From Mucilaginibacter gracilis (GTDB lineage: Bacteria; Bacteroidota; Bacteroidia; Sphingobacteriales; Sphingobacteriaceae), in assembly GCF_003633615.1 (NCBI RefSeq), contig NZ_RBKU01000001.1, positions 4,402,001 through 4,466,000 on the forward strand: a DNA stretch of 64,000 nt, read 5' to 3'. The notes under the pieces were generated by a model. It ran no database searches. It was not told where the DNA came from and worked only from the letters and a program-made list of their open reading frames with translations. Below are positions 1-64,000 of the stretch, in pieces; position 1 is the stretch's first letter, and each line of letters begins with the position of its first letter. A program made the position numbers and the translations under genes.

Positions 1-1085
1 TGAACCGTTTGCAAAAAAAGTTAGAGAAGATAGGGCGCGACCCCAAAATAACCGCACGGGCTGTAGGCTTGCGCTACGTGAGCGATTCGGTAGCGGGGTA
101 TACGCGTAAGGTTACTAAAAGCGGCTTCGCCTTTTACGATGCCGACGGCAAGCCGGTTAAAGATAAAGAGTTGCAGCAACGGTTTAAAAGTTTGGTAATT
201 CCGCCTGCCTATACTCATGTTTGGATATCGCCTTATGCCAATGGCCATTTGCAGTTTACGGGCGTAGATGCAGCGGGCCGCAAGCAATACCGTTACCACC
301 CGGAGTGGAACGCTATACGTAACCATTCAAAATTTCATCGTATGCAACTGTTTGCCAGCTTTTTGCCCGCTATAAGGCAACAGGTTGCCAAAGACCTGGC
401 ACGGCACGGCATGGCTTACCAAAAGGTTTTGGCTCTGGTGGTAAAGTTAATGGAGCTAACCAGTATAAGGGTTGGTAACGATTCGTATAAAAAACTCTAT
501 GGCTCGTTCGGGTTAACAACTTTGCAAAACAGGCACGTTAAAATTAACGGTGACGATATGAGCTTTGAGTTTCGCGGAAAGAAGGGGGTTTATCAAAAGA
601 TAGCTTTGCATAGTAAAAAGCTTGCAAAGCTGGTAAAGCAGTGCCGCGATATCCCCGGTAAGGAGCTGTTTCAATATTACGATCACGATGGCAAGCATTG
701 CACTATCGGCTCCGGCGATGTGAACAACTATTTAAAGGAAGCAACTGGCGAAGATTTTACCGCCAAAGATTTTAGAACCTGGGCCGGTAGTGTAAGCGCG
801 CTATATGCTTTTAAAACCGCAGGAGGGTTTGAAACCGCTACCGAATGCAAAAAGAAGATAGTAAACGTGCTTGATGAGGTAGCCCTAAATCTGGGTAATA
901 CACGCACAGTTTGTAAAAAATACTACGTACACCCGGCAGTAATTAAAAGTTATGAAGATGGCACGATAGATAAGTACGTAGCTAAACTTGACGAAAAAGA
1001 CCAGGCCGATGCTAACGAACTAAACCTGGCCGAAAAAATATTACTCCAACTTTTAGAAAGCGAAAACATGGCTAAAGCCGGATGA
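1..1085 (+). CDS. DNA topoisomerase IB (poxvirus/bacterial type), start just outside window
   Basis: Type IB topoisomerase that nicks and religates one DNA strand through a 3'-phosphotyrosine and relaxes supercoils without ATP. The N-terminal part (about residues 10-90) carries the family's VIPPAYTHVWI and TGVDAAGRKQYRYHP segments. The catalytic core follows, with the nucleophile most likely Tyr306 in the C-terminal KKYYVHP motif, counted from the TTG at position 9. About 358 residues matches the bacterial family. The frame is open to the left edge and the first bases read TG-AAC-CGT-TTG, so the real start is probably an ATG beginning one base before the window (MNRLQKK...). The gene is therefore complete except for that base. 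Assignment is confident; the start is an inference. Confidence 0.93.
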   Translation, partial: NRLQKKLEKIGRDPKITARAVGLRYVSDSVAGYTRKVTKSGFAFYDADGKPVKDKELQQRFKSLVIPPAYTHVWISPYANGHLQFTGVDAAGRKQYRYHPEWNAIRNHSKFHRMQLFASFLPAIRQQVAKDLARHGMAYQKVLALVVKLMELTSIRVGNDSYKKLYGSFGLTTLQNRHVKINGDDMSFEFRGKKGVYQKIALHSKKLAKLVKQCRDIPGKELFQYYDHDGKHCTIGSGDVNNYLKEATGEDFTAKDFRTWAGSVSALYAFKTAGGFETATECKKKIVNVLDEVALNLGNTRTVCKKYYVHPAVIKSYEDGTIDKYVAKLDEKDQADANELNLAEKILLQLLESENMAKAG

Positions 1086-1236
1086 TTTTAAAATGGGCAC
1101 AATTGTGAAAATACAAATCGGTTTTTAAAATACAATTCAATACAAACTGCTGGTTTAGCCGGCATTTTTTGTTTGGCTTTTAAATTTTACCTTTACAAGT
1201 AACCTAAAGCATAACCGGTATTCCTTTATAACATTC

Positions 1237-2541
1237 ATGAACAGCCTAACCCCAACACCATCAGCCGAAGCCATAGGGCACCGCCTAAAATCTATCATCG
1301 GTGGCTCAATAGGTAACCTGGTTGAGTGGTACGATTGGTATGTTTATTCGGCGTTCTCGCTGTACTTTGCAGGCTCATTTTTCCCGAAAGGCAGCGAAAC
1401 CGCGCAATTGTTAGATACGGCTGGCGTTTTTGCGCTTGGCTTTTTAATGCGTCCCATTGGCGGCTGGATAATGGGTGTTTATGCCGATAAAAAAGGGCGT
1501 AAAGCTGCGCTTACTTTATCTGTTTTATTAATGAGTGCCGGGTCGTTGGTTATAGCTTTGGTACCGGGGTATAAGCAAATAGGCATTGCAGCACCAATTA
1601 TACTTGTGCTTGCGCGGATATTACAGGGCCTGAGCGTGGGCGGCGAATATGGTACAAGCGCAACTTACCTTAGCGAAATGGCCACCAAAAAGCATCGCGG
1701 CTTTTATTCAAGTTTCCAATATGTTACCTTAATTATGGGGCAACTGCTGGCCCTGGGAGTACTGGTTTTATTGCAGCAATATTTTTTAACACAACAGCAA
1801 TTGCATAGTTGGGGTTGGCGCATTCCGTTTGGTATTGGTGCGGTTTTAGCAGTGTCGGCAATGTATTTACGCCGCAGTTTAATGGAGACGGAATCCTTTA
1901 GCAAGGAGCGCGATACCAAACAAAACCGAGGAACATTAAAGGCTCTTTTTGAACATCCCAAAGCAGTGGCACTGGTTATTTGTTTAACAATGGGCGGCAC
2001 GGTGGCGTTTTATACCTTTAGTACGTACATGCAAAAGTTTTTGGTAAATACCTCCGGCTTTAATAAAAACCAGGCTACGCTTATATCAACCTTAACATTG
2101 TTTGGCTTTATGCTGATACAACCGTTGTTCGGCTTATTGTCGGATAGGGTAGGCCGCAAGCCTTTACTTATTGCTTTTGGGGTGCTTGGCGTTTTAACCA
2201 CAATCCCAATTATGGGCACCCTGGAGAAAACCCATGAAATTCTGCCAGCATTTGCGCTGATTATGATTGCGCTCACCATTACAAGCTTGTACACATCAAT
2301 TAATGCAGTTGTAAAGGCCGAGTTATTTCCGGTTAATGTGCGTGCTTTGGGGGTTGGTTTTCCGTATGCTATTGCAGTCTCGGTATTTGGAGGCAGTGCC
2401 GAATATTTGGCCTTACAGTTTAAACAGCACGGGCACGCCAACTGGTTTTATTGGTATGTTACGGCTTGCATCGCGGTATCGTTAACGGTTTATGCCACCA
2501 TGAACGACACCCGGAAATACAGCCGGATGGAAGAAGATTAG
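1237..2541 (+). CDS. kgtP: MFS metabolite:H+ symporter, alpha-ketoglutarate permease-like
   Basis: Twelve-helix major facilitator of the metabolite:H+ symporter group, expected in the inner membrane importing 2-oxoglutarate or a related dicarboxylate with protons. The sequence follows E. coli KgtP closely as I recall it: GNLVEWYDWYVYS in helix 1, the RPIGGW and ADKKGRK loop-2/3 signature, the GLSVGGEYGTSATYLSE segment, a SDRVGRKP repeat of the signature after helix 8, and GGSAEYLAL near the end. Length (434 residues) is normal. It starts 151 bp after the topoisomerase and is followed by a palindromic repeat that begins about 10 bp beyond its stop codon. Substrate is inferred from similarity only. 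Confidence 0.88.
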   Translation: MNSLTPTPSAEAIGHRLKSIIGGSIGNLVEWYDWYVYSAFSLYFAGSFFPKGSETAQLLDTAGVFALGFLMRPIGGWIMGVYADKKGRKAALTLSVLLMSAGSLVIALVPGYKQIGIAAPIILVLARILQGLSVGGEYGTSATYLSEMATKKHRGFYSSFQYVTLIMGQLLALGVLVLLQQYFLTQQQLHSWGWRIPFGIGAVLAVSAMYLRRSLMETESFSKERDTKQNRGTLKALFEHPKAVALVICLTMGGTVAFYTFSTYMQKFLVNTSGFNKNQATLISTLTLFGFMLIQPLFGLLSDRVGRKPLLIAFGVLGVLTTIPIMGTLEKTHEILPAFALIMIALTITSLYTSINAVVKAELFPVNVRALGVGFPYAIAVSVFGGSAEYLALQFKQHGHANWFYWYVTACIAVSLTVYATMNDTRKYSRMEED

Positions 2542-2546
2542 TTTGA

Positions 2547-2632
2547 TGTGGGATTTCGGATGTTCGATTTGGGATTTTTTAAATCCAATTTCCAATAAAC
2601 TAAAAAATTCGAAATCGAACATCCGAAATCAA
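2547..2632. repeat. Palindromic element family A, copy 1
   Basis: Inverted repeat with perfect 19-bp arms at 2552-2570 and 2612-2630 (core GATTTCGGATGTTCGATTT) separated by an AT-rich spacer of about 40 bp. It starts a few bases after the kgtP stop codon. Closely related sequence recurs at 50630-50876 upstream of alaS. Confidence 0.8.
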
Positions 2633-2656
2633 AAAATGAAGTTATAAAATAAGAAT

Positions 2657-3574
2657 ATGGAATTTGGACGCGTTACCACGCCTGAACTGGCAACTATTGA
2701 TTTTACTTTGCCACCCAACCCCCGGTTGACAACCGAAACCTTGAATGCCGCCGAACCCAAAAAACAACTGGAAGTGCATATAGGTTGCGCCAAATGGGGC
2801 CGTAAAGAATGGGTGGGCAAAATATATCCTGATAAAACCAAGGAAGCCAATTTTTTAGATGAGTATGTTAAGCATTTTGACTGTATTGAGCTTAATGCTA
2901 CTTTTTATAATGTTTATCCGGCTACAACTATCCAAAAGTGGAAGGATAAGGCTTTGCAGAACCCACACTTTAAGTTTTGCCCCAAGTTTTCGCAAAGTAT
3001 TACACATATTAAACGTTTAAAAAATGCCGAAGAAGTTACTACTGCGTTTTACGAAGGTATTATGGCCTTCGGCGATTTACTTGGCCCCTTATTTTTGCAA
3101 CTTAGTGATAACTATACGCCCAAAAGCATGCCCGAGCTAAAAAGTTACCTGCAACATTTACCGCATGATGTGCCTGTTTTTGTTGAGGTGAGGCATAAAG
3201 ACTGGTTTGCTGTTCCGGCCATTCGCGATGAGTTTTTTGGGATGCTGCGCGATTTGAATAAAGGAGCCGTAATAACCGATGCCTCTGGCCGCCGCGACTG
3301 TGTACATATGGAACTACCCACGCCGCATGCCTTTATACGTTTTGTGGGCAACAGCCTTGACCCAACCGACTATACCCGCGTTGACGAGTGGGTGCAACGC
3401 ATTAAACAATGGCACCAGCAGGGTTTACAGTCGGTTTGGTTTTTTATGCATCAGCACGATGAACGATATTCGCCCGAGTTGTGCGACTATGTTACCCAGC
3501 AATTAAACAAAGAGTTAGGACTTAACTTATTACGACCAAAGTTTATTGGCAAGGATAAGGGATTATTTGATTAA
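2657..3574 (+). CDS. DUF72 family protein
   Basis: Member of the widespread DUF72 family (YecE-like), predicted TIM-barrel proteins without an established reaction. Family marks are the early IGCAKWGRKEWVGKIYP segment, the FDCIELNATFYNVYP strand (residues about 75-90), the FCPKFSQSITH segment, and a C-terminal WFFMHQHDE segment. Length 305 is somewhat above the usual 240-290 because of an N-terminal extension of about 40 residues. It is cytosolic, with no signal peptide. The start follows element A1 by 25 bp. Identity as DUF72 is firm; function is unknown. Confidence 0.85.
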   Translation: MEFGRVTTPELATIDFTLPPNPRLTTETLNAAEPKKQLEVHIGCAKWGRKEWVGKIYPDKTKEANFLDEYVKHFDCIELNATFYNVYPATTIQKWKDKALQNPHFKFCPKFSQSITHIKRLKNAEEVTTAFYEGIMAFGDLLGPLFLQLSDNYTPKSMPELKSYLQHLPHDVPVFVEVRHKDWFAVPAIRDEFFGMLRDLNKGAVITDASGRRDCVHMELPTPHAFIRFVGNSLDPTDYTRVDEWVQRIKQWHQQGLQSVWFFMHQHDERYSPELCDYVTQQLNKELGLNLLRPKFIGKDKGLFD

Positions 3575-3620
3575 GGCTTTAAAGAATAGTAATAAATAGG
3601 ATTTATACAATAAACTACCA

Positions 3621-4076
3621 ATGGATAATAAGCAACTCCTAATAAATTTTTACGCCGCCTTTGCGGCAGGTGACGCCGAAGGAATGGTTGCCTGTTATTC
3701 CGATGATATAGAGTTTACCGACCCTGCCTTTGGTTTGCAAATCGGCGAAAACGCCAAAAACATGTGGCGGATGTTACTCAAAAATCCGGATATAAAGGTT
3801 ACGGTAAGCAACATTGAGGCAAACGAAAAAACCGGAAGTGCCAATTGGGTTGCTGTTTATACTTTTAGCCGTACTGGGCGCAAGGTTACCAACCGTGTTT
3901 CGGCAAAGTTTGAGTTTGGCGGCGGCAAAATAACCAAACATACCGACTATTTTAACATCTGGAAATGGGCCGGTCAGGCTATGGGTATTAAAGGGTATTT
4001 ATTAGGATGGACGCCATTAATGCAAAACGGCATTCATAAACAAGCGGTTATGATGTTGACGAGGTTTAATATATAA
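3621..4076 (+). CDS. SnoaL/NTF2-like nuclear transport factor 2 family protein
   Basis: Small alpha+beta cone protein of the NTF2-like superfamily (151 residues). The N-terminus (LLINFYAAFAAGDAEGMVACYSDDIEFTDPAFG) is the typical helix plus first strand of SnoaL-like polyketide-cyclase/ketosteroid-isomerase relatives, and the C-terminal half shows the TKHTDYFNIWKW strand common in Bacteroidota homologues. Such proteins bind small hydrophobic ligands or act as isomerases, but no catalytic set can be assigned here. It stands alone on the plus strand, 46 bp after the DUF72 gene and convergent with the next genes. Confidence 0.8.
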   Translation: MDNKQLLINFYAAFAAGDAEGMVACYSDDIEFTDPAFGLQIGENAKNMWRMLLKNPDIKVTVSNIEANEKTGSANWVAVYTFSRTGRKVTNRVSAKFEFGGGKITKHTDYFNIWKWAGQAMGIKGYLLGWTPLMQNGIHKQAVMMLTRFNI

Positions 4077-4139
4077 TTTTCAATCCTCAAATATCGATAC
4101 TCAGATTAGTTATTAATGGCGCAATTTGGTTAGTGTAAA

Positions 4140-4382
4140 CTACAGCTTATGAATTACGTCGCCATATTTATCAAGATGTGTATGACATTTTGGGCAAGTT
4201 GTGCCACCCCAAAGAGCTTCTGCTTTGTTATCAGGTATTCGTATAATAGGCTGCTTGGTTTGACATACCGGGCAATATACACGTTTTAAATTTACACCCC
4301 ATTTAGATTTGTGTTTACTTTCATTTGTTAGCCAAATAATAAAAGCAATTACCATAATCGAATAAATTAGTACTTGAATCAT
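4140..4382 (-). CDS. Small membrane protein with C-terminal zinc ribbon
   Basis: An 80-residue protein with one hydrophobic N-terminal helix (about residues 2-19) and a C-terminal four-cysteine zinc-ribbon-like module, CPVC at about residue 37 and CPKC at about residue 63. This suggests a membrane-anchored, cytoplasm-facing metal-binding domain. I do not recognise a named family. Coding potential is supported by the paired CxxC motifs and a clean in-frame start. It lies 67 bp downstream of the DUF1345 gene on the same strand. Confidence 0.6.
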   Translation of the reverse strand: MIQVLIYSIMVIAFIIWLTNESKHKSKWGVNLKRVYCPVCQTKQPIIRIPDNKAEALWGGTTCPKCHTHLDKYGDVIHKL

Positions 4383-4449
4383 TGGATGTGATTTAGTGAT
4401 AAATTTTTATGTCTATTTAATCGATATGGTTTCCGCGTAGGGTTCATTA

Positions 4450-5136
4450 TTAAACCAGGCCCGAAACCACGTTTATACTCAAAGCTACAATAGCAGTGTT
4501 AAAAGCAAACGAGATAAGGCCGTGTAACAAAACCATCCGGCGTATGGGGCGCGAAGATATTTCAACATCTGATACCTGAAATGTCATCCCCACTACGAAT
4601 GAGAAATAGGCAAAATCAAGATAATCCGGGGTCTTTTCGTCCGGAAACTGTAGGCCGCCTATAACGGCTGTTGCTTTATCGTCAGGGTCCGGTGTAGTCG
4701 TGTAAAACATGTGGGCATAGCTCATGGTAAAAACAGTGTGCAACATCCACCACGATACGATTACCGAGCCAACGGCCAATAATGCCAGGCGCAGTACATC
4801 ATCATGATGGCTGCCTTTGCTGGCCTTTAGCAAAAACAGAATAGCAAATAAACTAACGCATGAGCCTGCAATAATAAACAACAGTATCATAAACCGGTTA
4901 GAATCTTTAAGGCGTGCTATTTTACGCATTTCGCGCGGGTGCGATGAAAGGATAATGAGCCAATCGGTAATGATGATAACCGAGGCGCAGCTTAACCACG
5001 ATAATATAATGAGCGACGGTACCGATACATGCCCGTAAATGAGGCAAAATACAAGGATGCCAACAGCAAGTGCCATAATAAGCCTATGTTGCACATCAAA
5101 ACGGATAAGCGAGTCTATTTTGGGTTCTTTCTGCAT
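4450..5136 (-). CDS. DUF1345 family integral membrane protein
   Basis: Predicted inner-membrane protein of 228 residues with about five hydrophobic segments. The family-specific C-terminal region PDYLDFAYFSFVVGMTFQVSDVEI, followed by RPIRRMVLLHGLISFAFNT, identifies DUF1345, whose function is unknown. The pattern of acidic and aromatic residues in the loop before the fourth helix resembles other family members. The gene starts 5 bp after the ywbE stop codon, so the two are very likely cotranscribed, with argH just upstream. Confidence 0.85.
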   Translation of the reverse strand: MQKEPKIDSLIRFDVQHRLIMALAVGILVFCLIYGHVSVPSLIILSWLSCASVIIITDWLIILSSHPREMRKIARLKDSNRFMILLFIIAGSCVSLFAILFLLKASKGSHHDDVLRLALLAVGSVIVSWWMLHTVFTMSYAHMFYTTTPDPDDKATAVIGGLQFPDEKTPDYLDFAYFSFVVGMTFQVSDVEISSRPIRRMVLLHGLISFAFNTAIVALSINVVSGLV

Positions 5137-5141
5137 GTTAA

Positions 5142-5342
5142 TTAGTCTTCTTCAACAATCTCGGCAACCCTGCCCACTTGTCCGTCTTCTAACCGTACTT
5201 TAATTCCGCGCGAGTGGTACGCCGAACTGGTAAGCAGGTTAGCCACAACGCCCCGCGTTAACTTACCGCTCCGCTGATCTTTTTTCAGGATAATATCAAC
5301 CAGTAAACCCGGGTATATATCTGCTCTGTTTTGGCCGTTCAT
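5142..5342 (-). CDS. ywbE: YwbE family protein
   Basis: Small conserved protein (66 residues from the chosen start) of the YwbE/DUF2196 family, function unknown. The start at MNGQNRADIYPG was chosen because family members begin there; the reading frame extends 11 codons further upstream but that stretch looks non-native. The conserved core LKKDQRSGKLTRGVV and GIKVRLEDGQVGRV is present. It lies between argH and the DUF1345 gene on the same strand with short spacing. Confidence 0.85.
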   Translation of the reverse strand: MNGQNRADIYPGLLVDIILKKDQRSGKLTRGVVANLLTSSAYHSRGIKVRLEDGQVGRVAEIVEED

Positions 5343-5412
5343 TTTAATGATCTGGTTTATCCCGCCACCGGACAAAAAGGCTGGGGGGGATAAAGTAAGA
5401 ATTATTTTGTGT

Positions 5413-6747
5413 TTATGCTACTAAACCCTCAATTGCCTTATTCACCTTTTCGAAAGGGAACTGCGCCACCAAGTTTTGCATGGCATTGGTAATATGCTCA
5501 TTGCCAAGGTTGCCTATACTGCCTTCGTGGCTATGGTTAACGTTTCTATCCGGCTTAAATTCACCTTTTTCAATGGCGAGGCCCACGTATTTATAGGCAT
5601 CCCTAAAAGGCATTCCACTTAAAACTAGTCGGTTAACCTCCTCAACGCTAAACAGGTAGGCATATTTAGCATCATCAAGTATATTATCCTTTACGGTGAT
5701 ATGTTCGAGCATAAAGGCGGCCATGTGCAGGCTGTTTTTAATATCGGCAAAAGCCGGAAAAAGTAGCTCCTTCAATAATTGAAGTTCACGATGATAGCCC
5801 GATGGCAGGTTAGTCGTCATCATGGCAACATCGTTAGGTAATGCTTGCAGGCGGTTGCAACGGCCACGCATAATTTCCCAAACATCGGGGTTTTTTTTAT
5901 GCGGCATAATGCTCGATCCTGTCGTTAAATTTTCGGGATAGCTCACAAAAGAAAAATTCTGACTCAGGTAAAGGCATTGGTCCATTGCCATTTTGGCCAG
6001 CGTTGCCGCGATAGAAGATAGTGCCTGTGCAATAACGCGTTCGGTTTTTCCGCGCCCCATTTGTGCGTAAACCACATTGTAGTTTAAAGCCTCAAAACCT
6101 AACAGTTGCGTAGTTAAAGTACGGTTTAACGGAAACGACGAACCATAACCCGCCGCCGAACCCAGTGGGTTTTTATTGGTAATGTGGTATGCCGCCAAAA
6201 TAAGTTCCAAATCATCAATCAAACTTTCGGCATAAGCGCCAAACCATAGGCCAAATGAGGATGGCATGGCTATTTGCAAATGCGTATAGCCCGGCAATAA
6301 AACATGTTTATGCTTTTCGCTGAGGCTGATAAGCAGGTTAAACAGGCTTTGCACTGCTTCAACAACTTCCTGCAATTCGTGGCGGAAATATAGTTTCAGA
6401 TCAACTAAAACCTGGTCATTGCGCGATCGGCCACTGTGTATCTTTTTTCCGGCCTCGCCAATGCGGCGGGTAAGCAACACTTCCACCTGCGAGTGTATAT
6501 CTTCAACGTCGGCCTCAATTTTAAAATCGCCGGTTTTAATATCGGCGTATATCTTTTTTAATTCCAATTGTATTACTTCCAGGTCGGCTTTATCAAGCAA
6601 GCCAACGCTGGCCAGCATTTGGGTGTGGGCCAATGAGCCCAGTACATCAAACGCAGCCATTTGCTCGTCAAATTCACGATCGCGGCCCACGGTAAAGTTT
6701 TCTACAAGTTTATCTACAGTAATAGTTTTTTGCCAGATTTTACTCAT
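5413..6747 (-). CDS. argH: Argininosuccinate lyase
   Basis: Cytosolic tetrameric enzyme of the fumarase/aspartase superfamily that splits argininosuccinate into arginine and fumarate, the last step of arginine synthesis. The superfamily signature GSSIMPHKKNPD, containing the catalytic serine loop, is intact, as are the HSGRSRNDQV and PGYTHLQIAMP segments. Length (444) is normal. A CATCTTTG box just upstream of the ATG fits a Bacteroidota -7 element with a very short leader. It is downstream of the ureide operon on the same strand but has its own promoter-like box. No other arg genes are in the window. Confidence 0.95.
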   Translation of the reverse strand: MSKIWQKTITVDKLVENFTVGRDREFDEQMAAFDVLGSLAHTQMLASVGLLDKADLEVIQLELKKIYADIKTGDFKIEADVEDIHSQVEVLLTRRIGEAGKKIHSGRSRNDQVLVDLKLYFRHELQEVVEAVQSLFNLLISLSEKHKHVLLPGYTHLQIAMPSSFGLWFGAYAESLIDDLELILAAYHITNKNPLGSAAGYGSSFPLNRTLTTQLLGFEALNYNVVYAQMGRGKTERVIAQALSSIAATLAKMAMDQCLYLSQNFSFVSYPENLTTGSSIMPHKKNPDVWEIMRGRCNRLQALPNDVAMMTTNLPSGYHRELQLLKELLFPAFADIKNSLHMAAFMLEHITVKDNILDDAKYAYLFSVEEVNRLVLSGMPFRDAYKYVGLAIEKGEFKPDRNVNHSHEGSIGNLGNEHITNAMQNLVAQFPFEKVNKAIEGLVA

Positions 6748-6819
6748 GGTGCAAAGATGTAATAAATTATTTATTTGGTAACAAAGGTGCAGGCAATAAC
6801 AGGGCTAATGCAGCAATTA

Positions 6820-8445
6820 TTAAATTAAGGCAAAAGTGCTGCCATCAAACAAACCCTTGTCGCTTAGTTTTAAATGGGGTATTACCAGGAGTGCCATAAA
6901 AGAAAGCGTCATGAAAGGGGCAGAGAGGGTTGAGCCCATCAGCTTGGCCTTGGCATCAATAGCGGTATAAGCTCTGGCAACATCATAGCCATTGCCGGTG
7001 CTCATTAAGCCTGCAACGGGCAGTGCCAAAACAGTTTCATCGGTATTGCTCACGCAGCTAATGCCGCCTTGGGCTTTAATAATAAGGTTTACAGCTTTGC
7101 AAATACTATCATCATCAACACCAACAACTACAATGTTATGGCTATCGTGTGCCACCGACGATGCTATGGCGCCCTCGGTTAAACCAAAATTTTTGATAAA
7201 ACTTTTCGCGATGGGCGCATTATGGTAACGGTTAACAACCGCTATTTTTAAAATATCATCTTTAAGGTCGGGCTTGAGTAAACCATTTTCGGGTGTTAGT
7301 TTTACCAATAGTTTGTTGGTAATAAGTTGCCCGTCGATAGCCTCAATAACTGGTGTTAACTCGTTGTATAGTTGGTTAACCTCAAACGCAAAATCACCCG
7401 GCGTTTTTTCTGTTACCCGGAAATTGTTAACCAGGCCCGCCGTGCTGCTTTCAATTAACGAAACACCGTTTTCGGCAACCAAAACACCATCAATGTAAGT
7501 TTGCAAAACCTCAAAGTTTCGCAAATCGTTAACCAAAATAAAATCGGCAGGCTGGCCGGGTTGCAGCAGGCCAATATCTAATTTATAATGCTCAACCGGG
7601 TTAATACAAGCAGCTTGCAGTACCTTAAATACATCAACGTCTTTATGTACGGCACGGCTGCAAAGTTCGTTTATGTGGCTGGCAACTAAGCTATCGGGGT
7701 GCTTATCGTCGCTGCAAAACATCATATGGTTGGGGTAATCATGCAGCAGGTTTATCAGCGCATCAAAGTTTTTAGCGGCGCTGCCCTCACGTATCAGTAT
7801 CTTCATGCCGTAGTTCAGCTTATCCAGTGCTTCTTCGGCAGTAAAGCATTCATGGTCGGTGCTAATGCCGGCCTTAATGTATTGGCCGGCCTGTTCGCCG
7901 CGCAAACCGGGCGCGTGTCCATCAACGGGCTTTCCGGCAGCTAAGGCACTTTTTATTTTCGCTAAAACTTCGGCATCCCCGTTCAACACGCCGGGGAAGT
8001 TCATCATTTCGGCCAGATATTTAACCTCGTCGCGTTCTAATAATTTAGCTACGTCGGCGGCATCTAATACCGCTCCAGCGGTTTCAAATGTAGTGGCAGG
8101 TACACAGCTTGGGGCACCAAAATTAAACTTAAACGGCACGGTTTTACCGTTTTCTATCATGTATTCAACCCCCGCCAGGCCACACACATTGGCAATTTCG
8201 TGCGGGTCGTTAACGGTGCCTACGGTGCCATGCACTACTGCTAACCTTGCAAACTCCGCCGGTACCAACATCGAACTTTCCACATGCACATGCGCATCAA
8301 CAAAGCCGGGCATAATATAGGCTAAAGCCGATTCATCGGTCACAGCAATTTTTTCCACAGCGGTTATCCTGCCATCGGCAAAGCTTACCCTTGCGGGATA
8401 GATGCTTTTGTTCTTAATATCAACCAGTTTGGCAGTTATTTGCAT
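6820..8445 (-). CDS. ade: Adenine deaminase
   Basis: Amidohydrolase-superfamily enzyme converting adenine to hypoxanthine and ammonia, feeding purine catabolism or salvage. The metal-binding motif [13 protein letters not shown] (residues about 45-60), the [11 protein letters not shown] segment, DGHAPGL, TDHECFT and the [15 protein letters not shown]-terminal motif are all characteristic of Ade rather than of adenosine deaminase. Length (541) is typical. It is the last gene of the minus-strand purine/ureide run, separated from the CitE-like lyase gene by a palindromic element that fills the gap. Assignment is firm. Confidence 0.94.
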
Positions 8446-8448
8446 GTT

Positions 8449-8604
8449 AAGCCCCTCTAAATCTCCCCCCGAAAGGGGAGATTTTTGATTTAGATTGTTT
8501 TTTCGATTTACTTTAAAGATACGCCTTTTTGGGAAGTACCTTAACTTAGTTTATTGTTCATTGCTCTTAAAGCCCTCCCTTCCGGGGAAGGTTAGTTGAG
8601 GCTT
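8449..8604. repeat. Palindromic element family B, copy 1
   Basis: Element of about 156 bp with imperfect inverted ends: left AAGCCCCTCTAAATC..., right ...TTAGTTGAGGCTT. It fills the gap between the CitE-like lyase and ade. Its right end touches the stop codon of the lyase (TAA at 8605-8607, minus strand) and its left end lies 3 bp upstream of the ade ATG. The left arm contains a local perfect 10-bp hairpin (AAATCTCCCC at 8459-8468, paired with 8475-8484). Confidence 0.8.
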
Positions 8605-10035
8605 TTACTTTTTTCGTCTACCTTCCAATATCCTGAAAAACGAGCGGCTGCGTATTTCGTCCAGCGTTAAACCTGTTGCCAAAGCTTCTTCTTCGGTTAT
8701 GGCACCGCAGTTCATGGCTTTTAAAAAAAAGTTTAGTAAACCTTGTCCGGTTGCTGCATCGTCAAAAATATCTCCGGTAAGGGTTGATATTGCCGCCCTT
8801 TCAACAAACGTTTTTAAGCGGAATACGGCATCGCTATAGCTGCTTAAAAAAAAGTTATAGGTTGCAGCGTAGCGCATGGGCAATTGTGCCGGGTTAAGGT
8901 CCCAGCCCTGGTACATGCCATTTATTAACGAATGCATGGTGTGGGTATAACCCGTTTTCCATGCGTTATGTACCGAATCGCGATTCTCCTTCAGTTGTTC
9001 GAAGCTCAGGTTATCTCCCCTGTGCGGACCGATAGGCATAACATTAGTTGCACCGTCCGACAGAAATATACCTGTACCGCCAAGGGCAACCTTGGTCATG
9101 TGGTGCGCAAAATCGCACACGGAGTGGGCCATGGTTTGGTATTTGGCAGTAATTCCGCACGACGCCGTATAATCATAAGTGCCAAAATGGGCGGCAATAC
9201 AGCGGCCCTGGCTGGCTTTAATAATGCGGAACAAAGGGTTGCGGCCCTCGTCGTCCATCACTATTTGGGTAGCCTCCACCATAGTTTCCATTTTAAGGTA
9301 ACCGGCGGGTAGGTTGTTTACCTTTTCTATAATTTCGAATAAATTAACCAACGTTACAACCTGCTCGGGTATGGTAACCTTGGGCAGCATTACCACAAAA
9401 TTATCGGGCAGTTTACCATCTGTTTTTTCGAACAAGGTGCTGAGGAAAATATCCAGTGTGCGCACGCCGCGCGCTTTCAAATCTTCTGTAAACGGCTTGA
9501 TGCGGATACCAATGAATGGCGAAATTGTACCGTTAGCCATACCTAAAGCTAATTCGTTAGCTGCGTTAACGGCTGTTGCATCTTCTTCGGCATCGGGGCG
9601 GTTACCAAAGCCATCTTCAAAATCTATCCTAAAATCTTCTACGGCTTCAGTTTGTAATTTCTTAACTATCTTGTTGTATACCGAATAGGCCAGCCATGCA
9701 GTTTCTTCTTTGCGCTCTGCCTCGGTCATGGCATCTAACTTAGCGGTTAATTTGGCAATATCGCTTTCTAAATGCGGCAGGTGCTCATAACCATCCAGCT
9801 TTAAAACGTTGGCCAGGGTTACAAAGTTAGGTGCATAGGTTTGCAGGTTTTTAAGGGCTATTTCGCCCATTTTAACCGTAGTATCTGCTTTAAAAAGGTT
9901 GGCACCGCCATATACAGTATGTACAGCCTGCCTGTCGGGCTTATCGCCGGGATATTTTTTTTGGAACTCAATGTTTGCAGTGCCAAGTGTGTTTAATAAA
10001 GCTGTTTTATCGCTTTCGCTGATGCTTAATTTCAT
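8605..10035 (-). CDS. CitE-like aldolase/lyase (DUF6986-type) in ureide operon
   Basis: A 476-residue TIM-barrel protein resembling the HpcH/HpaI-CitE-malate synthase superfamily; I believe it belongs to the family catalogued as DUF6986. Visible Mg-site features are Glu250 in KMETM and Asp288 in FGTYDYTASCG, matching the ET...D pair of CitE enzymes, plus DFRIDFEDGFG near residue 140. The reaction is not established. It sits between hiuH and ade, 28 bp after hiuH, in an operon that runs from urate towards ureidoglycolate but contains no recognisable ureidoglycolate lyase, dehydrogenase or amidohydrolase. A role on ureidoglycolate or glyoxylate is therefore plausible. That role is inference. 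Confidence 0.75.
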   Translation of the reverse strand: MKLSISESDKTALLNTLGTANIEFQKKYPGDKPDRQAVHTVYGGANLFKADTTVKMGEIALKNLQTYAPNFVTLANVLKLDGYEHLPHLESDIAKLTAKLDAMTEAERKEETAWLAYSVYNKIVKKLQTEAVEDFRIDFEDGFGNRPDAEEDATAVNAANELALGMANGTISPFIGIRIKPFTEDLKARGVRTLDIFLSTLFEKTDGKLPDNFVVMLPKVTIPEQVVTLVNLFEIIEKVNNLPAGYLKMETMVEATQIVMDDEGRNPLFRIIKASQGRCIAAHFGTYDYTASCGITAKYQTMAHSVCDFAHHMTKVALGGTGIFLSDGATNVMPIGPHRGDNLSFEQLKENRDSVHNAWKTGYTHTMHSLINGMYQGWDLNPAQLPMRYAATYNFFLSSYSDAVFRLKTFVERAAISTLTGDIFDDAATGQGLLNFFLKAMNCGAITEEEALATGLTLDEIRSRSFFRILEGRRKK

Positions 10036-10063
10036 CTTAAATAATTTATTACGGCTCCGTTAA

Positions 10064-10402
10064 TCACGAGCCGCGGTAAGTTGAATATCCAAACGGATTT
10101 AATAGTAAAGGTACATGATAGTGCTGGCCCGAAGTAACGTTAAAAACAATTTCAACAAAAGGGTAAAATGCGCTAACGTTAAGGGCTTCAAAATAAGGCG
10201 CAACCTCAAACCTCATTTTATAAATACCTGCGGGTAATACGGTTTCGTTATCAAGCAAATTGGGTATCCGGCCATCGGTATTGGTTTTGCCTTCGGCCAG
10301 TTTATCCCAGTTGGCATCTTTTTGCCGGTGTAACGATATGGCGACACCTTGCGCAGGTTTGCCCAGGGTGGTATCTAAAATATGGGTGGTAATCTGGCTC
10401 AT
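10064..10402 (-). CDS. hiuH: 5-hydroxyisourate hydrolase
   Basis: Transthyretin-like enzyme that hydrolyses 5-hydroxyisourate, the urate oxidase product, to OHCU. The N-terminal ITTHILDTTLGKPA motif with its catalytic histidine and the diagnostic C-terminal YRGS tetrapeptide (here STYRGS-stop) identify HIUase and separate it from true transthyretins. At 112 residues it is the compact cytosolic form without a signal peptide. Its start overlaps the uraD stop by 4 bp (ATGA type), so translation is likely coupled and the two successive pathway steps are co-expressed. Confidence 0.95.
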   Translation of the reverse strand: MSQITTHILDTTLGKPAQGVAISLHRQKDANWDKLAEGKTNTDGRIPNLLDNETVLPAGIYKMRFEVAPYFEALNVSAFYPFVEIVFNVTSGQHYHVPLLLNPFGYSTYRGS

Positions 10403-10902
10403 GCAAATAGTTTTTCTAAACGGATGCGGGTTATTTTGGCTTGTTCGGCAGCGGCAATTTCAATCTCCTTATCGGGATCGTTCGGCAAGCGCGATTGTAA
10501 AAGCCACAACATTTCGCCTGCCGATTTGCCTGTGGCGCAAACTATAAATATAAACCCAAATTTCTCTTCGTAATCGGTATTCCCTTTAGCTAAAGCGTTA
10601 AGCACATCATCCGGAGCGGTATTAACACCAGCCTGCTCGCCCGACGCCCAGTTAGCAGTACTTGCAAATTTTTGCTTTAGCGAGGCCACATCGCCAATTT
10701 TGGGGTGGTGTGTAAAAGCCTCTAACCAATCCTTTTTTTTGCACTGCTGCCATTTTTCATCGGCATACTCCAGCAGGTCAACTAAATCTTCAACCGGGAA
10801 GGCTGTAAGCATGAGGTTAACCCAGGTTGTTGAACCGCAGCATTGAAACAAGGCATCTTGCTTCTCGCTTTCGCTTAGGTGGTCAAACTCGGCAATGGTC
10901 AT
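10399..10902 (-). CDS. uraD: OHCU decarboxylase
   Basis: 2-oxo-4-hydroxy-4-carboxy-5-ureidoimidazoline decarboxylase, producing S-allantoin after HiuH. The family signature TRHPKIGD-like segment appears as FTHHPKIGDVASL (residues about 64-76) with the catalytic histidine, and the C-terminal KEIEIAAAEQAKITRIRLEKLF helix is typical. Length 167 is normal. The gene starts 2 bp after allE and overlaps hiuH, forming the tight core of the operon. Confidence 0.94.
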   Translation of the reverse strand: MTIAEFDHLSESEKQDALFQCCGSTTWVNLMLTAFPVEDLVDLLEYADEKWQQCKKKDWLEAFTHHPKIGDVASLKQKFASTANWASGEQAGVNTAPDDVLNALAKGNTDYEEKFGFIFIVCATGKSAGEMLWLLQSRLPNDPDKEIEIAAAEQAKITRIRLEKLFA

Positions 10903-10904
10903 TG

Positions 10905-11651
10905 TTAAATTGTTGTAGGGAAACGGTTTACATTTTTATAATAAATATACACGGCGGGTTCTTTCCCCATAGCGGTAAACCACTGCTGGCAATACGGTGC
11001 CATCCATATCGAATCGCCTTTTTTTATAGGGTACCATTCATGGTCAAGCATGTATATGCCCTGGCCTTGCAGGTATAGTAAACCATGTTCCATAATATGG
11101 GTTTCAACCATAGGCAGGTTTCCGCCGGTTTGATAGGTAAAAATGTTTACAGCCATATCAAAACTTAAATCGGGCGGTAATAAAACCTGTATCCGAAGGG
11201 CGTCGTCGTTCATGTAAATCGGCCCTTCAATATCGGCTGCATCGCCAAAGTAAGTGTCGGGCACATCGTAACCATCAATATATTCGTAAACCTTATGGAA
11301 GGTTAACAATTGGCTGCCTTCGGCAAAGCCATCAAATAAATACTCTTTACCAATGGGCACGTAAACAAACTGCCCCTTAGTTAGTACCTTGTTTTGTGAG
11401 CCAATGCTTACCGTACAGCTACCCTCAACCACATAAAAAAATATTTGCGAAGCTTTGGTTAGCCCAGATAATTTACAACCTTTTGCTGCCGTAATTAAGG
11501 TTTGGCAAAGGTTAGCACCCATTTGCTCGTTAATAATAACGTTAACGGTGCAGTTTTCCCAGCCCGGTACGTTGCTGTTTATATAACCATCGGGCGCAAT
11601 AACAGCGTGGTTACGCTTGACTACCGACCGGGTTAATGCTGAAATTTCCAT
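10905..11651 (-). CDS. allE: (S)-ureidoglycine aminohydrolase
   Basis: Bicupin Mn enzyme (YlbA/AllE/UGlyAH family) that releases ammonia from S-ureidoglycine and gives S-ureidoglycolate. Two cupin domains are visible: residues about 60-120 (GSCTVSIGSQNKVLTKGQFVYVP) and about 170-245 (METHIMEHGLLYLQGQGIYMLD then WYPIKKGDSIWMAPYCQQWF). The HxxE-like metal site METHIMEHG in the second cupin fits the active domain of the family. Length 248 is close to E. coli YlbA. It lies between allC and uraD and supplies the step after AllC. Confidence 0.93.
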   Translation of the reverse strand: MEISALTRSVVKRNHAVIAPDGYINSNVPGWENCTVNVIINEQMGANLCQTLITAAKGCKLSGLTKASQIFFYVVEGSCTVSIGSQNKVLTKGQFVYVPIGKEYLFDGFAEGSQLLTFHKVYEYIDGYDVPDTYFGDAADIEGPIYMNDDALRIQVLLPPDLSFDMAVNIFTYQTGGNLPMVETHIMEHGLLYLQGQGIYMLDHEWYPIKKGDSIWMAPYCQQWFTAMGKEPAVYIYYKNVNRFPTTI

Positions 11652-11674
11652 ATTCTTGTTATTTAATTAAATGA

Positions 11675-11800
11675 ATTTAACCACCGAGGACACTAAGATT
11701 TTTTTCACAGAGTTACACAGAGTTTTTAGCATTTGTTCAATTTTAAAATCTTTGTGAACCTCTGTGTTTTCTCTTCTTTGTGATCTCTGTGGTAAATTCG
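11675..11800. repeat. Palindromic element family E
   Basis: Imperfect inverted repeat with arms of about 50 bp (11675-11724 and 11747-11799), rich in CACAGAG and GAGG...ACAAAG motifs, filling the gap between the allC stop (11808) and the allE start. Its right arm ends about 8 bp from the allC stop codon. It is unrelated in sequence to families A-D but similar in layout. Confidence 0.75.
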
Positions 11801-11807
11801 CTTTATC

Positions 11808-13049
11808 TTATTTACTTTTTATCAATTCTTCTAAAAACTTATCCGACACCTCAATAGCTGCCGCAATATCTTTCAACTCGGCATTCTCCAAAGGGTTATG
11901 GCTGATGCCTTTATAACACCGCACAAACAACATGCTTACCGGCGAAACCTGCGATATAGGCACGGCATCGTGCCCTGCACCGCTAACCAGTTTAACCGTT
12001 TCAATGTTTGATGCCGAAATAGCTTTTTCGAGCAATTTGCTTAATCCTTCATCGCAGGTTACGGGTTGGGTTTCCTGTATCAAATTCCAGTTTAATGTTA
12101 TTTTGCGTTTATCGGCAATCAACTGGCACAGGTCTTTAACAGTTTGGTAGGCAATAATTAATTGGCGTTCGTCGGCGCTGCGCAAATCCAAACTGCAAAT
12201 TACCTTGCCAGGAATAACGTTGCTGGCGGAGTTCACCACATCTAATTTACCAACGGTAGCAACCAGGCTGTTTTTGTTTTCTAAGGCAAATTTTTCTAAA
12301 GCCAGCACAAAATCGGCAGCGGCGCACAAGGCATCGGCTCGCATATCCATTGGCACTGTACCTGCATGTCCGGCCATCCCGGTAAAGGTAATTTCAACAC
12401 GTTTTTGCCCCGCTATGGCGGTAACTATGGCTACGGGTATGTTGTTTTCGTACAAAACAGGGCCCTGTTCTATGTGTATTTCAAAATAGCCCAGCCAATT
12501 TTGGGGTTCAATAGCATCGCCGGGTAGCAATTGGGCCTTGCCGCCAATTAATTCAATTACCGAATTTAAAGTTATACCGCCTTTATCCGTTTTAGATAAT
12601 AAGCCATCGTCAAACGAGCCGGCTACAACCTTGCTGCCCAGGTACGTGGTATGGTACCGCACTCCTTCCTCGTCGCTAAAAGCTATCAGTTCAATATTAA
12701 ATGGCAGTTTAGTTTTAGATGCAATTAAATGTTCAACAATATCCAAACCCACTAACACGCCAAGCGGGCCATCAAACTTGCCAGCATTAACCACCGTATC
12801 AATATGCGACGCGATAACGAAAGTTTTAGCATCAGGATTATCACTTTTTAAGAAAGCCCGAACGTTGCCAATATTATCTACCCGCCCTGGTAACCTGGCT
12901 TCCATCATCCATTGCGCAACTAAGGCAACGCCAAACATAAATTTGTCGGTACCAAAAGTACGGGTAATGCCATCTTCGTCCTCGCTAATAGCGGCAAGCT
13001 GGTTAATTCGCAAAAGTATTTTTTCGGCGCGGCTGGTGTAATTAGTCAT
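11808..13049 (-). CDS. allC: Allantoate amidohydrolase (M20 family)
   Basis: Zn/Mn-dependent M20/M28-type amidohydrolase that cleaves allantoate to S-ureidoglycine, CO2 and ammonia. Metal-ligand motifs are SHIDTVVNAGKFDGPLG (residues about 80-97), the EEGVRYHTTYLGS segment with the bridging glutamate, and HIEQGPVLYENN. AGHAGTVPMDMRAD marks the dimerisation domain. A carbamoyl-amidase of the same family acting on ureides or hydantoins is an alternative by sequence alone, but the operon context favours allantoate. The gene overlaps allB by 8 bp. Confidence 0.9.
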   Translation of the reverse strand: MTNYTSRAEKILLRINQLAAISEDEDGITRTFGTDKFMFGVALVAQWMMEARLPGRVDNIGNVRAFLKSDNPDAKTFVIASHIDTVVNAGKFDGPLGVLVGLDIVEHLIASKTKLPFNIELIAFSDEEGVRYHTTYLGSKVVAGSFDDGLLSKTDKGGITLNSVIELIGGKAQLLPGDAIEPQNWLGYFEIHIEQGPVLYENNIPVAIVTAIAGQKRVEITFTGMAGHAGTVPMDMRADALCAAADFVLALEKFALENKNSLVATVGKLDVVNSASNVIPGKVICSLDLRSADERQLIIAYQTVKDLCQLIADKRKITLNWNLIQETQPVTCDEGLSKLLEKAISASNIETVKLVSGAGHDAVPISQVSPVSMLFVRCYKGISHNPLENAELKDIAAAIEVSDKFLEELIKSK

Positions 13050-14376
13050 TTCCTAAAACTATCTGTCCTTGGTTTAATTTAATGTTTCCTTTATCAAAAA
13101 CCTTAACGCCCGCAATATACGTTTGTTCAACCACGCCAAATAAGGTTTCGCCCAAATATGGCGTAACCTTATGCTTATGATAAATCATATCCTCTGTTAA
13201 CTTAAACGAAGCTTCTGCATCCCAAATAACAAGGTCGGCATCATATCCCTTAGCTAATTTGCCTTTGCTACCGGCTTTACCAATTAGTTTCGCCGGGTTT
13301 TCTGATAGCCATTTTGCTACATCCATAACGGTGCAATTGCGTTGTTTAGCCGCTGTCCATAAAACAGGCAACGCAAACTGTAACGACGATATACCACCCC
13401 AGGCTTTAATAAAATCGCCGCTTTGCATCTGTTTCAAATCGGGCGGGGCGGGGGAGTGGTCGGTAGCCACAAAGTCAATAACACCGCTTTTTAGGGCTTC
13501 CCACAGTAAATCGTTGTTATCTTTTTCACGTATCGGCGGGGCGCATTTAAATTGTGTTTGCCCGTTCTTAATATCTTCAGCCGCAAAATATAAATAATGC
13601 TGCCCGGTTTCTACAGTTAAGGATAAACCCCTTTTTTTTGCTTCGGCTATTTGGCCGATGGAATTTGACGACGATAAATGAACGATATGTACCCGGCAAT
13701 TAAATTCTTCGCATAGGCGTATCATCAAACTCACGGCATCATCTTCCCAATATTTTGGCCGCGATGCGAGGTAATCCGTGTAAGATAGCGGGTCTTGATC
13801 GGTTACTTTAAAATCATCCGTCAATTCGCAGTGTACCAACAGTGGTAAGTTATATTTTGCGATGATTGGCATTGCTTTGCGCAGATCATCTTCGGTTGCG
13901 TTCGGGAAATCGTCAATACCCGAATGGGTTAAAAATGCTTTAAAGCCTAACACACCTTTTTTAATAAGCGGTTCTATTTGGTGCGAATTACCCGGCACAA
14001 TGCCACCCCAAAAACCTACATTGGTATGTAATTGATTTTTTGCTGCGGCCAGCTTTTGCTCAAATGCCTCAACACTTGTGGTAACCGGTGCCGAGTTAAG
14101 GGGCATATCAACCAAAGTTGTTAAACCGCCTGCAATTGCGGCGTGGGTGGCCGTATTAAAACCTTCCCAATCGGTACGGCCAGGTTCGTTTATATGGATG
14201 TGCGGGTCAATTACCCCGGCCATTACAATTTTATCGCCAACGTCTATTACCCGTAAATTGGTATTATAATCAGCCGGTAAAACATCAGTTATAAGCCCTT
14301 TTTCAATCAGTATCAAGCCGTTAACCACACCCTCCGGTGTGATTATATTTGTAGATTTAATTGCAAATTGGCTCAT
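13042..14376 (-). CDS. allB: Allantoinase
   Basis: Cyclic amidohydrolase opening allantoin to allantoate. The metal site HxH is in DPHIHINEPGRTDWEGF (residues about 57-73), the carbamylated lysine is expected in GVLGFKAFLTHSG, further histidine ligands are in LLVHCE and IVHLSS, and the catalytic aspartate is in FVATDHSPAP. Length 444 fits allantoinase rather than the longer hydantoinases. It is the promoter-proximal gene of the minus-strand ureide operon. A good Bacteroidota promoter lies upstream (-7 TAACTTTT on the minus strand at 14394-14387, TTTG 19 bp further upstream), next to a palindrome shared with the divergent urate oxidase gene. Confidence 0.94.
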   Translation of the reverse strand: MSQFAIKSTNIITPEGVVNGLILIEKGLITDVLPADYNTNLRVIDVGDKIVMAGVIDPHIHINEPGRTDWEGFNTATHAAIAGGLTTLVDMPLNSAPVTTSVEAFEQKLAAAKNQLHTNVGFWGGIVPGNSHQIEPLIKKGVLGFKAFLTHSGIDDFPNATEDDLRKAMPIIAKYNLPLLVHCELTDDFKVTDQDPLSYTDYLASRPKYWEDDAVSLMIRLCEEFNCRVHIVHLSSSNSIGQIAEAKKRGLSLTVETGQHYLYFAAEDIKNGQTQFKCAPPIREKDNNDLLWEALKSGVIDFVATDHSPAPPDLKQMQSGDFIKAWGGISSLQFALPVLWTAAKQRNCTVMDVAKWLSENPAKLIGKAGSKGKLAKGYDADLVIWDAEASFKLTEDMIYHKHKVTPYLGETLFGVVEQTYIAGVKVFDKGNIKLNQGQIVLGND

Positions 14377-14386
14377 TTTGTGTAAA

Positions 14387-14417
14387 AAAAGTTAAAATTC
14401 CTATAAATTACTGCAAA
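14387..14417 (-). promoter_or_regulatory. Promoter of the allB-ade ureide operon
   Basis: On the minus strand TTTG (14417-14414) is followed after 19 bp by TAACTTTT (14394-14387), a near match to the Bacteroidota -33/-7 consensus TTTG-N19-TAnnTTTG, about 11 bp upstream of the allB ATG. Confidence 0.55.
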
Positions 14418-14422
14418 AACAG

Positions 14423-14438
14423 TTTAGAAATTTCTAAA
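14423..14438. promoter_or_regulatory. Candidate operator: perfect 16-bp palindrome between uricase and allB
   Basis: TTTAGAAATTTCTAAA is a perfect dyad in the middle of the 98-bp divergent intergenic region, 5 bp upstream of the allB -33 box and 36 bp upstream of the urate oxidase start codon. Size and position fit a binding site for a dimeric regulator controlling both directions. No regulator gene is adjacent. Confidence 0.5.
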
Positions 14439-14474
14439 TTGCTAATCTTTTAACAATAATCAAAACTAATTATA

Positions 14475-15320
14475 ATGAATATCAAATTAGGTAAAAACGC
14501 TTACGGAAAAAATGCAGTTAACTTGTCGAAAATTATTCGCCATGCCGATTATCATGAGTTTAGGCAAATTTCGGTAAGTGTGGCCCTCGAAGGTGATTTT
14601 GAAACCGCACACACACTTGGCGACAACTCTAAAATTTTAGCTACCGATACGCAAAAAAACACGGTATACGTATTGGCTAAGGAACATTTTACAGATGGTA
14701 TTGAAGATTTTGCCTTATACCTTTCCGCTTATTTTTTAAATAATAACCCGCAGGTAACGCGTACCAATATCGAAATTATTGAACACCCGTATCAGCGCAT
14801 GGCCTTTAACGGCGATACCCACCCGCATGCGTATATTGGCGGCGGCAGCGAAAAGCATACCACAAGCATTGTGCAGGACGCCGATGGCCTTGTTATTACT
14901 GCCGGTATTAAAGATTTGTTGATATTAAAAACTACCGATTCGGGTTTTGAAGGTTATATTAAAGAGCAATACACCAGTTTAAAAGAAACTGCCGACCGTA
15001 TACTGGCCACGCAATGCCAGGCCACCTGGACCTACAACAGTACATCGCTTAATTTTACGCAATTATTTGGCCAAATACGCACAACGCTGTTAAAAACCTT
15101 TGCCTTCCACAAAAGCCTTTCGGTGCAGCAAACATTATATGCTATGGGCGAAGCTGTTTTGCAAACCTACCCCGAGGTAACCGAGATTAGTTTAGTTATG
15201 CCTAACAAACACCATATTCCGTTTAATCTCGATCAGTTTGGTATGGATAATAAAAACGAGATATTTATAGCAACCGACGAACCATTTGGTTACATAACAG
15301 GCACGGTGGTAAGGGGGTAA
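14475..15320 (+). CDS. Urate oxidase (cofactor-free uricase)
   Basis: T-fold enzyme that oxidises urate with O2 to 5-hydroxyisourate and H2O2, without a cofactor. The catalytic features are Lys in KNAYGK near the N-terminus, the ATDTQKNTVY segment with the Thr of the relay, and the NKHH motif (about residue 254) with the catalytic His. Length 281 fits the bacterial family, and two tandem T-fold halves are visible. It is divergent from allB over 98 bp, so the whole route from urate to ureidoglycolate is encoded here. No xanthine dehydrogenase gene is in the window. Confidence 0.95.
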   Translation: MNIKLGKNAYGKNAVNLSKIIRHADYHEFRQISVSVALEGDFETAHTLGDNSKILATDTQKNTVYVLAKEHFTDGIEDFALYLSAYFLNNNPQVTRTNIEIIEHPYQRMAFNGDTHPHAYIGGGSEKHTTSIVQDADGLVITAGIKDLLILKTTDSGFEGYIKEQYTSLKETADRILATQCQATWTYNSTSLNFTQLFGQIRTTLLKTFAFHKSLSVQQTLYAMGEAVLQTYPEVTEISLVMPNKHHIPFNLDQFGMDNKNEIFIATDEPFGYITGTVVRG

Positions 15321-15377
15321 AAAGGGGCTATGCAAATGGCATTTTTAATGTCGGGCATTTTGGTGATATTTGCAGCA

Positions 15378-16097
15378 ATGAAGATACCCAAGTTCCAGGA
15401 CCTGATCTTATTTGAAAATCCTGATATTATTGTTGTAAATAAACCGCCATTCATCAGTTCGTTAGATGAGCGCGAGGGAGGCGAGATTAATATGCTGCGC
15501 CTTGCCAAAAATTATTCGCCGGATGCGCAAGTATGCCATCGTTTAGATAAAGAAACCTCGGGAGCGTTAATTATAGCCAAAAACCCCGAGGCTTACCGCC
15601 TGGTTTCTATCCAGTTTGAAAAACGCCGCGTAAAAAAAATATACCATGCCATTATTGAGGGCACCCATGTATTTGAGGACCTGCAAATTGACTTGCCGAT
15701 ATTAAACGCCGGTAAAGGCAATGTAACCATCAGCCGCCAGGAAGGTAAACGCGCCGAAACCCATTTTCAGTCGTTAAAGTATTTTAAGCACTATACGTTG
15801 GTACAATGCAGGCCTGTTACCGGGCGCATGCACCAGATCCGGATTCACCTGGCCACGCAACGGGCATCCATTGCCGGCGACGAAATGTATAAAGGTAAAC
15901 CTGTGTTTTTATCGGCCATAAAACGCGGCTACCGTTTAGGTAAAGAGCAGGAAGAGTTACCCATTATGAAACGTTTTGCCTTACATGCCTACGAGGTAAC
16001 CTTTAAAATTAATGAGGTTGACGAAGTAACCATACACGCACCTTATCCAAAAGATTTTGAAACACTGCTAAAACTGTTGGAGAAATTTGATAGTTAA
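15378..16097 (+). CDS. RluA-family pseudouridine synthase
   Basis: RNA pseudouridine synthase acting on 23S rRNA or tRNA; the exact target site is not deducible. The catalytic aspartate is in HRLDKETSG, preceded by the VVNKPPFISS strand, and the C-terminal part has GRMHQIRIHL and FALHAYEV, all standard for RluA/RluD-type enzymes. No S4 domain is present. The reading frame extends 16 codons upstream, but the start at MKIPKFQDL fits better because a GATATTTG -7-like box ends 7 bp before it. The gene follows urate oxidase by 57 bp and is probably functionally unrelated. Confidence 0.88.
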   Translation: MKIPKFQDLILFENPDIIVVNKPPFISSLDEREGGEINMLRLAKNYSPDAQVCHRLDKETSGALIIAKNPEAYRLVSIQFEKRRVKKIYHAIIEGTHVFEDLQIDLPILNAGKGNVTISRQEGKRAETHFQSLKYFKHYTLVQCRPVTGRMHQIRIHLATQRASIAGDEMYKGKPVFLSAIKRGYRLGKEQEELPIMKRFALHAYEVTFKINEVDEVTIHAPYPKDFETLLKLLEKFDS

Positions 16098-16187
16098 GCA
16101 TACCATCATTTCTTCTGTAGTAATGCAGGTACAGGTATTCGTTCCAAATTTAATTTCGCTTTACGCGGATTTTTAGCTGTAAAAACC

Positions 16188-16195
16188 TATTTTTG
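16188..16195 (+). promoter_or_regulatory. -7 promoter box for lysC
   Basis: TATTTTTG is an exact TAnnTTTG match 55 bp upstream of the lysC ATG. No clear TTTG at -33 is visible. Confidence 0.35.
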
Positions 16196-16250
16196 GCTGC
16201 TCAATGGTTTTGCTTCCCGTTGACCATTTAAGCTTAAATATAATTTAAAA

Positions 16251-17561
16251 ATGAAAGTTCTAAAATTTGGCGGAACATCTGTTGGCAGCCCCGAACGGAT
16301 GAAAAAACTGCTGGATATTATCAATCCGGCAGAAAGGCAAATCGTGGTTTTATCTGCCGTTTCGGGCACAACTAACAGCTTGGTCGAAATTGGGCAGGCG
16401 TACCTTGCCGGCGATAAGTTGAAGGCCATGCAATTAATTGCACCGCTAAAGGTTAAGTACCAAAAATTTATTTCCGAATTGTTTAGCACCCCGGAGTTTT
16501 TAGAATCGGGCAAGGAAGTAATTGACTATCATTTTGGTTTATTAACCAACCTGGCTACCGATAACTTTACCACCATTGAAGATAAAATTGTATTGGCCCA
16601 GGGCGAACTGTTAAGCACAACCCTATACTATGTTTATTTACAGGAAATAGGTGTACCGGCAGTTTTATTACCGGCACTGGATTTTATGAAAATTGATGAG
16701 GATGGCGAACCTGTAATTGATTACATGACCGACCATATTACACCCTTGTTAAATCAACATCCCGATAATAAGTTGTTTATTACCCAGGGTTATATATGCC
16801 GAAACTCGTTTGGGGAGATTGATAACCTGCGCCGTGGCGGCAGCGATTACACGGCATCGTTAATAGGAGCAGCCATACGCAGCGAAGAGGTGCAAATTTG
16901 GACGGATATTGACGGTATGCACAATAACGACCCGCGTATAGTTAAAGGCACCAAACCAATTGCACAGCTATCGTTTGACGAAGCTGCCGAGTTAGCCTAC
17001 TTTGGCGCAAAAATTTTGCATCCGCAGAGTGTATTTCCGGCACAAAAATATAAAATACCCGTTAGGCTGCTCAACACCATGGAGCCCAACGCACCGGGAA
17101 CACTCATCAGTAACAGCAGCGATAAAGGCGAAATTAAATCAATAGCCGCAAAGGATAATATTACGGCTATCAAAATTCACTCCAGCCGCATGTTACTGGC
17201 CTATGGCTTTTTGCGCCGCGTTTTTGAAGTTTTTGAACGTTACAAAACGCCTATAGATATGATAACCACATCGGAGGTTGCGGTATCTGTCACAATAGAT
17301 GATACTACCTATCTTGGCGACATTACCCGCGAGTTAAATATTTTTGGCACCGTTGAGGTTGATGTTAACCAAACCATAGTTTGCGTAGTTGGCGATTTTG
17401 GTGCCGAAACGCACGGCTATGCAGCCCGCGTACTCGAATCGGTTAAACACATACCTTTGCGCATGATATCGTATGGTGGCAGCAGCTACAATATCTCTAT
17501 CCTCGTTAAAACAGCCGATAAAGTTGAAACTCTAAGGAGTTTACACAGCAGGTTGTTTTGA
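16251..17561 (+). CDS. lysC: Aspartate kinase (monofunctional, ACT-regulated)
   Basis: Phosphorylates aspartate, the first step to lysine/diaminopimelate, threonine and methionine. The N-terminal kinase signature KFGGTSVG (residues 4-11) is followed by the catalytic core with GGSDYTASLIGAA and DIDGM...DPR, then two C-terminal ACT-type domains (about 300-436; TSEVAVSVTID and MISYGGSSYNISILV) that usually bind lysine or threonine as feedback inhibitors. Length 436 fits a stand-alone enzyme without the homoserine dehydrogenase half. The lysA-like gene follows after a palindromic element, so the pair is probably an operon. Confidence 0.94.
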   Translation: MKVLKFGGTSVGSPERMKKLLDIINPAERQIVVLSAVSGTTNSLVEIGQAYLAGDKLKAMQLIAPLKVKYQKFISELFSTPEFLESGKEVIDYHFGLLTNLATDNFTTIEDKIVLAQGELLSTTLYYVYLQEIGVPAVLLPALDFMKIDEDGEPVIDYMTDHITPLLNQHPDNKLFITQGYICRNSFGEIDNLRRGGSDYTASLIGAAIRSEEVQIWTDIDGMHNNDPRIVKGTKPIAQLSFDEAAELAYFGAKILHPQSVFPAQKYKIPVRLLNTMEPNAPGTLISNSSDKGEIKSIAAKDNITAIKIHSSRMLLAYGFLRRVFEVFERYKTPIDMITTSEVAVSVTIDDTTYLGDITRELNIFGTVEVDVNQTIVCVVGDFGAETHGYAARVLESVKHIPLRMISYGGSSYNISILVKTADKVETLRSLHSRLF

Positions 17562-17675
17562 AGAGATGATGGTTCGTAGATCATGGTTCATGGTCGGGAT
17601 GCTTGTCACAATATCTATAATAAAATAATTTTACACTATGGTTCCATGAACTATCAACCATGAACCATGAACAAA
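17562..17675. repeat. Palindromic element family F
   Basis: Imperfect inverted repeat (GATGGTTCGTAGATCATGG... left, ...ACCATGAACCATGAAC right) filling the lysC-lysA gap. The left arm begins directly after the lysC TGA stop codon, and the right arm ends about 10 bp before the lysA start. Confidence 0.75.
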
Positions 17676-17682
17676 AAACAAC

Positions 17683-18909
17683 ATGTTCAACACCAATATC
17701 CTTACCCGTTTTAACAATTTAGAAACACCGTTTTATTATTACGATTTAGATTTGCTTGCTCAAACTTTGCAGGCTTGCGCCTATGCATCGGCGCAATATA
17801 ACTTCCATGTGCATTACGCCATGAAAGCTAATTTTAATCCGAAAGTAATTGATAAAATACAATCGTACGGTTTTGGTGCCGATTGTGTGAGCGGTGGCGA
17901 GGTAAAGGCAGCTATTGAACATGGTTTTGATAAAGGCAAAGTGGTTTTTGCTGGTGTAGGTAAATCCGACAAGGAAATTAACGAGGCATTAGACAGGGAA
18001 ATATTCTGTTTCAATGTAGAATCGGTGCAGGAGTTGCAAATCATTAACGATCTGGCTAAAGCCAAAAATAAAACAGCAAGTGTTGCCATACGCATTAACC
18101 CTAATGTTGATGCCCATACGCACCACTTTATAACAACCGGACTGGAAGAAAATAAATTTGGTGTAAACACCTGGGAACTGCCTGCCGTTGCCGAAGCTTT
18201 GGGCCAATTGCCTAATCTGCAATTTTTAGGCATTCATTTCCATATCGGTTCGCAAATTACAGATTTGAGTGTTTATAAAAACCTTTGCGTGCGCGTAAAC
18301 GAATTGCAGCAATGGTTTGAAGAACGTAATTTGCCCATTAAAGTATTAAACCTTGGCGGTGGCTTAGGTGTTGATTATTATGAGCCCGACGAAAATCCTA
18401 TCTGCGATTTTGCGAGCTATTTTAAAGTATTTAACGATTTTTTAAACGTGAAACCGGGCCAGGAGGTACACTTTGAACTGGGCCGTGCGCTGGTTGCGCA
18501 ATCGGCATCGTTAGTGAGCCGCGTACTTTATGTAAAAAACGGCATTAAAAAGAATTTCCTGATACTGGATGCCGGGATGACTGAACTGATACGCCCAATG
18601 CTTTATCAGGCTTACCATGTGATAGAGAATTTGAGCGGGAAGGAGAGAGTCAAGAATCAAGAATCAGGAATCAAGAATGACGAGTCGGGAAAAGAAGTCT
18701 TGAGTCCTGAGTCTGGCATCTTGAGTCTTATCAAATACGACGTAGTAGGCCCTATCTGCGAAAGCACAGATTGTTTCAGAAAAGATGTTGAACTGCCCGA
18801 GTCATATCGCGGCGATATCATTGTTGTACGCACCGCAGGCGCCTACGGCGAGGTAATGGCATCAGGCTATAACCTGCGCGATAGAGTACAAAGCGTATAC
18901 TCCGAATAA
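17683..18909 (+). CDS. lysA: Diaminopimelate decarboxylase with in-frame palindromic insertion
   Basis: PLP fold-III decarboxylase converting meso-diaminopimelate to lysine. The PLP lysine is in HYAMKANFNP (about residue 48), with HIGSQI, the GGGLGVDY phosphate-binding loop, and the C-terminal GPICESTDCFRKD active-site cysteine segment and GAYGEVMASGYN. The unusual part is residues about 322-349, between IENLSGKE and KYDVVGPICES. It is encoded by an inverted-repeat element (18645-18730) of the family also found between hisB and hisH. The frame is kept and all catalytic motifs remain, so the protein is likely active. It ends 1 bp from the convergent next gene. Confidence 0.9.
   Translation: MFNTNILTRFNNLETPFYYYDLDLLAQTLQACAYASAQYNFHVHYAMKANFNPKVIDKIQSYGFGADCVSGGEVKAAIEHGFDKGKVVFAGVGKSDKEINEALDREIFCFNVESVQELQIINDLAKAKNKTASVAIRINPNVDAHTHHFITTGLEENKFGVNTWELPAVAEALGQLPNLQFLGIHFHIGSQITDLSVYKNLCVRVNELQQWFEERNLPIKVLNLGGGLGVDYYEPDENPICDFASYFKVFNDFLNVKPGQEVHFELGRALVAQSASLVSRVLYVKNGIKKNFLILDAGMTELIRPMLYQAYHVIENLSGKERVKNQESGIKNDESGKEVLSPESGILSLIKYDVVGPICESTDCFRKDVELPESYRGDIIVVRTAGAYGEVMASGYNLRDRVQSVYSE
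18645..18730. repeat. Palindromic element family D, copy 1 (inside lysA)
   Basis: Imperfect inverted repeat with arms of about 35 bp, left 18645-18680 (AGTCAAGAATCAAGAATCAG...) and right 18691-18730 (...CTGAGTCTGGCATCTTGAGT). It lies wholly within lysA and is translated in frame. A related copy lies at 45289-45391. Confidence 0.8.
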
Positions 18910-18910
18910 T

Positions 18911-19684
18911 TTAAAAGCAATAACCAACACGTAAATTAACGTTAACAATGTTTTGCCTTTCTACCACAAAAAAATATTTACGCATTTGTACAAAAAAGCT
19001 TGCGCTGTAATTAATATTGTTGTATTCCGAGTTGTTGTAGTATGAATTGGTATAGTCGTTAAAATCGTGGTTGCCAAATGTTTTGCCTAAGTACCCCTTT
19101 ACTGCATAATGTATTTGCGGGTTGTTGCGCCCGCGCCAGGCAACCTCGGTAGTTAAACCGCCGCTAAATAAGTTGTTGTTAATATCGGTATGGAAACCGG
19201 GCTGGCTCCTCACTGCTTTCCTAAAATCGGCATAATCGCCAAATTCGCTGCTGTAAGCCAAGTCTATCCCAATAATCCTTAAATCTACCTTATCATTCAG
19301 CGGGATAAAAAAATTAGCTGATGCATTGGCACCTAAACCTGCAAAAAATTTATTGTTAAAATAATTGGCTTCGGTTTTTTCTATCGACGTATTTTCGTAA
19401 CTACCAGCAAAGCCAAATACGCCGTAGGCTAAGTTAATATTATCAAAGGTGTTAGCATGGTCTAAACGCAGCAAACCCATGTAGGTGTTATCCTTTAGGT
19501 CGATACCCGAACCTAAGCCTAACCCGCCCGATACGTAACTGGCCGACTTTGCCGAATCGGTATGCATGGGCTTTGCCAGGTAGGTTGAGTTATTGTTGTA
19601 TAACGCCGGGGCGTAAAAATGATCGTTACAGCCCGAAATAAAAATAACTGTTATCAAAAGCGCTAAAGCATATATTTTTTTCAT
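18911..19684 (-). CDS. Putative outer-membrane-associated lipoprotein
   Basis: A 257-residue protein with a lipoprotein signal peptide: MKKIYALALLITVIFISGC, lipobox ISGC with the modified Cys at 19. The mature part has alternating aromatic/polar strands (YMGLLRLDHANTFDNINLAYGVFGFAGSY and SASFFVQMRKYFFVVERQN) and ends in VNLRVGYCF, a pattern resembling small beta-barrel or porin-like proteins. I do not recognise a named family. It is convergent with lysA, with 1 bp between the stop codons. Function unknown. Confidence 0.65.
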   Translation of the reverse strand: MKKIYALALLITVIFISGCNDHFYAPALYNNNSTYLAKPMHTDSAKSASYVSGGLGLGSGIDLKDNTYMGLLRLDHANTFDNINLAYGVFGFAGSYENTSIEKTEANYFNNKFFAGLGANASANFFIPLNDKVDLRIIGIDLAYSSEFGDYADFRKAVRSQPGFHTDINNNLFSGGLTTEVAWRGRNNPQIHYAVKGYLGKTFGNHDFNDYTNSYYNNSEYNNINYSASFFVQMRKYFFVVERQNIVNVNLRVGYCF

Positions 19685-20011
19685 GCACAGGTTAAGTTTT
19701 ACAAAGCTGAATATAAAACAAATTGCGCTTAAAAGCTAAGTTTTTTAAAATGGCACTTAACCTAATGGTAACATGTAATGCACAATAGCTTAAACATTTA
19801 CATGTAGCTTTATGTTGAAAATAAAACATAAACGCCATGAGATCTTTCCTGAATTTATTTTTACTGCTCAACAAAATTAAGGAGCGTGTTTTTTTAAGAA
19901 GCATGCGCTCTTTGTATATGCACTAAAGCATTTTGCCCAATAGTGTTATTTACTATAGATTTTTATTCGGAAATTTGCGGTTGGGCTTAAATTAGCCTGC
20001 GCTAATATTTA
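19685..20011. other. 327-bp intergenic region, no supported gene
   Basis: AT-rich divergent region between the lipoprotein gene and the GH1 gene. It must hold both promoters, but no convincing TAnnTTTG box, hairpin or small gene stands out. Only short random frames are seen. Confidence 0.5.
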
Positions 20012-21367
20012 ATGAAAGCCGACTTATACAACCAGCCTGTTAACCGGGCCTTTTTTGGGGATAATTTTAATTGGGGCGTATCTACCGCTGCCCCGCAAAT
20101 AGAGGGTGCATTGGCTATTGATGGTCGTGGTACTTCTATATGGGATGTATTTACCAAAAAGAAGGGCAAAGTTTTAAACGGCGATACTCCCGATATTGCC
20201 TGCGAGTTTTACGAGCGTTACCGCGAAGATATTGCGCTTATTAAAGAGCTTAACATCCCTAATTTTAGGTTTTCTATAGCCTGGCCACGTATTTTACCTA
20301 ACGGAACGGGCGAGGTTAACCCCGCCGGAATAGCTTATTACAACCGCATTATTGATTTTTGCCTCGAATTAGGTATTGAGCCCTGGGTAACCATTTACCA
20401 TTGGGATTTGCCTCATGAGCTTGAACTGAAAGGCGGCTGGACAAACCGCGAAATTGTAAACTGGTTTAGTAACTACGTAAAAATTTGCGCCAACGCCTTT
20501 GGCGACCGCGTAAAACACTGGATGGTAATGAACGAACCGGCTGTATTTACCGGTGCCGGTTATTTTTTAGGCATACATGCCCCTGGCCGCACAGGTATTA
20601 AAAACTTTTTACCTGCCGTACACCACGCCGTTTTATGCATGGCAGCAGGAGGTAAGCTATTGCGCCAACTATTGCCCGGCGCACAGATAGGCACAACTTT
20701 TTCGTGCTCGCACATCGAACCTTATTCTAATAAACCTAAGGATGTTGCTGCAGCGGCGCGCGCTGATGTATTTTTTAACCGCATATTTATTGAAGCTGTA
20801 TCGAGCATGGGTTACCCCGAAGATATTAAAGTACTTAGCCGTATAAAGCAATACATGCTGCCCGGCGATGAGCATTTAATGAATTTTGAGTTTGATTTTA
20901 TCGGCCTCCAAAACTACACCCGCGAAATTGTAAAAGCCTCGCTATTTGTACCCTATATAGGTGCGCGCCTGGTTAAAGCCCAGCACAGAAATGTGCAGTT
21001 AACCGATATGAAATGGGAAGTTTACCCCCCGGCCATTTACGAGGTTATCAAAAAATTTGATGCTTACCCCTTTGTGAAAAAAATCATCATTACCGAGAAT
21101 GGTTCCGCTTTCCCGGATGAGGTAAAGGATGGTAGGGTAGATGACCCTCTGAGGTTAAAATATCTGCAAAACCACATCAACCAGGTGCTCCGGGCCAAAA
21201 ACGACGGCTGCAAAGTAGCAGGTTATTTTATCTGGACCTTAACCGATAACTTTGAATGGGCCGAAGGTTATCACCCGCGCTTCGGCATCATCCACATCGA
21301 TTTTAAAACCCAAAAACGCACCATCAAAAATTCGGGACTGTGGTACGGGAAGTTTTTAGCACCCTGA
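20012..21367 (+). CDS. GH1 family beta-glucosidase
   Basis: Retaining glycoside hydrolase of family 1. The acid/base is Glu175 in the VMNEPAVF motif and the nucleophile is Glu362 in IITENGSAF. The N-terminal FNWGVSTAAPQIEGA segment and the C-terminal WTLTDNFEWAEGYHPRFGIIHID signature are also standard. At 451 residues with no signal peptide it is probably cytosolic, acting on imported beta-glucosides or cellobiose-type sugars. Substrate specificity (gluco, galacto or 6-phospho) is not decided by the sequence I can read. It is convergent with the GH63-like gene, with a palindromic element between. Confidence 0.93.
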   Translation: MKADLYNQPVNRAFFGDNFNWGVSTAAPQIEGALAIDGRGTSIWDVFTKKKGKVLNGDTPDIACEFYERYREDIALIKELNIPNFRFSIAWPRILPNGTGEVNPAGIAYYNRIIDFCLELGIEPWVTIYHWDLPHELELKGGWTNREIVNWFSNYVKICANAFGDRVKHWMVMNEPAVFTGAGYFLGIHAPGRTGIKNFLPAVHHAVLCMAAGGKLLRQLLPGAQIGTTFSCSHIEPYSNKPKDVAAAARADVFFNRIFIEAVSSMGYPEDIKVLSRIKQYMLPGDEHLMNFEFDFIGLQNYTREIVKASLFVPYIGARLVKAQHRNVQLTDMKWEVYPPAIYEVIKKFDAYPFVKKIIITENGSAFPDEVKDGRVDDPLRLKYLQNHINQVLRAKNDGCKVAGYFIWTLTDNFEWAEGYHPRFGIIHIDFKTQKRTIKNSGLWYGKFLAP

Positions 21368-21407
21368 TTGATGATTTATTAAAATCATCAAAAAAAACAA
21401 ACATCAC

Positions 21408-21495
21408 CATTGCGAGGCACGAAGCAATTTCTAAGCTATACAGAACGGCTTTGTGGGTCCGTTTGTCCTGCGCAAAGATTGCTTCGTGCCTCTAT
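21408..21495. repeat. Palindromic element family C, copy 1
   Basis: Inverted repeat with perfect 15-bp arms GAGGCACGAAGCAAT (21414-21428) and its complement (21478-21492) around a loop of about 50 bp, between convergent GH1 and GH63-like genes. A related copy with longer, perfect arms is at 43842-43923. Confidence 0.8.
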
Positions 21496-21551
21496 ACGGG
21501 CGAATTAAGCAATATACCAAACCCCAATAGTCCAGGTTATCATTTTAAATT

Positions 21552-24158
21552 CTACAGCAAAGCCACCAAACCTGTCCAACCGGTTTGGTGGCTTGCGCCT
21601 AAGCCTTTGCCGTTATCGCCATTAAAATACTCGTGAAATAAAATATAATCCTTAAAATGAGGGTCGTGGTTTAGCTTTGGATGGCCGCCAAATACAGGCC
21701 GCTCGCCGCTTTCGTTCTTTAAAAAAATTGATTTTATACGCTTGCTCAAAAAGCCCGCAATTTCGGCCAGCGAAAAGTATTGATTTGATCCGGTAGGGTA
21801 TTCAACCTTAAAATCGTTACCATAATAGTTATAAAACATGTATAACGATTGGATGAGCAGGTAATTAATAGGCATCCAAATAGGCCCGCGCCAATTGCTG
21901 TTACCGCCAAACATGCCCGTGTCGCTTTCGGCGGGGTTATACCTTACCGGAAAATCGGTGCCGTTAAGCCAATAATCAAACGGCTGCTGCTCATAAACTT
22001 TTGATATTGAACGTATTCCATACTCCGATAAAAACTCATTGCTATCAAGCATACGGCGCAGTAAAAGTTTCATACGGTGGCCGCGCAGCAGCGATAGTAA
22101 ATGCTGCTCGTTGCCATTGGTATCTCTCCAATAACTTACCAACTGTACAAGGTCTGGCCGTTGTTGCATAAACCTATCAAGGTTGTTGCGTAATTTGGGC
22201 AGGTTTTTCCAGCGGCTATCGTCAAACACAATTACGGCAAACATGGGTATCAGGCCAACCAGGGTTCGTAAACGCAGCCGGTCATACCCGCCTTCGGGTT
22301 TGCGTAGCAGGTCGTAATAAAAACCGTCCTGGTCGTCCCACAAACCCCACGAGTCTTCACCCATATTGGCAATGGAGCCGGCTATGTATAAAAAGTGCTC
22401 CATAAATTTAATGGCCATGTTTTCGTAAACGGGGTTAAACATGGCAAGCTCTGCACTAATGTGCAGCATATTAAGGGCATACATGGCCATCCAGCTCGTT
22501 CCGTCGGCCTGTTCCAGGCAGCCGCCTCCGGGTACTGGGGCACTGCGGTTAAATACCCCTATATTATCCAGGCCCAAAAAGCCTCCCTCAAAAATATTAT
22601 TGCCTTCGCTATCTTTTTGGTTTACCCACCAGGTAAAGTTGAGTAGCATTTTATGGAAAACATCCTCCAAAAATTGAATATCAGCCTTGCCTTTTGCCTT
22701 TTGGTCTTCCTCAAATACGCGCCAGGTTGCCATGGCGTGTACAGGCGGGTTAACGTCGCCAAAATCCCATTCATAAGCAGGCAATTGTCCGCTTGGGTGA
22801 ATGTATTTGGCACTTACCAGCAAAGCCAACTGCTGCTTTGCAAAACCAGGATCAATAGGCGCGAGCGACATGCAGTGGAAAGCCAGATCCCAGGCCGCAA
22901 ACCACGGATATTCCCATTTATCCGGCATTGATATAATATCCCCGGCTATCAGGTGTTTCCATCGGTGGTTTCGTCCATGCCTGCGGTTTTTGGGTGGCAC
23001 CGGCTGGCCGGGGTCGCCTTCAATCCAGCGGTTCACATCGTATAAAAAAAACTGTTTGCTCCATAGCATACCGGCCCAGGCCTGGCGCTGAACCAGTTTT
23101 TCGTCATCGTTATTTATAGCCGCCTGCTTATCGTTATAAAACTCATCAGCTTCGGCTTTTCGTGCCAATAGTGTAGCATCAAAATCGGCAAAGGCATTAT
23201 TTTGCTGGTTTTTACTGAGGCGTAATTTAAAAGTTATGCTGCTTTGCGCAGGTACGTTTTTTTGATACCAAATAGCTGCTTTGGTGCCTTCGTGCTGCGG
23301 GTTTACGGCATTAGTATCGCCGTTTACAACCCGGTTATTTATCCCGTCTTTAACAAAAGCCGAATTATTTGCCGAATTATAGAGCCGTTCGTTATTAGTT
23401 TCGTTATCGGTAAATAAAAATTCCGCCTCTCCATCGGCGTAAAAATAATAGTCGCCAAGCACGGCACTTCGCATCATCATACAATTATTGCCATGGTAAA
23501 GCATCAAAGGCTTGGCAGTATCATCGCCCAGTCCCCATGTTTTGCGGTACCATAATTGCGGTATTACATGTATAGGGGCATCTTTTACGCCCCGGTTGCA
23601 AATGGTATATTGTATAAATAAATCGTCTTCGTTATTTTTGGCGTATTCAATAAACACATCAAAATAACCGTTATCATCAAACAAACCGGTATCAATCAAC
23701 TCAAATTCCGGGTCGAGTTTACTACGGCGCTGGTTTTCATCAATTAATTGGCTGTACGGGTAAGGCTGTTGTGTGTATTTGTACAGCATTTTCATGTAGC
23801 TGTGCGAGGGCGTGTTATCAATGTAATAATAAAGCTCCTTCACGTCTTCGCCATGATTACCCTGTTGGTTGGTTAGGCCAAAAAGGCGTTCCTTCAGTAT
23901 AGGGTCTTTTTCGTTCCATAGGGCTAACCCCATGCAAAGTAGTTGCTGGTCGTCGCTAATTCCGGCAAGTCCTTCTTCGCCCCAGCGGTACGCCTTGCTG
24001 CGTGCCATATCATGGCTTATATAATTCCAGGCATCGCCGTTTTCGCTATAATCTTCGCGCACGGTGCCCCATTGCCGTTCCGATAAATACGGCCCCCATT
24101 TAAGCCAGTTTATTTTTTGAGCATAATGGTCGGCAAGGCGGGTTTGTTCGGTTGTCAT
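21552..24158 (-). CDS. GH63-like glycoside hydrolase (MGH1-type glucosidase)
   Basis: Large cytosolic hydrolase (868 residues from the chosen start) of the GH63/mannosylglycerate-hydrolase-like (alpha/alpha)6-barrel group, often annotated simply as glucosidase in Bacteroidota. Characteristic segments are the N-terminal KWGPYLSERQWGTVREDYSENGDAW, the central PDKWEYPWFAAWDLAFHCM and the C-terminal NSNWRGPIWMPINYLLIQSL. The start at MTTEQTRLADHY was preferred over an upstream in-frame ATG because the extra 17 residues look like untranslated leader. No signal peptide. The likely substrate is an alpha-glucoside or mannosylglycerate-like compound, which cannot be settled here. It is convergent with GH1. 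Confidence 0.85.
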   Translation of the reverse strand: MTTEQTRLADHYAQKINWLKWGPYLSERQWGTVREDYSENGDAWNYISHDMARSKAYRWGEEGLAGISDDQQLLCMGLALWNEKDPILKERLFGLTNQQGNHGEDVKELYYYIDNTPSHSYMKMLYKYTQQPYPYSQLIDENQRRSKLDPEFELIDTGLFDDNGYFDVFIEYAKNNEDDLFIQYTICNRGVKDAPIHVIPQLWYRKTWGLGDDTAKPLMLYHGNNCMMMRSAVLGDYYFYADGEAEFLFTDNETNNERLYNSANNSAFVKDGINNRVVNGDTNAVNPQHEGTKAAIWYQKNVPAQSSITFKLRLSKNQQNNAFADFDATLLARKAEADEFYNDKQAAINNDDEKLVQRQAWAGMLWSKQFFLYDVNRWIEGDPGQPVPPKNRRHGRNHRWKHLIAGDIISMPDKWEYPWFAAWDLAFHCMSLAPIDPGFAKQQLALLVSAKYIHPSGQLPAYEWDFGDVNPPVHAMATWRVFEEDQKAKGKADIQFLEDVFHKMLLNFTWWVNQKDSEGNNIFEGGFLGLDNIGVFNRSAPVPGGGCLEQADGTSWMAMYALNMLHISAELAMFNPVYENMAIKFMEHFLYIAGSIANMGEDSWGLWDDQDGFYYDLLRKPEGGYDRLRLRTLVGLIPMFAVIVFDDSRWKNLPKLRNNLDRFMQQRPDLVQLVSYWRDTNGNEQHLLSLLRGHRMKLLLRRMLDSNEFLSEYGIRSISKVYEQQPFDYWLNGTDFPVRYNPAESDTGMFGGNSNWRGPIWMPINYLLIQSLYMFYNYYGNDFKVEYPTGSNQYFSLAEIAGFLSKRIKSIFLKNESGERPVFGGHPKLNHDPHFKDYILFHEYFNGDNGKGLGASHQTGWTGLVALL

Positions 24159-24487
24159 ATATGTTTTTTGGCGGATGTTAAACGAAACTAAGCTAAGGTT
24201 AAATATCAATTTTGTATTGCTGCAAATAGCTTTCTAATGTAAGTTTAATGTTATTTTTTGTTGCGTTATTTAATCCGATAATTGTAGTCCTTTTAAAAAT
24301 GCAATTGCCGTATTTTAAACTTAGGTTAAAATGAATGGTAATGCAATGGGGTTTAATCTGTAAGTCATTTTTAACGTGAAAGCAAAAACCTGGACTAATT
24401 AATAGCATTTTTACTGCCCATAGGTATAGTTGAATAGCGAATAACTTATCCGCTTAAGCTTTAAAATCAATCCCAATAAAATAAAAA
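24159..24487. other. 329-bp divergent intergenic region, no supported gene
   Basis: AT-rich region between the start of the GH63-like gene and the DinB gene. It presumably contains both promoters. I see no conserved RNA, strong hairpin or credible short ORF. Confidence 0.5.
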
Positions 24488-24976
24488 ATGGAACTCTTTA
24501 TTAAAATGACAATTGCAGCGTGGAACACTCAAAATGCCCGCCTTAATAAATTAGTAAACACCCTTAGCAACGAGCAGTTAGCAACCGAAACGGCACCGGG
24601 CCGCAATACAGGCACTTATCTTTTTGGCCATTTAATAGCGGTGAGCGATGCTTTACTGCCGATAATGGGCTGGGGCGAGAAATTTTATCCCGAATTGGAA
24701 ACGATCTTTTTGAAAAATCCGGATAAATCGGGCCTCGAACAGCCATCAATCGAAACGCTTAAAGGATATTTTACAACAATAAATGCCTGCATAGAACAGC
24801 ATATTGATACGATGCAGGTTGCCGATTGGTTTGACAGGCACACCGCAGTATCGGCTGCCGATTTTGCCAACGAGCCTCACCGCAACAAACTCAATATTAT
24901 GATAAATCGTACTAATCACACCAGTTATCACCTTGGTCAAATGGCTTATCTGGCAAGCAAAGCCGATGTGGGATAG
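24488..24976 (+). CDS. DinB-family four-helix protein
   Basis: A 162-residue DinB/YfiT-like putative metalloenzyme. The three metal-ligand histidines are placed as usual for the family: TGTYLFGHLIAVSD (His about residue 49) and the C-terminal RTNHTSYHLGQMAYL pair. The family binds a divalent metal in a four-helix bundle. Known relatives are thiol transferases or DNA-damage-induced proteins, but no reaction can be assigned. Single-gene unit, convergent with the next small gene across a strong hairpin. Confidence 0.8.
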   Translation: MELFIKMTIAAWNTQNARLNKLVNTLSNEQLATETAPGRNTGTYLFGHLIAVSDALLPIMGWGEKFYPELETIFLKNPDKSGLEQPSIETLKGYFTTINACIEQHIDTMQVADWFDRHTAVSAADFANEPHRNKLNIMINRTNHTSYHLGQMAYLASKADVG

Positions 24977-25000
24977 TGAAAAAAATACACTATATTATAA

Positions 25001-25038
25001 AAACCGTTTAGGGCTATTAGCTAAGCCTTAAACGGTTT
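25001..25038. terminator. Bidirectional terminator hairpin
   Basis: AAACCGTTTA (25001-25010) pairs perfectly with TAAACGGTTT (25029-25038), extended by GGCT/AGCC inside. It lies between the convergent DinB gene and the small minus-strand gene. On the minus strand it is followed by TTTTTAT, so termination in that direction is the better supported. Confidence 0.65.
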
Positions 25039-25103
25039 ATGCATTAACGGAAAAAGCTGGCCCTTACTATTAGTTGTGGCATTATAATACTATCAATACT
25101 TGA

Positions 25104-25346
25104 TTAAGGGCGAGGTGGCCGAGGCGGTAAAACGCGGTGTGGTGCCGGTGGCCGGTGTAAAACAACCCTACGGCGATGATGCACAGCCCGGTGTCTGCGT
25201 GTAAATCGGGGCCACCTTGGTTTGCCTATGTGGATATTGGGCCTTGGCGGTGGGCCATGCGGGTGCGGCGGTAACTTAATTTGTGCGCCCGCACTAAAAG
25301 CCATAGTGGCAATTAATACAAAAATTAGTAATTTAACGGTTTTCAT
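25104..25346 (-). CDS. Small secreted Pro/Arg/His-rich protein
   Basis: An 80-residue protein with a clear Sec signal peptide (MKTVKLLIFVLIATMAFSAGA, cleavage about residue 21) and a mature part of about 58 residues that is almost entirely Pro, Arg and His (PPHPHGPPPRP, RRHRAVHHRRRVVLHRPPAP, VLPPRPPRP). It has no cysteines or known domain. The composition suggests a disordered, strongly basic exported peptide that could bind metals (His clusters), polyanions or envelope components. The hairpin downstream supports it as a transcribed unit. Function unknown. Confidence 0.6.
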   Translation of the reverse strand: MKTVKLLIFVLIATMAFSAGAQIKLPPHPHGPPPRPNIHIGKPRWPRFTRRHRAVHHRRRVVLHRPPAPHRVLPPRPPRP

Positions 25347-25578
25347 TGCGTAAGCTTTTTGTTTAACTAAATTATAACTCCACGCTACTGTTAATGTTTC
25401 AATTAAGTTTTGTTTAAGTGTTTAAACACATCGCACATCCGCAAGCGGCGCCCCTTTTGAGGTAATTAGTTACCGGTAGCTTTATCGGCCTTTTTGCTTA
25501 CTGCTTCAATAAAATTAAAACCATAAGCCCTTTTTAACAGTATATACTATGTGCTTAAATATTGATATGAAATTTACT

Positions 25579-25586
25579 ATTATTTT
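25579..25586. repeat. Target site duplication, left copy
   Basis: ATTATTTT immediately before the left inverted repeat; repeated at 26563-26570. Confidence 0.9.
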
Positions 25587-26562
25587 ACCCGTAGTGCATT
25601 ATCAGACTAAATTTATTTTAATGTGATTCATGTTCCTTTTAAAGATAAATTTGTTGAGGTATTGAATGGTGGTCAGGGCAGTTATTTTACTTAACGTCCT
25701 TGTCTTAAACCCCTCAAAAGTTTTGGCATAATTTCTTCTGATCATAAACTGATCGCACAGTTGCGAAAATAGCGTTTCAATCCTTTTCCTTGATTTTTTG
25801 AATAGGTATGGATACGGTTTGAATTTCTTTTGATTGTTTCTCATCGGGGTTTCCAATCTAATGTTTACAGATTCAAAAAGATTGACCTGTACCTCTGCGG
25901 ACAAATAGCCTTTGTCTCCAAGTAGCACGCAATCAGTCATTTGTTGTTGTATATCTTTCAGGTAATGTATGTCATGTACGGAAGCAGGGCTTAGGTCAAA
26001 GTTCTCAAAAACACCATCTACTGAACAAACTGCATGCAGTTTGTATCCATAATACCTCGAACTTTGCGCAGCACAAAAACCATGGTTTGGAAAAGCGTAT
26101 TCCTGTTCTTTGCAGATTTTACTTCTTGCTGCACGGGCATTTTTACATACCTCTAAAGGCATTGAATCGACAATGAAACAGTCCTGGACAGCGTTCAGTT
26201 TCTGAACAAGCTTTTTTCTCACCTCATTTATGTGCGGGAACAATTTTCTTTTTCTCTTATTGTAAACACTTCGTTCGATCAAGATATCAAGCGGGGTACC
26301 TTTCAGGTTTCTAAATAACTGATATTCAGAATCTATTCCACAATATTCAGCGGTCAAATTTAACGTAATTAACTCTAAATCAGACAGTCTTGGCCTTACT
26401 GGTTTGTAATAAAAGTCCTCTTTTATTGACAGTTTCCTAAACTCTTCTAAAATAAAAGTGTAATTTTGAATCAAGTTGTTCATGTTTGTAATTGATTGTC
26501 AGTCAATACAATATACCATTTATTGGCGAAATGAACAACTTTCTTTATAATGCACTACGGGT
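25587..26562 (-). mobile_element. IS982-family insertion sequence, complete (976 bp)
   Basis: Bounded by perfect 16-bp terminal inverted repeats ACCCGTAGTGCATTAT (25587-25602) and ATAATGCACTACGGGT (26547-26562), flanked by 8-bp duplications ATTATTTT. The ACCC ends, total size near 1 kb and a single DDE transposase fit the IS982 family. Perfect termini and duplications suggest a recent insertion. Confidence 0.95.
25602..26483 (-). CDS. IS982-family transposase
   Basis: A 293-residue DDE transposase with a full-length, uninterrupted reading frame. Catalytic acids are visible in IVDSMPLEV (first Asp), LLGDKGYLS (second Asp) and KSRKRIETLFSQL (Glu), the last two having the spacing typical of IS982/IS4-like enzymes. 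The stop codon overlaps the innermost base of the left inverted repeat. The gene is oriented against the host esterase gene. Intact termini plus an intact transposase mean the element may still be mobile. Confidence 0.93.
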   Translation of the reverse strand: MNNLIQNYTFILEEFRKLSIKEDFYYKPVRPRLSDLELITLNLTAEYCGIDSEYQLFRNLKGTPLDILIERSVYNKRKRKLFPHINEVRKKLVQKLNAVQDCFIVDSMPLEVCKNARAARSKICKEQEYAFPNHGFCAAQSSRYYGYKLHAVCSVDGVFENFDLSPASVHDIHYLKDIQQQMTDCVLLGDKGYLSAEVQVNLFESVNIRLETPMRNNQKKFKPYPYLFKKSRKRIETLFSQLCDQFMIRRNYAKTFEGFKTRTLSKITALTTIQYLNKFIFKRNMNHIKINLV

Positions 26563-26570
26563 ATTATTTT
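26563..26570. repeat. Target site duplication, right copy
   Basis: ATTATTTT directly after the right inverted repeat; identical to 25579-25586. Confidence 0.9.
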
Positions 26571-27516
26571 ATTATTTACATTAAAGGCTACACCCGTATT
26601 AGCGCAAAGCCAACTGGTTGAGCAGCAAATTAAAGTTAACGGCATAAAGCGCGATTTTACAATGTATTTGCCCGATAATGCTACCGAAAACATGCCCGTA
26701 GTTATTTCGCTTCACGGCGGTTTCGCCAGCCCGAAGGGGCAGTTTAGATTGGCTAATTTTAGGCCCGTTGCCGATCGCGAAAGATTTATTGTAGTTTGCC
26801 CGGCCTCAAAGCATGGTTGGCAGGATGGTAAAAACGTAAAAAGGATAGACGATGTTAAATTTATTGATGAGTTGATTACTTATCTGGTTTACAATTATCA
26901 CGTTAACGCCAACCGCATTTATGTAACAGGCATATCAAAAGGAGGCTTTATGGCGGCCAGGTTAGCTTGCCAACTCGGTAATAAAATAGCAGCAGTTGCC
27001 ATTGTTGCCGCCACGTTAAACACCAACGAAGGTTATGCGCCGCAATACCCAATGCCCATCATGTTTATTCACGGCACTAAAGACCCTATTGTGCCTTATA
27101 AAGGAGGCAATCTTTTCGGACGATCTATTTACTCGCACCCCGATATTATTAAAAAATGGGTTCTGCTTGATAACTGCAACCCCAAGCCGGTAATAACCAC
27201 CATGCCCGATACCGCCAAAGATGGCACCAGTATTGTAAAAGAAGAATATACAAACGCCGTTACAGGTATGCAGGTTATTGGCTATACGGTTAATAATGGC
27301 GGCCACACCTGGCCCGGCGGCTGGCAATATTTGCCCGGTTTTATTATTGGCAAAACCAGTAAAAATTTAAATGCTTGCGAAGCCATATGGGCATTCTTTA
27401 AATTATATCAGTTGGGTAATTAATTTATCGGTTTCTATAAATCCGGGTTCGCGCATTTTTTGTTTATTTGCTGTGTGGGCAAACAATTGCCAAGCCGTTT
27501 TATTATCAATACCAGC

Positions 27517-28803
27517 ATGACTTTTAACGAAACAGCATTTCCAACAGCCCAAAGCACACTCCAAACACAAAAGCTGCGGCAATTGCTGGTTTATTTAAAG
27601 CAAAATTCGCCGTTTTACCAACAGTTATTTAAGCAACACAACGTTGATATTGACAGCATCAAAACACTGGCCGATTTAAGCACCCTGCCCTTTACCACTA
27701 AAGAAGATTTACAGCAGCGCAATAACGATTTTTTGTGCGTTAGCCGCGATAAAATTATTGAATACGCCTCAACATCGGGCACGCTGGGCAGCCCGGTTAC
27801 CATAGCCTTAACAGATAACGATCTGGATCGCCTGGCTGTAAACGAGTATCATTCGTTTGCGTGCGCAGATGGCTCCGCTACTGATGTTTACCAGTTGATG
27901 CTTACTTTAGACAGGCAATTTATGGCCGGCATAGCCTACTATTCGGGTTTGCGTAAAATGGGGGCAGGCATTGTCCGCCTGGGCCCGGGCGTACCATCCC
28001 TGCAATGGGAAACCATCCAAAGGCTCAAGCCAACGGCAATTGTAGGCGTGCCATCGTTTATTTTAAAGTTAATCCAATTTGCTCATGCCCATGGCATTGA
28101 TGTTAATCAATCGTCGGTAAAAAAAGCAATTTGCATAGGCGAAAACATCCGCAATACCGATTTTTCATACAACATATTAGGAAAAAGGATAACCGAGGCC
28201 TGGGATATACAACTTTACTCAACCTACGCCTCAACCGAAATGCAAACCGCTTTTACCGAGTGCTGCGCAAGGCAAGGTGGCCATTTACAACCCGATTTAT
28301 TGATAGTTGAACTTTTAGACGATGATAACCAGCCAGTTTTACCCCATGTGCCCGGCGAAGTAACTATTACCACTTTAGGCGTTGAAGGTATGCCACTGCT
28401 ACGTTATAAAACCGGTGATATATGCATGTATGACGACGACACCTGTACCTGTGGCCGCAATACCTTGCGCTTATCGCCAATTATTGGCCGTAAAAAGCAA
28501 ATGATTAAGTTTAAAGGCACCACGCTTTACCCACCGGCTATGTTTGATTTGCTGAATGAAATTGAAGAGGTGATTGACTTTGTAGTTGAAGTATATTGCA
28601 ACGACATTGGTTTAGACGAGGTGATTTTGCACTTATTACCCGCAGAACACACCGAAGCCGCCGACCGCAAAATACGTGCTTACTTACAAGCCCGATTGCG
28701 TGTAAGCCCCGGCATAAAATACGTTTCGCTGGCCGAGATACAAAAAATGCAGTTTCCGGAAGCAAGCCGAAAGGCGATCAAGTTTATTGATAAAAGAGTT
28801 TAG
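27517..28803 (+). CDS. Phenylacetate-CoA ligase-like aryl acid AMP ligase
   Basis: Adenylate-forming enzyme of the PaaK-like type (428 residues from the ATG at 27517, chosen over an upstream in-frame start whose extra residues look non-native). Visible motifs are the nucleotide loop STSGTLGSPVTI (about residue 87), the YASTEMQTAFTECC acceptor segment, the YKTGDICMYDD hinge and the C-terminal GRKKQMIKFKGTTLYPPAMFD. It is followed by a tyrosine ammonia lyase and a FabG-type reductase, so the likely substrate is 4-coumarate or a related aryl acid, activated for loading on CoA or an acyl carrier protein. Substrate is inferred from context. Confidence 0.82.
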   Translation: MTFNETAFPTAQSTLQTQKLRQLLVYLKQNSPFYQQLFKQHNVDIDSIKTLADLSTLPFTTKEDLQQRNNDFLCVSRDKIIEYASTSGTLGSPVTIALTDNDLDRLAVNEYHSFACADGSATDVYQLMLTLDRQFMAGIAYYSGLRKMGAGIVRLGPGVPSLQWETIQRLKPTAIVGVPSFILKLIQFAHAHGIDVNQSSVKKAICIGENIRNTDFSYNILGKRITEAWDIQLYSTYASTEMQTAFTECCARQGGHLQPDLLIVELLDDDNQPVLPHVPGEVTITTLGVEGMPLLRYKTGDICMYDDDTCTCGRNTLRLSPIIGRKKQMIKFKGTTLYPPAMFDLLNEIEEVIDFVVEVYCNDIGLDEVILHLLPAEHTEAADRKIRAYLQARLRVSPGIKYVSLAEIQKMQFPEASRKAIKFIDKRV

Positions 28804-28836
28804 GTAAATATTTTAGTGTATTTGTTTGCGAGGGTT

Positions 28837-28844
28837 TATATTTG
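28837..28844 (+). promoter_or_regulatory. -7 promoter box upstream of ammonia lyase gene
   Basis: TATATTTG, an exact TAnnTTTG match about 80 bp upstream of the lyase ATG. A weak 7-bp hairpin (ATCCCAA/TTGGGAT) lies at about 28870-28893 in the leader. Confidence 0.4.
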
Positions 28845-28925
28845 CCCATTAAGCCCAATATTGGTTATCCCAACCGTACCCGATTGGGATGACAAAGTTT
28901 TAATATAAAAATTTAGTATTCGCCT

Positions 28926-30476
28926 ATGATTTCTGTTGGACAGGATGTTCTTTCTTTAGCCGATTTTTCAAACCTGGTATTCAACGGAAAATCAGTTAAT
29001 CTGCCCCAGTCTGCTTTAAATAAGGTAGATACCAATTTTAAATTTTTGCAGCAATTTTCGTCAAATAAACTCATTTACGGCATCAATACCGGTTTTGGCC
29101 CCATGGCGCAATACAAAGTGAGCGAAGATAATTTGCTGCAACTCCAATATAACCTTATCCGCAGCCACAGCTCGGGCAACGGGGCTTTGCTTAAGCCCAC
29201 CCTGGTAAAAGCGTTAATGATAGCCCGGCTTAACAGCATGATGCAGGCGTTCTCGGGCATACATACCGATGTTGTGCTATTGCTGCAACAGCTTATCAAT
29301 AAAAACGTTACGCCCTGTATTTATGAACATGGAGGCGTAGGTGCCAGTGGCGATTTGGTTCAACTGGCTCACTTAGGTTTAGTGCTAATAGGCGAGGGCG
29401 AGGTATTATACAATGGCGGCAAATACCCCACTATCCAAATTTATAACCAACTTGGCATCAAGCCGCTCACCATTCATGTACGCGAAGGTTTGGCTATTAT
29501 AAACGGCACTTCGGCCATGACGGGTATTGGAATGGTGAATGTGATACAGGCACAAAAGTTATTGGGTTGGGCAGCCATGCTGTCGGCCATGACTAACGAG
29601 GTTGTTGAAGCCTATGACGATCATTTTTCGCACGAACTTAATATTGTTAAGCACCACAAGGGGCAAAATAAAATTGCTGCCATGCTGCGTAATATTCTTA
29701 CAGGCAGTAAAATGATCCGCAACCGGTCCGATCATTTATATCAGCCGGATAATATAGGGCACGATGTTTTTGAGGATAAGGTACAGGAGTACTATTCGTT
29801 ACGTTGTGTAACCCAGGTTTTGGGGCCAATTTACGATACCATAGCAAATGCCGAAACCGTTTTAGTTAACGAATTAAACTCGGTTAATGATAACCCGGTG
29901 ATTGACCACGTAAACCAAAATGTATTTCATGGTGGCAACTTCCATGGCGATTATGTATCGCTCGAGATGGATAAGCTAAAAATAGCCATCACCAAATTAT
30001 CAATGCTATCCGAGCGGCAGCTAAATTATTTGATGAATGATAAGCTCAACAAAAAGTTTCCGCCGTTTTTAAATTTGGGGGTATTGGGCTTAAACTTTGG
30101 CATGCAAGGCATGCAGTTTACAGCCACATCCACAGTGGCCGAAAATCAAACGCTTTCGTTCCCTATGTATGTACACAGCATCCCTAACAATAATGATAAC
30201 CAGGATATTGTAAGTATGGGTTGCAACGCCGCTTTAATGACCGGGCGCGTTATTGATAATGCCTTTGCAGTTTTGAGCATACAATTAATGAGCCTTTTGC
30301 AAGCGGTTGATTATTTAGAATGCCAAACCAAACTGGCACCGCATACGCTTAACCTGTACAATAAAATGCGTGCCATATTCCCTAAATTTATTCAGGATCA
30401 GCCTAAATATAAAGACCTCGAAAACGTAAAAAACTTTTTGGAGGTAAACGAGGCTGCTATCTCATTTAATTCGTAA
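28926..30476 (+). CDS. Tyrosine ammonia lyase (flavobacterial flexirubin type)
   Basis: Member of the histidine/phenylalanine/tyrosine ammonia-lyase family. The self-forming MIO cofactor comes from Ala140-Ser141-Gly142 in GGVGASGDLVQL. Against histidine ammonia lyase (hutH), the selectivity region reads LQYNLIRSHSSG (His81), which as I recall matches the characterised Flavobacterium johnsoniae tyrosine ammonia lyase and not the LVLSHACG of HutH. The later segments HGGNFHGDYISLEMDK-like and YVHSIPNNNDNQDIVSMG also agree with that enzyme. No hutU, hutI or hutG is nearby. Expected product is 4-coumarate. The FabG gene starts 5 bp after its stop, so the two are cotranscribed. Confidence 0.85.
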   Translation: MISVGQDVLSLADFSNLVFNGKSVNLPQSALNKVDTNFKFLQQFSSNKLIYGINTGFGPMAQYKVSEDNLLQLQYNLIRSHSSGNGALLKPTLVKALMIARLNSMMQAFSGIHTDVVLLLQQLINKNVTPCIYEHGGVGASGDLVQLAHLGLVLIGEGEVLYNGGKYPTIQIYNQLGIKPLTIHVREGLAIINGTSAMTGIGMVNVIQAQKLLGWAAMLSAMTNEVVEAYDDHFSHELNIVKHHKGQNKIAAMLRNILTGSKMIRNRSDHLYQPDNIGHDVFEDKVQEYYSLRCVTQVLGPIYDTIANAETVLVNELNSVNDNPVIDHVNQNVFHGGNFHGDYVSLEMDKLKIAITKLSMLSERQLNYLMNDKLNKKFPPFLNLGVLGLNFGMQGMQFTATSTVAENQTLSFPMYVHSIPNNNDNQDIVSMGCNAALMTGRVIDNAFAVLSIQLMSLLQAVDYLECQTKLAPHTLNLYNKMRAIFPKFIQDQPKYKDLENVKNFLEVNEAAISFNS

Positions 30477-30481
30477 TTGTT

Positions 30482-31210
30482 ATGAAATGCGCTTTAGTTA
30501 CCGGCGGATCGCGAGGAATTGGCAGAGCAATTTGTGTAAAGCTTTCGGCAATGGGCTACCATGTTTTAATCAACTATAAAAGTAATGCTACAGAAGCCGG
30601 CGTTACACTTTCTACTGTAACCAATAGCGGCGGCAGCGCAGATACGTTACAGTTTGATGTATCCAACAAAGTTGAGATAAAGCAAACCCTGGGCAACTGG
30701 ATAACTGCAAACCCCGATAAACACATTGAGGTACTTGTTAACAATGCAGGTATTAAGGACGATAGCCTGATGCTTTGGATGAAAGATGAGCAATGGGATA
30801 GCGTAGTAAAAACCAGCCTCGATAGTTTTTTTTACGTAACCCGCCTGGTTTTAGATGATATGCTTATGCAGCGCTATGGCCGTATCATCAACATCGTATC
30901 GTTATCCGGCCTTAAAGGGTTACCGGGCCAAACCAATTACTCGGCAGCTAAGGCCGGCGTTATTGGCGCAACAAAAGCCCTTGCACAAGAGGTTGGCCGC
31001 CAAAATATCACCGTAAACTGCATAGCCCCCGGCTTTATAAAAACGGATATGACCGAAGGCCTTGATGAACGCGAGTTAAGAAAACTAATTCCCGCAAACC
31101 GTTTCGGCACGGTAGAGGAGGTGGCCCACGCAGCAGGCTTTTTAGCTTCGGCACAAGCTGCATACATAACCGGGCAGGTACTATCTGTTAACGGTGGTTT
31201 GTATTCGTAA
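30482..31210 (+). CDS. FabG-type 3-oxoacyl-[ACP] reductase (SDR)
   Basis: Classical short-chain dehydrogenase of 242 residues. The NADP-binding TGGSRGIGRAI is at residues 7-17, NNAG near residue 88, and the catalytic Tyr153/Lys157 lie in NYSAAKAG with an upstream Ser in NIVSLSG. The C-terminal ITGQVLSVNGG is typical of FabG. Directly downstream of the tyrosine ammonia lyase and without fatty-acid synthesis neighbours, it is more likely a reductase for an aryl-polyene or flexirubin-type chain than housekeeping FabG. No ketosynthase, acyl carrier protein or dehydratase gene is in the window. Confidence 0.85.
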   Translation: MKCALVTGGSRGIGRAICVKLSAMGYHVLINYKSNATEAGVTLSTVTNSGGSADTLQFDVSNKVEIKQTLGNWITANPDKHIEVLVNNAGIKDDSLMLWMKDEQWDSVVKTSLDSFFYVTRLVLDDMLMQRYGRIINIVSLSGLKGLPGQTNYSAAKAGVIGATKALAQEVGRQNITVNCIAPGFIKTDMTEGLDERELRKLIPANRFGTVEEVAHAAGFLASAQAAYITGQVLSVNGGLYS

Positions 31211-31433
31211 TTAAATAGTTACAACAAATAACAACATCGGTTTCATAATGCCGACAGCGCATTTGCGTGTGGCTTATCGGCCTTGGCACAGATCAAAATA
31301 TATTTTGTAATATCCCAACAACCGTTGTTTTTATCGGGTTAGTTACGCTTGTAACCAATCATTCAATTGCAGCCAAAACAACTTAACTTTTGTGTTGTTA
31401 TATCAATACGCCGTTAAAAGGAGTTAAAAAGGA

Positions 31434-32483
31434 ATGAATATATCTGAACTAAAAACTATTGCAGGGAACCTCATGGCTGGTGATAAGGGTTTGTTGGCAA
31501 TGGACGAAAGTACAGCCACGTGCAACAAACGCTTTGAAGAGCTGGGCATCCCGCAAACCGAAGAATACCGCCGCAAATATCGCGAACTTATAGTTACCAC
31601 ACCCCGGTTGGAAGAATGTATTAATGGCGCAATATTGTTTGATGAAACCATTAGGCAAACTACCGCCGATGGTGTTAGATTTATAGATATACTGAAGGAA
31701 AAAGGCATCATCCCCGGCATTAAAGTAGATGAGGGAACCATACCAATGGCCGGTTTCCCGGGAGAAAAATTAACCGAAGGTTTAGATGGCCTTAGCAAGC
31801 GTTTAGCCGAGTACTATAAAATGGGGGCAAGGTTTGCTAAGTGGTGCGCTGTTTTTACCATAGGTGCCAATACACCTTCAAGCACTTGTATAAAAGCTAA
31901 TGCCTATTTATTGGCACGCTATGCGGCGCTTTGCCAGGAAGCCGGATTGGTACCTATTGTAGAGCCCGAAGTAATTATGGATGGCGACCATTCGTTAGAA
32001 TTATGCGGGGAAGTAACTACCGAAGTGTTACATGCCGTTTTTAACGCCCTGTATCAGCACAAGGTTGATTTGGGAGGGATGATATTAAAACCTAACATGA
32101 TATTACCCGGCACCCAAAACTCCTACCAAAGTAATACCGAAGAAATTGCTACGGCTACTGTAAATTGCTTTATGCGCTGCGTGCCCGCATCTGTTCCGGG
32201 AGTGGCGTTTTTATCGGGCGGGCAACCTGGCGTTTTGGCCTCCGAACGGTTAAATATGATGCATAAAAAGTTTGACGAGGCAATGCCCTGGGCACTTACA
32301 TTTTCGTTTTCGCGCGCAATACAACAACCTGCTTTAGAATACTGGAGAGGCAAGGATGAAAACATTGAAGTTGCCCAGCAAATGCTGTTTCATCGCGCAG
32401 CATGTAATAAAGCCGCAAGGCGGGGCGATTATACAGTGGAAATGGAAAAGGCAAGCGAAAAAGAATGGGCTCATTTCGATTAA
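31434..32483 (+). CDS. Class I fructose-bisphosphate aldolase (eukaryotic-type)
   Basis: Schiff-base aldolase cleaving fructose 1,6-bisphosphate. It is the animal/plant-like class I form: GLLAMDESTATCNKRF near the N-terminus, IPGIKVDEG, and the Schiff-base Lys219 in GGMILKPNMILPG, followed by FLSGGQ. The usual C-terminal Tyr is absent; the protein ends in KEWAHFD. Length 349. A purine-rich AAAGGAGTTAAAAAGGA just before the ATG may aid initiation. The GH130 gene overlaps its last 19 bp, so the two are translationally coupled, linking mannoside phosphorolysis with glycolysis. Confidence 0.92.
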   Translation: MNISELKTIAGNLMAGDKGLLAMDESTATCNKRFEELGIPQTEEYRRKYRELIVTTPRLEECINGAILFDETIRQTTADGVRFIDILKEKGIIPGIKVDEGTIPMAGFPGEKLTEGLDGLSKRLAEYYKMGARFAKWCAVFTIGANTPSSTCIKANAYLLARYAALCQEAGLVPIVEPEVIMDGDHSLELCGEVTTEVLHAVFNALYQHKVDLGGMILKPNMILPGTQNSYQSNTEEIATATVNCFMRCVPASVPGVAFLSGGQPGVLASERLNMMHKKFDEAMPWALTFSFSRAIQQPALEYWRGKDENIEVAQQMLFHRAACNKAARRGDYTVEMEKASEKEWAHFD

Positions 32484-33529
32484 AACGTTTAGGGGTTATT
32501 ATGGAGCCCGAAGCGGGTAACCCACTGGAAATTGAAGGTGTACTAAACCCGGCGGTGGTACGCGGGCCCAATGGCGACTTGTATTTATTTGCGCGCATGG
32601 TAGCCAAAAACAACTATTCGCGCATTGGCATAGCCAAAGTTAAATTTAACAAAGCCGGCGATCCGGTTGGTGTTGAGCGTTCAGGAATTGCACTTGAACC
32701 AGAGGCTGATTACGAAAAACGTCCAGACGGAGGCGGCGGTTGCGAAGACCCGCGGATAACTTACGTAGAGCCGTTAAAGCACTACATTATGAGTTATACG
32801 GCATTCTCGCCTGACGGGCCGCGTATTGCATTGGCACAATCGACAGATTTATTGCATTGGGAACGCTTGGGTTTAGCAACATACTCGCCTTACGAAAATA
32901 TAGAATTTAACGGCATCAACAACAAAGACGCCTGCATGTTTCCCACGGTAATTCAAAGCCCGCACGGGCAGCAGGCTATGGCCATGCTGCACCGTCCGCT
33001 TTTTCCGGGCACAAGGCCCGAGGAAACAATTCGCTACCCGTTAGATCGCGAAATTAGAGAACATCACGAGTGTATTTGGATCTCTTACTCGCATCTCCAA
33101 TCGGCAAACCATCTCTATCGTCACTTGCCTAAGTTTGTATCTAACAGGCCCTTGGCTACCCCGGTAGCGGGTTGGGAACGGCTTAAAATAGGAGCAGGAA
33201 CACCGCCAATATTAACCAGGCACGGTTGGATGATACTTTACCATGGCGTACATCAACTGGAAGGCGATAAACTATCCTACTCGGCTGGTGTAATGATACT
33301 GGCCGAAAAAGAGCCATCTAAAATACTTTACCGTTCGGCACAACCCATTTTAAGTCCAACTTTGCCCGAAGAAAAAATTGGTGCCATTGCCAACGTTGTT
33401 TTCCCAACGGGGATAGATTGCAGGCACGATATAGGCCAGCCCGATGCGTTTGATGTGTATTACGGCATGGCCGATAACCGGATAGGAGTGGCCCGACTGG
33501 AAATACCAAAAAAATTACGCTTAAAATAG
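32465..33529 (+). CDS. GH130 family beta-mannoside phosphorylase/hydrolase
   Basis: Five-bladed beta-propeller enzyme of family GH130, which phosphorolyses or hydrolyses beta-mannosides such as Man-Glc or manno-oligosaccharides. Family features are NPAVVRGPNGDLYLFARM, the GGGGCEDPRITYV segment with the catalytic region Asp-Pro-Arg, NKDACMFP, GAGTPPILTRHGWMILYHG and the terminal DVYYGMADNRIGVARLEIP. Length 354 and absence of a signal peptide favour the cytosolic phosphorylase side. It overlaps the aldolase gene by 19 bp; an alternative start is at 32501 (MEPEAGNPL). Exact linkage specificity cannot be read. Confidence 0.88.
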   Translation: MGSFRLKRLGVIMEPEAGNPLEIEGVLNPAVVRGPNGDLYLFARMVAKNNYSRIGIAKVKFNKAGDPVGVERSGIALEPEADYEKRPDGGGGCEDPRITYVEPLKHYIMSYTAFSPDGPRIALAQSTDLLHWERLGLATYSPYENIEFNGINNKDACMFPTVIQSPHGQQAMAMLHRPLFPGTRPEETIRYPLDREIREHHECIWISYSHLQSANHLYRHLPKFVSNRPLATPVAGWERLKIGAGTPPILTRHGWMILYHGVHQLEGDKLSYSAGVMILAEKEPSKILYRSAQPILSPTLPEEKIGAIANVVFPTGIDCRHDIGQPDAFDVYYGMADNRIGVARLEIPKKLRLK

Positions 33530-33576
33530 AAAACTTTATTTTAAGTTAATGGTTAACTATTAAAATTGTGTTGCTT

Positions 33577-33789
33577 ATGGTACTTGAAGAAGCCTTTGAC
33601 AATTTAGTATTAACCAGCCATGCCTGGTACGAGTTAATTGGGATGAACCGCGCCCAGGGAAACGCGCTATCGCGAGCTTTTAGAGAAAACGGAAGCCGCG
33701 CCGCCGATATTGAAGCCCTTTTTAAAGCCTACGAAACCAAATTTATAGCAATGGTACCACGCGTAAGGTTCAAAAAAGCAAAAAGCTAA
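33577..33789 (+). CDS. Small hypothetical protein, 70 residues
   Basis: Short helical protein starting at ATG 33577 (an upstream GTG in frame would add three residues). Sequence MVLEEAFDNLVLTSHAWYEL... then NRAQGNALSRAFRENG and a basic tail RVRFKKAKS. I do not recognise a family. It is cytosolic by composition, 47 bp after the GH130 gene and just before a terminator-like hairpin, so probably the last gene of that transcript. Confidence 0.5.
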   Translation: MVLEEAFDNLVLTSHAWYELIGMNRAQGNALSRAFRENGSRAADIEALFKAYETKFIAMVPRVRFKKAKS

Positions 33790-33805
33790 TTTACCCCAAA
33801 ATAAC

Positions 33806-33848
33806 GCCTTGAGAGTTGTTTTGCTATCCGCAAGGCATGTGTTTTTTT
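33806..33848 (+). terminator. Rho-independent terminator candidate
   Basis: GCCTTG (33806-33811) pairs with CAAGGC (33831-33836), followed by a T run at 33842-33848. The 19-nt loop is long. It follows the aldolase-GH130-small ORF unit. Confidence 0.5.
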
Positions 33849-34016
33849 GATAAAGGTTGTTGTTGAGTATTCATATATCCTTTTCGAGATAGGTTTTTAC
33901 CTCTGGCTATATAGCCTTGTAATGGGTACATAAATATCAATACAACAAGTAAAGGTGGTATAATTAGTGCAAATACCACATTAGGTTTTAATCATTAATA
34001 AACATCAGGTTTTTGG

Positions 34017-35048
34017 TTAAAACGCTTTAAGCATGGTACCGGTACCGTCAACATTCAAAACATGCTCAACGCCGCATTTAAGGGCGAAGTTGTTGCGTTG
34101 GTGCCCTACCGGGAAATCAAAACAAACGGGGTAATTGTACTCTTTAACCTTTTCGGTTACAATTTGATAAATGGTTTTGCCAAATTCATCGCCAGTTGTA
34201 TCGGGTTTTGTTTTAAAGCCACCAATAACCAACCCGGCAAGGTTAGATAGCTTTCCGCTGCGTTTAAGGTTCCAAAACATACGGTCAATATTATACAGGT
34301 ATTCGTCGGTATCTTCCAGAAACAAAATTTTGTTCCTGGTTTCAATATCCGATTTTGTAGCCGCCAGGTTTGCTATAATGCTAAGGTTACCACCTATTAA
34401 TTTACCTTTTGCATTGCCATTTCGGTTATAACTGCATGCCGGGGTGGCATAGGTTAAGCTTTCCCCGGTGAGTGCCTGCTTTATTGATAAAATGGTAGAT
34501 ACCTGTACGGGCTCTGCCTTTGCCCAATCATCGGGAAAGCTGTTACACATTTTTGAGTGCAGTGTAGCAATACCAAAGTTTTGGTTAATATGGCAGTGTA
34601 AAACGGTAATATCGCTAAAGCCGATTACCCATTTTGGCCGCGACTTAAAAGCGCGGAAATTGAGCCTGTCAATTATCCGCACAGCTCCGTAACCGCCCCG
34701 GGCGCACATAATGGCTTTAATGTTAGGGTCATCCAACATCGTTTGCAACTCTGCGGCCCGCTCATCGTCTGTTCCGCCATAAGTAAAGTCCTTTTTACCT
34801 ACTGTAGTGCCAACTTCTACCTTAAATCCCCAACTCTCCATTAACTGAACAGCGGGCTGAATTTCGGCCAGACTAATATAACTTGCCGGGCTGGTGATGC
34901 CAATGGTGTCGCCAGGTATTAAATAGGGGGGCACCTTATGTTTTCGGTTGCTAAAATTTTCTTTTTCGGCAGGTGCGGCCCAGGTATCAAAGGTTGATAA
35001 CGCCGCAGTGGCAGTGGCTAACGAAGAAATAAAGTATTTACGGTTCAT
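34017..35048 (-). CDS. LD-carboxypeptidase, peptidase family S66
   Basis: Serine peptidase that removes the terminal D-alanine from peptidoglycan tetrapeptides (murein recycling or trimming). The ARGGYGAVRI segment, the probable nucleophile Ser145 in IGFSDITVLH and the C-terminal family motif GHQRNNFALKCG (catalytic His, form GHxxxNxxLxxG) are visible. The N-terminus MNRKYFISSLATATAALSTFDTWAAPA looks like an export signal, so the enzyme probably acts in the periplasm rather than the cytosol. Length 343 including the signal. It is downstream of recX on the same strand. Confidence 0.88.
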   Translation of the reverse strand: MNRKYFISSLATATAALSTFDTWAAPAEKENFSNRKHKVPPYLIPGDTIGITSPASYISLAEIQPAVQLMESWGFKVEVGTTVGKKDFTYGGTDDERAAELQTMLDDPNIKAIMCARGGYGAVRIIDRLNFRAFKSRPKWVIGFSDITVLHCHINQNFGIATLHSKMCNSFPDDWAKAEPVQVSTILSIKQALTGESLTYATPACSYNRNGNAKGKLIGGNLSIIANLAATKSDIETRNKILFLEDTDEYLYNIDRMFWNLKRSGKLSNLAGLVIGGFKTKPDTTGDEFGKTIYQIVTEKVKEYNYPVCFDFPVGHQRNNFALKCGVEHVLNVDGTGTMLKAF

Positions 35049-35092
35049 TAATATTTTGAATAAAGGACAATTTAACCTGGTTTAGATAAGCC

Positions 35093-35572
35093 TCATCCGG
35101 CCTTTAAAACATCAACAATTAAATCACTTTCGTAACCGCGGCTCATAGCATATTGCTGTAATTTATAGCGGAGTTTATAACTATCGCGCTCGTTCATGGT
35201 TGCTTCTTTCTTTTTAATAATTTGAGTTAGCCTATTCAAATACTCATCACCATCAATTTCTTTCAGGGCTTTTTGTATCAGTTTATCGGGCACCTGCTTA
35301 AATTTAAGGCCCTGTTTAATTTTAATCCTTCCCCAGCTATTTTGGTTAAACTTCCCGTTTACATAAGCGCGGGCAAAGCGTTCTTCGTTTAAAAAGTTGT
35401 TCTCTATCAGGTTGCCAATAATTTGTTCCACATCGCTCGGGTACAAACCCCAATCGTATAGTTTATTACGAACATCTTGTTGGGCGCGTTCCTGGTAAGC
35501 GCAGTATTGCTCTGCTTTGGTAAGGCCAACTTTAGGGTCGGTAATTTTTTTTGCAGAACGTTCAATTTCCAT
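35093..35572 (-). CDS. recX: Regulatory protein RecX
   Basis: Three-helix-repeat protein that modulates RecA filaments. Family segments seen are the N-terminal YCAYQERAQQDVRNKLYDWG, VEQIIGNLIENNFLNEERFARAYVNGKFNQNSWGRIKIKQGLK, and a C-terminal LRYKLQQYAMSRGYESDLI repeat. Length 159 is normal. No recA is in the window. It is divergent from murF-alr with 56 bp between the start codons. Confidence 0.9.
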   Translation of the reverse strand: MEIERSAKKITDPKVGLTKAEQYCAYQERAQQDVRNKLYDWGLYPSDVEQIIGNLIENNFLNEERFARAYVNGKFNQNSWGRIKIKQGLKFKQVPDKLIQKALKEIDGDEYLNRLTQIIKKKEATMNERDSYKLRYKLQQYAMSRGYESDLIVDVLKAG

Positions 35573-35628
35573 TAAACCAAAATTCGTTAAAATTCTTCTA
35601 TTGGTATAAATATCTTGAAATTAGCACC

Positions 35629-38100
35629 ATGCTTGGCAACCAATACTCCATCAGCAATATTCAGCAAATTACAGGCGCAACGGGCACAATTGCGCACAAT
35701 GTAACCGTCATCAATTTAATTACCGATAGCCGCAAAATAAACAATCCGGGCGCATCACTATTTTTTGCGTTAAGTGGCCGCCGAGATGGTCACGATTATA
35801 TTCCCGAAGTATATAAAGCAGGCGTGCGTAATTTTGTAATATCAAAACCACCAGCAAAAGCCGAATCATTTCCGGATGCCAATTTTTTATTAGTTGCCGA
35901 TGTATTAACAGCCTTACAGCAACTGGCCGCATATCACCGCGCCAAATTTGATGCTTTAGAGGTAATTGGTATTACGGGCAGCAATGGAAAAACCATAGTT
36001 AAAGAATGGTTGTACCAGTTAATGTGCCCCGATAAAAAAATAGTACGCAACCCTAAAAGCTATAACTCGCAAATTGGAGTGGCACTATCTGTTTGGCAAA
36101 TTGATGCACAGTATAACCTGGGTATATTTGAGGCCGGGATATCAACAGTTGGCGAAATGGAAAAGCTTGAGCCGATGATAAAGCCAACTATTGGCGTATT
36201 AACACACATGGGTTCGGCGCACGATGAAGGTTTTGCCAATGCCGAGCAAAAATTGGAAGAAAAGCTTAAACTTTTTACAAACTGCCAAACCGTAATTTAC
36301 CATTACGATACCTTAATTAAATACAAAGCCCAGGTGCCTGGCAAAACTAATTTTTGCTGGAGCCGTAATTTTAGAGAGGCTGACTTGCACGTTTTTAGCG
36401 AAACCATTATAGCCAATAAGTACTATTTACGTGGCACGTATAAAAGTAAAGAAATTGAGTGCCTGGTGCCCTTTATTGATGCGGCATCGGTTGAAAACGC
36501 AATTTTTTGCTGGGCAACCATGCTGGCGCTGGGCTATGATGCACAAATATGCGATGACCGTTTGGAGAAGCTGGTAACGGTATCGATGCGGATGGAATTG
36601 AAGCAGGGGATAAACAATTGCTCTATTATTGACGACTCGTATAACTCCGACACCCAATCGTTAGAAATAGCACTCGATTTTTTGAATCAGCAAAACCAGC
36701 ATCAAACCCGCACATTAATCCTTTCGGATATTTTTCAATCCGGGTTAGAGCATAATGTTTTATACAAGCAGGTGGCACAACTTGTAGCGCAAAAACAGGT
36801 AGATAAATTTATAGGTGTCGGCAAAGCACTATCGGCACATCAGGCTTTATTTAGCACCGCTCAGAAATATTTTTTTAGCGATACGGATGCTTTGCTATCT
36901 GTCCTGCCCGATTTGAATTTTGAGGATGAAACCATCCTGATTAAAGGTTCGAGGGCTTTTGAATTTGAGCGGGTTAGCCACGCACTGGTACAAAAGGCGC
37001 ACGAAACGGTAATGGAAATAAACCTGAATGCATTGCAAAATAATTTGAATTTTTACCGCTCAAAGCTAAACGCCAACGTTAAAATAATGGCAATGGTTAA
37101 AGCATTTTCGTATGGAAGTGGCAGTTTTGAGGTAGCCAATATGCTGCAATTTAACAAGGTTGATTACCTGGCCGTTGCCTATATTGACGAAGGTATAGCT
37201 TTACGTAATGCCGGCATCAGTTTGCCAATTATGGTACTGAATCCGGAGACTTCGGCGTTTGATAAAATGGTTGAATTTACGTTACAGCCCGAAATTTATA
37301 GTTTTACATTGCTTGATGAGTTTGTTAAATTTGCCCAGCTAAAAAATATTTTTGATTACCCCATCCACCTAAAAATAGATACGGGTATGCATCGTTTAGG
37401 TTTTGAAGATTTTGAGATTGAAGCTTTGTGCGACTTGCTCGAAACCAACAAATATATACAGGTGCAATCGGTATTTTCGCACCTGGTTGCAAGCGATGCC
37501 GAAGTACACGATACCTTTACTTTAAACCAGATACGCGCTTTTGAAAAAGCTTATCATCAAATACAGGGAGCGTTAAAATATAAAGTATTGCGGCATATGG
37601 CCAATACGTCGGCCATAACTCGCTGGCCTGTAGCACAGTTTGATATGGTTAGGTTAGGTATTGGTTTATATGGTATTGATGGTGCTATAAACAACGAGGT
37701 AAACCCGCTGCAAGCCGTGGCAACTTTAAAAACCAGCATATCGCAGGTTAAAAAAATACGTGCCGGCGAAACCATTGGTTATAACCGCAACGGCAGCTTA
37801 CCTCACGACGGTAAAATTGCAACCGTGCGTATTGGCTATGCCGACGGTTATTTACGTGCCTTTGGCAACGGGGTTGGTAAAATGCTGGTAAAGGGAGTTT
37901 TGGTGCCCACAGTGGGCAATATCTCTATGGATATGTGTATGATTGATGTGAGCGCCGTTGAAGTAAAAGAAGGCGATGAAGTGATAGTTTTTAACGAAGA
38001 ATACAAAATTGAGGAACTGGCCAAACAAATTAATACCATACCTTACGAGATACTAACCAATGTATCGCAACGTGTAAAACGCGTTTATTTTTATGAATAG
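35629..38100 (+). CDS. Bifunctional MurF / alanine racemase fusion
   Basis: Two cell-wall enzymes in one chain (823 residues). The N-terminal half is UDP-MurNAc-tripeptide:D-Ala-D-Ala ligase (MurF) with the P-loop GITGSNGKT, the NPKSYNSQIG segment and a C-terminal DDSYNSDTQS motif. The C-terminal half (about residue 470 on) is PLP alanine racemase, with the PLP-binding lysine in AMVKAFSYGSG, HLKIDTGMHRLGF, and the catalytic Tyr region RIGYADGYLRAFG. The frame extends 26 codons upstream, but MLGNQYSISNIQQITG is the natural MurF start. The fusion, known in Bacteroidota, makes D-Ala and uses its dimer in consecutive chemistry. Confidence 0.93.
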   Translation: MLGNQYSISNIQQITGATGTIAHNVTVINLITDSRKINNPGASLFFALSGRRDGHDYIPEVYKAGVRNFVISKPPAKAESFPDANFLLVADVLTALQQLAAYHRAKFDALEVIGITGSNGKTIVKEWLYQLMCPDKKIVRNPKSYNSQIGVALSVWQIDAQYNLGIFEAGISTVGEMEKLEPMIKPTIGVLTHMGSAHDEGFANAEQKLEEKLKLFTNCQTVIYHYDTLIKYKAQVPGKTNFCWSRNFREADLHVFSETIIANKYYLRGTYKSKEIECLVPFIDAASVENAIFCWATMLALGYDAQICDDRLEKLVTVSMRMELKQGINNCSIIDDSYNSDTQSLEIALDFLNQQNQHQTRTLILSDIFQSGLEHNVLYKQVAQLVAQKQVDKFIGVGKALSAHQALFSTAQKYFFSDTDALLSVLPDLNFEDETILIKGSRAFEFERVSHALVQKAHETVMEINLNALQNNLNFYRSKLNANVKIMAMVKAFSYGSGSFEVANMLQFNKVDYLAVAYIDEGIALRNAGISLPIMVLNPETSAFDKMVEFTLQPEIYSFTLLDEFVKFAQLKNIFDYPIHLKIDTGMHRLGFEDFEIEALCDLLETNKYIQVQSVFSHLVASDAEVHDTFTLNQIRAFEKAYHQIQGALKYKVLRHMANTSAITRWPVAQFDMVRLGIGLYGIDGAINNEVNPLQAVATLKTSISQVKKIRAGETIGYNRNGSLPHDGKIATVRIGYADGYLRAFGNGVGKMLVKGVLVPTVGNISMDMCMIDVSAVEVKEGDEVIVFNEEYKIEELAKQINTIPYEILTNVSQRVKRVYFYE

Positions 38101-38111
38101 GAGATACTTAA

Positions 38112-38708
38112 ATGAATAAAATTGCCCGGGCCCTGCTTAATTATTTTGTAAAAGGATTATTAATTGTAGTGCCTCTGGGTGCTGCATTTTTTTTAATATT
38201 CTGGGCTATTTCGAGTATTGATAACGCTTTGAATATCAGTAGTGTTATACTGGTTGATAAAAGTGGAAAACCTATTTACATACCAGGGTTGGGTATTTTG
38301 TCGGTAGTGGTTATTATTTTGGTGGCAGGGGTTATTGTTACCAATGTTATTACGCAACCCATTAAAAACTGGTTTAACCGCTGGATAAACCGCGTGCCTT
38401 TGTTTGCCTTTCTGTATTCGTCCATCAAAGATATTACCGAAGCCTTTGTAGGCGACGAGAAAAAGTTTAACGAAGCCGTATTGGTTGAAGTTAATGAATT
38501 TGGCCTGAAAAAAGTTGGCTTTTTGATGCAAAAGGATCTTAGCCTAATGGGCCTGCCGGGCGATGTAGCGGTTTACTTTCCATACTCATACTCCTTTGCC
38601 GGCCAGGTGATTATTATACCTGCCAGTAAAGTAAAACATATTGATAAAGGTGCGGGCGATATGATGAAGTTCGTTATATCGGGAGGAGTGAGTGGGTTGG
38701 AAGCATGA
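38112..38708 (+). CDS. DUF502 family membrane protein
   Basis: A 198-residue inner-membrane protein with two N-terminal hydrophobic segments (residues about 10-35 and 58-80) separated by a short polar hairpin, then a cytosolic beta-rich domain. The segments YFVKGLLIVVPLGAAFFLIFW, INRVPLFAFLYSSIKDI and FPYSYSFAGQVIIIPASKVKHID are typical of DUF502. Function unknown. It starts 11 bp after murF-alr, so it is probably in the same transcript. Confidence 0.87.
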   Translation: MNKIARALLNYFVKGLLIVVPLGAAFFLIFWAISSIDNALNISSVILVDKSGKPIYIPGLGILSVVVIILVAGVIVTNVITQPIKNWFNRWINRVPLFAFLYSSIKDITEAFVGDEKKFNEAVLVEVNEFGLKKVGFLMQKDLSLMGLPGDVAVYFPYSYSFAGQVIIIPASKVKHIDKGAGDMMKFVISGGVSGLEA

Positions 38709-38732
38709 TGAGCCAACCCAATAATCAACCTT

Positions 38733-39356
38733 TTAACACGCCGTATACCACTCTTCCTTCTCAGTAGTATGTATTTTAATCACGCCCGAGAGTGCAAGGT
38801 TAACCACAATTTTTTGAGCTCCGCGGCGGCTTATTTTTGATAACTCGCAGTATTCCTTAATGTTAATGCGCGGATTGGTATCAAGGTATTTAAGCAATGC
38901 TTGTTCCTTGTCGGAATATTCAATTAAAACGCCATCGCTTTTGTTTGATCGTTTGAGCACGTCAACCACTATTTTACTGGCCAGTATGCTTTTATCTTTT
39001 ACGCGGATGTAAACCCACCATTTACCGTCTTCGGCAAGGGCAGAGTGGGGTTTATCTTCGCTTGGCTTAATTTCTACAACCAGTACCAGTTTATCGTCAA
39101 AATAAACCTCTTCAAATATGGGGTCGAGCGCGGGTTTGGCAAATAAATGTGCGGCACGGGTTATCATGTACCTTTCTTCGTCTTCGGCTTTTACGCCTTT
39201 AATAGTACCATCGTCGGCAACGCCAATCAGCAAACGGCCACCTTTATTATTAGCGAATGATACCATTGTGCGGGCAATTTTTTCGCAACTGGTAATGGTT
39301 TTTTTAAAGTCCAGAGATACACCTTCTCCTTCAAAAATCAATTTCCTTATATTCAT
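38733..39356 (-). CDS. AlbA_2/Schlafen-type putative DNA-binding/ATP-binding protein
   Basis: A 207-residue protein with an N-terminal AlbA_2 (AAA_4, Schlafen-like) domain. EGEGVSLDFKKTI, IARTMVSFANNKGGRLLIGVADDGTIKGV and FEEVYFDDKLVLVVEIKPSEDKPHSA are the typical strands. A winged-helix tail (NPRINIKEYCELSKISRRGAQKIVVNLALSGVIKI) follows. Such proteins are commonly annotated as ATP-binding transcriptional regulators; the target is unknown. It is convergent with the DUF502 gene, and the GNAT gene lies 15 bp upstream on the same strand. Confidence 0.8.
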   Translation of the reverse strand: MNIRKLIFEGEGVSLDFKKTITSCEKIARTMVSFANNKGGRLLIGVADDGTIKGVKAEDEERYMITRAAHLFAKPALDPIFEEVYFDDKLVLVVEIKPSEDKPHSALAEDGKWWVYIRVKDKSILASKIVVDVLKRSNKSDGVLIEYSDKEQALLKYLDTNPRINIKEYCELSKISRRGAQKIVVNLALSGVIKIHTTEKEEWYTAC

Positions 39357-39371
39357 AACGCCTCTCTGTTC

Positions 39372-39821
39372 TCAATTATTGGTTTGGTAAGGCGTAAATA
39401 TCTGCATCCAGCGCTCGGGGTTGTTTACAGGTTCAAATCCAAATTGTGCGTATAAGCCATGCGCATCGGCAGTAGCCAGCATCCATCGGCGCAAACCTTG
39501 CAAGTCGGGGTGCAACTTTATAGTGTGCACAAGCCACTTAGATAAGCCTAAACCCCGGTATGGTTCTAAAATAAACACATCAGCAAGATAAGCAAAAGTT
39601 GCTTTATCTGTAACTACTTTGGCAAAACCAATTTGTTTTTTATGGTGGTAACCCCCAAAACACATGGCGTTATCAATAGCTTTACGCAAAGTTTCGGGCG
39701 CAATACCTTTAGACCAATAGGATTCATAGCCGAGATAATTAAATATGACTTCAAAATCAAGCAGACTTTTATCTGTTGAAATTGTGTAACCATTTGCTAT
39801 AAGGTGTTGGTAGTTATCCAT
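39372..39821 (-). CDS. GNAT family N-acetyltransferase
   Basis: Acetyl-CoA-dependent acyltransferase of 149 residues. The acetyl-CoA loop of motif A is seen as LADVFILEPYRGLGLSKWLVHTI (residues about 74-96; RGLGLS is the Q/RxxGxG/A loop), followed by the beta-5/alpha-4 region LRRWMLATADAHGLYAQFGFEPV. Substrate unknown. It lies directly upstream of the AlbA_2 gene, 15 bp apart, probably cotranscribed. Confidence 0.87.
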   Translation of the reverse strand: MDNYQHLIANGYTISTDKSLLDFEVIFNYLGYESYWSKGIAPETLRKAIDNAMCFGGYHHKKQIGFAKVVTDKATFAYLADVFILEPYRGLGLSKWLVHTIKLHPDLQGLRRWMLATADAHGLYAQFGFEPVNNPERWMQIFTPYQTNN

Positions 39822-39890
39822 TTAAGTTTATTTTATTAAACTACTTATTGAATTTGTTGCCATGTACCCAAAGGCACTTGTATACCACAG

Positions 39891-40376
39891 TTAATAGGCT
39901 ATATTTGCTTCTTCGCCAACATGCAAGTTGCGAACGTATACTTCGTTTACAAGCGAAACGCATAGTTCGCCCTCTTTATTATACATCTCAATTGGGAAGG
40001 CTTTTACAAATTTACCAACAGTATTTAAAATTTTTTCGGCCTCGGCAACATCGGCTTCGGTGATGTTTATCTTAAAATACAGGTTGGTTCGGCCAGGTTT
40101 TAGGTATTGTATTTGTGCCGATTTAAGCCATACCCTAACTTTAAAACCGCGCCTTTGCAATAGCTGGTCGAAAAGTAGTGCGTAAAACGGATCGGCCCCG
40201 GCAAATATGGTTCCGCCAAAAATAGAATCGTTGTAGTTTTTATTAAAAACGCTTTTATTTATTTTAACTTCTACACCAGTAAAACCCTTGTTAAATTTTT
40301 GTACCCATATACGCTGAAAAAAAAGCGGCGGATAAAAACGCATTGCCCATTTGAGTGTTGTTTCGGATACTACCAT
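39891..40376 (-). CDS. DUF4442 family hot-dog-fold protein (putative thioesterase)
   Basis: A 161-residue protein of the DUF4442/YiiD-C-like group, predicted hot-dog fold related to acyl-CoA thioesterases. The RFYPPLFFQRIWVQKFNKGFTGVEVKI opening and the NYNDSIFGGTIFAGADPFYALLF helix, where other hot-dog enzymes place substrate-binding residues, are characteristic. No reaction has been shown for the family. Single-gene unit upstream of the GNAT gene; a palindromic element separates it from the WD40 gene. Confidence 0.75.
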   Translation of the reverse strand: MVVSETTLKWAMRFYPPLFFQRIWVQKFNKGFTGVEVKINKSVFNKNYNDSIFGGTIFAGADPFYALLFDQLLQRRGFKVRVWLKSAQIQYLKPGRTNLYFKINITEADVAEAEKILNTVGKFVKAFPIEMYNKEGELCVSLVNEVYVRNLHVGEEANIAY

Positions 40377-40382
40377 TTTTAG

Positions 40383-40510
40383 ATGTGTAAATTGATGTGC
40401 AAATTAGTAAATATGCAGGTGTGCAAATTGTTTTGATGAGTAAATTAAATAATTATTTTCATTTGCACACGTGTACATTTTCTCATCTCCACATTAAAAT
40501 TTGCACATCA
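40383..40510. repeat. Palindromic element family G
   Basis: Inverted repeat built from GATGTGCAAATT-like units (left arm from 40383) and their complement (AATTTGCACATC, right arm to about 40509), filling the gap between the DUF4442 start and the WD40 stop. The WD40 stop codon (TGA, minus strand, 40508-40510) is itself part of the repeat sequence TGATGTGCAAATT. Confidence 0.75.
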
Positions 40511-41416
40511 AAAAGATATATTCCATATCATAACTGCCTTATCGTCGCTCACGGAAGCAAGTTTTGAGCCGTTATCAAACCACGCAAGCTTGTTTATGGA
40601 TAATGGATGTGCTGGGTACCCTTTTTCGCGACTGATGGCCTTATAGAGCTTAAAATCGTCTGCTCCCCATATCTTAATGCTTTTATCCATGCTGGCGGTA
40701 GCAAAATAAGGTTGAGTAGGATGGAAGTCTATATGGTTGACTGCAAACAAATGTGCCGGAATATTGGTGATGGGCCGGTAAGTTATACTGTCCCAAATTT
40801 TAACCTGTGCATCGCGCGCGCCCGATGCCAGGTAACTTCCGTCGGGAGAATAAGCTAATGAAAATACCGACATCGTGTGGCCCTTAATGGTATGGATGAG
40901 CGCATAGTCTTCCAGATCATACACCCGGATGATGTTATCCCGGCAACCAAAGGCAACTTGCTTTTCGTTTGGCGAAACGGCAATGCATCTAACGGTATCT
41001 GTAGAAACCTGAATAGTATGTAATAAGTTCAATGTATCTAAACTCCAAACCGAAACCCCGCCATCTTCGGAAGCTACAAGCAGTTCTTTTTTACTTACAA
41101 CCGATTTAATATCAAATATAGGTTTGACATGATGTTTGAGTGTTGGCAGTAAAGCCTGCTTCATAAAATCGAACGCCATAACCATTCCGTTGCGTAAACC
41201 CGCAAACATGAGTGGATACCCAGTAGGGCAGTGTATAGCGTAAACCGAAGCCGGAACCGGGAACATAACCTTAATAAAAGAGTTATCTTTCAGGCTCCAT
41301 TCTACCACGCCTTTATCGTTACCACCTGTGAACAGTACGCCGGGCTTCTGCGAAAGCTCTAATGTGAAAATAGGGTTGGAGTGGCCTGTAAGTTCGGCTA
41401 TTTTTTCGACTGTCAT
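40508..41416 (-). CDS. WD40 repeat protein
   Basis: A 302-residue cytosolic beta-propeller with about seven WD40 units. Clear ones are LTGHSNPIFTLELSQK...VVEWSL (1), IKGHTMSVFSLAYSPDGSYLASGARDAQVKIWD (5), IPAHLFAVNHIDFHPTQPYFATASMDKSIKIWG (6) and the last unit ending AVMIWNISF. No extra domain or signal peptide. It probably acts as an interaction scaffold; the partner is unknown. Its stop codon appears to be contributed by the family G element, so a few native C-terminal residues may be altered, though the last blade looks complete. Confidence 0.88.
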   Translation of the reverse strand: MTVEKIAELTGHSNPIFTLELSQKPGVLFTGGNDKGVVEWSLKDNSFIKVMFPVPASVYAIHCPTGYPLMFAGLRNGMVMAFDFMKQALLPTLKHHVKPIFDIKSVVSKKELLVASEDGGVSVWSLDTLNLLHTIQVSTDTVRCIAVSPNEKQVAFGCRDNIIRVYDLEDYALIHTIKGHTMSVFSLAYSPDGSYLASGARDAQVKIWDSITYRPITNIPAHLFAVNHIDFHPTQPYFATASMDKSIKIWGADDFKLYKAISREKGYPAHPLSINKLAWFDNGSKLASVSDDKAVMIWNISF

Positions 41417-41477
41417 TTGTTATCTTCTCCGTGTCATTGCTTCGTCCCTAGCAATTAAATTTTAATAAAGGTAATAA

Positions 41478-42380
41478 CTACTTTGCTATCTCATAGTCAT
41501 AAGCCGCTTTCGCAATGCGGGCGATAACCGATTCGCGGGCAGGCAGATCAACGGCCGAGTTGGTGACAAATACGGCTACGGCCAAATGTTTACCGTTTGG
41601 CAATGTGATAATACCCACATCATTTGTAGCAGCCGCTATTCCGTCGTTTGTCCCGGAACGGCCTGTTTTATGCGCTACAATGGTTCCCGCCGGTAGCAAA
41701 CCCTTAATTTGATTTGGGCCGGTAATGGTTGCTTCCATTATCTTCCATAAATAATCGTGGCTGGTTTTGGATAAGAAATTAGGTTTGGTAGCAATATCCA
41801 GCAAGCGGATCATCTCTTTGGGCATCGTCCAGTTAGTGAACTGTACGTCCCAGGCTTGGGCCATTTGAAATTCGGATGCTTTTATTGCTATTTGCTTGAT
41901 ACCAAAACTATGCATATAAGCATCTACAACAGCTGTACCGCCAAGGGTTTTGAGTAGAATGTCGCACGCATCGTTATCACTAAGCGATACCATGTAGCTT
42001 AATAATTCCCTTATCGCGATGCTCACATTTCCTTCCGGGAATTTATCGCGAAGCGGGCTATATGTTTCAGGCAGGTCACTTTTATCGATAGGTATAAGTT
42101 GATCTAAAGTCAGCATACCCTCGTCCACCTGGTGCAAAACAGTAATCGCTATCGGGAACTTCATCACGCTTTGCATAGGCAAATGCAGCTGGCCGTTGTA
42201 GGAGAGGGTATCACGATTTTCGATACCCAGCATGGCAAAACCTACTGCGCCTTTGGCATCTTTAGCTATCTCTTTTATCTGTGCACGCAGCAAAGAATCT
42301 GATTGTGCAAACACAGTAGAAGAAGTAAAAATGCTGAAAATAATTAAGCCGACTAACTTTTGCATTTGCCAATAACTCAT
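41478..42380 (-). CDS. Class A beta-lactamase, PER/VEB/CfxA-like (subclass A2)
   Basis: Periplasmic serine beta-lactamase with signal peptide (cleavage near residue 26, VFAQS). All active-site motifs are present: SVMK (Ser71/Lys74), SDN (134-136), a probable general-base Glu169 in ASEFQM, and KTG (237-239). The segments TGPNQIKGLLPAGTIVAHKTGRS and VQFTNWTMPKEM resemble PER/VEB-type extended-spectrum enzymes rather than TEM/SHV. Length 300. It sits between hisIE and a WD40 gene with no mobile DNA beside it, so it is likely intrinsic to the chromosome. Hydrolysis spectrum is not deducible. Confidence 0.9.
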   Translation of the reverse strand: MSYWQMQKLVGLIIFSIFTSSTVFAQSDSLLRAQIKEIAKDAKGAVGFAMLGIENRDTLSYNGQLHLPMQSVMKFPIAITVLHQVDEGMLTLDQLIPIDKSDLPETYSPLRDKFPEGNVSIAIRELLSYMVSLSDNDACDILLKTLGGTAVVDAYMHSFGIKQIAIKASEFQMAQAWDVQFTNWTMPKEMIRLLDIATKPNFLSKTSHDYLWKIMEATITGPNQIKGLLPAGTIVAHKTGRSGTNDGIAAATNDVGIITLPNGKHLAVAVFVTNSAVDLPARESVIARIAKAAYDYEIAK

Positions 42381-42404
42381 AACAAATAACCTACTAACTA
42401 AACA

Positions 42405-42992
42405 CTACTTATGTCTCGACTCTAAATTCTTAGCTATCACTTCCAAGTTTAAGTTCTTCTCGCGAAGCAATACCAGCAAGTGAAACATCAAATCAGAAGC
42501 TTCGTTTATCAGGTCGGTTTCGGTTTCGGCTAAGGCAGCAATTACGGTTTCGACACCTTCTTCGCCCACCTTTTGGGCTATCTTATTCAAGCCCTTTTTG
42601 CGCAACTTATTTACGTATGAACCTTCTGACGGATTGTCATACCTTTCGTTTATAATGTTCTGTAATTCAAATATAAAGTTATGGTTATATGAAGTTTTAA
42701 AGCAGTTTCTTTCACCTGTGTGGCAGGTTGGTCCCTCGGCTTTAACTTTTATCAAAAGCGTATCGTTATCGCAATCTAAAGCCATGCTTTTTACATGCAA
42801 GTAATTTTTGCTACTCTCGCCTTTTGTCCACAAACGGTTTTTAGTGCGAGAGAAAAAAGTGACTTTATTTTCGCTCACGGTTTTATCGTAAGCTTCCTGG
42901 TTCATATAACCCAGCATCAGTACTTCAAGGGTTTGGTCGTCTTGTATTACAACCGGCACTAAGCCGTTGCCTTTGTTAAAATCTATATTCAT
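42405..42992 (-). CDS. hisI: Bifunctional phosphoribosyl-AMP cyclohydrolase / phosphoribosyl-ATP pyrophosphatase
   Basis: HisIE fusion (195 residues) catalysing the second and third steps of histidine synthesis. The N-terminal HisI domain (1-110) has MLGYMNQEAYDKT, FFSRTKNRLWTKGESS, the metal-binding DCDNDTLL and the zinc site GPTCHTGERNCF. The C-terminal HisE domain (115-195) has GLNKIAQKVGEEGVETVIAAL and LINEASDLMFHLLVLL. Last gene of the his operon, separated from hisF by a family B palindromic element. Confidence 0.96.
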   Translation of the reverse strand: MNIDFNKGNGLVPVVIQDDQTLEVLMLGYMNQEAYDKTVSENKVTFFSRTKNRLWTKGESSKNYLHVKSMALDCDNDTLLIKVKAEGPTCHTGERNCFKTSYNHNFIFELQNIINERYDNPSEGSYVNKLRKKGLNKIAQKVGEEGVETVIAALAETETDLINEASDLMFHLLVLLREKNLNLEVIAKNLESRHK

Positions 42993-43005
42993 GTTTTTAT
43001 ATTTT

Positions 43006-43080
43006 AGCCCCCTCTAAATCTCTCCCGGTTGGGTAGACTTTAAAAAGTCCTCCCTTCCGGGGAGGGTTGGGTGGGGCTTA
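43006..43080. repeat. Palindromic element family B, copy 2 (hisF-hisIE junction)
   Basis: Inverted ends AGCCCCCTCTAAATC... (from 43006) and ...GTTGGGTGGGGCTTA (to 43080). The right arm and loop are translated as the last 12 codons of hisF, whose stop codon (43040-43042) lies in the loop. Confidence 0.8.
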
Positions 43081-43831
43081 TTCTTACTTCAATACCCTTA
43101 TTCTTCAACACAGCCTTTAAATCGGGTATCAATATCTCGCCATAATGAAATACCGAAGCCGCCAGTGCCGCATCAACATTAGCCTGTTCAAATACATCAA
43201 CAAAATGCTGTACCGAACCTGCGCCGCCAGACGCAATAACCGGGATATGCACGGCATCGTTTATGGTTTTTAAAAAGCCGCAATCAAAACCTGCTTTGGT
43301 ACCGTCGTGATCCATTGAGGTTAACAGTATCTCACCTGCGCCGCGGCTTTCGGCTTCGCGTATCCAATCAAAAGTTTCTTTTTCTGTGGGTATGCGCCCA
43401 CCGTTTAAGTAAACTATGTTTTTCCCGTCGTTGTGGCGGGTATCAACCGCAACCACCACAAACTGCACACCAAAAGCTTTGGCTAATTGGTCAATAAGAG
43501 CCGGGGTGCGCACCGCAGCCGAGTTGATGGATACTTTATCAGCCCCGGCGTTTAAAAGCGCGTCAGCGTCTTCTATTGCGTTTATACCACCACCTATAGT
43601 GAAGGGGATGTTAATGTTGCGCGCAACGGCCTTTACAAGTTCCACCATTGTTTTACGGCGTTCGTGCGTAGCTGTAATATCTAAAAACACCAATTCATCG
43701 GCGCCTTGCTGCGAGTAGTTCCAGGCCAGTTCAACCGGGTCGCCGGCATCACGCAGGTCAACAAAGTTCACACCTTTTACGGTGCGGCCATCTTTAACGT
43801 CGAGGCAGGGAATGATTCTTTTTGAAAGCAT
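43040..43831 (-). CDS. hisF: Imidazole glycerol phosphate synthase cyclase subunit
   Basis: TIM-barrel cyclase that, with HisH, makes imidazole glycerol phosphate and AICAR. The catalytic Asp11 is in [15 protein letters not shown], the second Asp in VVVAVDTRH (about residue 130), and the phosphate loops GGGI and ASGGAGS are present. The native protein should end at GIEVRI. Here 12 extra residues [12 protein letters not shown] follow, encoded entirely by the family B palindrome at 43006-43080. Active-site motifs are complete, so the tail is probably tolerated. Confidence 0.95.
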
Positions 43832-43841
43832 AATATTAGTG

Positions 43842-43923
43842 TGTCATTGCGAGGAACGAAGCAACCGCACATAGGCAGAGCAGCCTTGTATAGTCTGCGG
43901 TTGCTTCGTTCCTCGCAATGACA
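43842..43923. repeat. Palindromic element family C, copy 2 (hisA-hisF junction)
   Basis: Perfect 28-bp inverted repeat, arms 43842-43869 and 43896-43923 (TGTCATTGCGAGGAACGAAG... and complement), 26-nt loop. It fills the junction between hisA (stop 43931) and hisF (start 43831). In the his mRNA it would form a very stable hairpin without a U tract. Confidence 0.88.
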
Positions 43924-43930
43924 ATTTTAT

Positions 43931-44680
43931 TTATATTGAAATCAAAGCATCTAAATTCCAGTGTTTAATTTCTTCAACAGTAATGCGGTTTTCGTAGATG
44001 GCTTTGCCTACCACGCACGATTCTACTTTGATTTTGTTCAGCTTCTCAATATCTTTCATGGAACTTACACCACCCGAAGCTATCAGTTTGATAAAAGGGG
44101 AATGGTCTAACAGTTTTTCGTAAAGCTCAATACCTGCGCCGCCCAGTTTTCCGTCTTTATTAATATCTGTACATAAAAACCGGAAGAAACCGAGGTTCAG
44201 ACACTTATCAACATAATCCATTAGCTTAATTGGCGAGCTTTCCATCCAGCCCGAGTATTTAATTACCTCGTCTAAAACATCTATAGCTACTACAATTTTT
44301 TCTGTTTTACCGTCTTTGCTGCCCACTTCTCTACTAAGTTCACTTAAAAAATCGGGGTTGGTTATGGCCTGTGTTCCTACAATTACACGGTGAACGCCTG
44401 CACCAAGCAGCTCCTTAACTTTTTCGATACTGCGTACACCGCCGCCGTACTGAATTTTCATATCTGTTTTTTTGATGATGTTGAACAGATATTCCTGATT
44501 GCTAAAATCGCCTTTAGCACCGTTTAGGTCGATGATGTGGATCAATTCTGCACCGTTTGAGCGGTATGTTTCAATCATCTCTTCTAAAGAAACATCGTAG
44601 CTGGTTATTTGCTGATAATCACCTTCGCGTAAGCGAACTACCTTTTGGTCGAGAATATCAACAGCGGGGATAATGTACAT
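43931..44680 (-). CDS. hisA: ProFAR isomerase
   Basis: TIM-barrel isomerase of the fourth histidine step. The catalytic Asp8 is in IIPAVDILDQKVVRLREGDY, the phosphate-binding motifs are QYGGGVRS and IASGGVSS, and the second Asp lies in FLCTDINKDG (about residue 170). Length 249 is normal and the C-terminus is regular. It begins 9 bp after hisH, with no palindrome at that junction. Confidence 0.96.
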   Translation of the reverse strand: MYIIPAVDILDQKVVRLREGDYQQITSYDVSLEEMIETYRSNGAELIHIIDLNGAKGDFSNQEYLFNIIKKTDMKIQYGGGVRSIEKVKELLGAGVHRVIVGTQAITNPDFLSELSREVGSKDGKTEKIVVAIDVLDEVIKYSGWMESSPIKLMDYVDKCLNLGFFRFLCTDINKDGKLGGAGIELYEKLLDHSPFIKLIASGGVSSMKDIEKLNKIKVESCVVGKAIYENRITVEEIKHWNLDALISI

Positions 44681-44689
44681 TGTATTGAA

Positions 44690-45280
44690 TTAAATATTTG
44701 CAAAGTTAGTTAAAAGATGCTCGCCAAACGGACCTGATTTTTCGGGGTGAAATTGTACACCAAAAAAGTTATCTTTCCGAATAGAAGCCGAAAACGGCAA
44801 TGTATAATTAGTTGATGCTAAAGTATATAAGGGATTATGCTCAATATAATACGAATGCACAAAATAAAAGTGCGAACCTTGCGGGATATTTTTAAAAAGC
44901 GGGTTATCCAACTCGGGATAAACCTGATTCCAACCTGTATGGGGCACTTTAAATTGGGCGCTATCTTTAAACCTCAATGTTTTTACGGGTATAATATCCA
45001 ATAAACTGGAATCCCCCTCTTCGGAATAGGATGTTAGCAATTGCATACCTACACAAATACCTAAAGTTGGCTTTGTAAGTTTCTTTATTACAGGCACTAA
45101 ACCGGTTTGCTCAAGCTTATTCATGGCAGCACCTGCATGGCCCACGCCAGGTATAATATACCGGTCGTACTGCTCAAAATCGGCTTCGGTATGTATCATG
45201 CCGTAACTAATGCCCAACCTGTCTAAAGCTGAGGTTAATGAAAATATGTTGCCGGCTCCGTAGTAAATAATACCTGTCAT
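44690..45280 (-). CDS. hisH: Imidazole glycerol phosphate synthase glutaminase subunit
   Basis: Class I glutamine amidotransferase supplying ammonia to HisF. The nucleophile is Cys76 in LGICVGMQLL, with the oxyanion strand PGVGHAGAAM and the His-Glu pair in VQFHPEKSG. The frame continues 12 codons upstream, but that part is encoded by a family D palindromic element. MTGIIYYGAGN is the conserved start, giving 196 residues. Confidence 0.95.
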   Translation of the reverse strand: MTGIIYYGAGNIFSLTSALDRLGISYGMIHTEADFEQYDRYIIPGVGHAGAAMNKLEQTGLVPVIKKLTKPTLGICVGMQLLTSYSEEGDSSLLDIIPVKTLRFKDSAQFKVPHTGWNQVYPELDNPLFKNIPQGSHFYFVHSYYIEHNPLYTLASTNYTLPFSASIRKDNFFGVQFHPEKSGPFGEHLLTNFANI

Positions 45281-45288
45281 TTTAATCA

Positions 45289-45391
45289 GAATCAAGAACC
45301 AAGATGCAAGATGCAAGACATCTTCCTACTCAATTCAGTTTTATAAATTCTACAAAAGTCTTGATTCTTGCATCTTGACTCTTGCATCTTA
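45289..45391. repeat. Palindromic element family D, copy 2 (hisB-hisH junction)
   Basis: Inverted repeat of GATGCAAGA/TCAAGAATC units (left arm 45289-45323, right arm 45355-45391). Its right arm touches the hisB stop codon (TAA, 45392-45394 minus strand), and its left arm lies about 9 bp upstream of the hisH start. Related to the element inside lysA. Confidence 0.8.
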
Positions 45392-46540
45392 TTAAAGTAC
45401 TCCCTTGGTACTTGGCAAAACCATATTATTCACATCCCTGCGCACGGCCATTTTAATGGCTTTGGCGAAGGCTTTAAATATGGCCTCAATTTTATGATGT
45501 TCGTTTTGGCCTTCGGCTTTGATGTTAAGGTTGCATTTTGAAGCATCGGAGAACGACTTAAAGAAATGGTAAAACATTTCGGTAGGCATTTCGCCAATTT
45601 TTTCGCGTTTAAATTCTGCATCCCACACTATCCAGTTGCGGCCACCAAAATCAATGGCTACCTGTGCCAGGCAATCATCCATAGGCAAACAAAATCCGTA
45701 CCGTTCTATTCCGCGCTTATCGCCTAATACAGTAAGGAATGCTTCACCCAGTGCTATGCCTGTATCTTCAATCGTGTGATGTTCGTCAATATGTAAGTCT
45801 CCTTTGGCGGTAATATCCAAATCAATACTGCCGTGGCGGGCTATCTGATCTAACATGTGATCGAAAAAATGCAGCCCCGTTGATACTTTGGCATCGCCTT
45901 TACCATCCAAATTTATTTTGATAGCAATATCGGTTTCCTTGGTTTTGCGCACATGTTCTGTTGTGCGTTCGCCCAATTTTAAAAACTCGTATATTTTTTC
46001 CCACTCGGTAGTTTCAACGGCTACGGTTTCTTTAATGGCAGCCTGTTGTTCTGTGGTAAACTCGGCTCCGCCTAAATTGCTGTTGTTATTTAACCAGATG
46101 GCTTTTGCACCTAAATTTTTGGCTAAAAGCACATCGTTCAACCGATCGCCAATGGTGAATGAATTTTTAAGATCGTAAACTTCTTCGTCAAAATATTTTG
46201 TGAGCAACGCGGTGCCGGGTTTGCGTGTTGGCGCATTATCACGGGCAAAGGTGCGGTCTATAACGTAATCGCTAAAGGTTATGCCCTCGTTAGCCAAGGT
46301 TTTAATCACAAAATTTTGTACCGGCCAAAAGGTATCTTCGGGATATACAGCCGTACCTAAACCGTCCTGATTGGTTACCATTACCAATTCAAAATCAAGT
46401 TCGGCAGCAATTTTGGGCAGGTATTGTAACATGTGCGGATAAAACTCCAATTTAGCAAACGAGTCTATCTGTTCGTCGGCAGGTTCGGTTATCAGCGTAC
46501 CGTCGCGGTCAATAAAAAGTATTCTTTTCAGCTTATTCAT
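45392..46540 (-). CDS. hisB: Bifunctional histidinol-phosphatase / IGP dehydratase
   Basis: Fusion of an N-terminal HAD phosphatase (about 1-170; nucleophile Asp11 and Asp13 in [10 protein letters not shown]) with C-terminal imidazoleglycerol-phosphate dehydratase (about 185-382). The dehydratase Mn-site motifs [28 protein letters not shown] and the terminal [18 protein letters not shown] are intact. Length 382 is as expected for the bifunctional form. It starts 30 bp after hisC, with no palindrome between them. Confidence 0.96.
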
Positions 46541-46570
46541 TCCTGTTTAAAGGTAGTGTTGAAATGGTTA

Positions 46571-47689
46571 TTATCCTAAATTTATTGTTTTAAGCGTATT
46601 AATCAGGGTTATATTTTCTTCGGGCGTACCAACAGTAATGCGCAAACAACCTTCGCAAAGCTCAACTTTTGATCGGTCGCGCACAATGATGCCCTGGCCA
46701 ACCAAATGATTGTATATCGCTTTAGCATCGGTGGTTTTAACCAGGATGAAGTTGGCATCAGACGGGTAAATATCCAGCACAAAATCAAATTGCTTTAACC
46801 ATAAAACCAATTTATCGCGCTCGGCCAGCGTTTGCTTTATCCAGCTATTTACCTGGTCAACATTCTGTAAAGCCTCTAAAACCAGTTGTTGTGTAGCCTC
46901 GTTAACGTTGTAAGGCGGTTTAACGCGGTTCATCACCTCAATAACTTCTTCGCTTGCAAAGGCCATCCCAAGGCGTAAACCTGCAAGTCCCCACGCTTTC
47001 GATAGCGTTTGTAATACCACCAGGTTAGCATATTCTGTTAACTCCTGTATAAAGGTTTTTTGGCGACTAAAGTTAATATAAGCCTCATCAACAATAACCA
47101 AACCGTTAAAGTTAGCCAGCAGCGTTTCCACATCGGTGCGGTTGATGGAGTTACCGGTAGGGTTATTTGGCGAGCAGATGAATATCATTTTGGTATGCTC
47201 ATCAATAGCCTGGGCAATACCTTCCATGTTAAGCTGATAATCGGGTGTAAGGTTTACCTTGCGGGCCTCTACATCATTAATATTGGCCGATACCTGATAC
47301 ATGCCATAAGTAGGCGGTACGATGATAACATTATCAACCCCAGGGTTACAAAAGCTGCGGAAAAGTATATCGATAGCCTCGTCGCTGCCGTTACCTAAAA
47401 ATATATTGCGAGTTGGTACGCCTTTTATTTCCATCAAGCGCTTTTTAACGGCGTACTGCATAGGGTCCGGGTAACGATGATATTGCTCGGTTAGCGGCGA
47501 GCCAAAAGCATTTTCGTTGGCGTCAAGGTAAACACTGGCCTCGCCCTGAAACTCATCGCGTGCGGAGGAGTAGGGTGTGAGGTTGCGGATGTTCTCTCGT
47601 AGAAGCCCCCCTAGCCCCCTAAAGGGGGAGTTTTGATTAGCAAGGTTGCTACTGCTTGATGATTCGTTATTCGAAATATCTTGTGTCAT
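46571..47689 (-). CDS. hisC: Histidinol-phosphate aminotransferase with repeat-derived N-terminus
   Basis: PLP fold-type I transaminase. YLDANENAFGSP, the CSPNNPTGN loop, VDEAYINFS and the PLP lysine in LQTLSKAWGLAGLRLG identify it. Native HisC would begin close to LLRENIRNLTPYSSARDEF. Here about 28 residues precede that, including SPFRGLGG (residues 21-28), encoded by the arm of a family B palindrome (47604-47630). The catalytic part is complete (372 residues in total). It is the only family B arm besides hisD's that is read in this frame and orientation. Confidence 0.95.
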   Translation of the reverse strand: MTQDISNNESSSSSNLANQNSPFRGLGGLLRENIRNLTPYSSARDEFQGEASVYLDANENAFGSPLTEQYHRYPDPMQYAVKKRLMEIKGVPTRNIFLGNGSDEAIDILFRSFCNPGVDNVIIVPPTYGMYQVSANINDVEARKVNLTPDYQLNMEGIAQAIDEHTKMIFICSPNNPTGNSINRTDVETLLANFNGLVIVDEAYINFSRQKTFIQELTEYANLVVLQTLSKAWGLAGLRLGMAFASEEVIEVMNRVKPPYNVNEATQQLVLEALQNVDQVNSWIKQTLAERDKLVLWLKQFDFVLDIYPSDANFILVKTTDAKAIYNHLVGQGIIVRDRSKVELCEGCLRITVGTPEENITLINTLKTINLG

Positions 47690-47778
47690 GGTAATAATTC
47701 TTTTACTGTAATCAATTCCAGTCCCATCAGGACAATCAGTCAGGACAATCAGTTCCCCCTTTAGGGGGTTAGGGGGCT
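47604..47778. repeat. Palindromic element family B, copy 3 (hisD-hisC junction)
   Basis: Inverted arms at 47604-47630 (inside hisC, AGCCCCCCTAGCCCCCTAAA...) and 47754-47778 (overlapping the hisD stop codon) bracket the hisC start codon. Between the arms lies a 13-bp tandem duplication CAGGACAATCAGT (47728-47753). Confidence 0.85.
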
Positions 47779-49106
47779 CTTCGTATTGTCACCGCATTTT
47801 TATGCGCATGCAAGCCCTCCAATTCGGCTAAAATCTCTACGGTTGGCCCGATGTTCTGGATGCCATCGGGCGTGATATGCTGGAAGGTTATCTTCTTCAC
47901 AAACGAATCAACCGATACGCCCGAATATGCCCGCGCGTAAGCACTGGTTGGCAGGGTATGGTTAGTGCCGGATGCGTAATCGCCAACGCTTTCGGGGGTT
48001 AGGTTTCCTAAAAATACCGACCCGGCGTTAATGATGCTGTTTACTATCGACTGCCAATTTTCGGTAGCCAGTATTAAGTGCTCCGGTGCGTAAAGGTTGC
48101 TAAACTGCATAGCCTGTTGCAAATCATTAACCAAAACCGAATAGGAGTTTGCTATTGCTTTTCCGGCTATTTCGGCTCTTGGTAAAACGGGTAATTGTTT
48201 TTCCAAAGCTTTGTTAACGGCATCAATTATATTTTGTGACGTAGCTACTAATATAGACTGACTATCGGCACCGTGCTCGGCCTGGGCCAATAAATCGGCA
48301 GCCACAAACTCAGGGTTGCTGGTTTCATCGGCAATTACCAATACTTCCGATGGGCCCGCGGGCATATCAATGGCGCAGGTAGTGGTTGATTGGATGATGG
48401 TTTTGGCTTTGGTTACAAACTGGTTTCCGGGACCAAATATTTTATCAACCGCCGGTATAGTTTCGGTACCATAAGCCATAGCGGCAATGGCTTGCGAACC
48501 TCCCGCAAGGTAAATTTTATCTATCCCAAGCAATTGGCAAACGTAAGCTATAAATGCATTTACCTTACCGTTTTTTTGTGGCGGCGAGCAAACCACTATT
48601 TGGTGGCAACCTGCAATTTGCGCCGGAATGCCCAACATGAGCAATGTGCTTGGTAAAACGGCGCTACCACCGGGTATATATAAACCAACACGTTCAATAG
48701 GCCTTAACTCGCGCCAGCAGGTAACGCCGGGCATAGTTTCAACCTTGTCTTCGGTTTTGAGTTGCGTTTGGTGAAATTTTTTGATGTTTTGATAAGCAGT
48801 TTGCAAAGCCTGTTTTTGCTCCGGCAAGAGGGCGGTAGCCAGTTCTTCAAGTTCGGCTTTATCTAAATACAGCTTTTGCAATTCAACATGATCAAATTTT
48901 TGTGCGTAGCCAAGTAAAGCATTATCGCCATGCTCACGCACATTGCTTATTACATCTTCAACAACAGCGCGTATCTCGTTAGCCGGATCAACGTTGCGCT
49001 GAACGAGCGAGCGAAGTTGGGCAGCGGAAAGCTCACCATACGTATAGCCCCCTAGCCCCCTGAAGGGGGAACTATTGTCCTCAATTTTTTTGTTTATGCT
49101 ATTCAT
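47769..49106 (-). CDS. hisD: Histidinol dehydrogenase with repeat-derived N-terminus
   Basis: Zn-dependent enzyme oxidising histidinol to histidine in two NAD steps. Characteristic segments are YIPGGSAVLPSTLLML, AGGSQAIAAMAYGTETIPAVDKIFGPGNQFV, the metal-site DMPAGPSEVLVIAD and LAQAEHGADSQ, and YAPEHLILAT. Residues 13-20 are SPFRGLGG, the same octapeptide as in HisC, encoded by a family B palindrome arm (49046-49071). The conserved protein begins about residue 21. At the other end the last two residues and the stop (AP-TAA) also come from a family B arm. Length 445. Confidence 0.95.
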   Translation of the reverse strand: MNSINKKIEDNSSPFRGLGGYTYGELSAAQLRSLVQRNVDPANEIRAVVEDVISNVREHGDNALLGYAQKFDHVELQKLYLDKAELEELATALLPEQKQALQTAYQNIKKFHQTQLKTEDKVETMPGVTCWRELRPIERVGLYIPGGSAVLPSTLLMLGIPAQIAGCHQIVVCSPPQKNGKVNAFIAYVCQLLGIDKIYLAGGSQAIAAMAYGTETIPAVDKIFGPGNQFVTKAKTIIQSTTTCAIDMPAGPSEVLVIADETSNPEFVAADLLAQAEHGADSQSILVATSQNIIDAVNKALEKQLPVLPRAEIAGKAIANSYSVLVNDLQQAMQFSNLYAPEHLILATENWQSIVNSIINAGSVFLGNLTPESVGDYASGTNHTLPTSAYARAYSGVSVDSFVKKITFQHITPDGIQNIGPTVEILAELEGLHAHKNAVTIRRAP

Positions 49107-49163
49107 TGCATTAATCTTTTATAGCCACTTGCATATTCTCCCCCTTTAGGGGGCCGGGGGGTT
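49046..49163. repeat. Palindromic element family B, copy 4 (hisG-hisD junction)
   Basis: Inverted arms 49046-49071 (inside hisD) and 49138-49163 (overlapping the hisG stop codon TAA, 49162-49164). They would pair almost fully in the mRNA and place the hisD start codon in the loop. Confidence 0.85.
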
Positions 49164-50013
49164 AAGCAATTATCTTTTCAATTGGCATAACCACTATGCC
49201 TTGTGCACCTGCTTGTTTTAGCTTGCTTATTTTATCCCAAAAGTCGCGTTCGGGGATAACGGTATGAACGGCCACCCAGTCAGCTTCGGCCAATGGTACT
49301 ACCGACGGGCTTTTCACTCCCGGAAGCAGGGCCAATACCTGGGCTAAATTATCGCGACTAACGTTTAGTACTACATACTTGGTTTCTTTGGCGCGCAATA
49401 CTGATTGTATACGGGCAATCAGTTCTTCAATCAAGTCTGGCCTGTCAACATTTTTATTGCCAATCAGGATAGCTTCGGACGTCATGACATCGCTAAACGG
49501 TTTTAACCCGTTGCTCTTTAAGGTTCCGCCGGTTGATACAATATCAAAAATGGCATCGCTTAAACCCAGGCCGGGAGAAATTTCTACGGAGCCGGATATC
49601 ATGCGCACATCGGCTTTGATATCGTTTTTAGCCAGGTATTTTTTAAGGATGGCAGGGTAGGATGTAGCAATGGATTTACCATTAAAATCCGACAGTTGCT
49701 GAATATCGCTGCTATTGGGGATGGCAATTTTTAGGGTGCATTTGCCAAAGCCCAGGCGTTGCAGGTAATTTACATCAACTTCGGTTTCCTCAATCATGTT
49801 TTCGCCTACGATGCCCAGGTCGGCAATGCCATCCTGAACATACTCGGGAATATCATCGTCGCGAAGAAAAAGAATTTCCAGAGGGAAATTTGATACCGGC
49901 GAAATAAGGGAGCTTTTGTAGTTCTCGAAGTTTAATCCGCAGTTTTTTAGTAACTCAACAGATTTTTCATTAAGGCGCCCCGATTTCTGGATCGCTATTT
50001 TAAGTGTTTTCAC
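49162..50013 (-). CDS. hisG: ATP phosphoribosyltransferase, long form
   Basis: First committed enzyme of histidine synthesis, joining ATP and PRPP. It is the long (HisG-L) form: catalytic domains 1-210 with IAIQKSGRLNEKSVELLKNCG, LGIVGENM and the PRPP loop DIVSTGGTLKSNGL, and a C-terminal regulatory domain of about 75 residues (VLALLPGVKSPSVVPL...AQGIVVMPIEKI) that normally binds histidine for feedback. No HisZ is needed. First gene of the operon. A promoter and a histidine-rich leader peptide lie upstream. Confidence 0.96.
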   Translation of the reverse strand: MKTLKIAIQKSGRLNEKSVELLKNCGLNFENYKSSLISPVSNFPLEILFLRDDDIPEYVQDGIADLGIVGENMIEETEVDVNYLQRLGFGKCTLKIAIPNSSDIQQLSDFNGKSIATSYPAILKKYLAKNDIKADVRMISGSVEISPGLGLSDAIFDIVSTGGTLKSNGLKPFSDVMTSEAILIGNKNVDRPDLIEELIARIQSVLRAKETKYVVLNVSRDNLAQVLALLPGVKSPSVVPLAEADWVAVHTVIPERDFWDKISKLKQAGAQGIVVMPIEKIIA

Positions 50014-50083
50014 AAATTTGGTATTAAGGGTAGTAATGGACTAAACGGGTTATTATTGCTAATAAAAACATACAGTAAATGCG

Positions 50084-50101
50084 TATCGTTACTTGGTACG
50101 A
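50084..50101 (-). promoter_or_regulatory. Leader hairpin overlapping the his leader-peptide stop codon
   Basis: ATCGTTACTTGGTACGAT can fold with seven pairs and one bulge (ATCG-TAC with GTA-CGAT). A ribosome at the end of the leader peptide would block it, while one stalled at the His codons would leave it free, so it could be a regulatory hairpin. Confidence 0.45.
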
Positions 50102-50139
50102 TGGTGCAGATGCAGTTGATGTATGTGAAAACCGTTCAT
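50089..50139 (-). CDS. Histidine operon leader peptide
   Basis: A 16-codon ORF, MNGFHIHQLHLHHRTK-stop, between the his promoter and hisG. Five of its residues are histidine, all within nine codons (positions 5, 7, 10, 12, 13). It begins about 15 nt after the predicted transcription start and ends 75 bp before hisG. Such a cluster immediately ahead of the his operon is the hallmark of attenuation by ribosome stalling. An 18-bp imperfect dyad (50084-50101) overlaps its stop codon. I see no classic intrinsic terminator with a U tract before hisG, so the exact mechanism is open. Confidence 0.75.
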   Translation of the reverse strand: MNGFHIHQLHLHHRTK

Positions 50140-50161
50140 GTTTACTTGAGGTAAGTTGCGG

Positions 50162-50190
50162 CAAATATAACAAGATAATTGAAAAAACAA
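50162..50190 (-). promoter_or_regulatory. Promoter of the his operon
   Basis: On the minus strand TTG (50190-50188), 18 bp, then TATATTTG (50169-50162), an exact match to the Bacteroidota -7 consensus. The predicted start of transcription is about 15 nt upstream of the leader-peptide ATG. Confidence 0.6.
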
Positions 50191-50279
50191 GAGCCTCACC
50201 TAAATCCTCTCCAAAGGAGAGGACTTTGAAACCAAGCACATCAAGAACCCTCTCCTTTGGAGAGGGCAGGGTGAGGCTC
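50191..50279. repeat. Palindromic element family B, copy 5 (merR-hisG junction)
   Basis: Inverted arms of about 32 bp (50191-50222, GAGCCTCACCTAAATCCTCT..., and 50247-50279). Its end lies 1 bp from the merR stop codon (50281-50283), and it sits just upstream of the his promoter. It may insulate the two transcription units. Confidence 0.85.
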
Positions 50280-50280
50280 C

Positions 50281-50616
50281 CTACATCTGATCCCGCACCT
50301 CCAGCAAAAACTGCTTTAAAGTTTCTAACGAATTGATAACAGCCTGGTTATCTTTGGTTACACCTAAGTTTTCGCGCAGGTAATCTTTTGCACCTTGCAG
50401 GGTATAGCCTTTTTCGTTAATGAGGTTAAAAATAATTTTGAGGTTCGCAATATCTTCGGGAGTGAAGTAGCGGTTGCCCTTTTTATTTTTTTTGGGTTGC
50501 AGAATATCAAATTCCTTTTCGTAAAACCGCAACAACGATTGGTTTACATCAAACATGGCCGAAACTTCGCCCATAGTATAGTACAGCTTGCTAATGTCGC
50601 GTTCTTTGTAAGGCAT
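50281..50616 (-). CDS. MerR-family transcriptional regulator
   Basis: A 111-residue regulator. The N-terminal winged-helix MerR domain (KLYYTMGEVSAMFDVNQSLLRFYEKEFDILQPKKNKKGNRYFTPEDIANLKIIFNLI) shows the R-Y/F-Y-E turn and the wing, followed by a short helical tail and no obvious effector domain or metal cysteines. This compact type is common in Bacteroidota. A TATCTTTG box (minus strand, 50628-50621) ends about 5 bp before the ATG, so the transcript is nearly leaderless. It is divergent from alaS. Target genes are unknown. Confidence 0.88.
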   Translation of the reverse strand: MPYKERDISKLYYTMGEVSAMFDVNQSLLRFYEKEFDILQPKKNKKGNRYFTPEDIANLKIIFNLINEKGYTLQGAKDYLRENLGVTKDNQAVINSLETLKQFLLEVRDQM

Positions 50617-50620
50617 AGGG

Positions 50621-50628
50621 CAAAGATA
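50621..50628 (-). promoter_or_regulatory. -7 box of the merR promoter
   Basis: TATCTTTG on the minus strand, an exact TAnnTTTG match at the outer edge of the family A palindromes. Confidence 0.5.
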
Positions 50629-50629
50629 T

Positions 50630-50876
50630 GTTGGATTTCGGATTTTTGATTTCGGATTGAAAGATTTTTTATTTCGAAGATCGGATGTTCGATTTCGGAT
50701 TTGAAAAATGAATTGCTAACGTTTGAGTTTAGTGTGCTTTGCATCAAAGTACTAACATTTCTTCCTGATATTAAAAATTCCAAATCGAACCTGCGAAATA
50801 GAAATAAATTCGACATCGAACAGCCGATCTCCGAAATAAAAATAAATCCGAAATCGGACATCCGAAATCCGACATC
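50630..50876. repeat. Palindromic element family A, copy 2 (merR-alaS divergent region)
   Basis: A region of about 247 bp built of repeated GATTTCGGAT / ATCCGAAATC units in opposite orientations (for example CGGATGTTCGATTTCGGAT near 50682-50700 and CCGAAATCGGACATCCGAAA near 50849-50867), with a short unique stretch between. It fills the divergent promoter region almost completely. Confidence 0.75.
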
Positions 50877-50883
50877 AAAAAAA

Positions 50884-50891
50884 TATCTTTG
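50884..50891 (+). promoter_or_regulatory. -7 box of the alaS promoter
   Basis: TATCTTTG, an exact TAnnTTTG match 19 bp upstream of the alaS ATG, directly after the family A repeats. Confidence 0.55.
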
Positions 50892-50910
50892 CACCCATAA
50901 TTTTATACAC

Positions 50911-53715
50911 ATGACTGCTCAGGAAATACGTCAGGCTTTTTTAGATTTTTTTGCTTCCAAAGGACACCAGATTGTGCCATCGGCGCCAATTGTGGTTAAA
51001 AACGACCCCGCATTAATGTTTACCAATGCGGGCATGAATCAGTTTAAAGGTGTTTTTTTGGGAGAAGAGCCAATAAAGTTTCCGCGCGTTGTGGATACTC
51101 AACGTTGTTTACGAGTATCGGGCAAGCACGATGACCTGGAAGAAGTTGGTATCGACACATATCATCATACGATGTTTGAAATGTTAGGTAACTGGAGCTT
51201 TGGTGATTATTTTAAAAAAGAAGCCATAGCGTGGAGTTGGGAACTATTAACGGAAATTTACAAAATAGAGAAAGATCGTCTATACGTCACGGTTTTTGAA
51301 GGTGATGAAAAGGAGGGATTGCCTAAAGATCAAGAAGCTATTGATTTATGGTTGCAATATGTAAACGAAGATCATATAGTCTTAGGAAATAAAAAAGATA
51401 ATTTTTGGGAAATGGGTGAAACAGGCCCATGCGGTCCGTGCTCGGAAATTCATTATGATGGGCGTTCATTGCAACAAAGATTAGAACTTCCAGGTCGAGA
51501 TTTAGTAAATCAAGACAATCCCGACGTAATAGAAATTTGGAATAATGTTTTCATGCAATTCAATAGAGTTTTTGGTGGTGAAAAAGGCGGGCTATCAGAA
51601 TACATTGCAGTTATAGAAGAAAATAAGAACAACCTTGGGCTTAATTTTGATATAAAAAAATGGAAATCTGACAATTTATTCCTTTATTCTAAACTAATCG
51701 ACTTGCCTGCTAAACATATCGATACAGGTATGGGATTTGAACGTTTGGTAAGGGTGATGCAAGGTAAAGCATCTAATTATGATACTGATATTTTCCAACC
51801 CCTAATACAGTTTATTTCGGAGAAGAGCGGAATTAAATATGAAAAAGTTTCGGATAATTCCGGAGCAGATAAAATGGAAGCGATTTCTATGCGTGTTATG
51901 GCAGACCATATACGTGCAATCAGTTTTGCCATTATAGATGGACAATTGCCATCCAATAATAAGGCCGGCTATGTGATCCGTAGGATATTACGTAGAGCGG
52001 TTAGATATTCTTATCAGTTTTTAGGAATAAAAGAACCTTTTTTAAATAAATTGGTTCTTATTTTGGCCGAACAGTTTAAAGGTGTTTTTAATGAACTTTG
52101 GGAACAAAGAGAATTTGTGAAAAAAGTTGTTCTTGAAGAAGAATTAGCATTTTTAAGAACGCTGGAAAAAGGAATACTTCGATTTGATATAATCATGACA
52201 AGGGGCGCCGTTATTCCTTCAAATGCGGAGCTAACCAAAGAAATAAATGCGTACAGAGACCGAAAAATATTGCATGGGTTTGTTGCATTTGAATTGTTCG
52301 ACACGTTTGGGTTTCCGATTGACTTAACGGAACTGATGGCGAAGGACTTTGACTTTACTGTTGACATTGCTGGCTACGAAGCCGCTCTCCAACAACAAAA
52401 AAACCGCTCCCGCGCGGCAACTGCCATTGATACCGGCGATTGGATTGTTTTAAAAGACGATGAAACGGTTGAGTTTGTAGGTTATAATGAAACCGAAACT
52501 ATTGCTCACGTGGTTAAATACCGCAAGGTTAAGGCAAAGGGTGTGGAGCAATACCAGTTGGTTTTAGATAAAACGCCTTTTTATGCCGAAAGCGGTGGGC
52601 AGGTGGGTGATACCGGCGAACTGGTTTTTCCGGATGGTGAGATTGTTGCCGTTACCGATACTAAGAAAGAGAACGGGCTGATAGTACACTTTGTAGATAA
52701 ACTTCCGCAGGATATTGACGATGCCTTAACCGCCATTGTCGATTTGGCTAAACGTAAGGCAACCAATAACAACCACTCGGCAACGCACTTGTTGCATGCG
52801 GCTTTAAAACAGGTTTTAGGTACGCATGTAAACCAAAAAGGCAGTTTGGTAAATGGCGAATATTTGCGTTTTGATTTTTCGCACTTCAGCAAGGTTACCG
52901 ATAATGAAATAGCGCAGATAGAAGCTATCGTTAACGAAAAGATACGCGAGAATATTAACGTTGATATTAAAGAACTCCCCAAAGAGGAAGCGATTGCCTT
53001 AGGCGCAAACGCTTTGTTTGGCGAAAAATATGGCGATACGGTTAGGGTTGTAACAATAGATGCTAAATTTAGCATTGAGCTTTGCGGCGGTACGCACGTG
53101 CAATCAACCGGGCAAATAGGTTACTTTAAAATTATTACCGAAAGTGCCGTTGCCGCAGGTGTGCGCCGTATTGAAGCTATAACCGGCCTGGCTGCCGAAA
53201 AATATATCGGCAACCAAAATAAACTGATACAGGATATTAAAGAACTGCTTAAAAACCCGAAAGACATAGCCAAAAGCATTAAAGATTTAATGGACGAAAA
53301 CAGCAAATTGAAAAAGGAACTGGAAAAATCCATCCTCGAAAAAGCTTCGGGTTTAAAACAAGGTTTGGCGGCGCAGGTCCAAAATATAAACGGGGTAAAC
53401 TTTATTGCCCAAAAGGTTGATTTACCTAACGCTGATGCGATAAAAAATCTGGCTTATAGCTTAAAAGATATTGTACCCAACCTGTATTTAGTATTAGTTG
53501 CCGAAATTGACGGCAAACCTAACATCACGGTAATGATAGAAGAAAGCCTGGTGAAAGAAAAGGGTCTAAATGCCGGCAGCATCATCCGCGAATTGGCTAA
53601 AGAGATACAGGGTGGCGGCGGCGGTCAGCCATTTTATGCAACTGCAGGTGGCAAGGATGTTAGCGGCTTACCAAAGGTGTTAGAAAAAGCAAAGGCGTTT
53701 ATTCCGGCAGGGTAA
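50911..53715 (+). CDS. alaS: Alanyl-tRNA synthetase, apparently mosaic
   Basis: Class II synthetase charging tRNA-Ala, 934 residues from MTAQEIRQAFLDFF. The frame is open 70 codons further upstream, through the family A repeats, and was rejected as the start. The catalytic domain has MFTNAGMNQFKGVFLG, TYHHTMFEMLGNWSFGDYF and DTGMGFERL. The editing domain has HSATH (His622, His626) and CGGTH (Cys725, His729). The C-terminal dimerisation part ends with GGGGGQPFYATAGG. Bases about 51230-52250 are clearly AT-richer (individual 60-bp lines 25-32% G+C against about 42-45% at the flanks) and use AGA codons. That part also has an extra segment of about 40 residues before LPAKHIDTGMG, which suggests replacement by a divergent allele. 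Confidence 0.93.
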   Translation: MTAQEIRQAFLDFFASKGHQIVPSAPIVVKNDPALMFTNAGMNQFKGVFLGEEPIKFPRVVDTQRCLRVSGKHDDLEEVGIDTYHHTMFEMLGNWSFGDYFKKEAIAWSWELLTEIYKIEKDRLYVTVFEGDEKEGLPKDQEAIDLWLQYVNEDHIVLGNKKDNFWEMGETGPCGPCSEIHYDGRSLQQRLELPGRDLVNQDNPDVIEIWNNVFMQFNRVFGGEKGGLSEYIAVIEENKNNLGLNFDIKKWKSDNLFLYSKLIDLPAKHIDTGMGFERLVRVMQGKASNYDTDIFQPLIQFISEKSGIKYEKVSDNSGADKMEAISMRVMADHIRAISFAIIDGQLPSNNKAGYVIRRILRRAVRYSYQFLGIKEPFLNKLVLILAEQFKGVFNELWEQREFVKKVVLEEELAFLRTLEKGILRFDIIMTRGAVIPSNAELTKEINAYRDRKILHGFVAFELFDTFGFPIDLTELMAKDFDFTVDIAGYEAALQQQKNRSRAATAIDTGDWIVLKDDETVEFVGYNETETIAHVVKYRKVKAKGVEQYQLVLDKTPFYAESGGQVGDTGELVFPDGEIVAVTDTKKENGLIVHFVDKLPQDIDDALTAIVDLAKRKATNNNHSATHLLHAALKQVLGTHVNQKGSLVNGEYLRFDFSHFSKVTDNEIAQIEAIVNEKIRENINVDIKELPKEEAIALGANALFGEKYGDTVRVVTIDAKFSIELCGGTHVQSTGQIGYFKIITESAVAAGVRRIEAITGLAAEKYIGNQNKLIQDIKELLKNPKDIAKSIKDLMDENSKLKKELEKSILEKASGLKQGLAAQVQNINGVNFIAQKVDLPNADAIKNLAYSLKDIVPNLYLVLVAEIDGKPNITVMIEESLVKEKGLNAGSIIRELAKEIQGGGGGQPFYATAGGKDVSGLPKVLEKAKAFIPAG

Positions 53716-53740
53716 AAGTGTTATTTTAAAACGCACTTTT
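53714..53740 (+). terminator. Weak terminator-like hairpin after alaS
   Basis: AAAAGTG (53714-53720) and CACTTTT (53734-53740) can pair just after the alaS stop codon. The stem is short and AT-rich. Confidence 0.3.
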
Positions 53741-53787
53741 AAATAAAATTATTAAGTTTATGTCATCAATATTTTTGATGGCTGGCA

Positions 53788-55542
53788 ATGCTTACAAAAC
53801 AAACTTTAGCAAATAACCATAACTTTTTAAGTGAAGCTGTTTTTCATTTAAAGTCGCGGTTATTGATAGCCAAACGGCTTTTTGTTAATACGGTAACGCC
53901 TAAACAAAAATTATATCACAACAAAAGTTTAAAACAGCAAGCAGTTGTTTCGGTTTCGGAAAGTGAACTATGGAACGCAGACGATAATGCCGAAAACTGG
54001 ATACTAACCGCCGGCAAAATAGAAAACTTGCGCATAGCCGTTAAAAAAATAAACGGTGTAGAAATTGATGCCGGGCAGGTGTTCAGCTTTTGGAAATATG
54101 TTGGCAGCCCCAACAAGTTAAAAGGCTACGTATTAGGTCGCGAAATAAGGGAAGGGTGCATAGTACCAACCATTGCAGGTGGTTTGTGCCAGCTATCAAA
54201 CGGTTTGTATGATGCCGCATTAAAAGCAAATTTTGATATTATTGAACGCCACAAGCATACGCGGGTAATAAAAGGATCGTTGGCGGAGCAGGATAGGGAT
54301 GCTACCGTAAAATGGAACTACATTGATTTGCGTTTTAAAGCCAATAAACCCTTTAGAATTGAAGCCGAACTTACGGCAGATAAACTTATTATCAAATTTA
54401 GAAGCGGCGGCACCGGAGTTACTTCGGAAATCGATTATGCAACTAAACTTAAGCCATCCCAATTAAACGATTGTTATTCGTGCGGCAATTTCGGTTGTTT
54501 TAATTATCCAAACCCCGATAAGCGCGCCAGTGCCAAACCCATAACCACCTTCGTGTTAGACGAAAAGTGGAACGAGTACAACGATTACATCAATAAACAG
54601 GCATCCGGTGATGATTATTTTATAGTACCCATACATCAAAGTAAGTTTATCAGGCTAAACAGATATAATTGGGTAATTGCCACTAACGCCAAAGTAAAAA
54701 CCCTGCCATTAGTGGCTGTAAAAAGGGCTATTAGCCTTAGGCTGTTTGCAAAGGGCAACGTGTTTAAACAGGCCCTTAACTTTGATAGACAGTTGGCAAA
54801 AGCGGCGTCGAAAAACATCCCTATAGAATGCACACATTTAGTTATTGCGCAAAACCTGTTGCCTTTTATGTTTGAGTATGGTGCCTTAGGCGGGCGCACC
54901 TTTGATGTTTTGATGAACAGGTTACCCTTTGAACAATTGCACCAATGCCTTAACCATGCACACACCATACATTCGCGAAGCGAAACGCTCAATGATTTTC
55001 GCGCCCCGGCAAATTGGGTCGAATTTGAGTGCATTGCTTTAACTAAAGCCAGGCATATTGTAACGCCACACCAACAGATAGCTAATATTTTTAATAACAA
55101 AGCCGTTAAACTTAACTGGGCACTGCCTAACATTGGCAAAAAGCCGTTGGCGGGTAACAAAATTTTGTTCCCGGCATCGGCAGTGGGCCGCAAGGGTGCT
55201 TACGAAATAAAACAACTTGCAACAGAGTTAAACCTTGCACTTGTAGTTACCGGCAAAGCTACCGAGTATGAAAACTTTTGGGATGGCGTTAAAACTGAAC
55301 CCGCAGGGCAAAATATATTGGATGGTATAGGGCTGGTTATTTACCCGGCTTATGTTGAACACCGGCCGGTTATGCTGCTAAAAGCACTTGCCGCCGGCAT
55401 ACCCGTTATAACCACTACAGCCTGCGGCTTGCAGGCACACCCTAATTTAACCATTTTGCCAACCGGTAATTTTGAATTGCTAAAGCAAACGGTTGAATTA
55501 TATTTGAGTAAAAGCAAAACTTTTGATACGCTTAATACATAA
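53788..55542 (+). CDS. VanW-family protein fused to a glycosyltransferase-like domain
   Basis: A 584-residue two-part protein. The N-terminal part (about 40-250) is a VanW domain: INGVEIDAGQVFSFWKYVG, GYVLGREIREGCIVPTIAGGLCQLSNGLYDAAL and the ERHKHTRVIKGS segment are typical. Between the parts is a short CYSCGNFGCFNYP cysteine segment. The C-terminal part (about 320-575) resembles a GT-B glycosyltransferase: ILFPASAVGRKGAYEIKQLATEL, VVTGK, then VIYPAYVEHRPVMLLKALAAGIPVITTTACGL with the E-x7-E-like nucleotide-sugar loop. No signal peptide or membrane helix is visible. VanW function is unknown; glycopeptide resistance should not be inferred. Confidence 0.75.
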   Translation: MLTKQTLANNHNFLSEAVFHLKSRLLIAKRLFVNTVTPKQKLYHNKSLKQQAVVSVSESELWNADDNAENWILTAGKIENLRIAVKKINGVEIDAGQVFSFWKYVGSPNKLKGYVLGREIREGCIVPTIAGGLCQLSNGLYDAALKANFDIIERHKHTRVIKGSLAEQDRDATVKWNYIDLRFKANKPFRIEAELTADKLIIKFRSGGTGVTSEIDYATKLKPSQLNDCYSCGNFGCFNYPNPDKRASAKPITTFVLDEKWNEYNDYINKQASGDDYFIVPIHQSKFIRLNRYNWVIATNAKVKTLPLVAVKRAISLRLFAKGNVFKQALNFDRQLAKAASKNIPIECTHLVIAQNLLPFMFEYGALGGRTFDVLMNRLPFEQLHQCLNHAHTIHSRSETLNDFRAPANWVEFECIALTKARHIVTPHQQIANIFNNKAVKLNWALPNIGKKPLAGNKILFPASAVGRKGAYEIKQLATELNLALVVTGKATEYENFWDGVKTEPAGQNILDGIGLVIYPAYVEHRPVMLLKALAAGIPVITTTACGLQAHPNLTILPTGNFELLKQTVELYLSKSKTFDTLNT

Positions 55543-55628
55543 TCTACAACATCAAAATTTATCCACAGCGTACCCCCGTACCACATATTTTGTTAACTTC
55601 GCACGTCGCTTTAAAAAGCACCTAAATT

Positions 55629-55636
55629 TAATTTTG
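55629..55636 (+). promoter_or_regulatory. -7 box upstream of gyrA
   Basis: TAATTTTG, an exact TAnnTTTG match 31 bp upstream of the gyrA ATG. Confidence 0.4.
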
Positions 55637-55666
55637 TAATAAGCGACGATTGCATAAAATATAACA

Positions 55667-58285
55667 ATGGCTGAAGATTTAGAAAATGGCGGCGGAGGCT
55701 CGTCTGATAAAATTATCCCTATCAATATTGAAGAAGAAATGCGGTCGGCATACATCGATTATTCGATGTCTGTTATCGTATCAAGGGCTTTACCTGATGT
55801 TCGCGACGGTTTAAAACCTGTACACAGGCGCGTACTTTTTGGTATGCTTGATTTGGGATTGAACGCAAACAAACCTTATAAAAAGTCGGCACGTATTGTG
55901 GGTGAGGTACTCGGTAAGTATCACCCGCATGGCGATTCGTCGGTATATGGCACTATGGTGCGTATGGCCCAGGATTGGAGCCTGCGATACCCTTTGGTTG
56001 ACGGGCAGGGCAATTATGGCTCGATAGACGGTGATAACCCTGCGGCAATGCGTTACACCGAGGCAAGGTTGCAAAAAATTGCCGAAGAGATGCTGGCCGA
56101 TATTAATAAGGACACCATAGACTACCAGTTAAACTTTGACGACTCGTTACAAGAGCCAACTGTATTGCCCGCTAAGTTCCCTAACCTGTTGGTTAACGGA
56201 GCATCGGGTATTGCGGTAGGTATGGCTACCAATATGGCACCACACAACCTTACCGAGGTTGTAAATGCCACCATAGCTTATATTGATGACAGGGCCATTG
56301 AAATTAGCGAACTGATGAAGTTTGTTAAAGGCCCCGATTTCCCCACCGGTGGTATTATTTATGGTTTTGAAGGTGCCCGCGAGGCATCAGAAACCGGTCG
56401 TGGCCGTATTGTATTGCGCTCGCGCGCCGAGATCGAGATTTATAACGGCGACCGTGAACGCATCATCGTTACCGAGATACCTTATCAGATCAATAAATCC
56501 ATCATGATTGAGCGTACTGCCGAACTGGTGAATGAAAAGAAACTGGAAGGCATATCGGCCATTCGCGACGAATCAAACCGTGAAGGTATCCGTGTGGTTT
56601 ACGAAATTAAGCGCGATGCCAATGCGGCTATTGTGTTAAATAACCTTTTTAAATACACATCGTTACAAACATCGTTTAGTGTAAATAATATTGCGCTGGT
56701 ACATGGCCGCCCAATGTTATTGAACCTGAAAGATTTAATACATCACTTTGTTGAGCACCGCCACGAAGTAATTATACGCCGTACCAAATTTGAACTGGCC
56801 GAAGCCGAAAAACGCGCCCATATATTAGAGGGTTTGTTAATCGCCTTAGACCATTTGGACGAGGTTATTCAACTGATACGCAGTTCGAATACTCCGGACG
56901 AGGCTCGCGACGGCTTGATGACGCGCTTTGACTTGAGCGAAATACAGGCCCGTGCTATTTTGGATATGACGCTTCGCCGTTTAACCGGACTGGAACGCGA
57001 TAAGATAAAAGCGGAGTATGCCGAACTTATGAAACTGATAGATTACTTAAAATCTATTTTAGCCGACGAAGGTTTGCGTATGCAGATCATCAAAGACGAA
57101 CTGACCGAGATTAAAGAAAAATACGGTGATGAGCGCCGCACACAAATAGTGCATTCATCTGCAGAAATGCAAACCGAAGATTTTATTGAGGATGAAAATG
57201 TGGTAATCACTATATCGCACGAAGGTTACATTAAACGTACACCTTTAACCGAATACCGCACGCAAGCAAGAGGAGGGAAGGGAGCTATAGGCAGCAATAG
57301 CCGCGATGCCGATTTTATTGAGCACCTGCTTATTGCATCAAACCATAATTACATGCTGTTTTTTACCGAAACAGGCCAATGCTTTTGGCTGCGTGTGTTT
57401 GAAATTCCCGAAGGTACGCGTACATCAAAAGGGCGTGCTATCCAAAACATCATCAATATCCCTAAAGAAGAAAACATTAAGGCTTATATTAAGTTAACAA
57501 GCCTAAAGGATAAAGATTATTTGGAAAATAACTTTATTATTATGTGTACCCGCAAAGGTGTGATCAAAAAAACTTCGTTAGAAGCTTATTCACGTCCGCG
57601 CGCTAACGGTATCAACGCCATCAACATCAATGAAGGTGATACTTTGCTTGAGGCAACGTTAACAACTGGCAGCAGCGAAATTGTAATGGCCTTAAAATCG
57701 GGCAGAGCAATACGCTTTAACGAATCAACCGTTAGGCCAATGGGGCGTACTGCAACAGGTGTTAGAGGTATTACCCTCGCCAGCGAAACCGACGAAGTTG
57801 TGGGTATGATAGCTATTGATGATGCCGCCACAACGGTATTAGTAGTATCAGAAAAAGGATATGGTAAACGTACCGATATTGACGACTACCGCGTAACCAA
57901 CAGGGGAGGTAAGGGTGTTAAAACCATTAACGTTACCGATAAAACCGGCCAATTAGTTGCTATTAAAGGAGTTACCGACGAGCACGATTTGATGATTATT
58001 AACCGATCGGGCATTATTATACGTATTGCAGTTAGCGAGTTAAGAACAATGGGCCGGGCAACGCAAGGAGTGAGGTTAATATCGTTAAAAGAGAACGACA
58101 GTATAGCCTCGGTGGCACAGATAGAACGCGAAGAAGAGGTGGTAGAAGCCGAAGCTGCCGAAGAAACAGTTACTGAAGGAGAAGGCACTATAATTGCTGA
58201 AGCCAGCGAACCGGCTGAAGGCGACAGTAATGCAGACAGCGACGCAACTGAAGGCACTGCCGACGAGGACGAAATAGAAGAATAA
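55667..58285 (+). CDS. gyrA: DNA gyrase subunit A
   Basis: Breakage-reunion subunit of type IIA topoisomerase. The active-site Tyr130 is in [10 protein letters not shown], the N-terminal [24 protein letters not shown] is canonical, and the GyrA box appears as QARGGKG (533-539) at the start of the beta-pinwheel C-terminal domain. That box identifies GyrA rather than ParC. The quinolone region reads [13 protein letters not shown], with Ser91 (E. coli Ser83) and Gly95 (E. coli Asp87). The last 60 residues or so are a very acidic tail ([14 protein letters not shown]...DEIEE). Length 872. The TPR gene follows 10 bp later. Confidence 0.96.
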
Positions 58286-58295
58286 ATTTTAGGTT

Positions 58296-59414
58296 ATGTT
58301 AATCCGTAAAATAACTTTACTGATCGCATGTATTTGTTTTACATCCTTTATTGCCAGGGCACAGTCCGAGGCGATGAAGGATGTAATTAACAACCTGGCC
58401 CTGTACCATAAAAAAAACGATGTGAAATATTTGGGCGATTCAAAAAAATCGGTCGATGCAACTTTCAAAACCCATTCGGATAGCGTGGACATGGGTAAAA
58501 ATGTGTACAAGGCAATGGTTTATGCCACCATTCTTAATATCGATTCGGTAAACAAGCTTAACCTGCCCGATACCATGCTGTTACAAACCACAAAGCTTGT
58601 AAACAGGTTATTGCACATGCGCAAAATATACAGGTACAACCTCGAAATGAATTACAGTAAGGGCTGCCTGGCCAATGTATATCAGCGTAAAGCGTTTGAT
58701 TATTATACCAAAAACAATTACCGCCTTGCTATATCAAATTTTAATATAGCCAAAAGGTATGTGCCTGCCGCTAAAGAAATTAATGTTTATCTGGCCAATA
58801 TTTATTATAAGTTAGGCAATTACAAAACTGCTGTGGCTTATTACGATACGGTTTTAATGCTAAAAAAACCGCGCCTCGAACACATACAAACTGCAGCAAA
58901 TGTTTATAAAACACTGGGCGATACTACAAGGAGCCTACAAATTATACAACAAGGATTAGACGAGTATCCGGGTGATAAATATTTACTATCTGAGGAAGCA
59001 AATATTTACAACAATCAAAAAAATTACGACCTGTTAAAGCCGGTGCTTAATAACCTGATGACAATTGCACCTAACGACCCGAATGTTATTTTTATGGCCG
59101 CCAATTGCTACGACCATTTGAACGACCCGGATAGGGCAGAGCAACTGTATCACCAGGTGATTGACATTAACAACAATAACTACGATCCGATTTTTAACCT
59201 GGGATTGCTTTATTTAAAAAAAGCCCTGCATCAAAACAAACCTGAGCAATACCAGGTTTGTATAAATCAATCGCAAAACTGGCTCGAAAAGGCGAGCGAA
59301 ATGGCCCCCAATAGCGAAACGTGTTTAAAAGCACTACAAATGCTATATTTGCAAACGGGCGATCAAACTCAGCTGAAAAAGGTAAATAATAAATTAAACC
59401 AGTTAACCAATTGA
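58296..59414 (+). CDS. Exported tetratricopeptide-repeat protein
   Basis: A 372-residue protein with a Sec signal peptide (MLIRKITLLIACICFTSFIARA, cleavage before QSEAM). It then has a helical region and several TPR units from about residue 130: FDYYTKNNYRLAISNFNIAKRYVP, YLANIYYKLGNYKTAVAYYDTVL, ANVYKTLGDTTRSLQIIQQGLDEYP and FMAANCYDHLNDPDRAEQLYHQVIDI. It is probably periplasmic or outer-membrane associated, with a scaffold role. It starts 10 bp after gyrA and precedes a related TPR gene. I recognise no specific family. Confidence 0.8.
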   Translation: MLIRKITLLIACICFTSFIARAQSEAMKDVINNLALYHKKNDVKYLGDSKKSVDATFKTHSDSVDMGKNVYKAMVYATILNIDSVNKLNLPDTMLLQTTKLVNRLLHMRKIYRYNLEMNYSKGCLANVYQRKAFDYYTKNNYRLAISNFNIAKRYVPAAKEINVYLANIYYKLGNYKTAVAYYDTVLMLKKPRLEHIQTAANVYKTLGDTTRSLQIIQQGLDEYPGDKYLLSEEANIYNNQKNYDLLKPVLNNLMTIAPNDPNVIFMAANCYDHLNDPDRAEQLYHQVIDINNNNYDPIFNLGLLYLKKALHQNKPEQYQVCINQSQNWLEKASEMAPNSETCLKALQMLYLQTGDQTQLKKVNNKLNQLTN

Positions 59415-59468
59415 AATAAAAAATGCATTTTAGCGATGCATTAATAATAACCACTAAAATAATTGACA

Positions 59469-60671
59469 ATGAAAATTAAATTTCTGATAACAGGCTTATT
59501 ATCACTTGTTTCGGTAACTGCCGTTTTTGCGCAGAAAGATGTGCTTAGAGATGCACAAGATGCTTTTACCAAATACGATGGGTTAAGGGCTTCGCCTAAA
59601 TTAGCACTCCCAAGCTTAACAACAGCTAAAGATTTAATAGACAAGGCCGCTGTACACCCCAAAACATCGGGCTTGCCGCTTACTTACACCGTTAAAGGTG
59701 AAATTTACGCAGCATTAGCTTTAAATGATACCGTAGCAAGCAGATCGACACCTTTGTTTATTACTGCCGATGAAGCTTTGAAAAAAGCAAAAGAACTGGA
59801 TACAAAAGGGGAGAACAAGAAACAGATTGAGGATTCGTACAGAACCCTTGCTCAGTACACCTTTAATAAGGGTGTTAGGCAATACCAAAAAGGTAACTAT
59901 AATGGCGCTTACGAATCTTTTGATTATTACAGAACCGTGATGCCCGAAGATACCAACGCCATATTTTACACCGGCTTATCGGCGTTAAACTCAAAAAAGT
60001 ACCCCGAAACAATTAAGTTATACACTAACCTTTTAGCTACACCGTACACCGGCAAAGCAAATATTTACGGCGATTTGGTGCAGGTTTATATGTTAAATAA
60101 AGATACCGCCGGTGCTATGAAAATAGTATCAGAAGCGGTTGCTAAATACCCAGCAAACGCCAGTTTGCGTAACCGTGAAATACAGCTTTACCTACAAAAA
60201 GGCCGTGTTAAAGAATTAGGTGATAAATTGGATAAGGCTATTGAGGTAGACCCTAAAAATAAGAGCTTATACTATTACCAGGGTTACATTTTGCTGCAAG
60301 AAAAATCGTATGATAAGGCAGCAGACCAATTTGGAAAGGCTTTAATTATCGATCCGGATTATTACGATGCTAATTTGAATATGGGATTATCATACCTTAA
60401 CCAAGGTATAGATTTGTTTAACAAAGCAAATACAATGCCTATAAGCAAATCAAACCCCAAAGCCAGCCAGGCTCAATACGATTTATTATCTAAACAAGCA
60501 ATTGTATATTTTGATAAAGCTAAGCCGTATTTAGAAAAAGCTACTGCTGAGCAACCAAAAGAAGAAGACCCGATTGATGCTTTAAAAAAGGTTTACTTGG
60601 GTAAAAAAGATGCTGTAAATGCTAATTTGATGCAAAAGAAATTAGATGCTTTAAGAGCAGGCAATAAATAA
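59469..60671 (+). CDS. Exported tetratricopeptide-repeat protein
   Basis: A 400-residue TPR protein with signal peptide (MKIKFLITGLLSLVSVTAVFA, cleavage before QKDVL). An in-frame ATG two codons upstream is the alternative start. The mature part begins with a helical AFTKYDGLRASPKLALPSLTTAKDLIDKA repeat. TPR units follow (FNKGVRQYQKGNYNGAYESFDYYRTVMP, YTGLSALNSKKYPETIKLYTNLL, YYYQGYILLQEKSYDKAADQFGKALIIDP). It resembles the preceding protein in layout and C-terminal arrangement, suggesting an old tandem duplication, and ends at a good terminator. Likely envelope scaffold. Confidence 0.8.
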   Translation: MKIKFLITGLLSLVSVTAVFAQKDVLRDAQDAFTKYDGLRASPKLALPSLTTAKDLIDKAAVHPKTSGLPLTYTVKGEIYAALALNDTVASRSTPLFITADEALKKAKELDTKGENKKQIEDSYRTLAQYTFNKGVRQYQKGNYNGAYESFDYYRTVMPEDTNAIFYTGLSALNSKKYPETIKLYTNLLATPYTGKANIYGDLVQVYMLNKDTAGAMKIVSEAVAKYPANASLRNREIQLYLQKGRVKELGDKLDKAIEVDPKNKSLYYYQGYILLQEKSYDKAADQFGKALIIDPDYYDANLNMGLSYLNQGIDLFNKANTMPISKSNPKASQAQYDLLSKQAIVYFDKAKPYLEKATAEQPKEEDPIDALKKVYLGKKDAVNANLMQKKLDALRAGNK

Positions 60672-60680
60672 ACAAATAGG

Positions 60681-60702
60681 AGCCCGGTAATTCGGGCTTT
60701 TA
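60681..60702 (+). terminator. Rho-independent terminator
   Basis: AGCCCG (60681-60686) / CGGGCT (60693-60698) with a six-base loop and a following T tract, 10 bp after the second TPR gene. Confidence 0.8.
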
Positions 60703-60957
60703 TTGAATGAAGTTACTTAACATAATATTAATTATAGGATATGTGTTTTTTTATCACAGCGCACTGCAATAGCTGCTGCTGTTGGTATCTGCCAGCCGGT
60801 GGTTGGTGGCTTTGTGTAATATCAAATACCTCAAACTTTTCATAAGCCACAGCCTCGATAACAACTTCCAATTAAAATAAATTATTTTTTTTGGCTTAAT
60901 ACTCATTAATGAGCATTCTTTTTAATAAATTAGTTTTACAAATACTAAATTTAAATC
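60703..60957. other. Intergenic region with possible coding debris
   Basis: After the terminator, the minus strand holds a short open frame (60728-60871, TTG start, 47 codons) whose conceptual peptide begins LEVVIEAVAYEKF and is Gln-rich later. It looks somewhat protein-like, but there is no good start or homologue I know. Confidence 0.25.
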
Positions 60958-61299
60958 ATGAAAATAGTAAAAATAGCATTCAGTTTTATTAGCATGATGG
61001 CCATATTGTTCGTTACCAAGGTTGTAAGTGGTCAAACAACGCAACCTAATGTTCTTTTTGGATGCTATTTTCAACCAGCCGTAATTCGTATTCAGGGCGA
61101 TACCATTGCCGCAGTTGGTTTTGCACAGTCGGCGGCAGTTTATATCATGAATTTAAAAGAGCCAAAAGCCAACGAAAAACTTGAACTATTAAAGCAAGCG
61201 AAACTGGAAAGAAAATTTGTTTGCATTTACGTCAAAAAAAATACTGTAGCGGGAGCGACAATCATCACCGATGTTAAATTGGCACCAATTCATAAATGA
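60958..61299 (+). CDS. Small exported hypothetical protein
   Basis: A 113-residue protein with an N-terminal signal sequence (MKIVKIAFSFISMMAILFVTKVVSG, cleavage near residue 25 before QTT). The mature domain is small and mixed (VLFGCYFQPAVIRIQGDTIAAVGFAQSAAVYIMNL, then a Lys-rich helix and a terminal strand GATIITDVKLAPIHK). It has one cysteine. I do not recognise a family. It stands alone downstream of the TPR genes, with an AT-rich upstream region that could hold its promoter. Function unknown. Confidence 0.6.
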   Translation: MKIVKIAFSFISMMAILFVTKVVSGQTTQPNVLFGCYFQPAVIRIQGDTIAAVGFAQSAAVYIMNLKEPKANEKLELLKQAKLERKFVCIYVKKNTVAGATIITDVKLAPIHK

Positions 61300-61545
61300 T
61301 TTTCTTCCTTGTGGCACTCCCCTACCATAAGCTCATTTTTTTACAAGCCGCATGCTGCAATTACTTATTTTTAGTGAGTGGGGTTACTTGCGGTACACCA
61401 TCGCGCTTTAGCCACCCAGCCCGGGTTTTAGTTTGCGCACTGCGGTAAATTGCAGACAGCCGTTGCCTGCATACCTATACAGGTATTACGATAATACTGT
61501 TATCCCGTTTACCTCGCCGACAACGCAACAACTGATAGTTTTAAC
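61300..61545. other. Intergenic region with possible coding debris
   Basis: GC-richer than neighbouring spacers. On the minus strand 61361-61474 is an open stretch of about 37 codons reading QRLSAIYRSAQTKTR... and ending GVPQVTPLTKNK-stop, without a recognised start. It may be the 3' remnant of a lost gene. Confidence 0.25.
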
Positions 61546-61574
61546 AAAAAAAAAGCCGGACAAAACGACCAGCT
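61546..61574 (-). terminator. Rho-independent terminator for the PepSY-like gene
   Basis: On the minus strand AGCTGG (61574-61569) pairs with CCGGCT (61559-61554, one G-U pair), followed by a run of T (A run on the plus strand, 61546-61554), 25 bp after the stop codon. Confidence 0.7.
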
Positions 61575-61598
61575 CTTATTATTACTTTACGGGATAAA

Positions 61599-62111
61599 TT
61601 ATTTTACTTGTTTGAAAAAATAAACATCGGAATTAGAATTAACCTTAACTAAAATCTCTTCTTTTTCGTTTTTCAGATCAACAAAGAAAACTTTAGTTTC
61701 GTCTGCATTTGATGATGCATAAGGCTCCAGTGCAGATGTGCTTGTTGCTTTAGGCTGTAGTTCAATAACTTCGCCTACCTGGTAACCGGCATATTGAGTG
61801 GCTATTTCTTTTTGAGCTGCAGCAGGAATACTGGTAATGGTGATGGCGCGGGTAATGCCCATGTACTCGCCGGTTACCGAATAAAAAGCAGTATATTTTT
61901 GTCCGTTAGAAATAAAGTCAGCTTTTTGGCAGTTGGCATCAACTTTCCAAACAATATCTTTAGCATCTTTAAAATCATAGGCAAACTGATTTAAAACTGT
62001 ATACGATACAGCTTCGGAATTTGATGCATCTTTCTTTTTACCACCATCGGCAGCAAAAACACCTATTGATAAACTCGAGAATAATATAGCAGTTACTAAT
62101 ATCTTTTTCAT
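61599..62111 (-). CDS. Exported PepSY-like domain protein
   Basis: A 170-residue secreted protein with signal peptide (MKKILVTAILFSSLSIGVFA, cleavage before ADGGKKK). The mature part looks like the PepSY-like/putative beta-lactamase-inhibitor-like fold common in Bacteroidota: FAYDFKDAKDIVWKVDANCQKADFISNGQKYTAFYSVTGEYMGITRAI, with the typical alternating strands and W/Y positions. Role unknown; related proteins are periplasmic. Monocistronic, with its own terminator. Confidence 0.7.
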   Translation of the reverse strand: MKKILVTAILFSSLSIGVFAADGGKKKDASNSEAVSYTVLNQFAYDFKDAKDIVWKVDANCQKADFISNGQKYTAFYSVTGEYMGITRAITITSIPAAAQKEIATQYAGYQVGEVIELQPKATSTSALEPYASSNADETKVFFVDLKNEKEEILVKVNSNSDVYFFKQVK

Positions 62112-62494
62112 GACTCTTAAATTAAATGTTTAAAATTTTAATTACATAACAAAAGTAAGGCTGAATTAACATATATTCAAATAAAAATGAATTTTTATGA
62201 TAATTTCATAACAAATTACTGTTTTCTTTGCAATTATTAATTTAACTCGGTTTAGATAGTGTATTTTTAACAATATGTAAAATTAAGTGATTGCTATTTT
62301 TAAATTAAAAACCTTAAAACTTTATAAAGTTGGTAACAAAATCGATATTTTACTGTAATTTATATTGCAAAGTATCGCTTTTGTTGAAATTAAGAATCTC
62401 CTTTAGCAAAAGAGATAAGCTTACAAAGCCTGATTTGTGCCATTATAAGGTTAAATACTCAGCGTTTTTTTGAAACACTAACCATTGTAGTGTG
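62112..62494. other. AT-rich divergent intergenic region, no supported gene
   Basis: Very AT-rich upstream region shared by the PepSY-like gene and the thioesterase gene. I see no credible ORF or strong hairpin; it probably carries regulatory sequence for the PepSY-like gene. Confidence 0.5.
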
Positions 62495-62527
62495 TTTGTC
62501 AATTGAAACAAGCAATTACTATATTTG
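62495..62527 (+). promoter_or_regulatory. Promoter of the thioesterase gene, nearly leaderless
   Basis: TTTG (62495-62498), 21 bp, TATATTTG (62520-62527), a very good Bacteroidota promoter. The -7 box ends 4 bp before the ATG at 62532, so transcription should begin at or next to the start codon. Confidence 0.6.
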
Positions 62528-62531
62528 CAAC

Positions 62532-62975
62532 ATGCCACATACAACCATTTATAAAACTTTTGAAAGCGAATTAAGGGTGCGTCCTGATGATATTGATATG
62601 TTTAGGCATGTACATAACAGTAAATACCTGGATTATGTGCTGGCAGCCCGCTACGACCAGATGGACGTTTGCTATGGCATGTCGATGGAGAAGTTTATGG
62701 AGCGCGGCTTTGGTTGGGTTGTAAAGGCGGTACATATTAACTACAAACGCGCACTGGTGCTGGGCGACTATTTTATTGTGAAAACAAGCATAGAAACTAT
62801 TGACGACCGCGGTTGCCGTGTAAGATTTATGATAACCAATAAAACTAACGACAAAACCAGTTGCGACGGATGGTTTGATTTTGTTATGATTGATATGATT
62901 ACCGGCAAAGCGGTAAAAATACCCGATGATATTTTACAGCATTACAACATGCTGGTTGAAGAGGTTGCCGTTTAA
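62532..62975 (+). CDS. Acyl-CoA thioesterase (YbgC/FadM-like hot-dog fold)
   Basis: A 147-residue 4-hydroxybenzoyl-CoA-thioesterase-type enzyme. The family signature is at the N-terminus: ELRVRPDDIDMFRHVHNSKYLDYVLAARYD, with the catalytic Asp (in the DIDMFRHVHN motif) and the following helix, then VVKAVHINYKRALVLGDYFIVKTSIETI. The start at MPHTTIYKTFES was chosen over an upstream in-frame ATG because the promoter overlaps that region. Substrate (acyl-CoA chain) unknown. Convergent with the trehalose-phosphatase gene, 3 bp between stop codons. Confidence 0.88.
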   Translation: MPHTTIYKTFESELRVRPDDIDMFRHVHNSKYLDYVLAARYDQMDVCYGMSMEKFMERGFGWVVKAVHINYKRALVLGDYFIVKTSIETIDDRGCRVRFMITNKTNDKTSCDGWFDFVMIDMITGKAVKIPDDILQHYNMLVEEVAV

Positions 62976-62978
62976 AGT

Positions 62979-64000
62979 TTATGCTCCCAATTGAGTTAAT
63001 GAGCGTAACAAACGGCGAACCTCGAAAGGGTTGCGCAGGTAGTATTTGGCAGCGGAGTTATTGCTGCCTATTTTAATTGTTATCGCTTCGGGTGGCAGGG
63101 CTTTAAAAATATCTTCGTCGGTATGGTCGTCGCCAAGGGCCATAATCAGGTCATAATCCTGATTAGCAAGTAAGGTAAGCGAGGCTTTTCCTTTATTTAT
63201 TTCCATGTTTTTCACCTCAATAACTTTATCGCCGGGTAATATTTGCAGGCCCTTATCTAAAACAAGGTATTTTAGGTTGCTCATTAACTCGTTCGACCGT
63301 AATTCGCCCAAGCCATCTTCCACTTTGCGAAAATGCCATACCAGCGAATACGTTTTTTCTTCGATAAATGATCCCGGTGTACGGTCTACATAACTTTCTA
63401 AAATTTGCATCACGTCGGGCTTCCATTGGTCGGTAAGGCCGGGTATGCGGTGCCATTTTTGCCCTTTATACTTAGTCCATGCACCGTGTTCGGCAACTAA
63501 ATCTGTTTGGGTGTGGCTAAACCAATCGTTTAAATTTTCGTGCTTACGGCCACTAATTAAAACAACGTGGTTTGCAGGGTCGGCTGTTAGTTTATCCAGC
63601 AGGTCGTAAAGGTCTTTATCGGGTATAGCTTGCTCGGCGGTGGCTTTAAAGTTAACAAGCGTGCCATCGTAATCTAAAAATATAAGGCGTTTGGTAGCAT
63701 TGGCAAATTGATCTTTGATGTGCTGCTCGGTTTTATAACTTACATGCTTGGTTCGCATAGCAAGTTGCATCTCTTTAACCTCGGCCAGTTTATTTATAAA
63801 AAGCTTAACCCAATGGTTTACATTAAATTTAGAAACCATACTGCGCAACTGTACCATCCGGCGCTTCTTTTCGTCGGGAATCATGTTGAGGGCAGCAACA
63901 ATGGCGCTGCATACCTCAACCATATTGTTAGGGTTTACTATGATGGCTTCGGTAAGCTCTTTAGATGCGCCTGCCATTTCGCTTAATATAAGTACCCCGT
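62979..64000 (-). CDS. Bifunctional trehalose-6-phosphate synthase/phosphatase, C-terminal part
   Basis: The frame runs off the right edge of the window; at least 340 C-terminal residues are visible. The first visible residues, GVLILSEMAGASKELTEAIIVNP, are the end of a GT20 trehalose-6-phosphate synthase (the GVLxLSEFAGAAxEL motif). After a linker comes a HAD-type trehalose phosphatase domain: LIFLDYDGTLV (nucleophile Asp), VVLISGRKHENL, AEHGAW and MALGDDHTDEDIF. The internal ATG at 63977 should not be taken as the start. The synthase half lies outside the window. Confidence 0.9.
   Translation of the reverse strand, partial: GVLILSEMAGASKELTEAIIVNPNNMVEVCSAIVAALNMIPDEKKRRMVQLRSMVSKFNVNHWVKLFINKLAEVKEMQLAMRTKHVSYKTEQHIKDQFANATKRLIFLDYDGTLVNFKATAEQAIPDKDLYDLLDKLTADPANHVVLISGRKHENLNDWFSHTQTDLVAEHGAWTKYKGQKWHRIPGLTDQWKPDVMQILESYVDRTPGSFIEEKTYSLVWHFRKVEDGLGELRSNELMSNLKYLVLDKGLQILPGDKVIEVKNMEINKGKASLTLLANQDYDLIMALGDDHTDEDIFKALPPEAITIKIGSNNSAAKYYLRNPFEVRRLLRSLTQLGA

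Follow-up and report, generated by a model that had tools for sequence, protein, structure and literature searches.

Attenuators built on His codons are classical in Proteobacteria and are also known in Firmicutes, and the abstract of Vitreschak et al. 2004 reportedly mentions Bacteroidetes. The proteobacterial hisL attenuator corresponds to the Rfam family His_leader (RF00514, the number being the one given in the accessible text of PMC9413887), and the same text states as a possibility that a structure at the ribosome-binding site takes the terminator's place, adding that such attenuators exist. A passage from 2010 holds that leader-peptide systems were unshown outside Proteobacteria and Actinobacteria before the Firmicutes case of its own authors, and it names ermC as a leader acting on translation (PMC2965389). 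Within the Bacteroidota, "strong clues" that leader peptides attenuate amino-acid operons were reported in Flavobacterium psychrophilum, together with a structured 5′ element before hisG that is conserved in Flavobacteriaceae (accessible part of PMC9723704), and a Bacteroid-trp motif is listed in an excerpt of PMC2864571. According to the sections available of PMC6847099, initiation in Bacteroidetes proceeds without Shine-Dalgarno pairing; mRNA structure between −20 and +20 tunes it, as does A at positions −3, −6 and −12/−13.

The his leader of Mucilaginibacter gracilis and its relatives is best read as a sensor of known kind with a new output arrangement. As in proteobacterial hisL, a short ORF with clustered His codons lies between the promoter and the his operon, with hairpins that ribosome position could alter; unlike hisL, the family has neither intrinsic terminator nor antiterminator and no Rfam match, and instead a predicted helix joins the leader start to the start region of hisG. 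It resembles the translational attenuators that sequester a ribosome-binding site in having structure over the start region of the first gene in the terminator's place, but the helix pairs two start regions and the ribosomes of this phylum work without Shine-Dalgarno use (PMC6847099 and PMC9976891, accessible parts). While ermC senses translation slowed by a drug, the family leader would sense an amino acid. The LEU element of Actinobacteria likewise has a leader ORF with a codon run, a base stem at the translation start and no terminator; however, its codon run forms a pseudoknot with the Shine-Dalgarno box (PMC1262725, text available in part), whereas here the 5′UTR and codons 1–3 pair 5′ of hisG, the partner being the leader start region and not the His-codon run. 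No description of a terminator-less his leader in Sphingobacteriaceae or Bacteroidetes was found in the literature searched, most subscription journals lying outside its coverage.

The window analyzed is a stretch of 64,000 nucleotides (contig NZ_RBKU01000001.1, positions 4,402,001 to 4,466,000), and its his operon shows the NCBIfam gene order hisG, hisD, hisC, bifunctional hisB, hisH, hisA and hisF, followed by a HisIE-like ORF recognized by eye (42405–42992), as shown in Table 1. The arrangement TTG-18 nt-TATATTTG is presumably the promoter type of the phylum, and transcription would start near 50155, just 5′ of the leader ORF. The leader, MNGFHIHQLHLHHRTK, comprises 16 codons, with its ATG at 50139, its TAA at 50091–50089 and His at codons 5, 7, 10, 12 and 13, and 75 nt separate its stop from the hisG GTG at 50013. 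The promoter, the 16-codon ORF with five His in nine codons and the 75-nt gap described in the initial annotation all agree with these coordinates, and the observation of a histidine-rich leader holds. Among 951 ATG ORFs of 8–40 codons in the window, the leader is the one that contains at least five His in nine codons, and when the window was resampled 20 times with an order-2 Markov model, no such cluster appeared. Across the genome (6.66 Mb), the leader is the single site of the in-phase pattern H.H..H.HH; the reversed control pattern likewise has one occurrence.

Table 1. Coordinates of the his leader region and operon within the window; helices P1 to P4 are predicted.
Feature	Position	Strand	Basis
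Promoter, Bacteroidota-type: TTG 50190–50188, 18-nt spacer, TATATTTG 50169–50162	50162..50190	-	Sequence
P1 5′ strand: 5′UTR and leader codons 1–3, including the start codon	50132..50146	-	RNAduplex, swap tests, compensatory changes
His-rich leader ORF MNGFHIHQLHLHHRTK, including stop	50089..50139	-	Sequence, conservation, rarity
P2 5′ arm ACAUACA, inside the first His codons	50120..50126	-	MFE; counterpart in 40 relatives
P3 hairpin AUCGU/ACGAU (8-nt loop), last leader codons and stop	50085..50102	-	MFE; 8 bp in most relatives
P2 3′ arm UGUAUGU, 3′ of the leader stop, followed by a short U-run	50068..50074	-	MFE; relatives
P4 position, weak AU hairpin UUAUUA/UAAUAA	50050..50065	-	MFE; relatives
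P1 3′ strand, pairing with the leader start region; ends 18–19 nt 5′ of the hisG GTG	50032..50048	-	RNAduplex, swaps
hisG, first gene of the operon, GTG start	49162..50013	-	TIGR00070, 193.9 bits against a cut-off of 75.75
hisD, hisC, hisB, hisH, hisA, hisF, HisIE-like ORF	42405..49106	-	NCBIfam (hisD to hisF); by eye (HisIE-like)

Several other elements were observed around the operon. Directly 3′ of it lies an ORF resembling a class A beta-lactamase by eye (41478–42380), and upstream of the promoter an ORF at 50281–50616 is MerR-like by eye, with no NCBIfam match at 1e-10. A long imperfect inverted repeat (50185–50284) lies between the end of this upstream ORF and the his promoter, and its Rfam matches are chance-level microRNAs. 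A GC-rich palindrome of 23 nt, CCCCCTAGCCCCCTAAAGGGGGA or its complement, is repeated four times in and between hisC and hisD (47607–47629, 47754–47776, 49048–49070 and 49139–49161); two of them are read in frame as SPFRGLGG near the HisC and HisD N-termini, and the HisF tail PTQPSPEGR looks related to this repeat.

The leader was then compared across relatives, for which labels beginning with f and g denote the family and genus groups of the tool, f1 being the family and g1 the genus of the window; Mucilaginibacter is placed in Sphingobacteriaceae by NCBI. The Mucilaginibacter group comprised 80 loci from a hisG search (75 titled Mucilaginibacter and five only Bacteroidetes or Sphingobacteriaceae bacterium) and 30 loci of the window's genus, two sets that overlap in species and hold 81 distinct leader-to-hisG sequences; two of the 110 loci end 20 nt before hisG and could not be assessed. 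A His-rich ORF is located 115–135 nt upstream of hisG in all 108 assessable loci, so the cluster whose absence from close relatives had been named as the main ground for dropping the idea is present throughout. The stretches that separate the His codons differ freely in residue type and in length, as selection on the His codons predicts. Among the loci with at least 170 nt upstream, 107 of 107 carry TATATTTG (103) or TATCTTTG (4) in the corresponding position. Within the group, the window copy (L001) and its four closest relatives (L002–L005) diverge most. In the rest of the family, the leader was detected in 68 of 69 loci from 17 other genera, the exception being L192, and the genera g6 and g9 are without hisG. 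Elsewhere in the phylum, a leader with an ATG or GTG start and at least three His in 10 codons was obtained in 53 of 69 loci, the call being doubtful in f9, f19 and f27 because the ORFs are long, and none was found in f10, f11, f13, f15–f18, f23, f24, f26, f28, f29 and f33 (one or two loci each).

An intrinsic terminator was defined as a stem of at least 6 bp with at least three GC pairs and a U-run, located between the leader and hisG. By this measure, GC-rich terminators are absent from all 176 family loci, that of the window included, and the antiterminator that a classical attenuator requires has no counterpart in the family, as there is no terminator to exclude. The remark in the initial annotation that no intrinsic terminator is obvious is thus borne out family-wide, and its reading of a terminator-less His-codon attenuator that may differ from the enterobacterial model, with control of hisG translation or Rho named as examples, gains support from the leader (108/108) and the missing terminator (0/176). 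The his leaders of other Bacteroidota lie in the same place, but 33 of the 53 leader-bearing loci carry a GC-rich terminator, a low count because the scan misses bulged stems and loops longer than 9 nt. By family, terminators were present in f14 (10/10), f4 (12/14), f2 (4/4), f3 (2/2), f5 (1/2), f8 (1/4) and f22, f27 and f32 (1/1 each), with none in f21 (0/10), f19 (0/3) and f9 (0/1). The mean pairing of the leader tail with the terminator 5′ arm was −16.0, −13.6, −12.9 and −13.2 for f2, f3, f4 and f14, respectively, against −9.0, −6.4, −7.0 and −6.2 with shuffled tails, and two of the three f14 loci shown individually pair at the shuffled level; the his leaders of these four families look like classical attenuators.

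The same genomes offer an internal contrast in their trp operons. A Trp leader, TGGTGGCA, was recognized upstream of trpE in nine of 15 Mucilaginibacter genomes, and in eight of these nine, including the window's genome, it is accompanied by a strong GC-rich terminator. At the trpE locus of the window's own genome (L279, C1:2121949-2122386), the Trp leader MIQISNNLYWWHHIVAAG is followed by a strong terminator, which makes it a classical attenuator. These genomes therefore rely on terminators at trp but do without them at his. The regions upstream of ilvB and leuA in the 15 genomes gave no recurring leader under loose criteria, which does not count as a negative since the first gene of the ilv operon was not located.

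Individual folds of many relatives share a common plan of four predicted helices, with P1 joining the leader start to the region before hisG, P2 pairing the early His codons with a GUAUG stretch past the stop, P3 as a hairpin over the final leader codons, and P4 between P2 and the P1 3′ strand. The dyad noted earlier over the leader stop is present and has the same position as the P3 hairpin kept in relatives. In most relatives P4 is a conserved hairpin, GUUUC-UACGY-GAAAY, and it is the most conserved non-coding stretch, the core of its stem being invariant and its UACGY loop almost so; its stems differ among genera with the pairing kept (GUUUC:GAAAC, GCUUC:GGAGC, GUUUUG:CAAAAC and UGUUCUG:CAGAGCG). 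The leader RNA of the window copy by itself is not unusually stable against shuffles (z −0.2), and for this reason the case for structure rests on comparison. RNAalifold returned no structure from the raw alignment, owing to gaps; from the trimmed alignment, or from 31 diverse sequences, it recovered P2, P3 and P4 but missed P1, because changes in length put its 3′ strand out of alignment. Across 40 Mucilaginibacter-group sequences, P1 (five pairs), P2, P3 and P4 had 91.2% of cells paired, compared with 25–49% when slid, in an alignment scored with a structure from one of its own rows, which favors the unslid register. Two-sided changes were counted in 24 cells of these sequences, against 8.8 when shuffled, and the outer five pairs of P1 have changed on both sides in four. 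In addition, 60 of 62 leaders fold more strongly than their synonymous recodings do on average (mean z −1.26, with −1.65 for L001), which indicates a moderate contribution of codon choice to structure.

A search with the P4 motif gave 26 matches in 61 family genomes, 25 of them just 5′ of hisG (positions compared by eye), against seven for the reversed control and none in the window's genome; the lone match away from hisG is at G089:C63:113614-113628. The P4 palindrome could also be a DNA operator, but a general operator is made less likely by the covariation of the stems together with the loop between them and by the in-transcript position, with 25 of 26 matches before hisG. At Rfam gathering thresholds, with the His leader included, there were no matches in the window or in 12 loci, and at E up to 10 the region 49900–50300 gave no leader family except a chance-level Pseudomonas rpsL leader. 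The 5′UTR of most Mucilaginibacter-group loci (e.g., L086) also harbors a small hairpin UAUAGU...ACUAUA, and since UAUAGU is found again in the stretch before hisG, both could compete for ACUAUA.

Because RNAalifold misaligns it, P1 was tested by partner swapping, in which the leader-start region was paired with the post-leader region by RNAduplex and partners were exchanged among loci. With one locus from each of 17 genera, the own partner gave −13.5 kcal/mol and swapped partners −8.7 (sd 0.67), none of 300 swaps being as good. A matched test in 12 other families was not significant (own −13.3, swapped −12.4, sd 0.9, 52/300), the low absolute energies there coming from GC-rich terminators; an earlier control in f4, f14 and f21, with another window and within-family swaps, was insensitive and was replaced by this matched test. 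Within the Mucilaginibacter group, 24 leader-start types gave −11.9 with their own partner and −10.3 (sd 0.48) when swapped, with 0/400 as good. Compensatory pairs in P1 include AUGAACGG:CCGUUUAU, AUGAUCGG:CCGAUUUAU and AAAAUGG:CCAUUUU. The P1 of the window copy has −11.3 kcal/mol, equaled by four of 100 shuffles and six of 38 foreign partners, and by swap ranking P1 is weak or absent in g3, in most g5 and g12 loci and in two g4 loci. In 46 strong cases, the median distance from the end of the 3′ strand to the hisG start is 11.5 nt. These comparisons point to a conserved helix adjoining the hisG start, by which the start of the first gene could be occluded.

The start codon of hisG was assigned mechanically: of the ATG, GTG and TTG codons in frame as far as the profile start, the last one was taken. 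Family loci (n = 176) have GTG in 83, TTG in 79 and ATG in 14 cases, so that 162 of 176 have GTG or TTG, against 48 ATG, four TTG and one GTG in the 53 loci outside the family, counts that are not independent because the genera are related. In 13 of the 14 ATG cases, which belong to g4, g5 and g12, the spacer exceeds 100 nt and P1 cannot adjoin hisG; the weak start codon therefore goes with the short, P1-bearing spacer. Most loci have a spacer of about 55–90 nt, structured in the predicted fold. One g4 locus, L118, has about 320 nt between leader and hisG and a TTGAAA resembling a hisG start at the usual distance from the leader; it and other g4 loci resemble the outcome of an insertion that moved hisG to a new ATG.

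The effect of leader ribosomes was modeled by masking their footprints and computing the cost of unpairing hisG from −25 to +13. Over 63 loci of 15 genera, the cost was 7.7 kcal/mol for the free RNA and 7.6 with a ribosome at the leader stop, and a stalled ribosome (mean over the His codons) gave 7.0, a small effect in the expected direction, below the stop state in 12 of 15 genera (p 0.01). When another ribosome occupied the leader start behind the stalled one, the cost fell to 4.7 kcal/mol, lower in 14 of 15 genera; however, a ribosome at the stop together with one at the leader start gave an equal drop (4.65 kcal/mol). Occupancy of the leader start is therefore what matters, the model alone shows no histidine specificity, and such specificity would need slower clearance of the leader start. 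The window copy shows no change or a reversed sign (free 3.75, stop 3.70, stalled 3.72 and queue 4.45 kcal/mol), with 3.06 kcal/mol for a ribosome stalled at the first codon of the cluster. In other families, masking shifts the cost by at most 0.4 in f4, f21 and f2, and by a drop of 1.6 in f14.

Built on the leader, the missing terminator, P1, P4 and the weak start codon, all seen on comparison of the loci, the mechanism we propose is a His-codon attenuator whose output would have moved from termination to the initiation of hisG translation. Transcription would begin just 5′ of a His-rich ORF of 16–20 codons. When histidyl-tRNA is plentiful, the leader would be read fast and the RNA would close into a three-way fold, in which P1 would link the leader start region to a stretch ending about 4–18 nt 5′ of the hisG start, P2 and P3 would form within the leader, and P4 would form between P2 and the P1 3′ strand. 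Closed P1 would occlude the landing site of hisG, a gene with a weak start (GUG/UUG), and so repress it. When histidine is short, ribosomes would slow on the His codons and following ribosomes would hold the leader start, so that the 5′ strand of P1 would be occupied and hisG freed, giving a response to histidine; untranslated hisG mRNA may also be lost through Rho. Since the modeled effect is weak and non-specific, we hold translational control to be the likeliest output at about an even chance, and infer its direction. With somewhat less confidence, short of an even chance, we suggest that an ancestral terminator-type his attenuator was rebuilt in Sphingobacteriaceae as a switch of translation independent of Shine-Dalgarno pairing, in which one helix would join two start regions, hisG initiation from its weak start codon would depend on ribosome traffic over the His codons, queued ribosomes included, and the P4 loop might offer an additional point of contact.

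Other readings of the same leader were weighed against translational control. Rho-dependent attenuation, in which the histidine-dependent position of the ribosome would decide whether Rho catches RNA polymerase before or within hisG, fits the lack of an intrinsic terminator in leader or spacer and has a precedent for terminator-less leaders in the Mycobacterium cys leaders (PMC1262725, text available in part). However, the short, structured spacer of most loci speaks against it, and Rho alone leaves unexplained why a helix joining the leader start to the start region of hisG is conserved; the position of this helix next to the hisG start favors translational control, so far as sequence can tell, and we regard Rho as the main output as rather unlikely, though it may act in series with translational control. 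Slightly less probable still is classical attenuation by weak AU-rich terminators, formed by P4 with a U-run in some genera and by P2 with the U-run at 50068–50064 in the window, where the scan gave a weak candidate hairpin of 5 bp with one GC pair ending at that U-run. Hairpins of 5–7 bp with a U-run do occur in 31 of 176 family loci, being three of 108 in the Mucilaginibacter group (L001 included) and 28 of 68 in the other genera, mainly in g11 (9/10), g15 (7/10) and g18 (5/6); but even a weak hairpin is missing in 145 of 176, the same genomes have strong GC-rich terminators for trp, and P4 is followed by AUAACAACC in most Mucilaginibacter.

The fold might also be mainly an element that binds a protein or ligand, with the His ORF secondary or a relic. 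The strong conservation of P4 fits this, as does the LEU element, a structured leader in which mutation of the codon run has little effect (PMC1262725, accessible passages); yet the His codons persist family-wide while neighboring codons change, His leaders recur in families without P4, and the window copy lacks the P4 motif, so that we consider it improbable. As for a chance His cluster with no regulatory role, the modest fold energy is the one point that would agree with it, and the conservation of the leader refutes it, with the rarity of the cluster also against it, leaving it a negligible likelihood.

If translational control is true, the his attenuator would have changed its output stage from a transcription stop to a translation gate with the His-codon sensor kept, and it would have done so in a phylum without Shine-Dalgarno pairing, where translational switches are little understood. 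The analysis further provides an annotation for a short ORF and describes an RNA element that Rfam does not contain. The leaders of family f21 (L141–L143, L147, L155–L157, L163, L166 and L167) differ in shape (VHHAHHGHHH) and combine the lack of a GC-rich terminator with a pyrimidine-rich spacer and an AUG-start hisG; they possibly represent a third output type.
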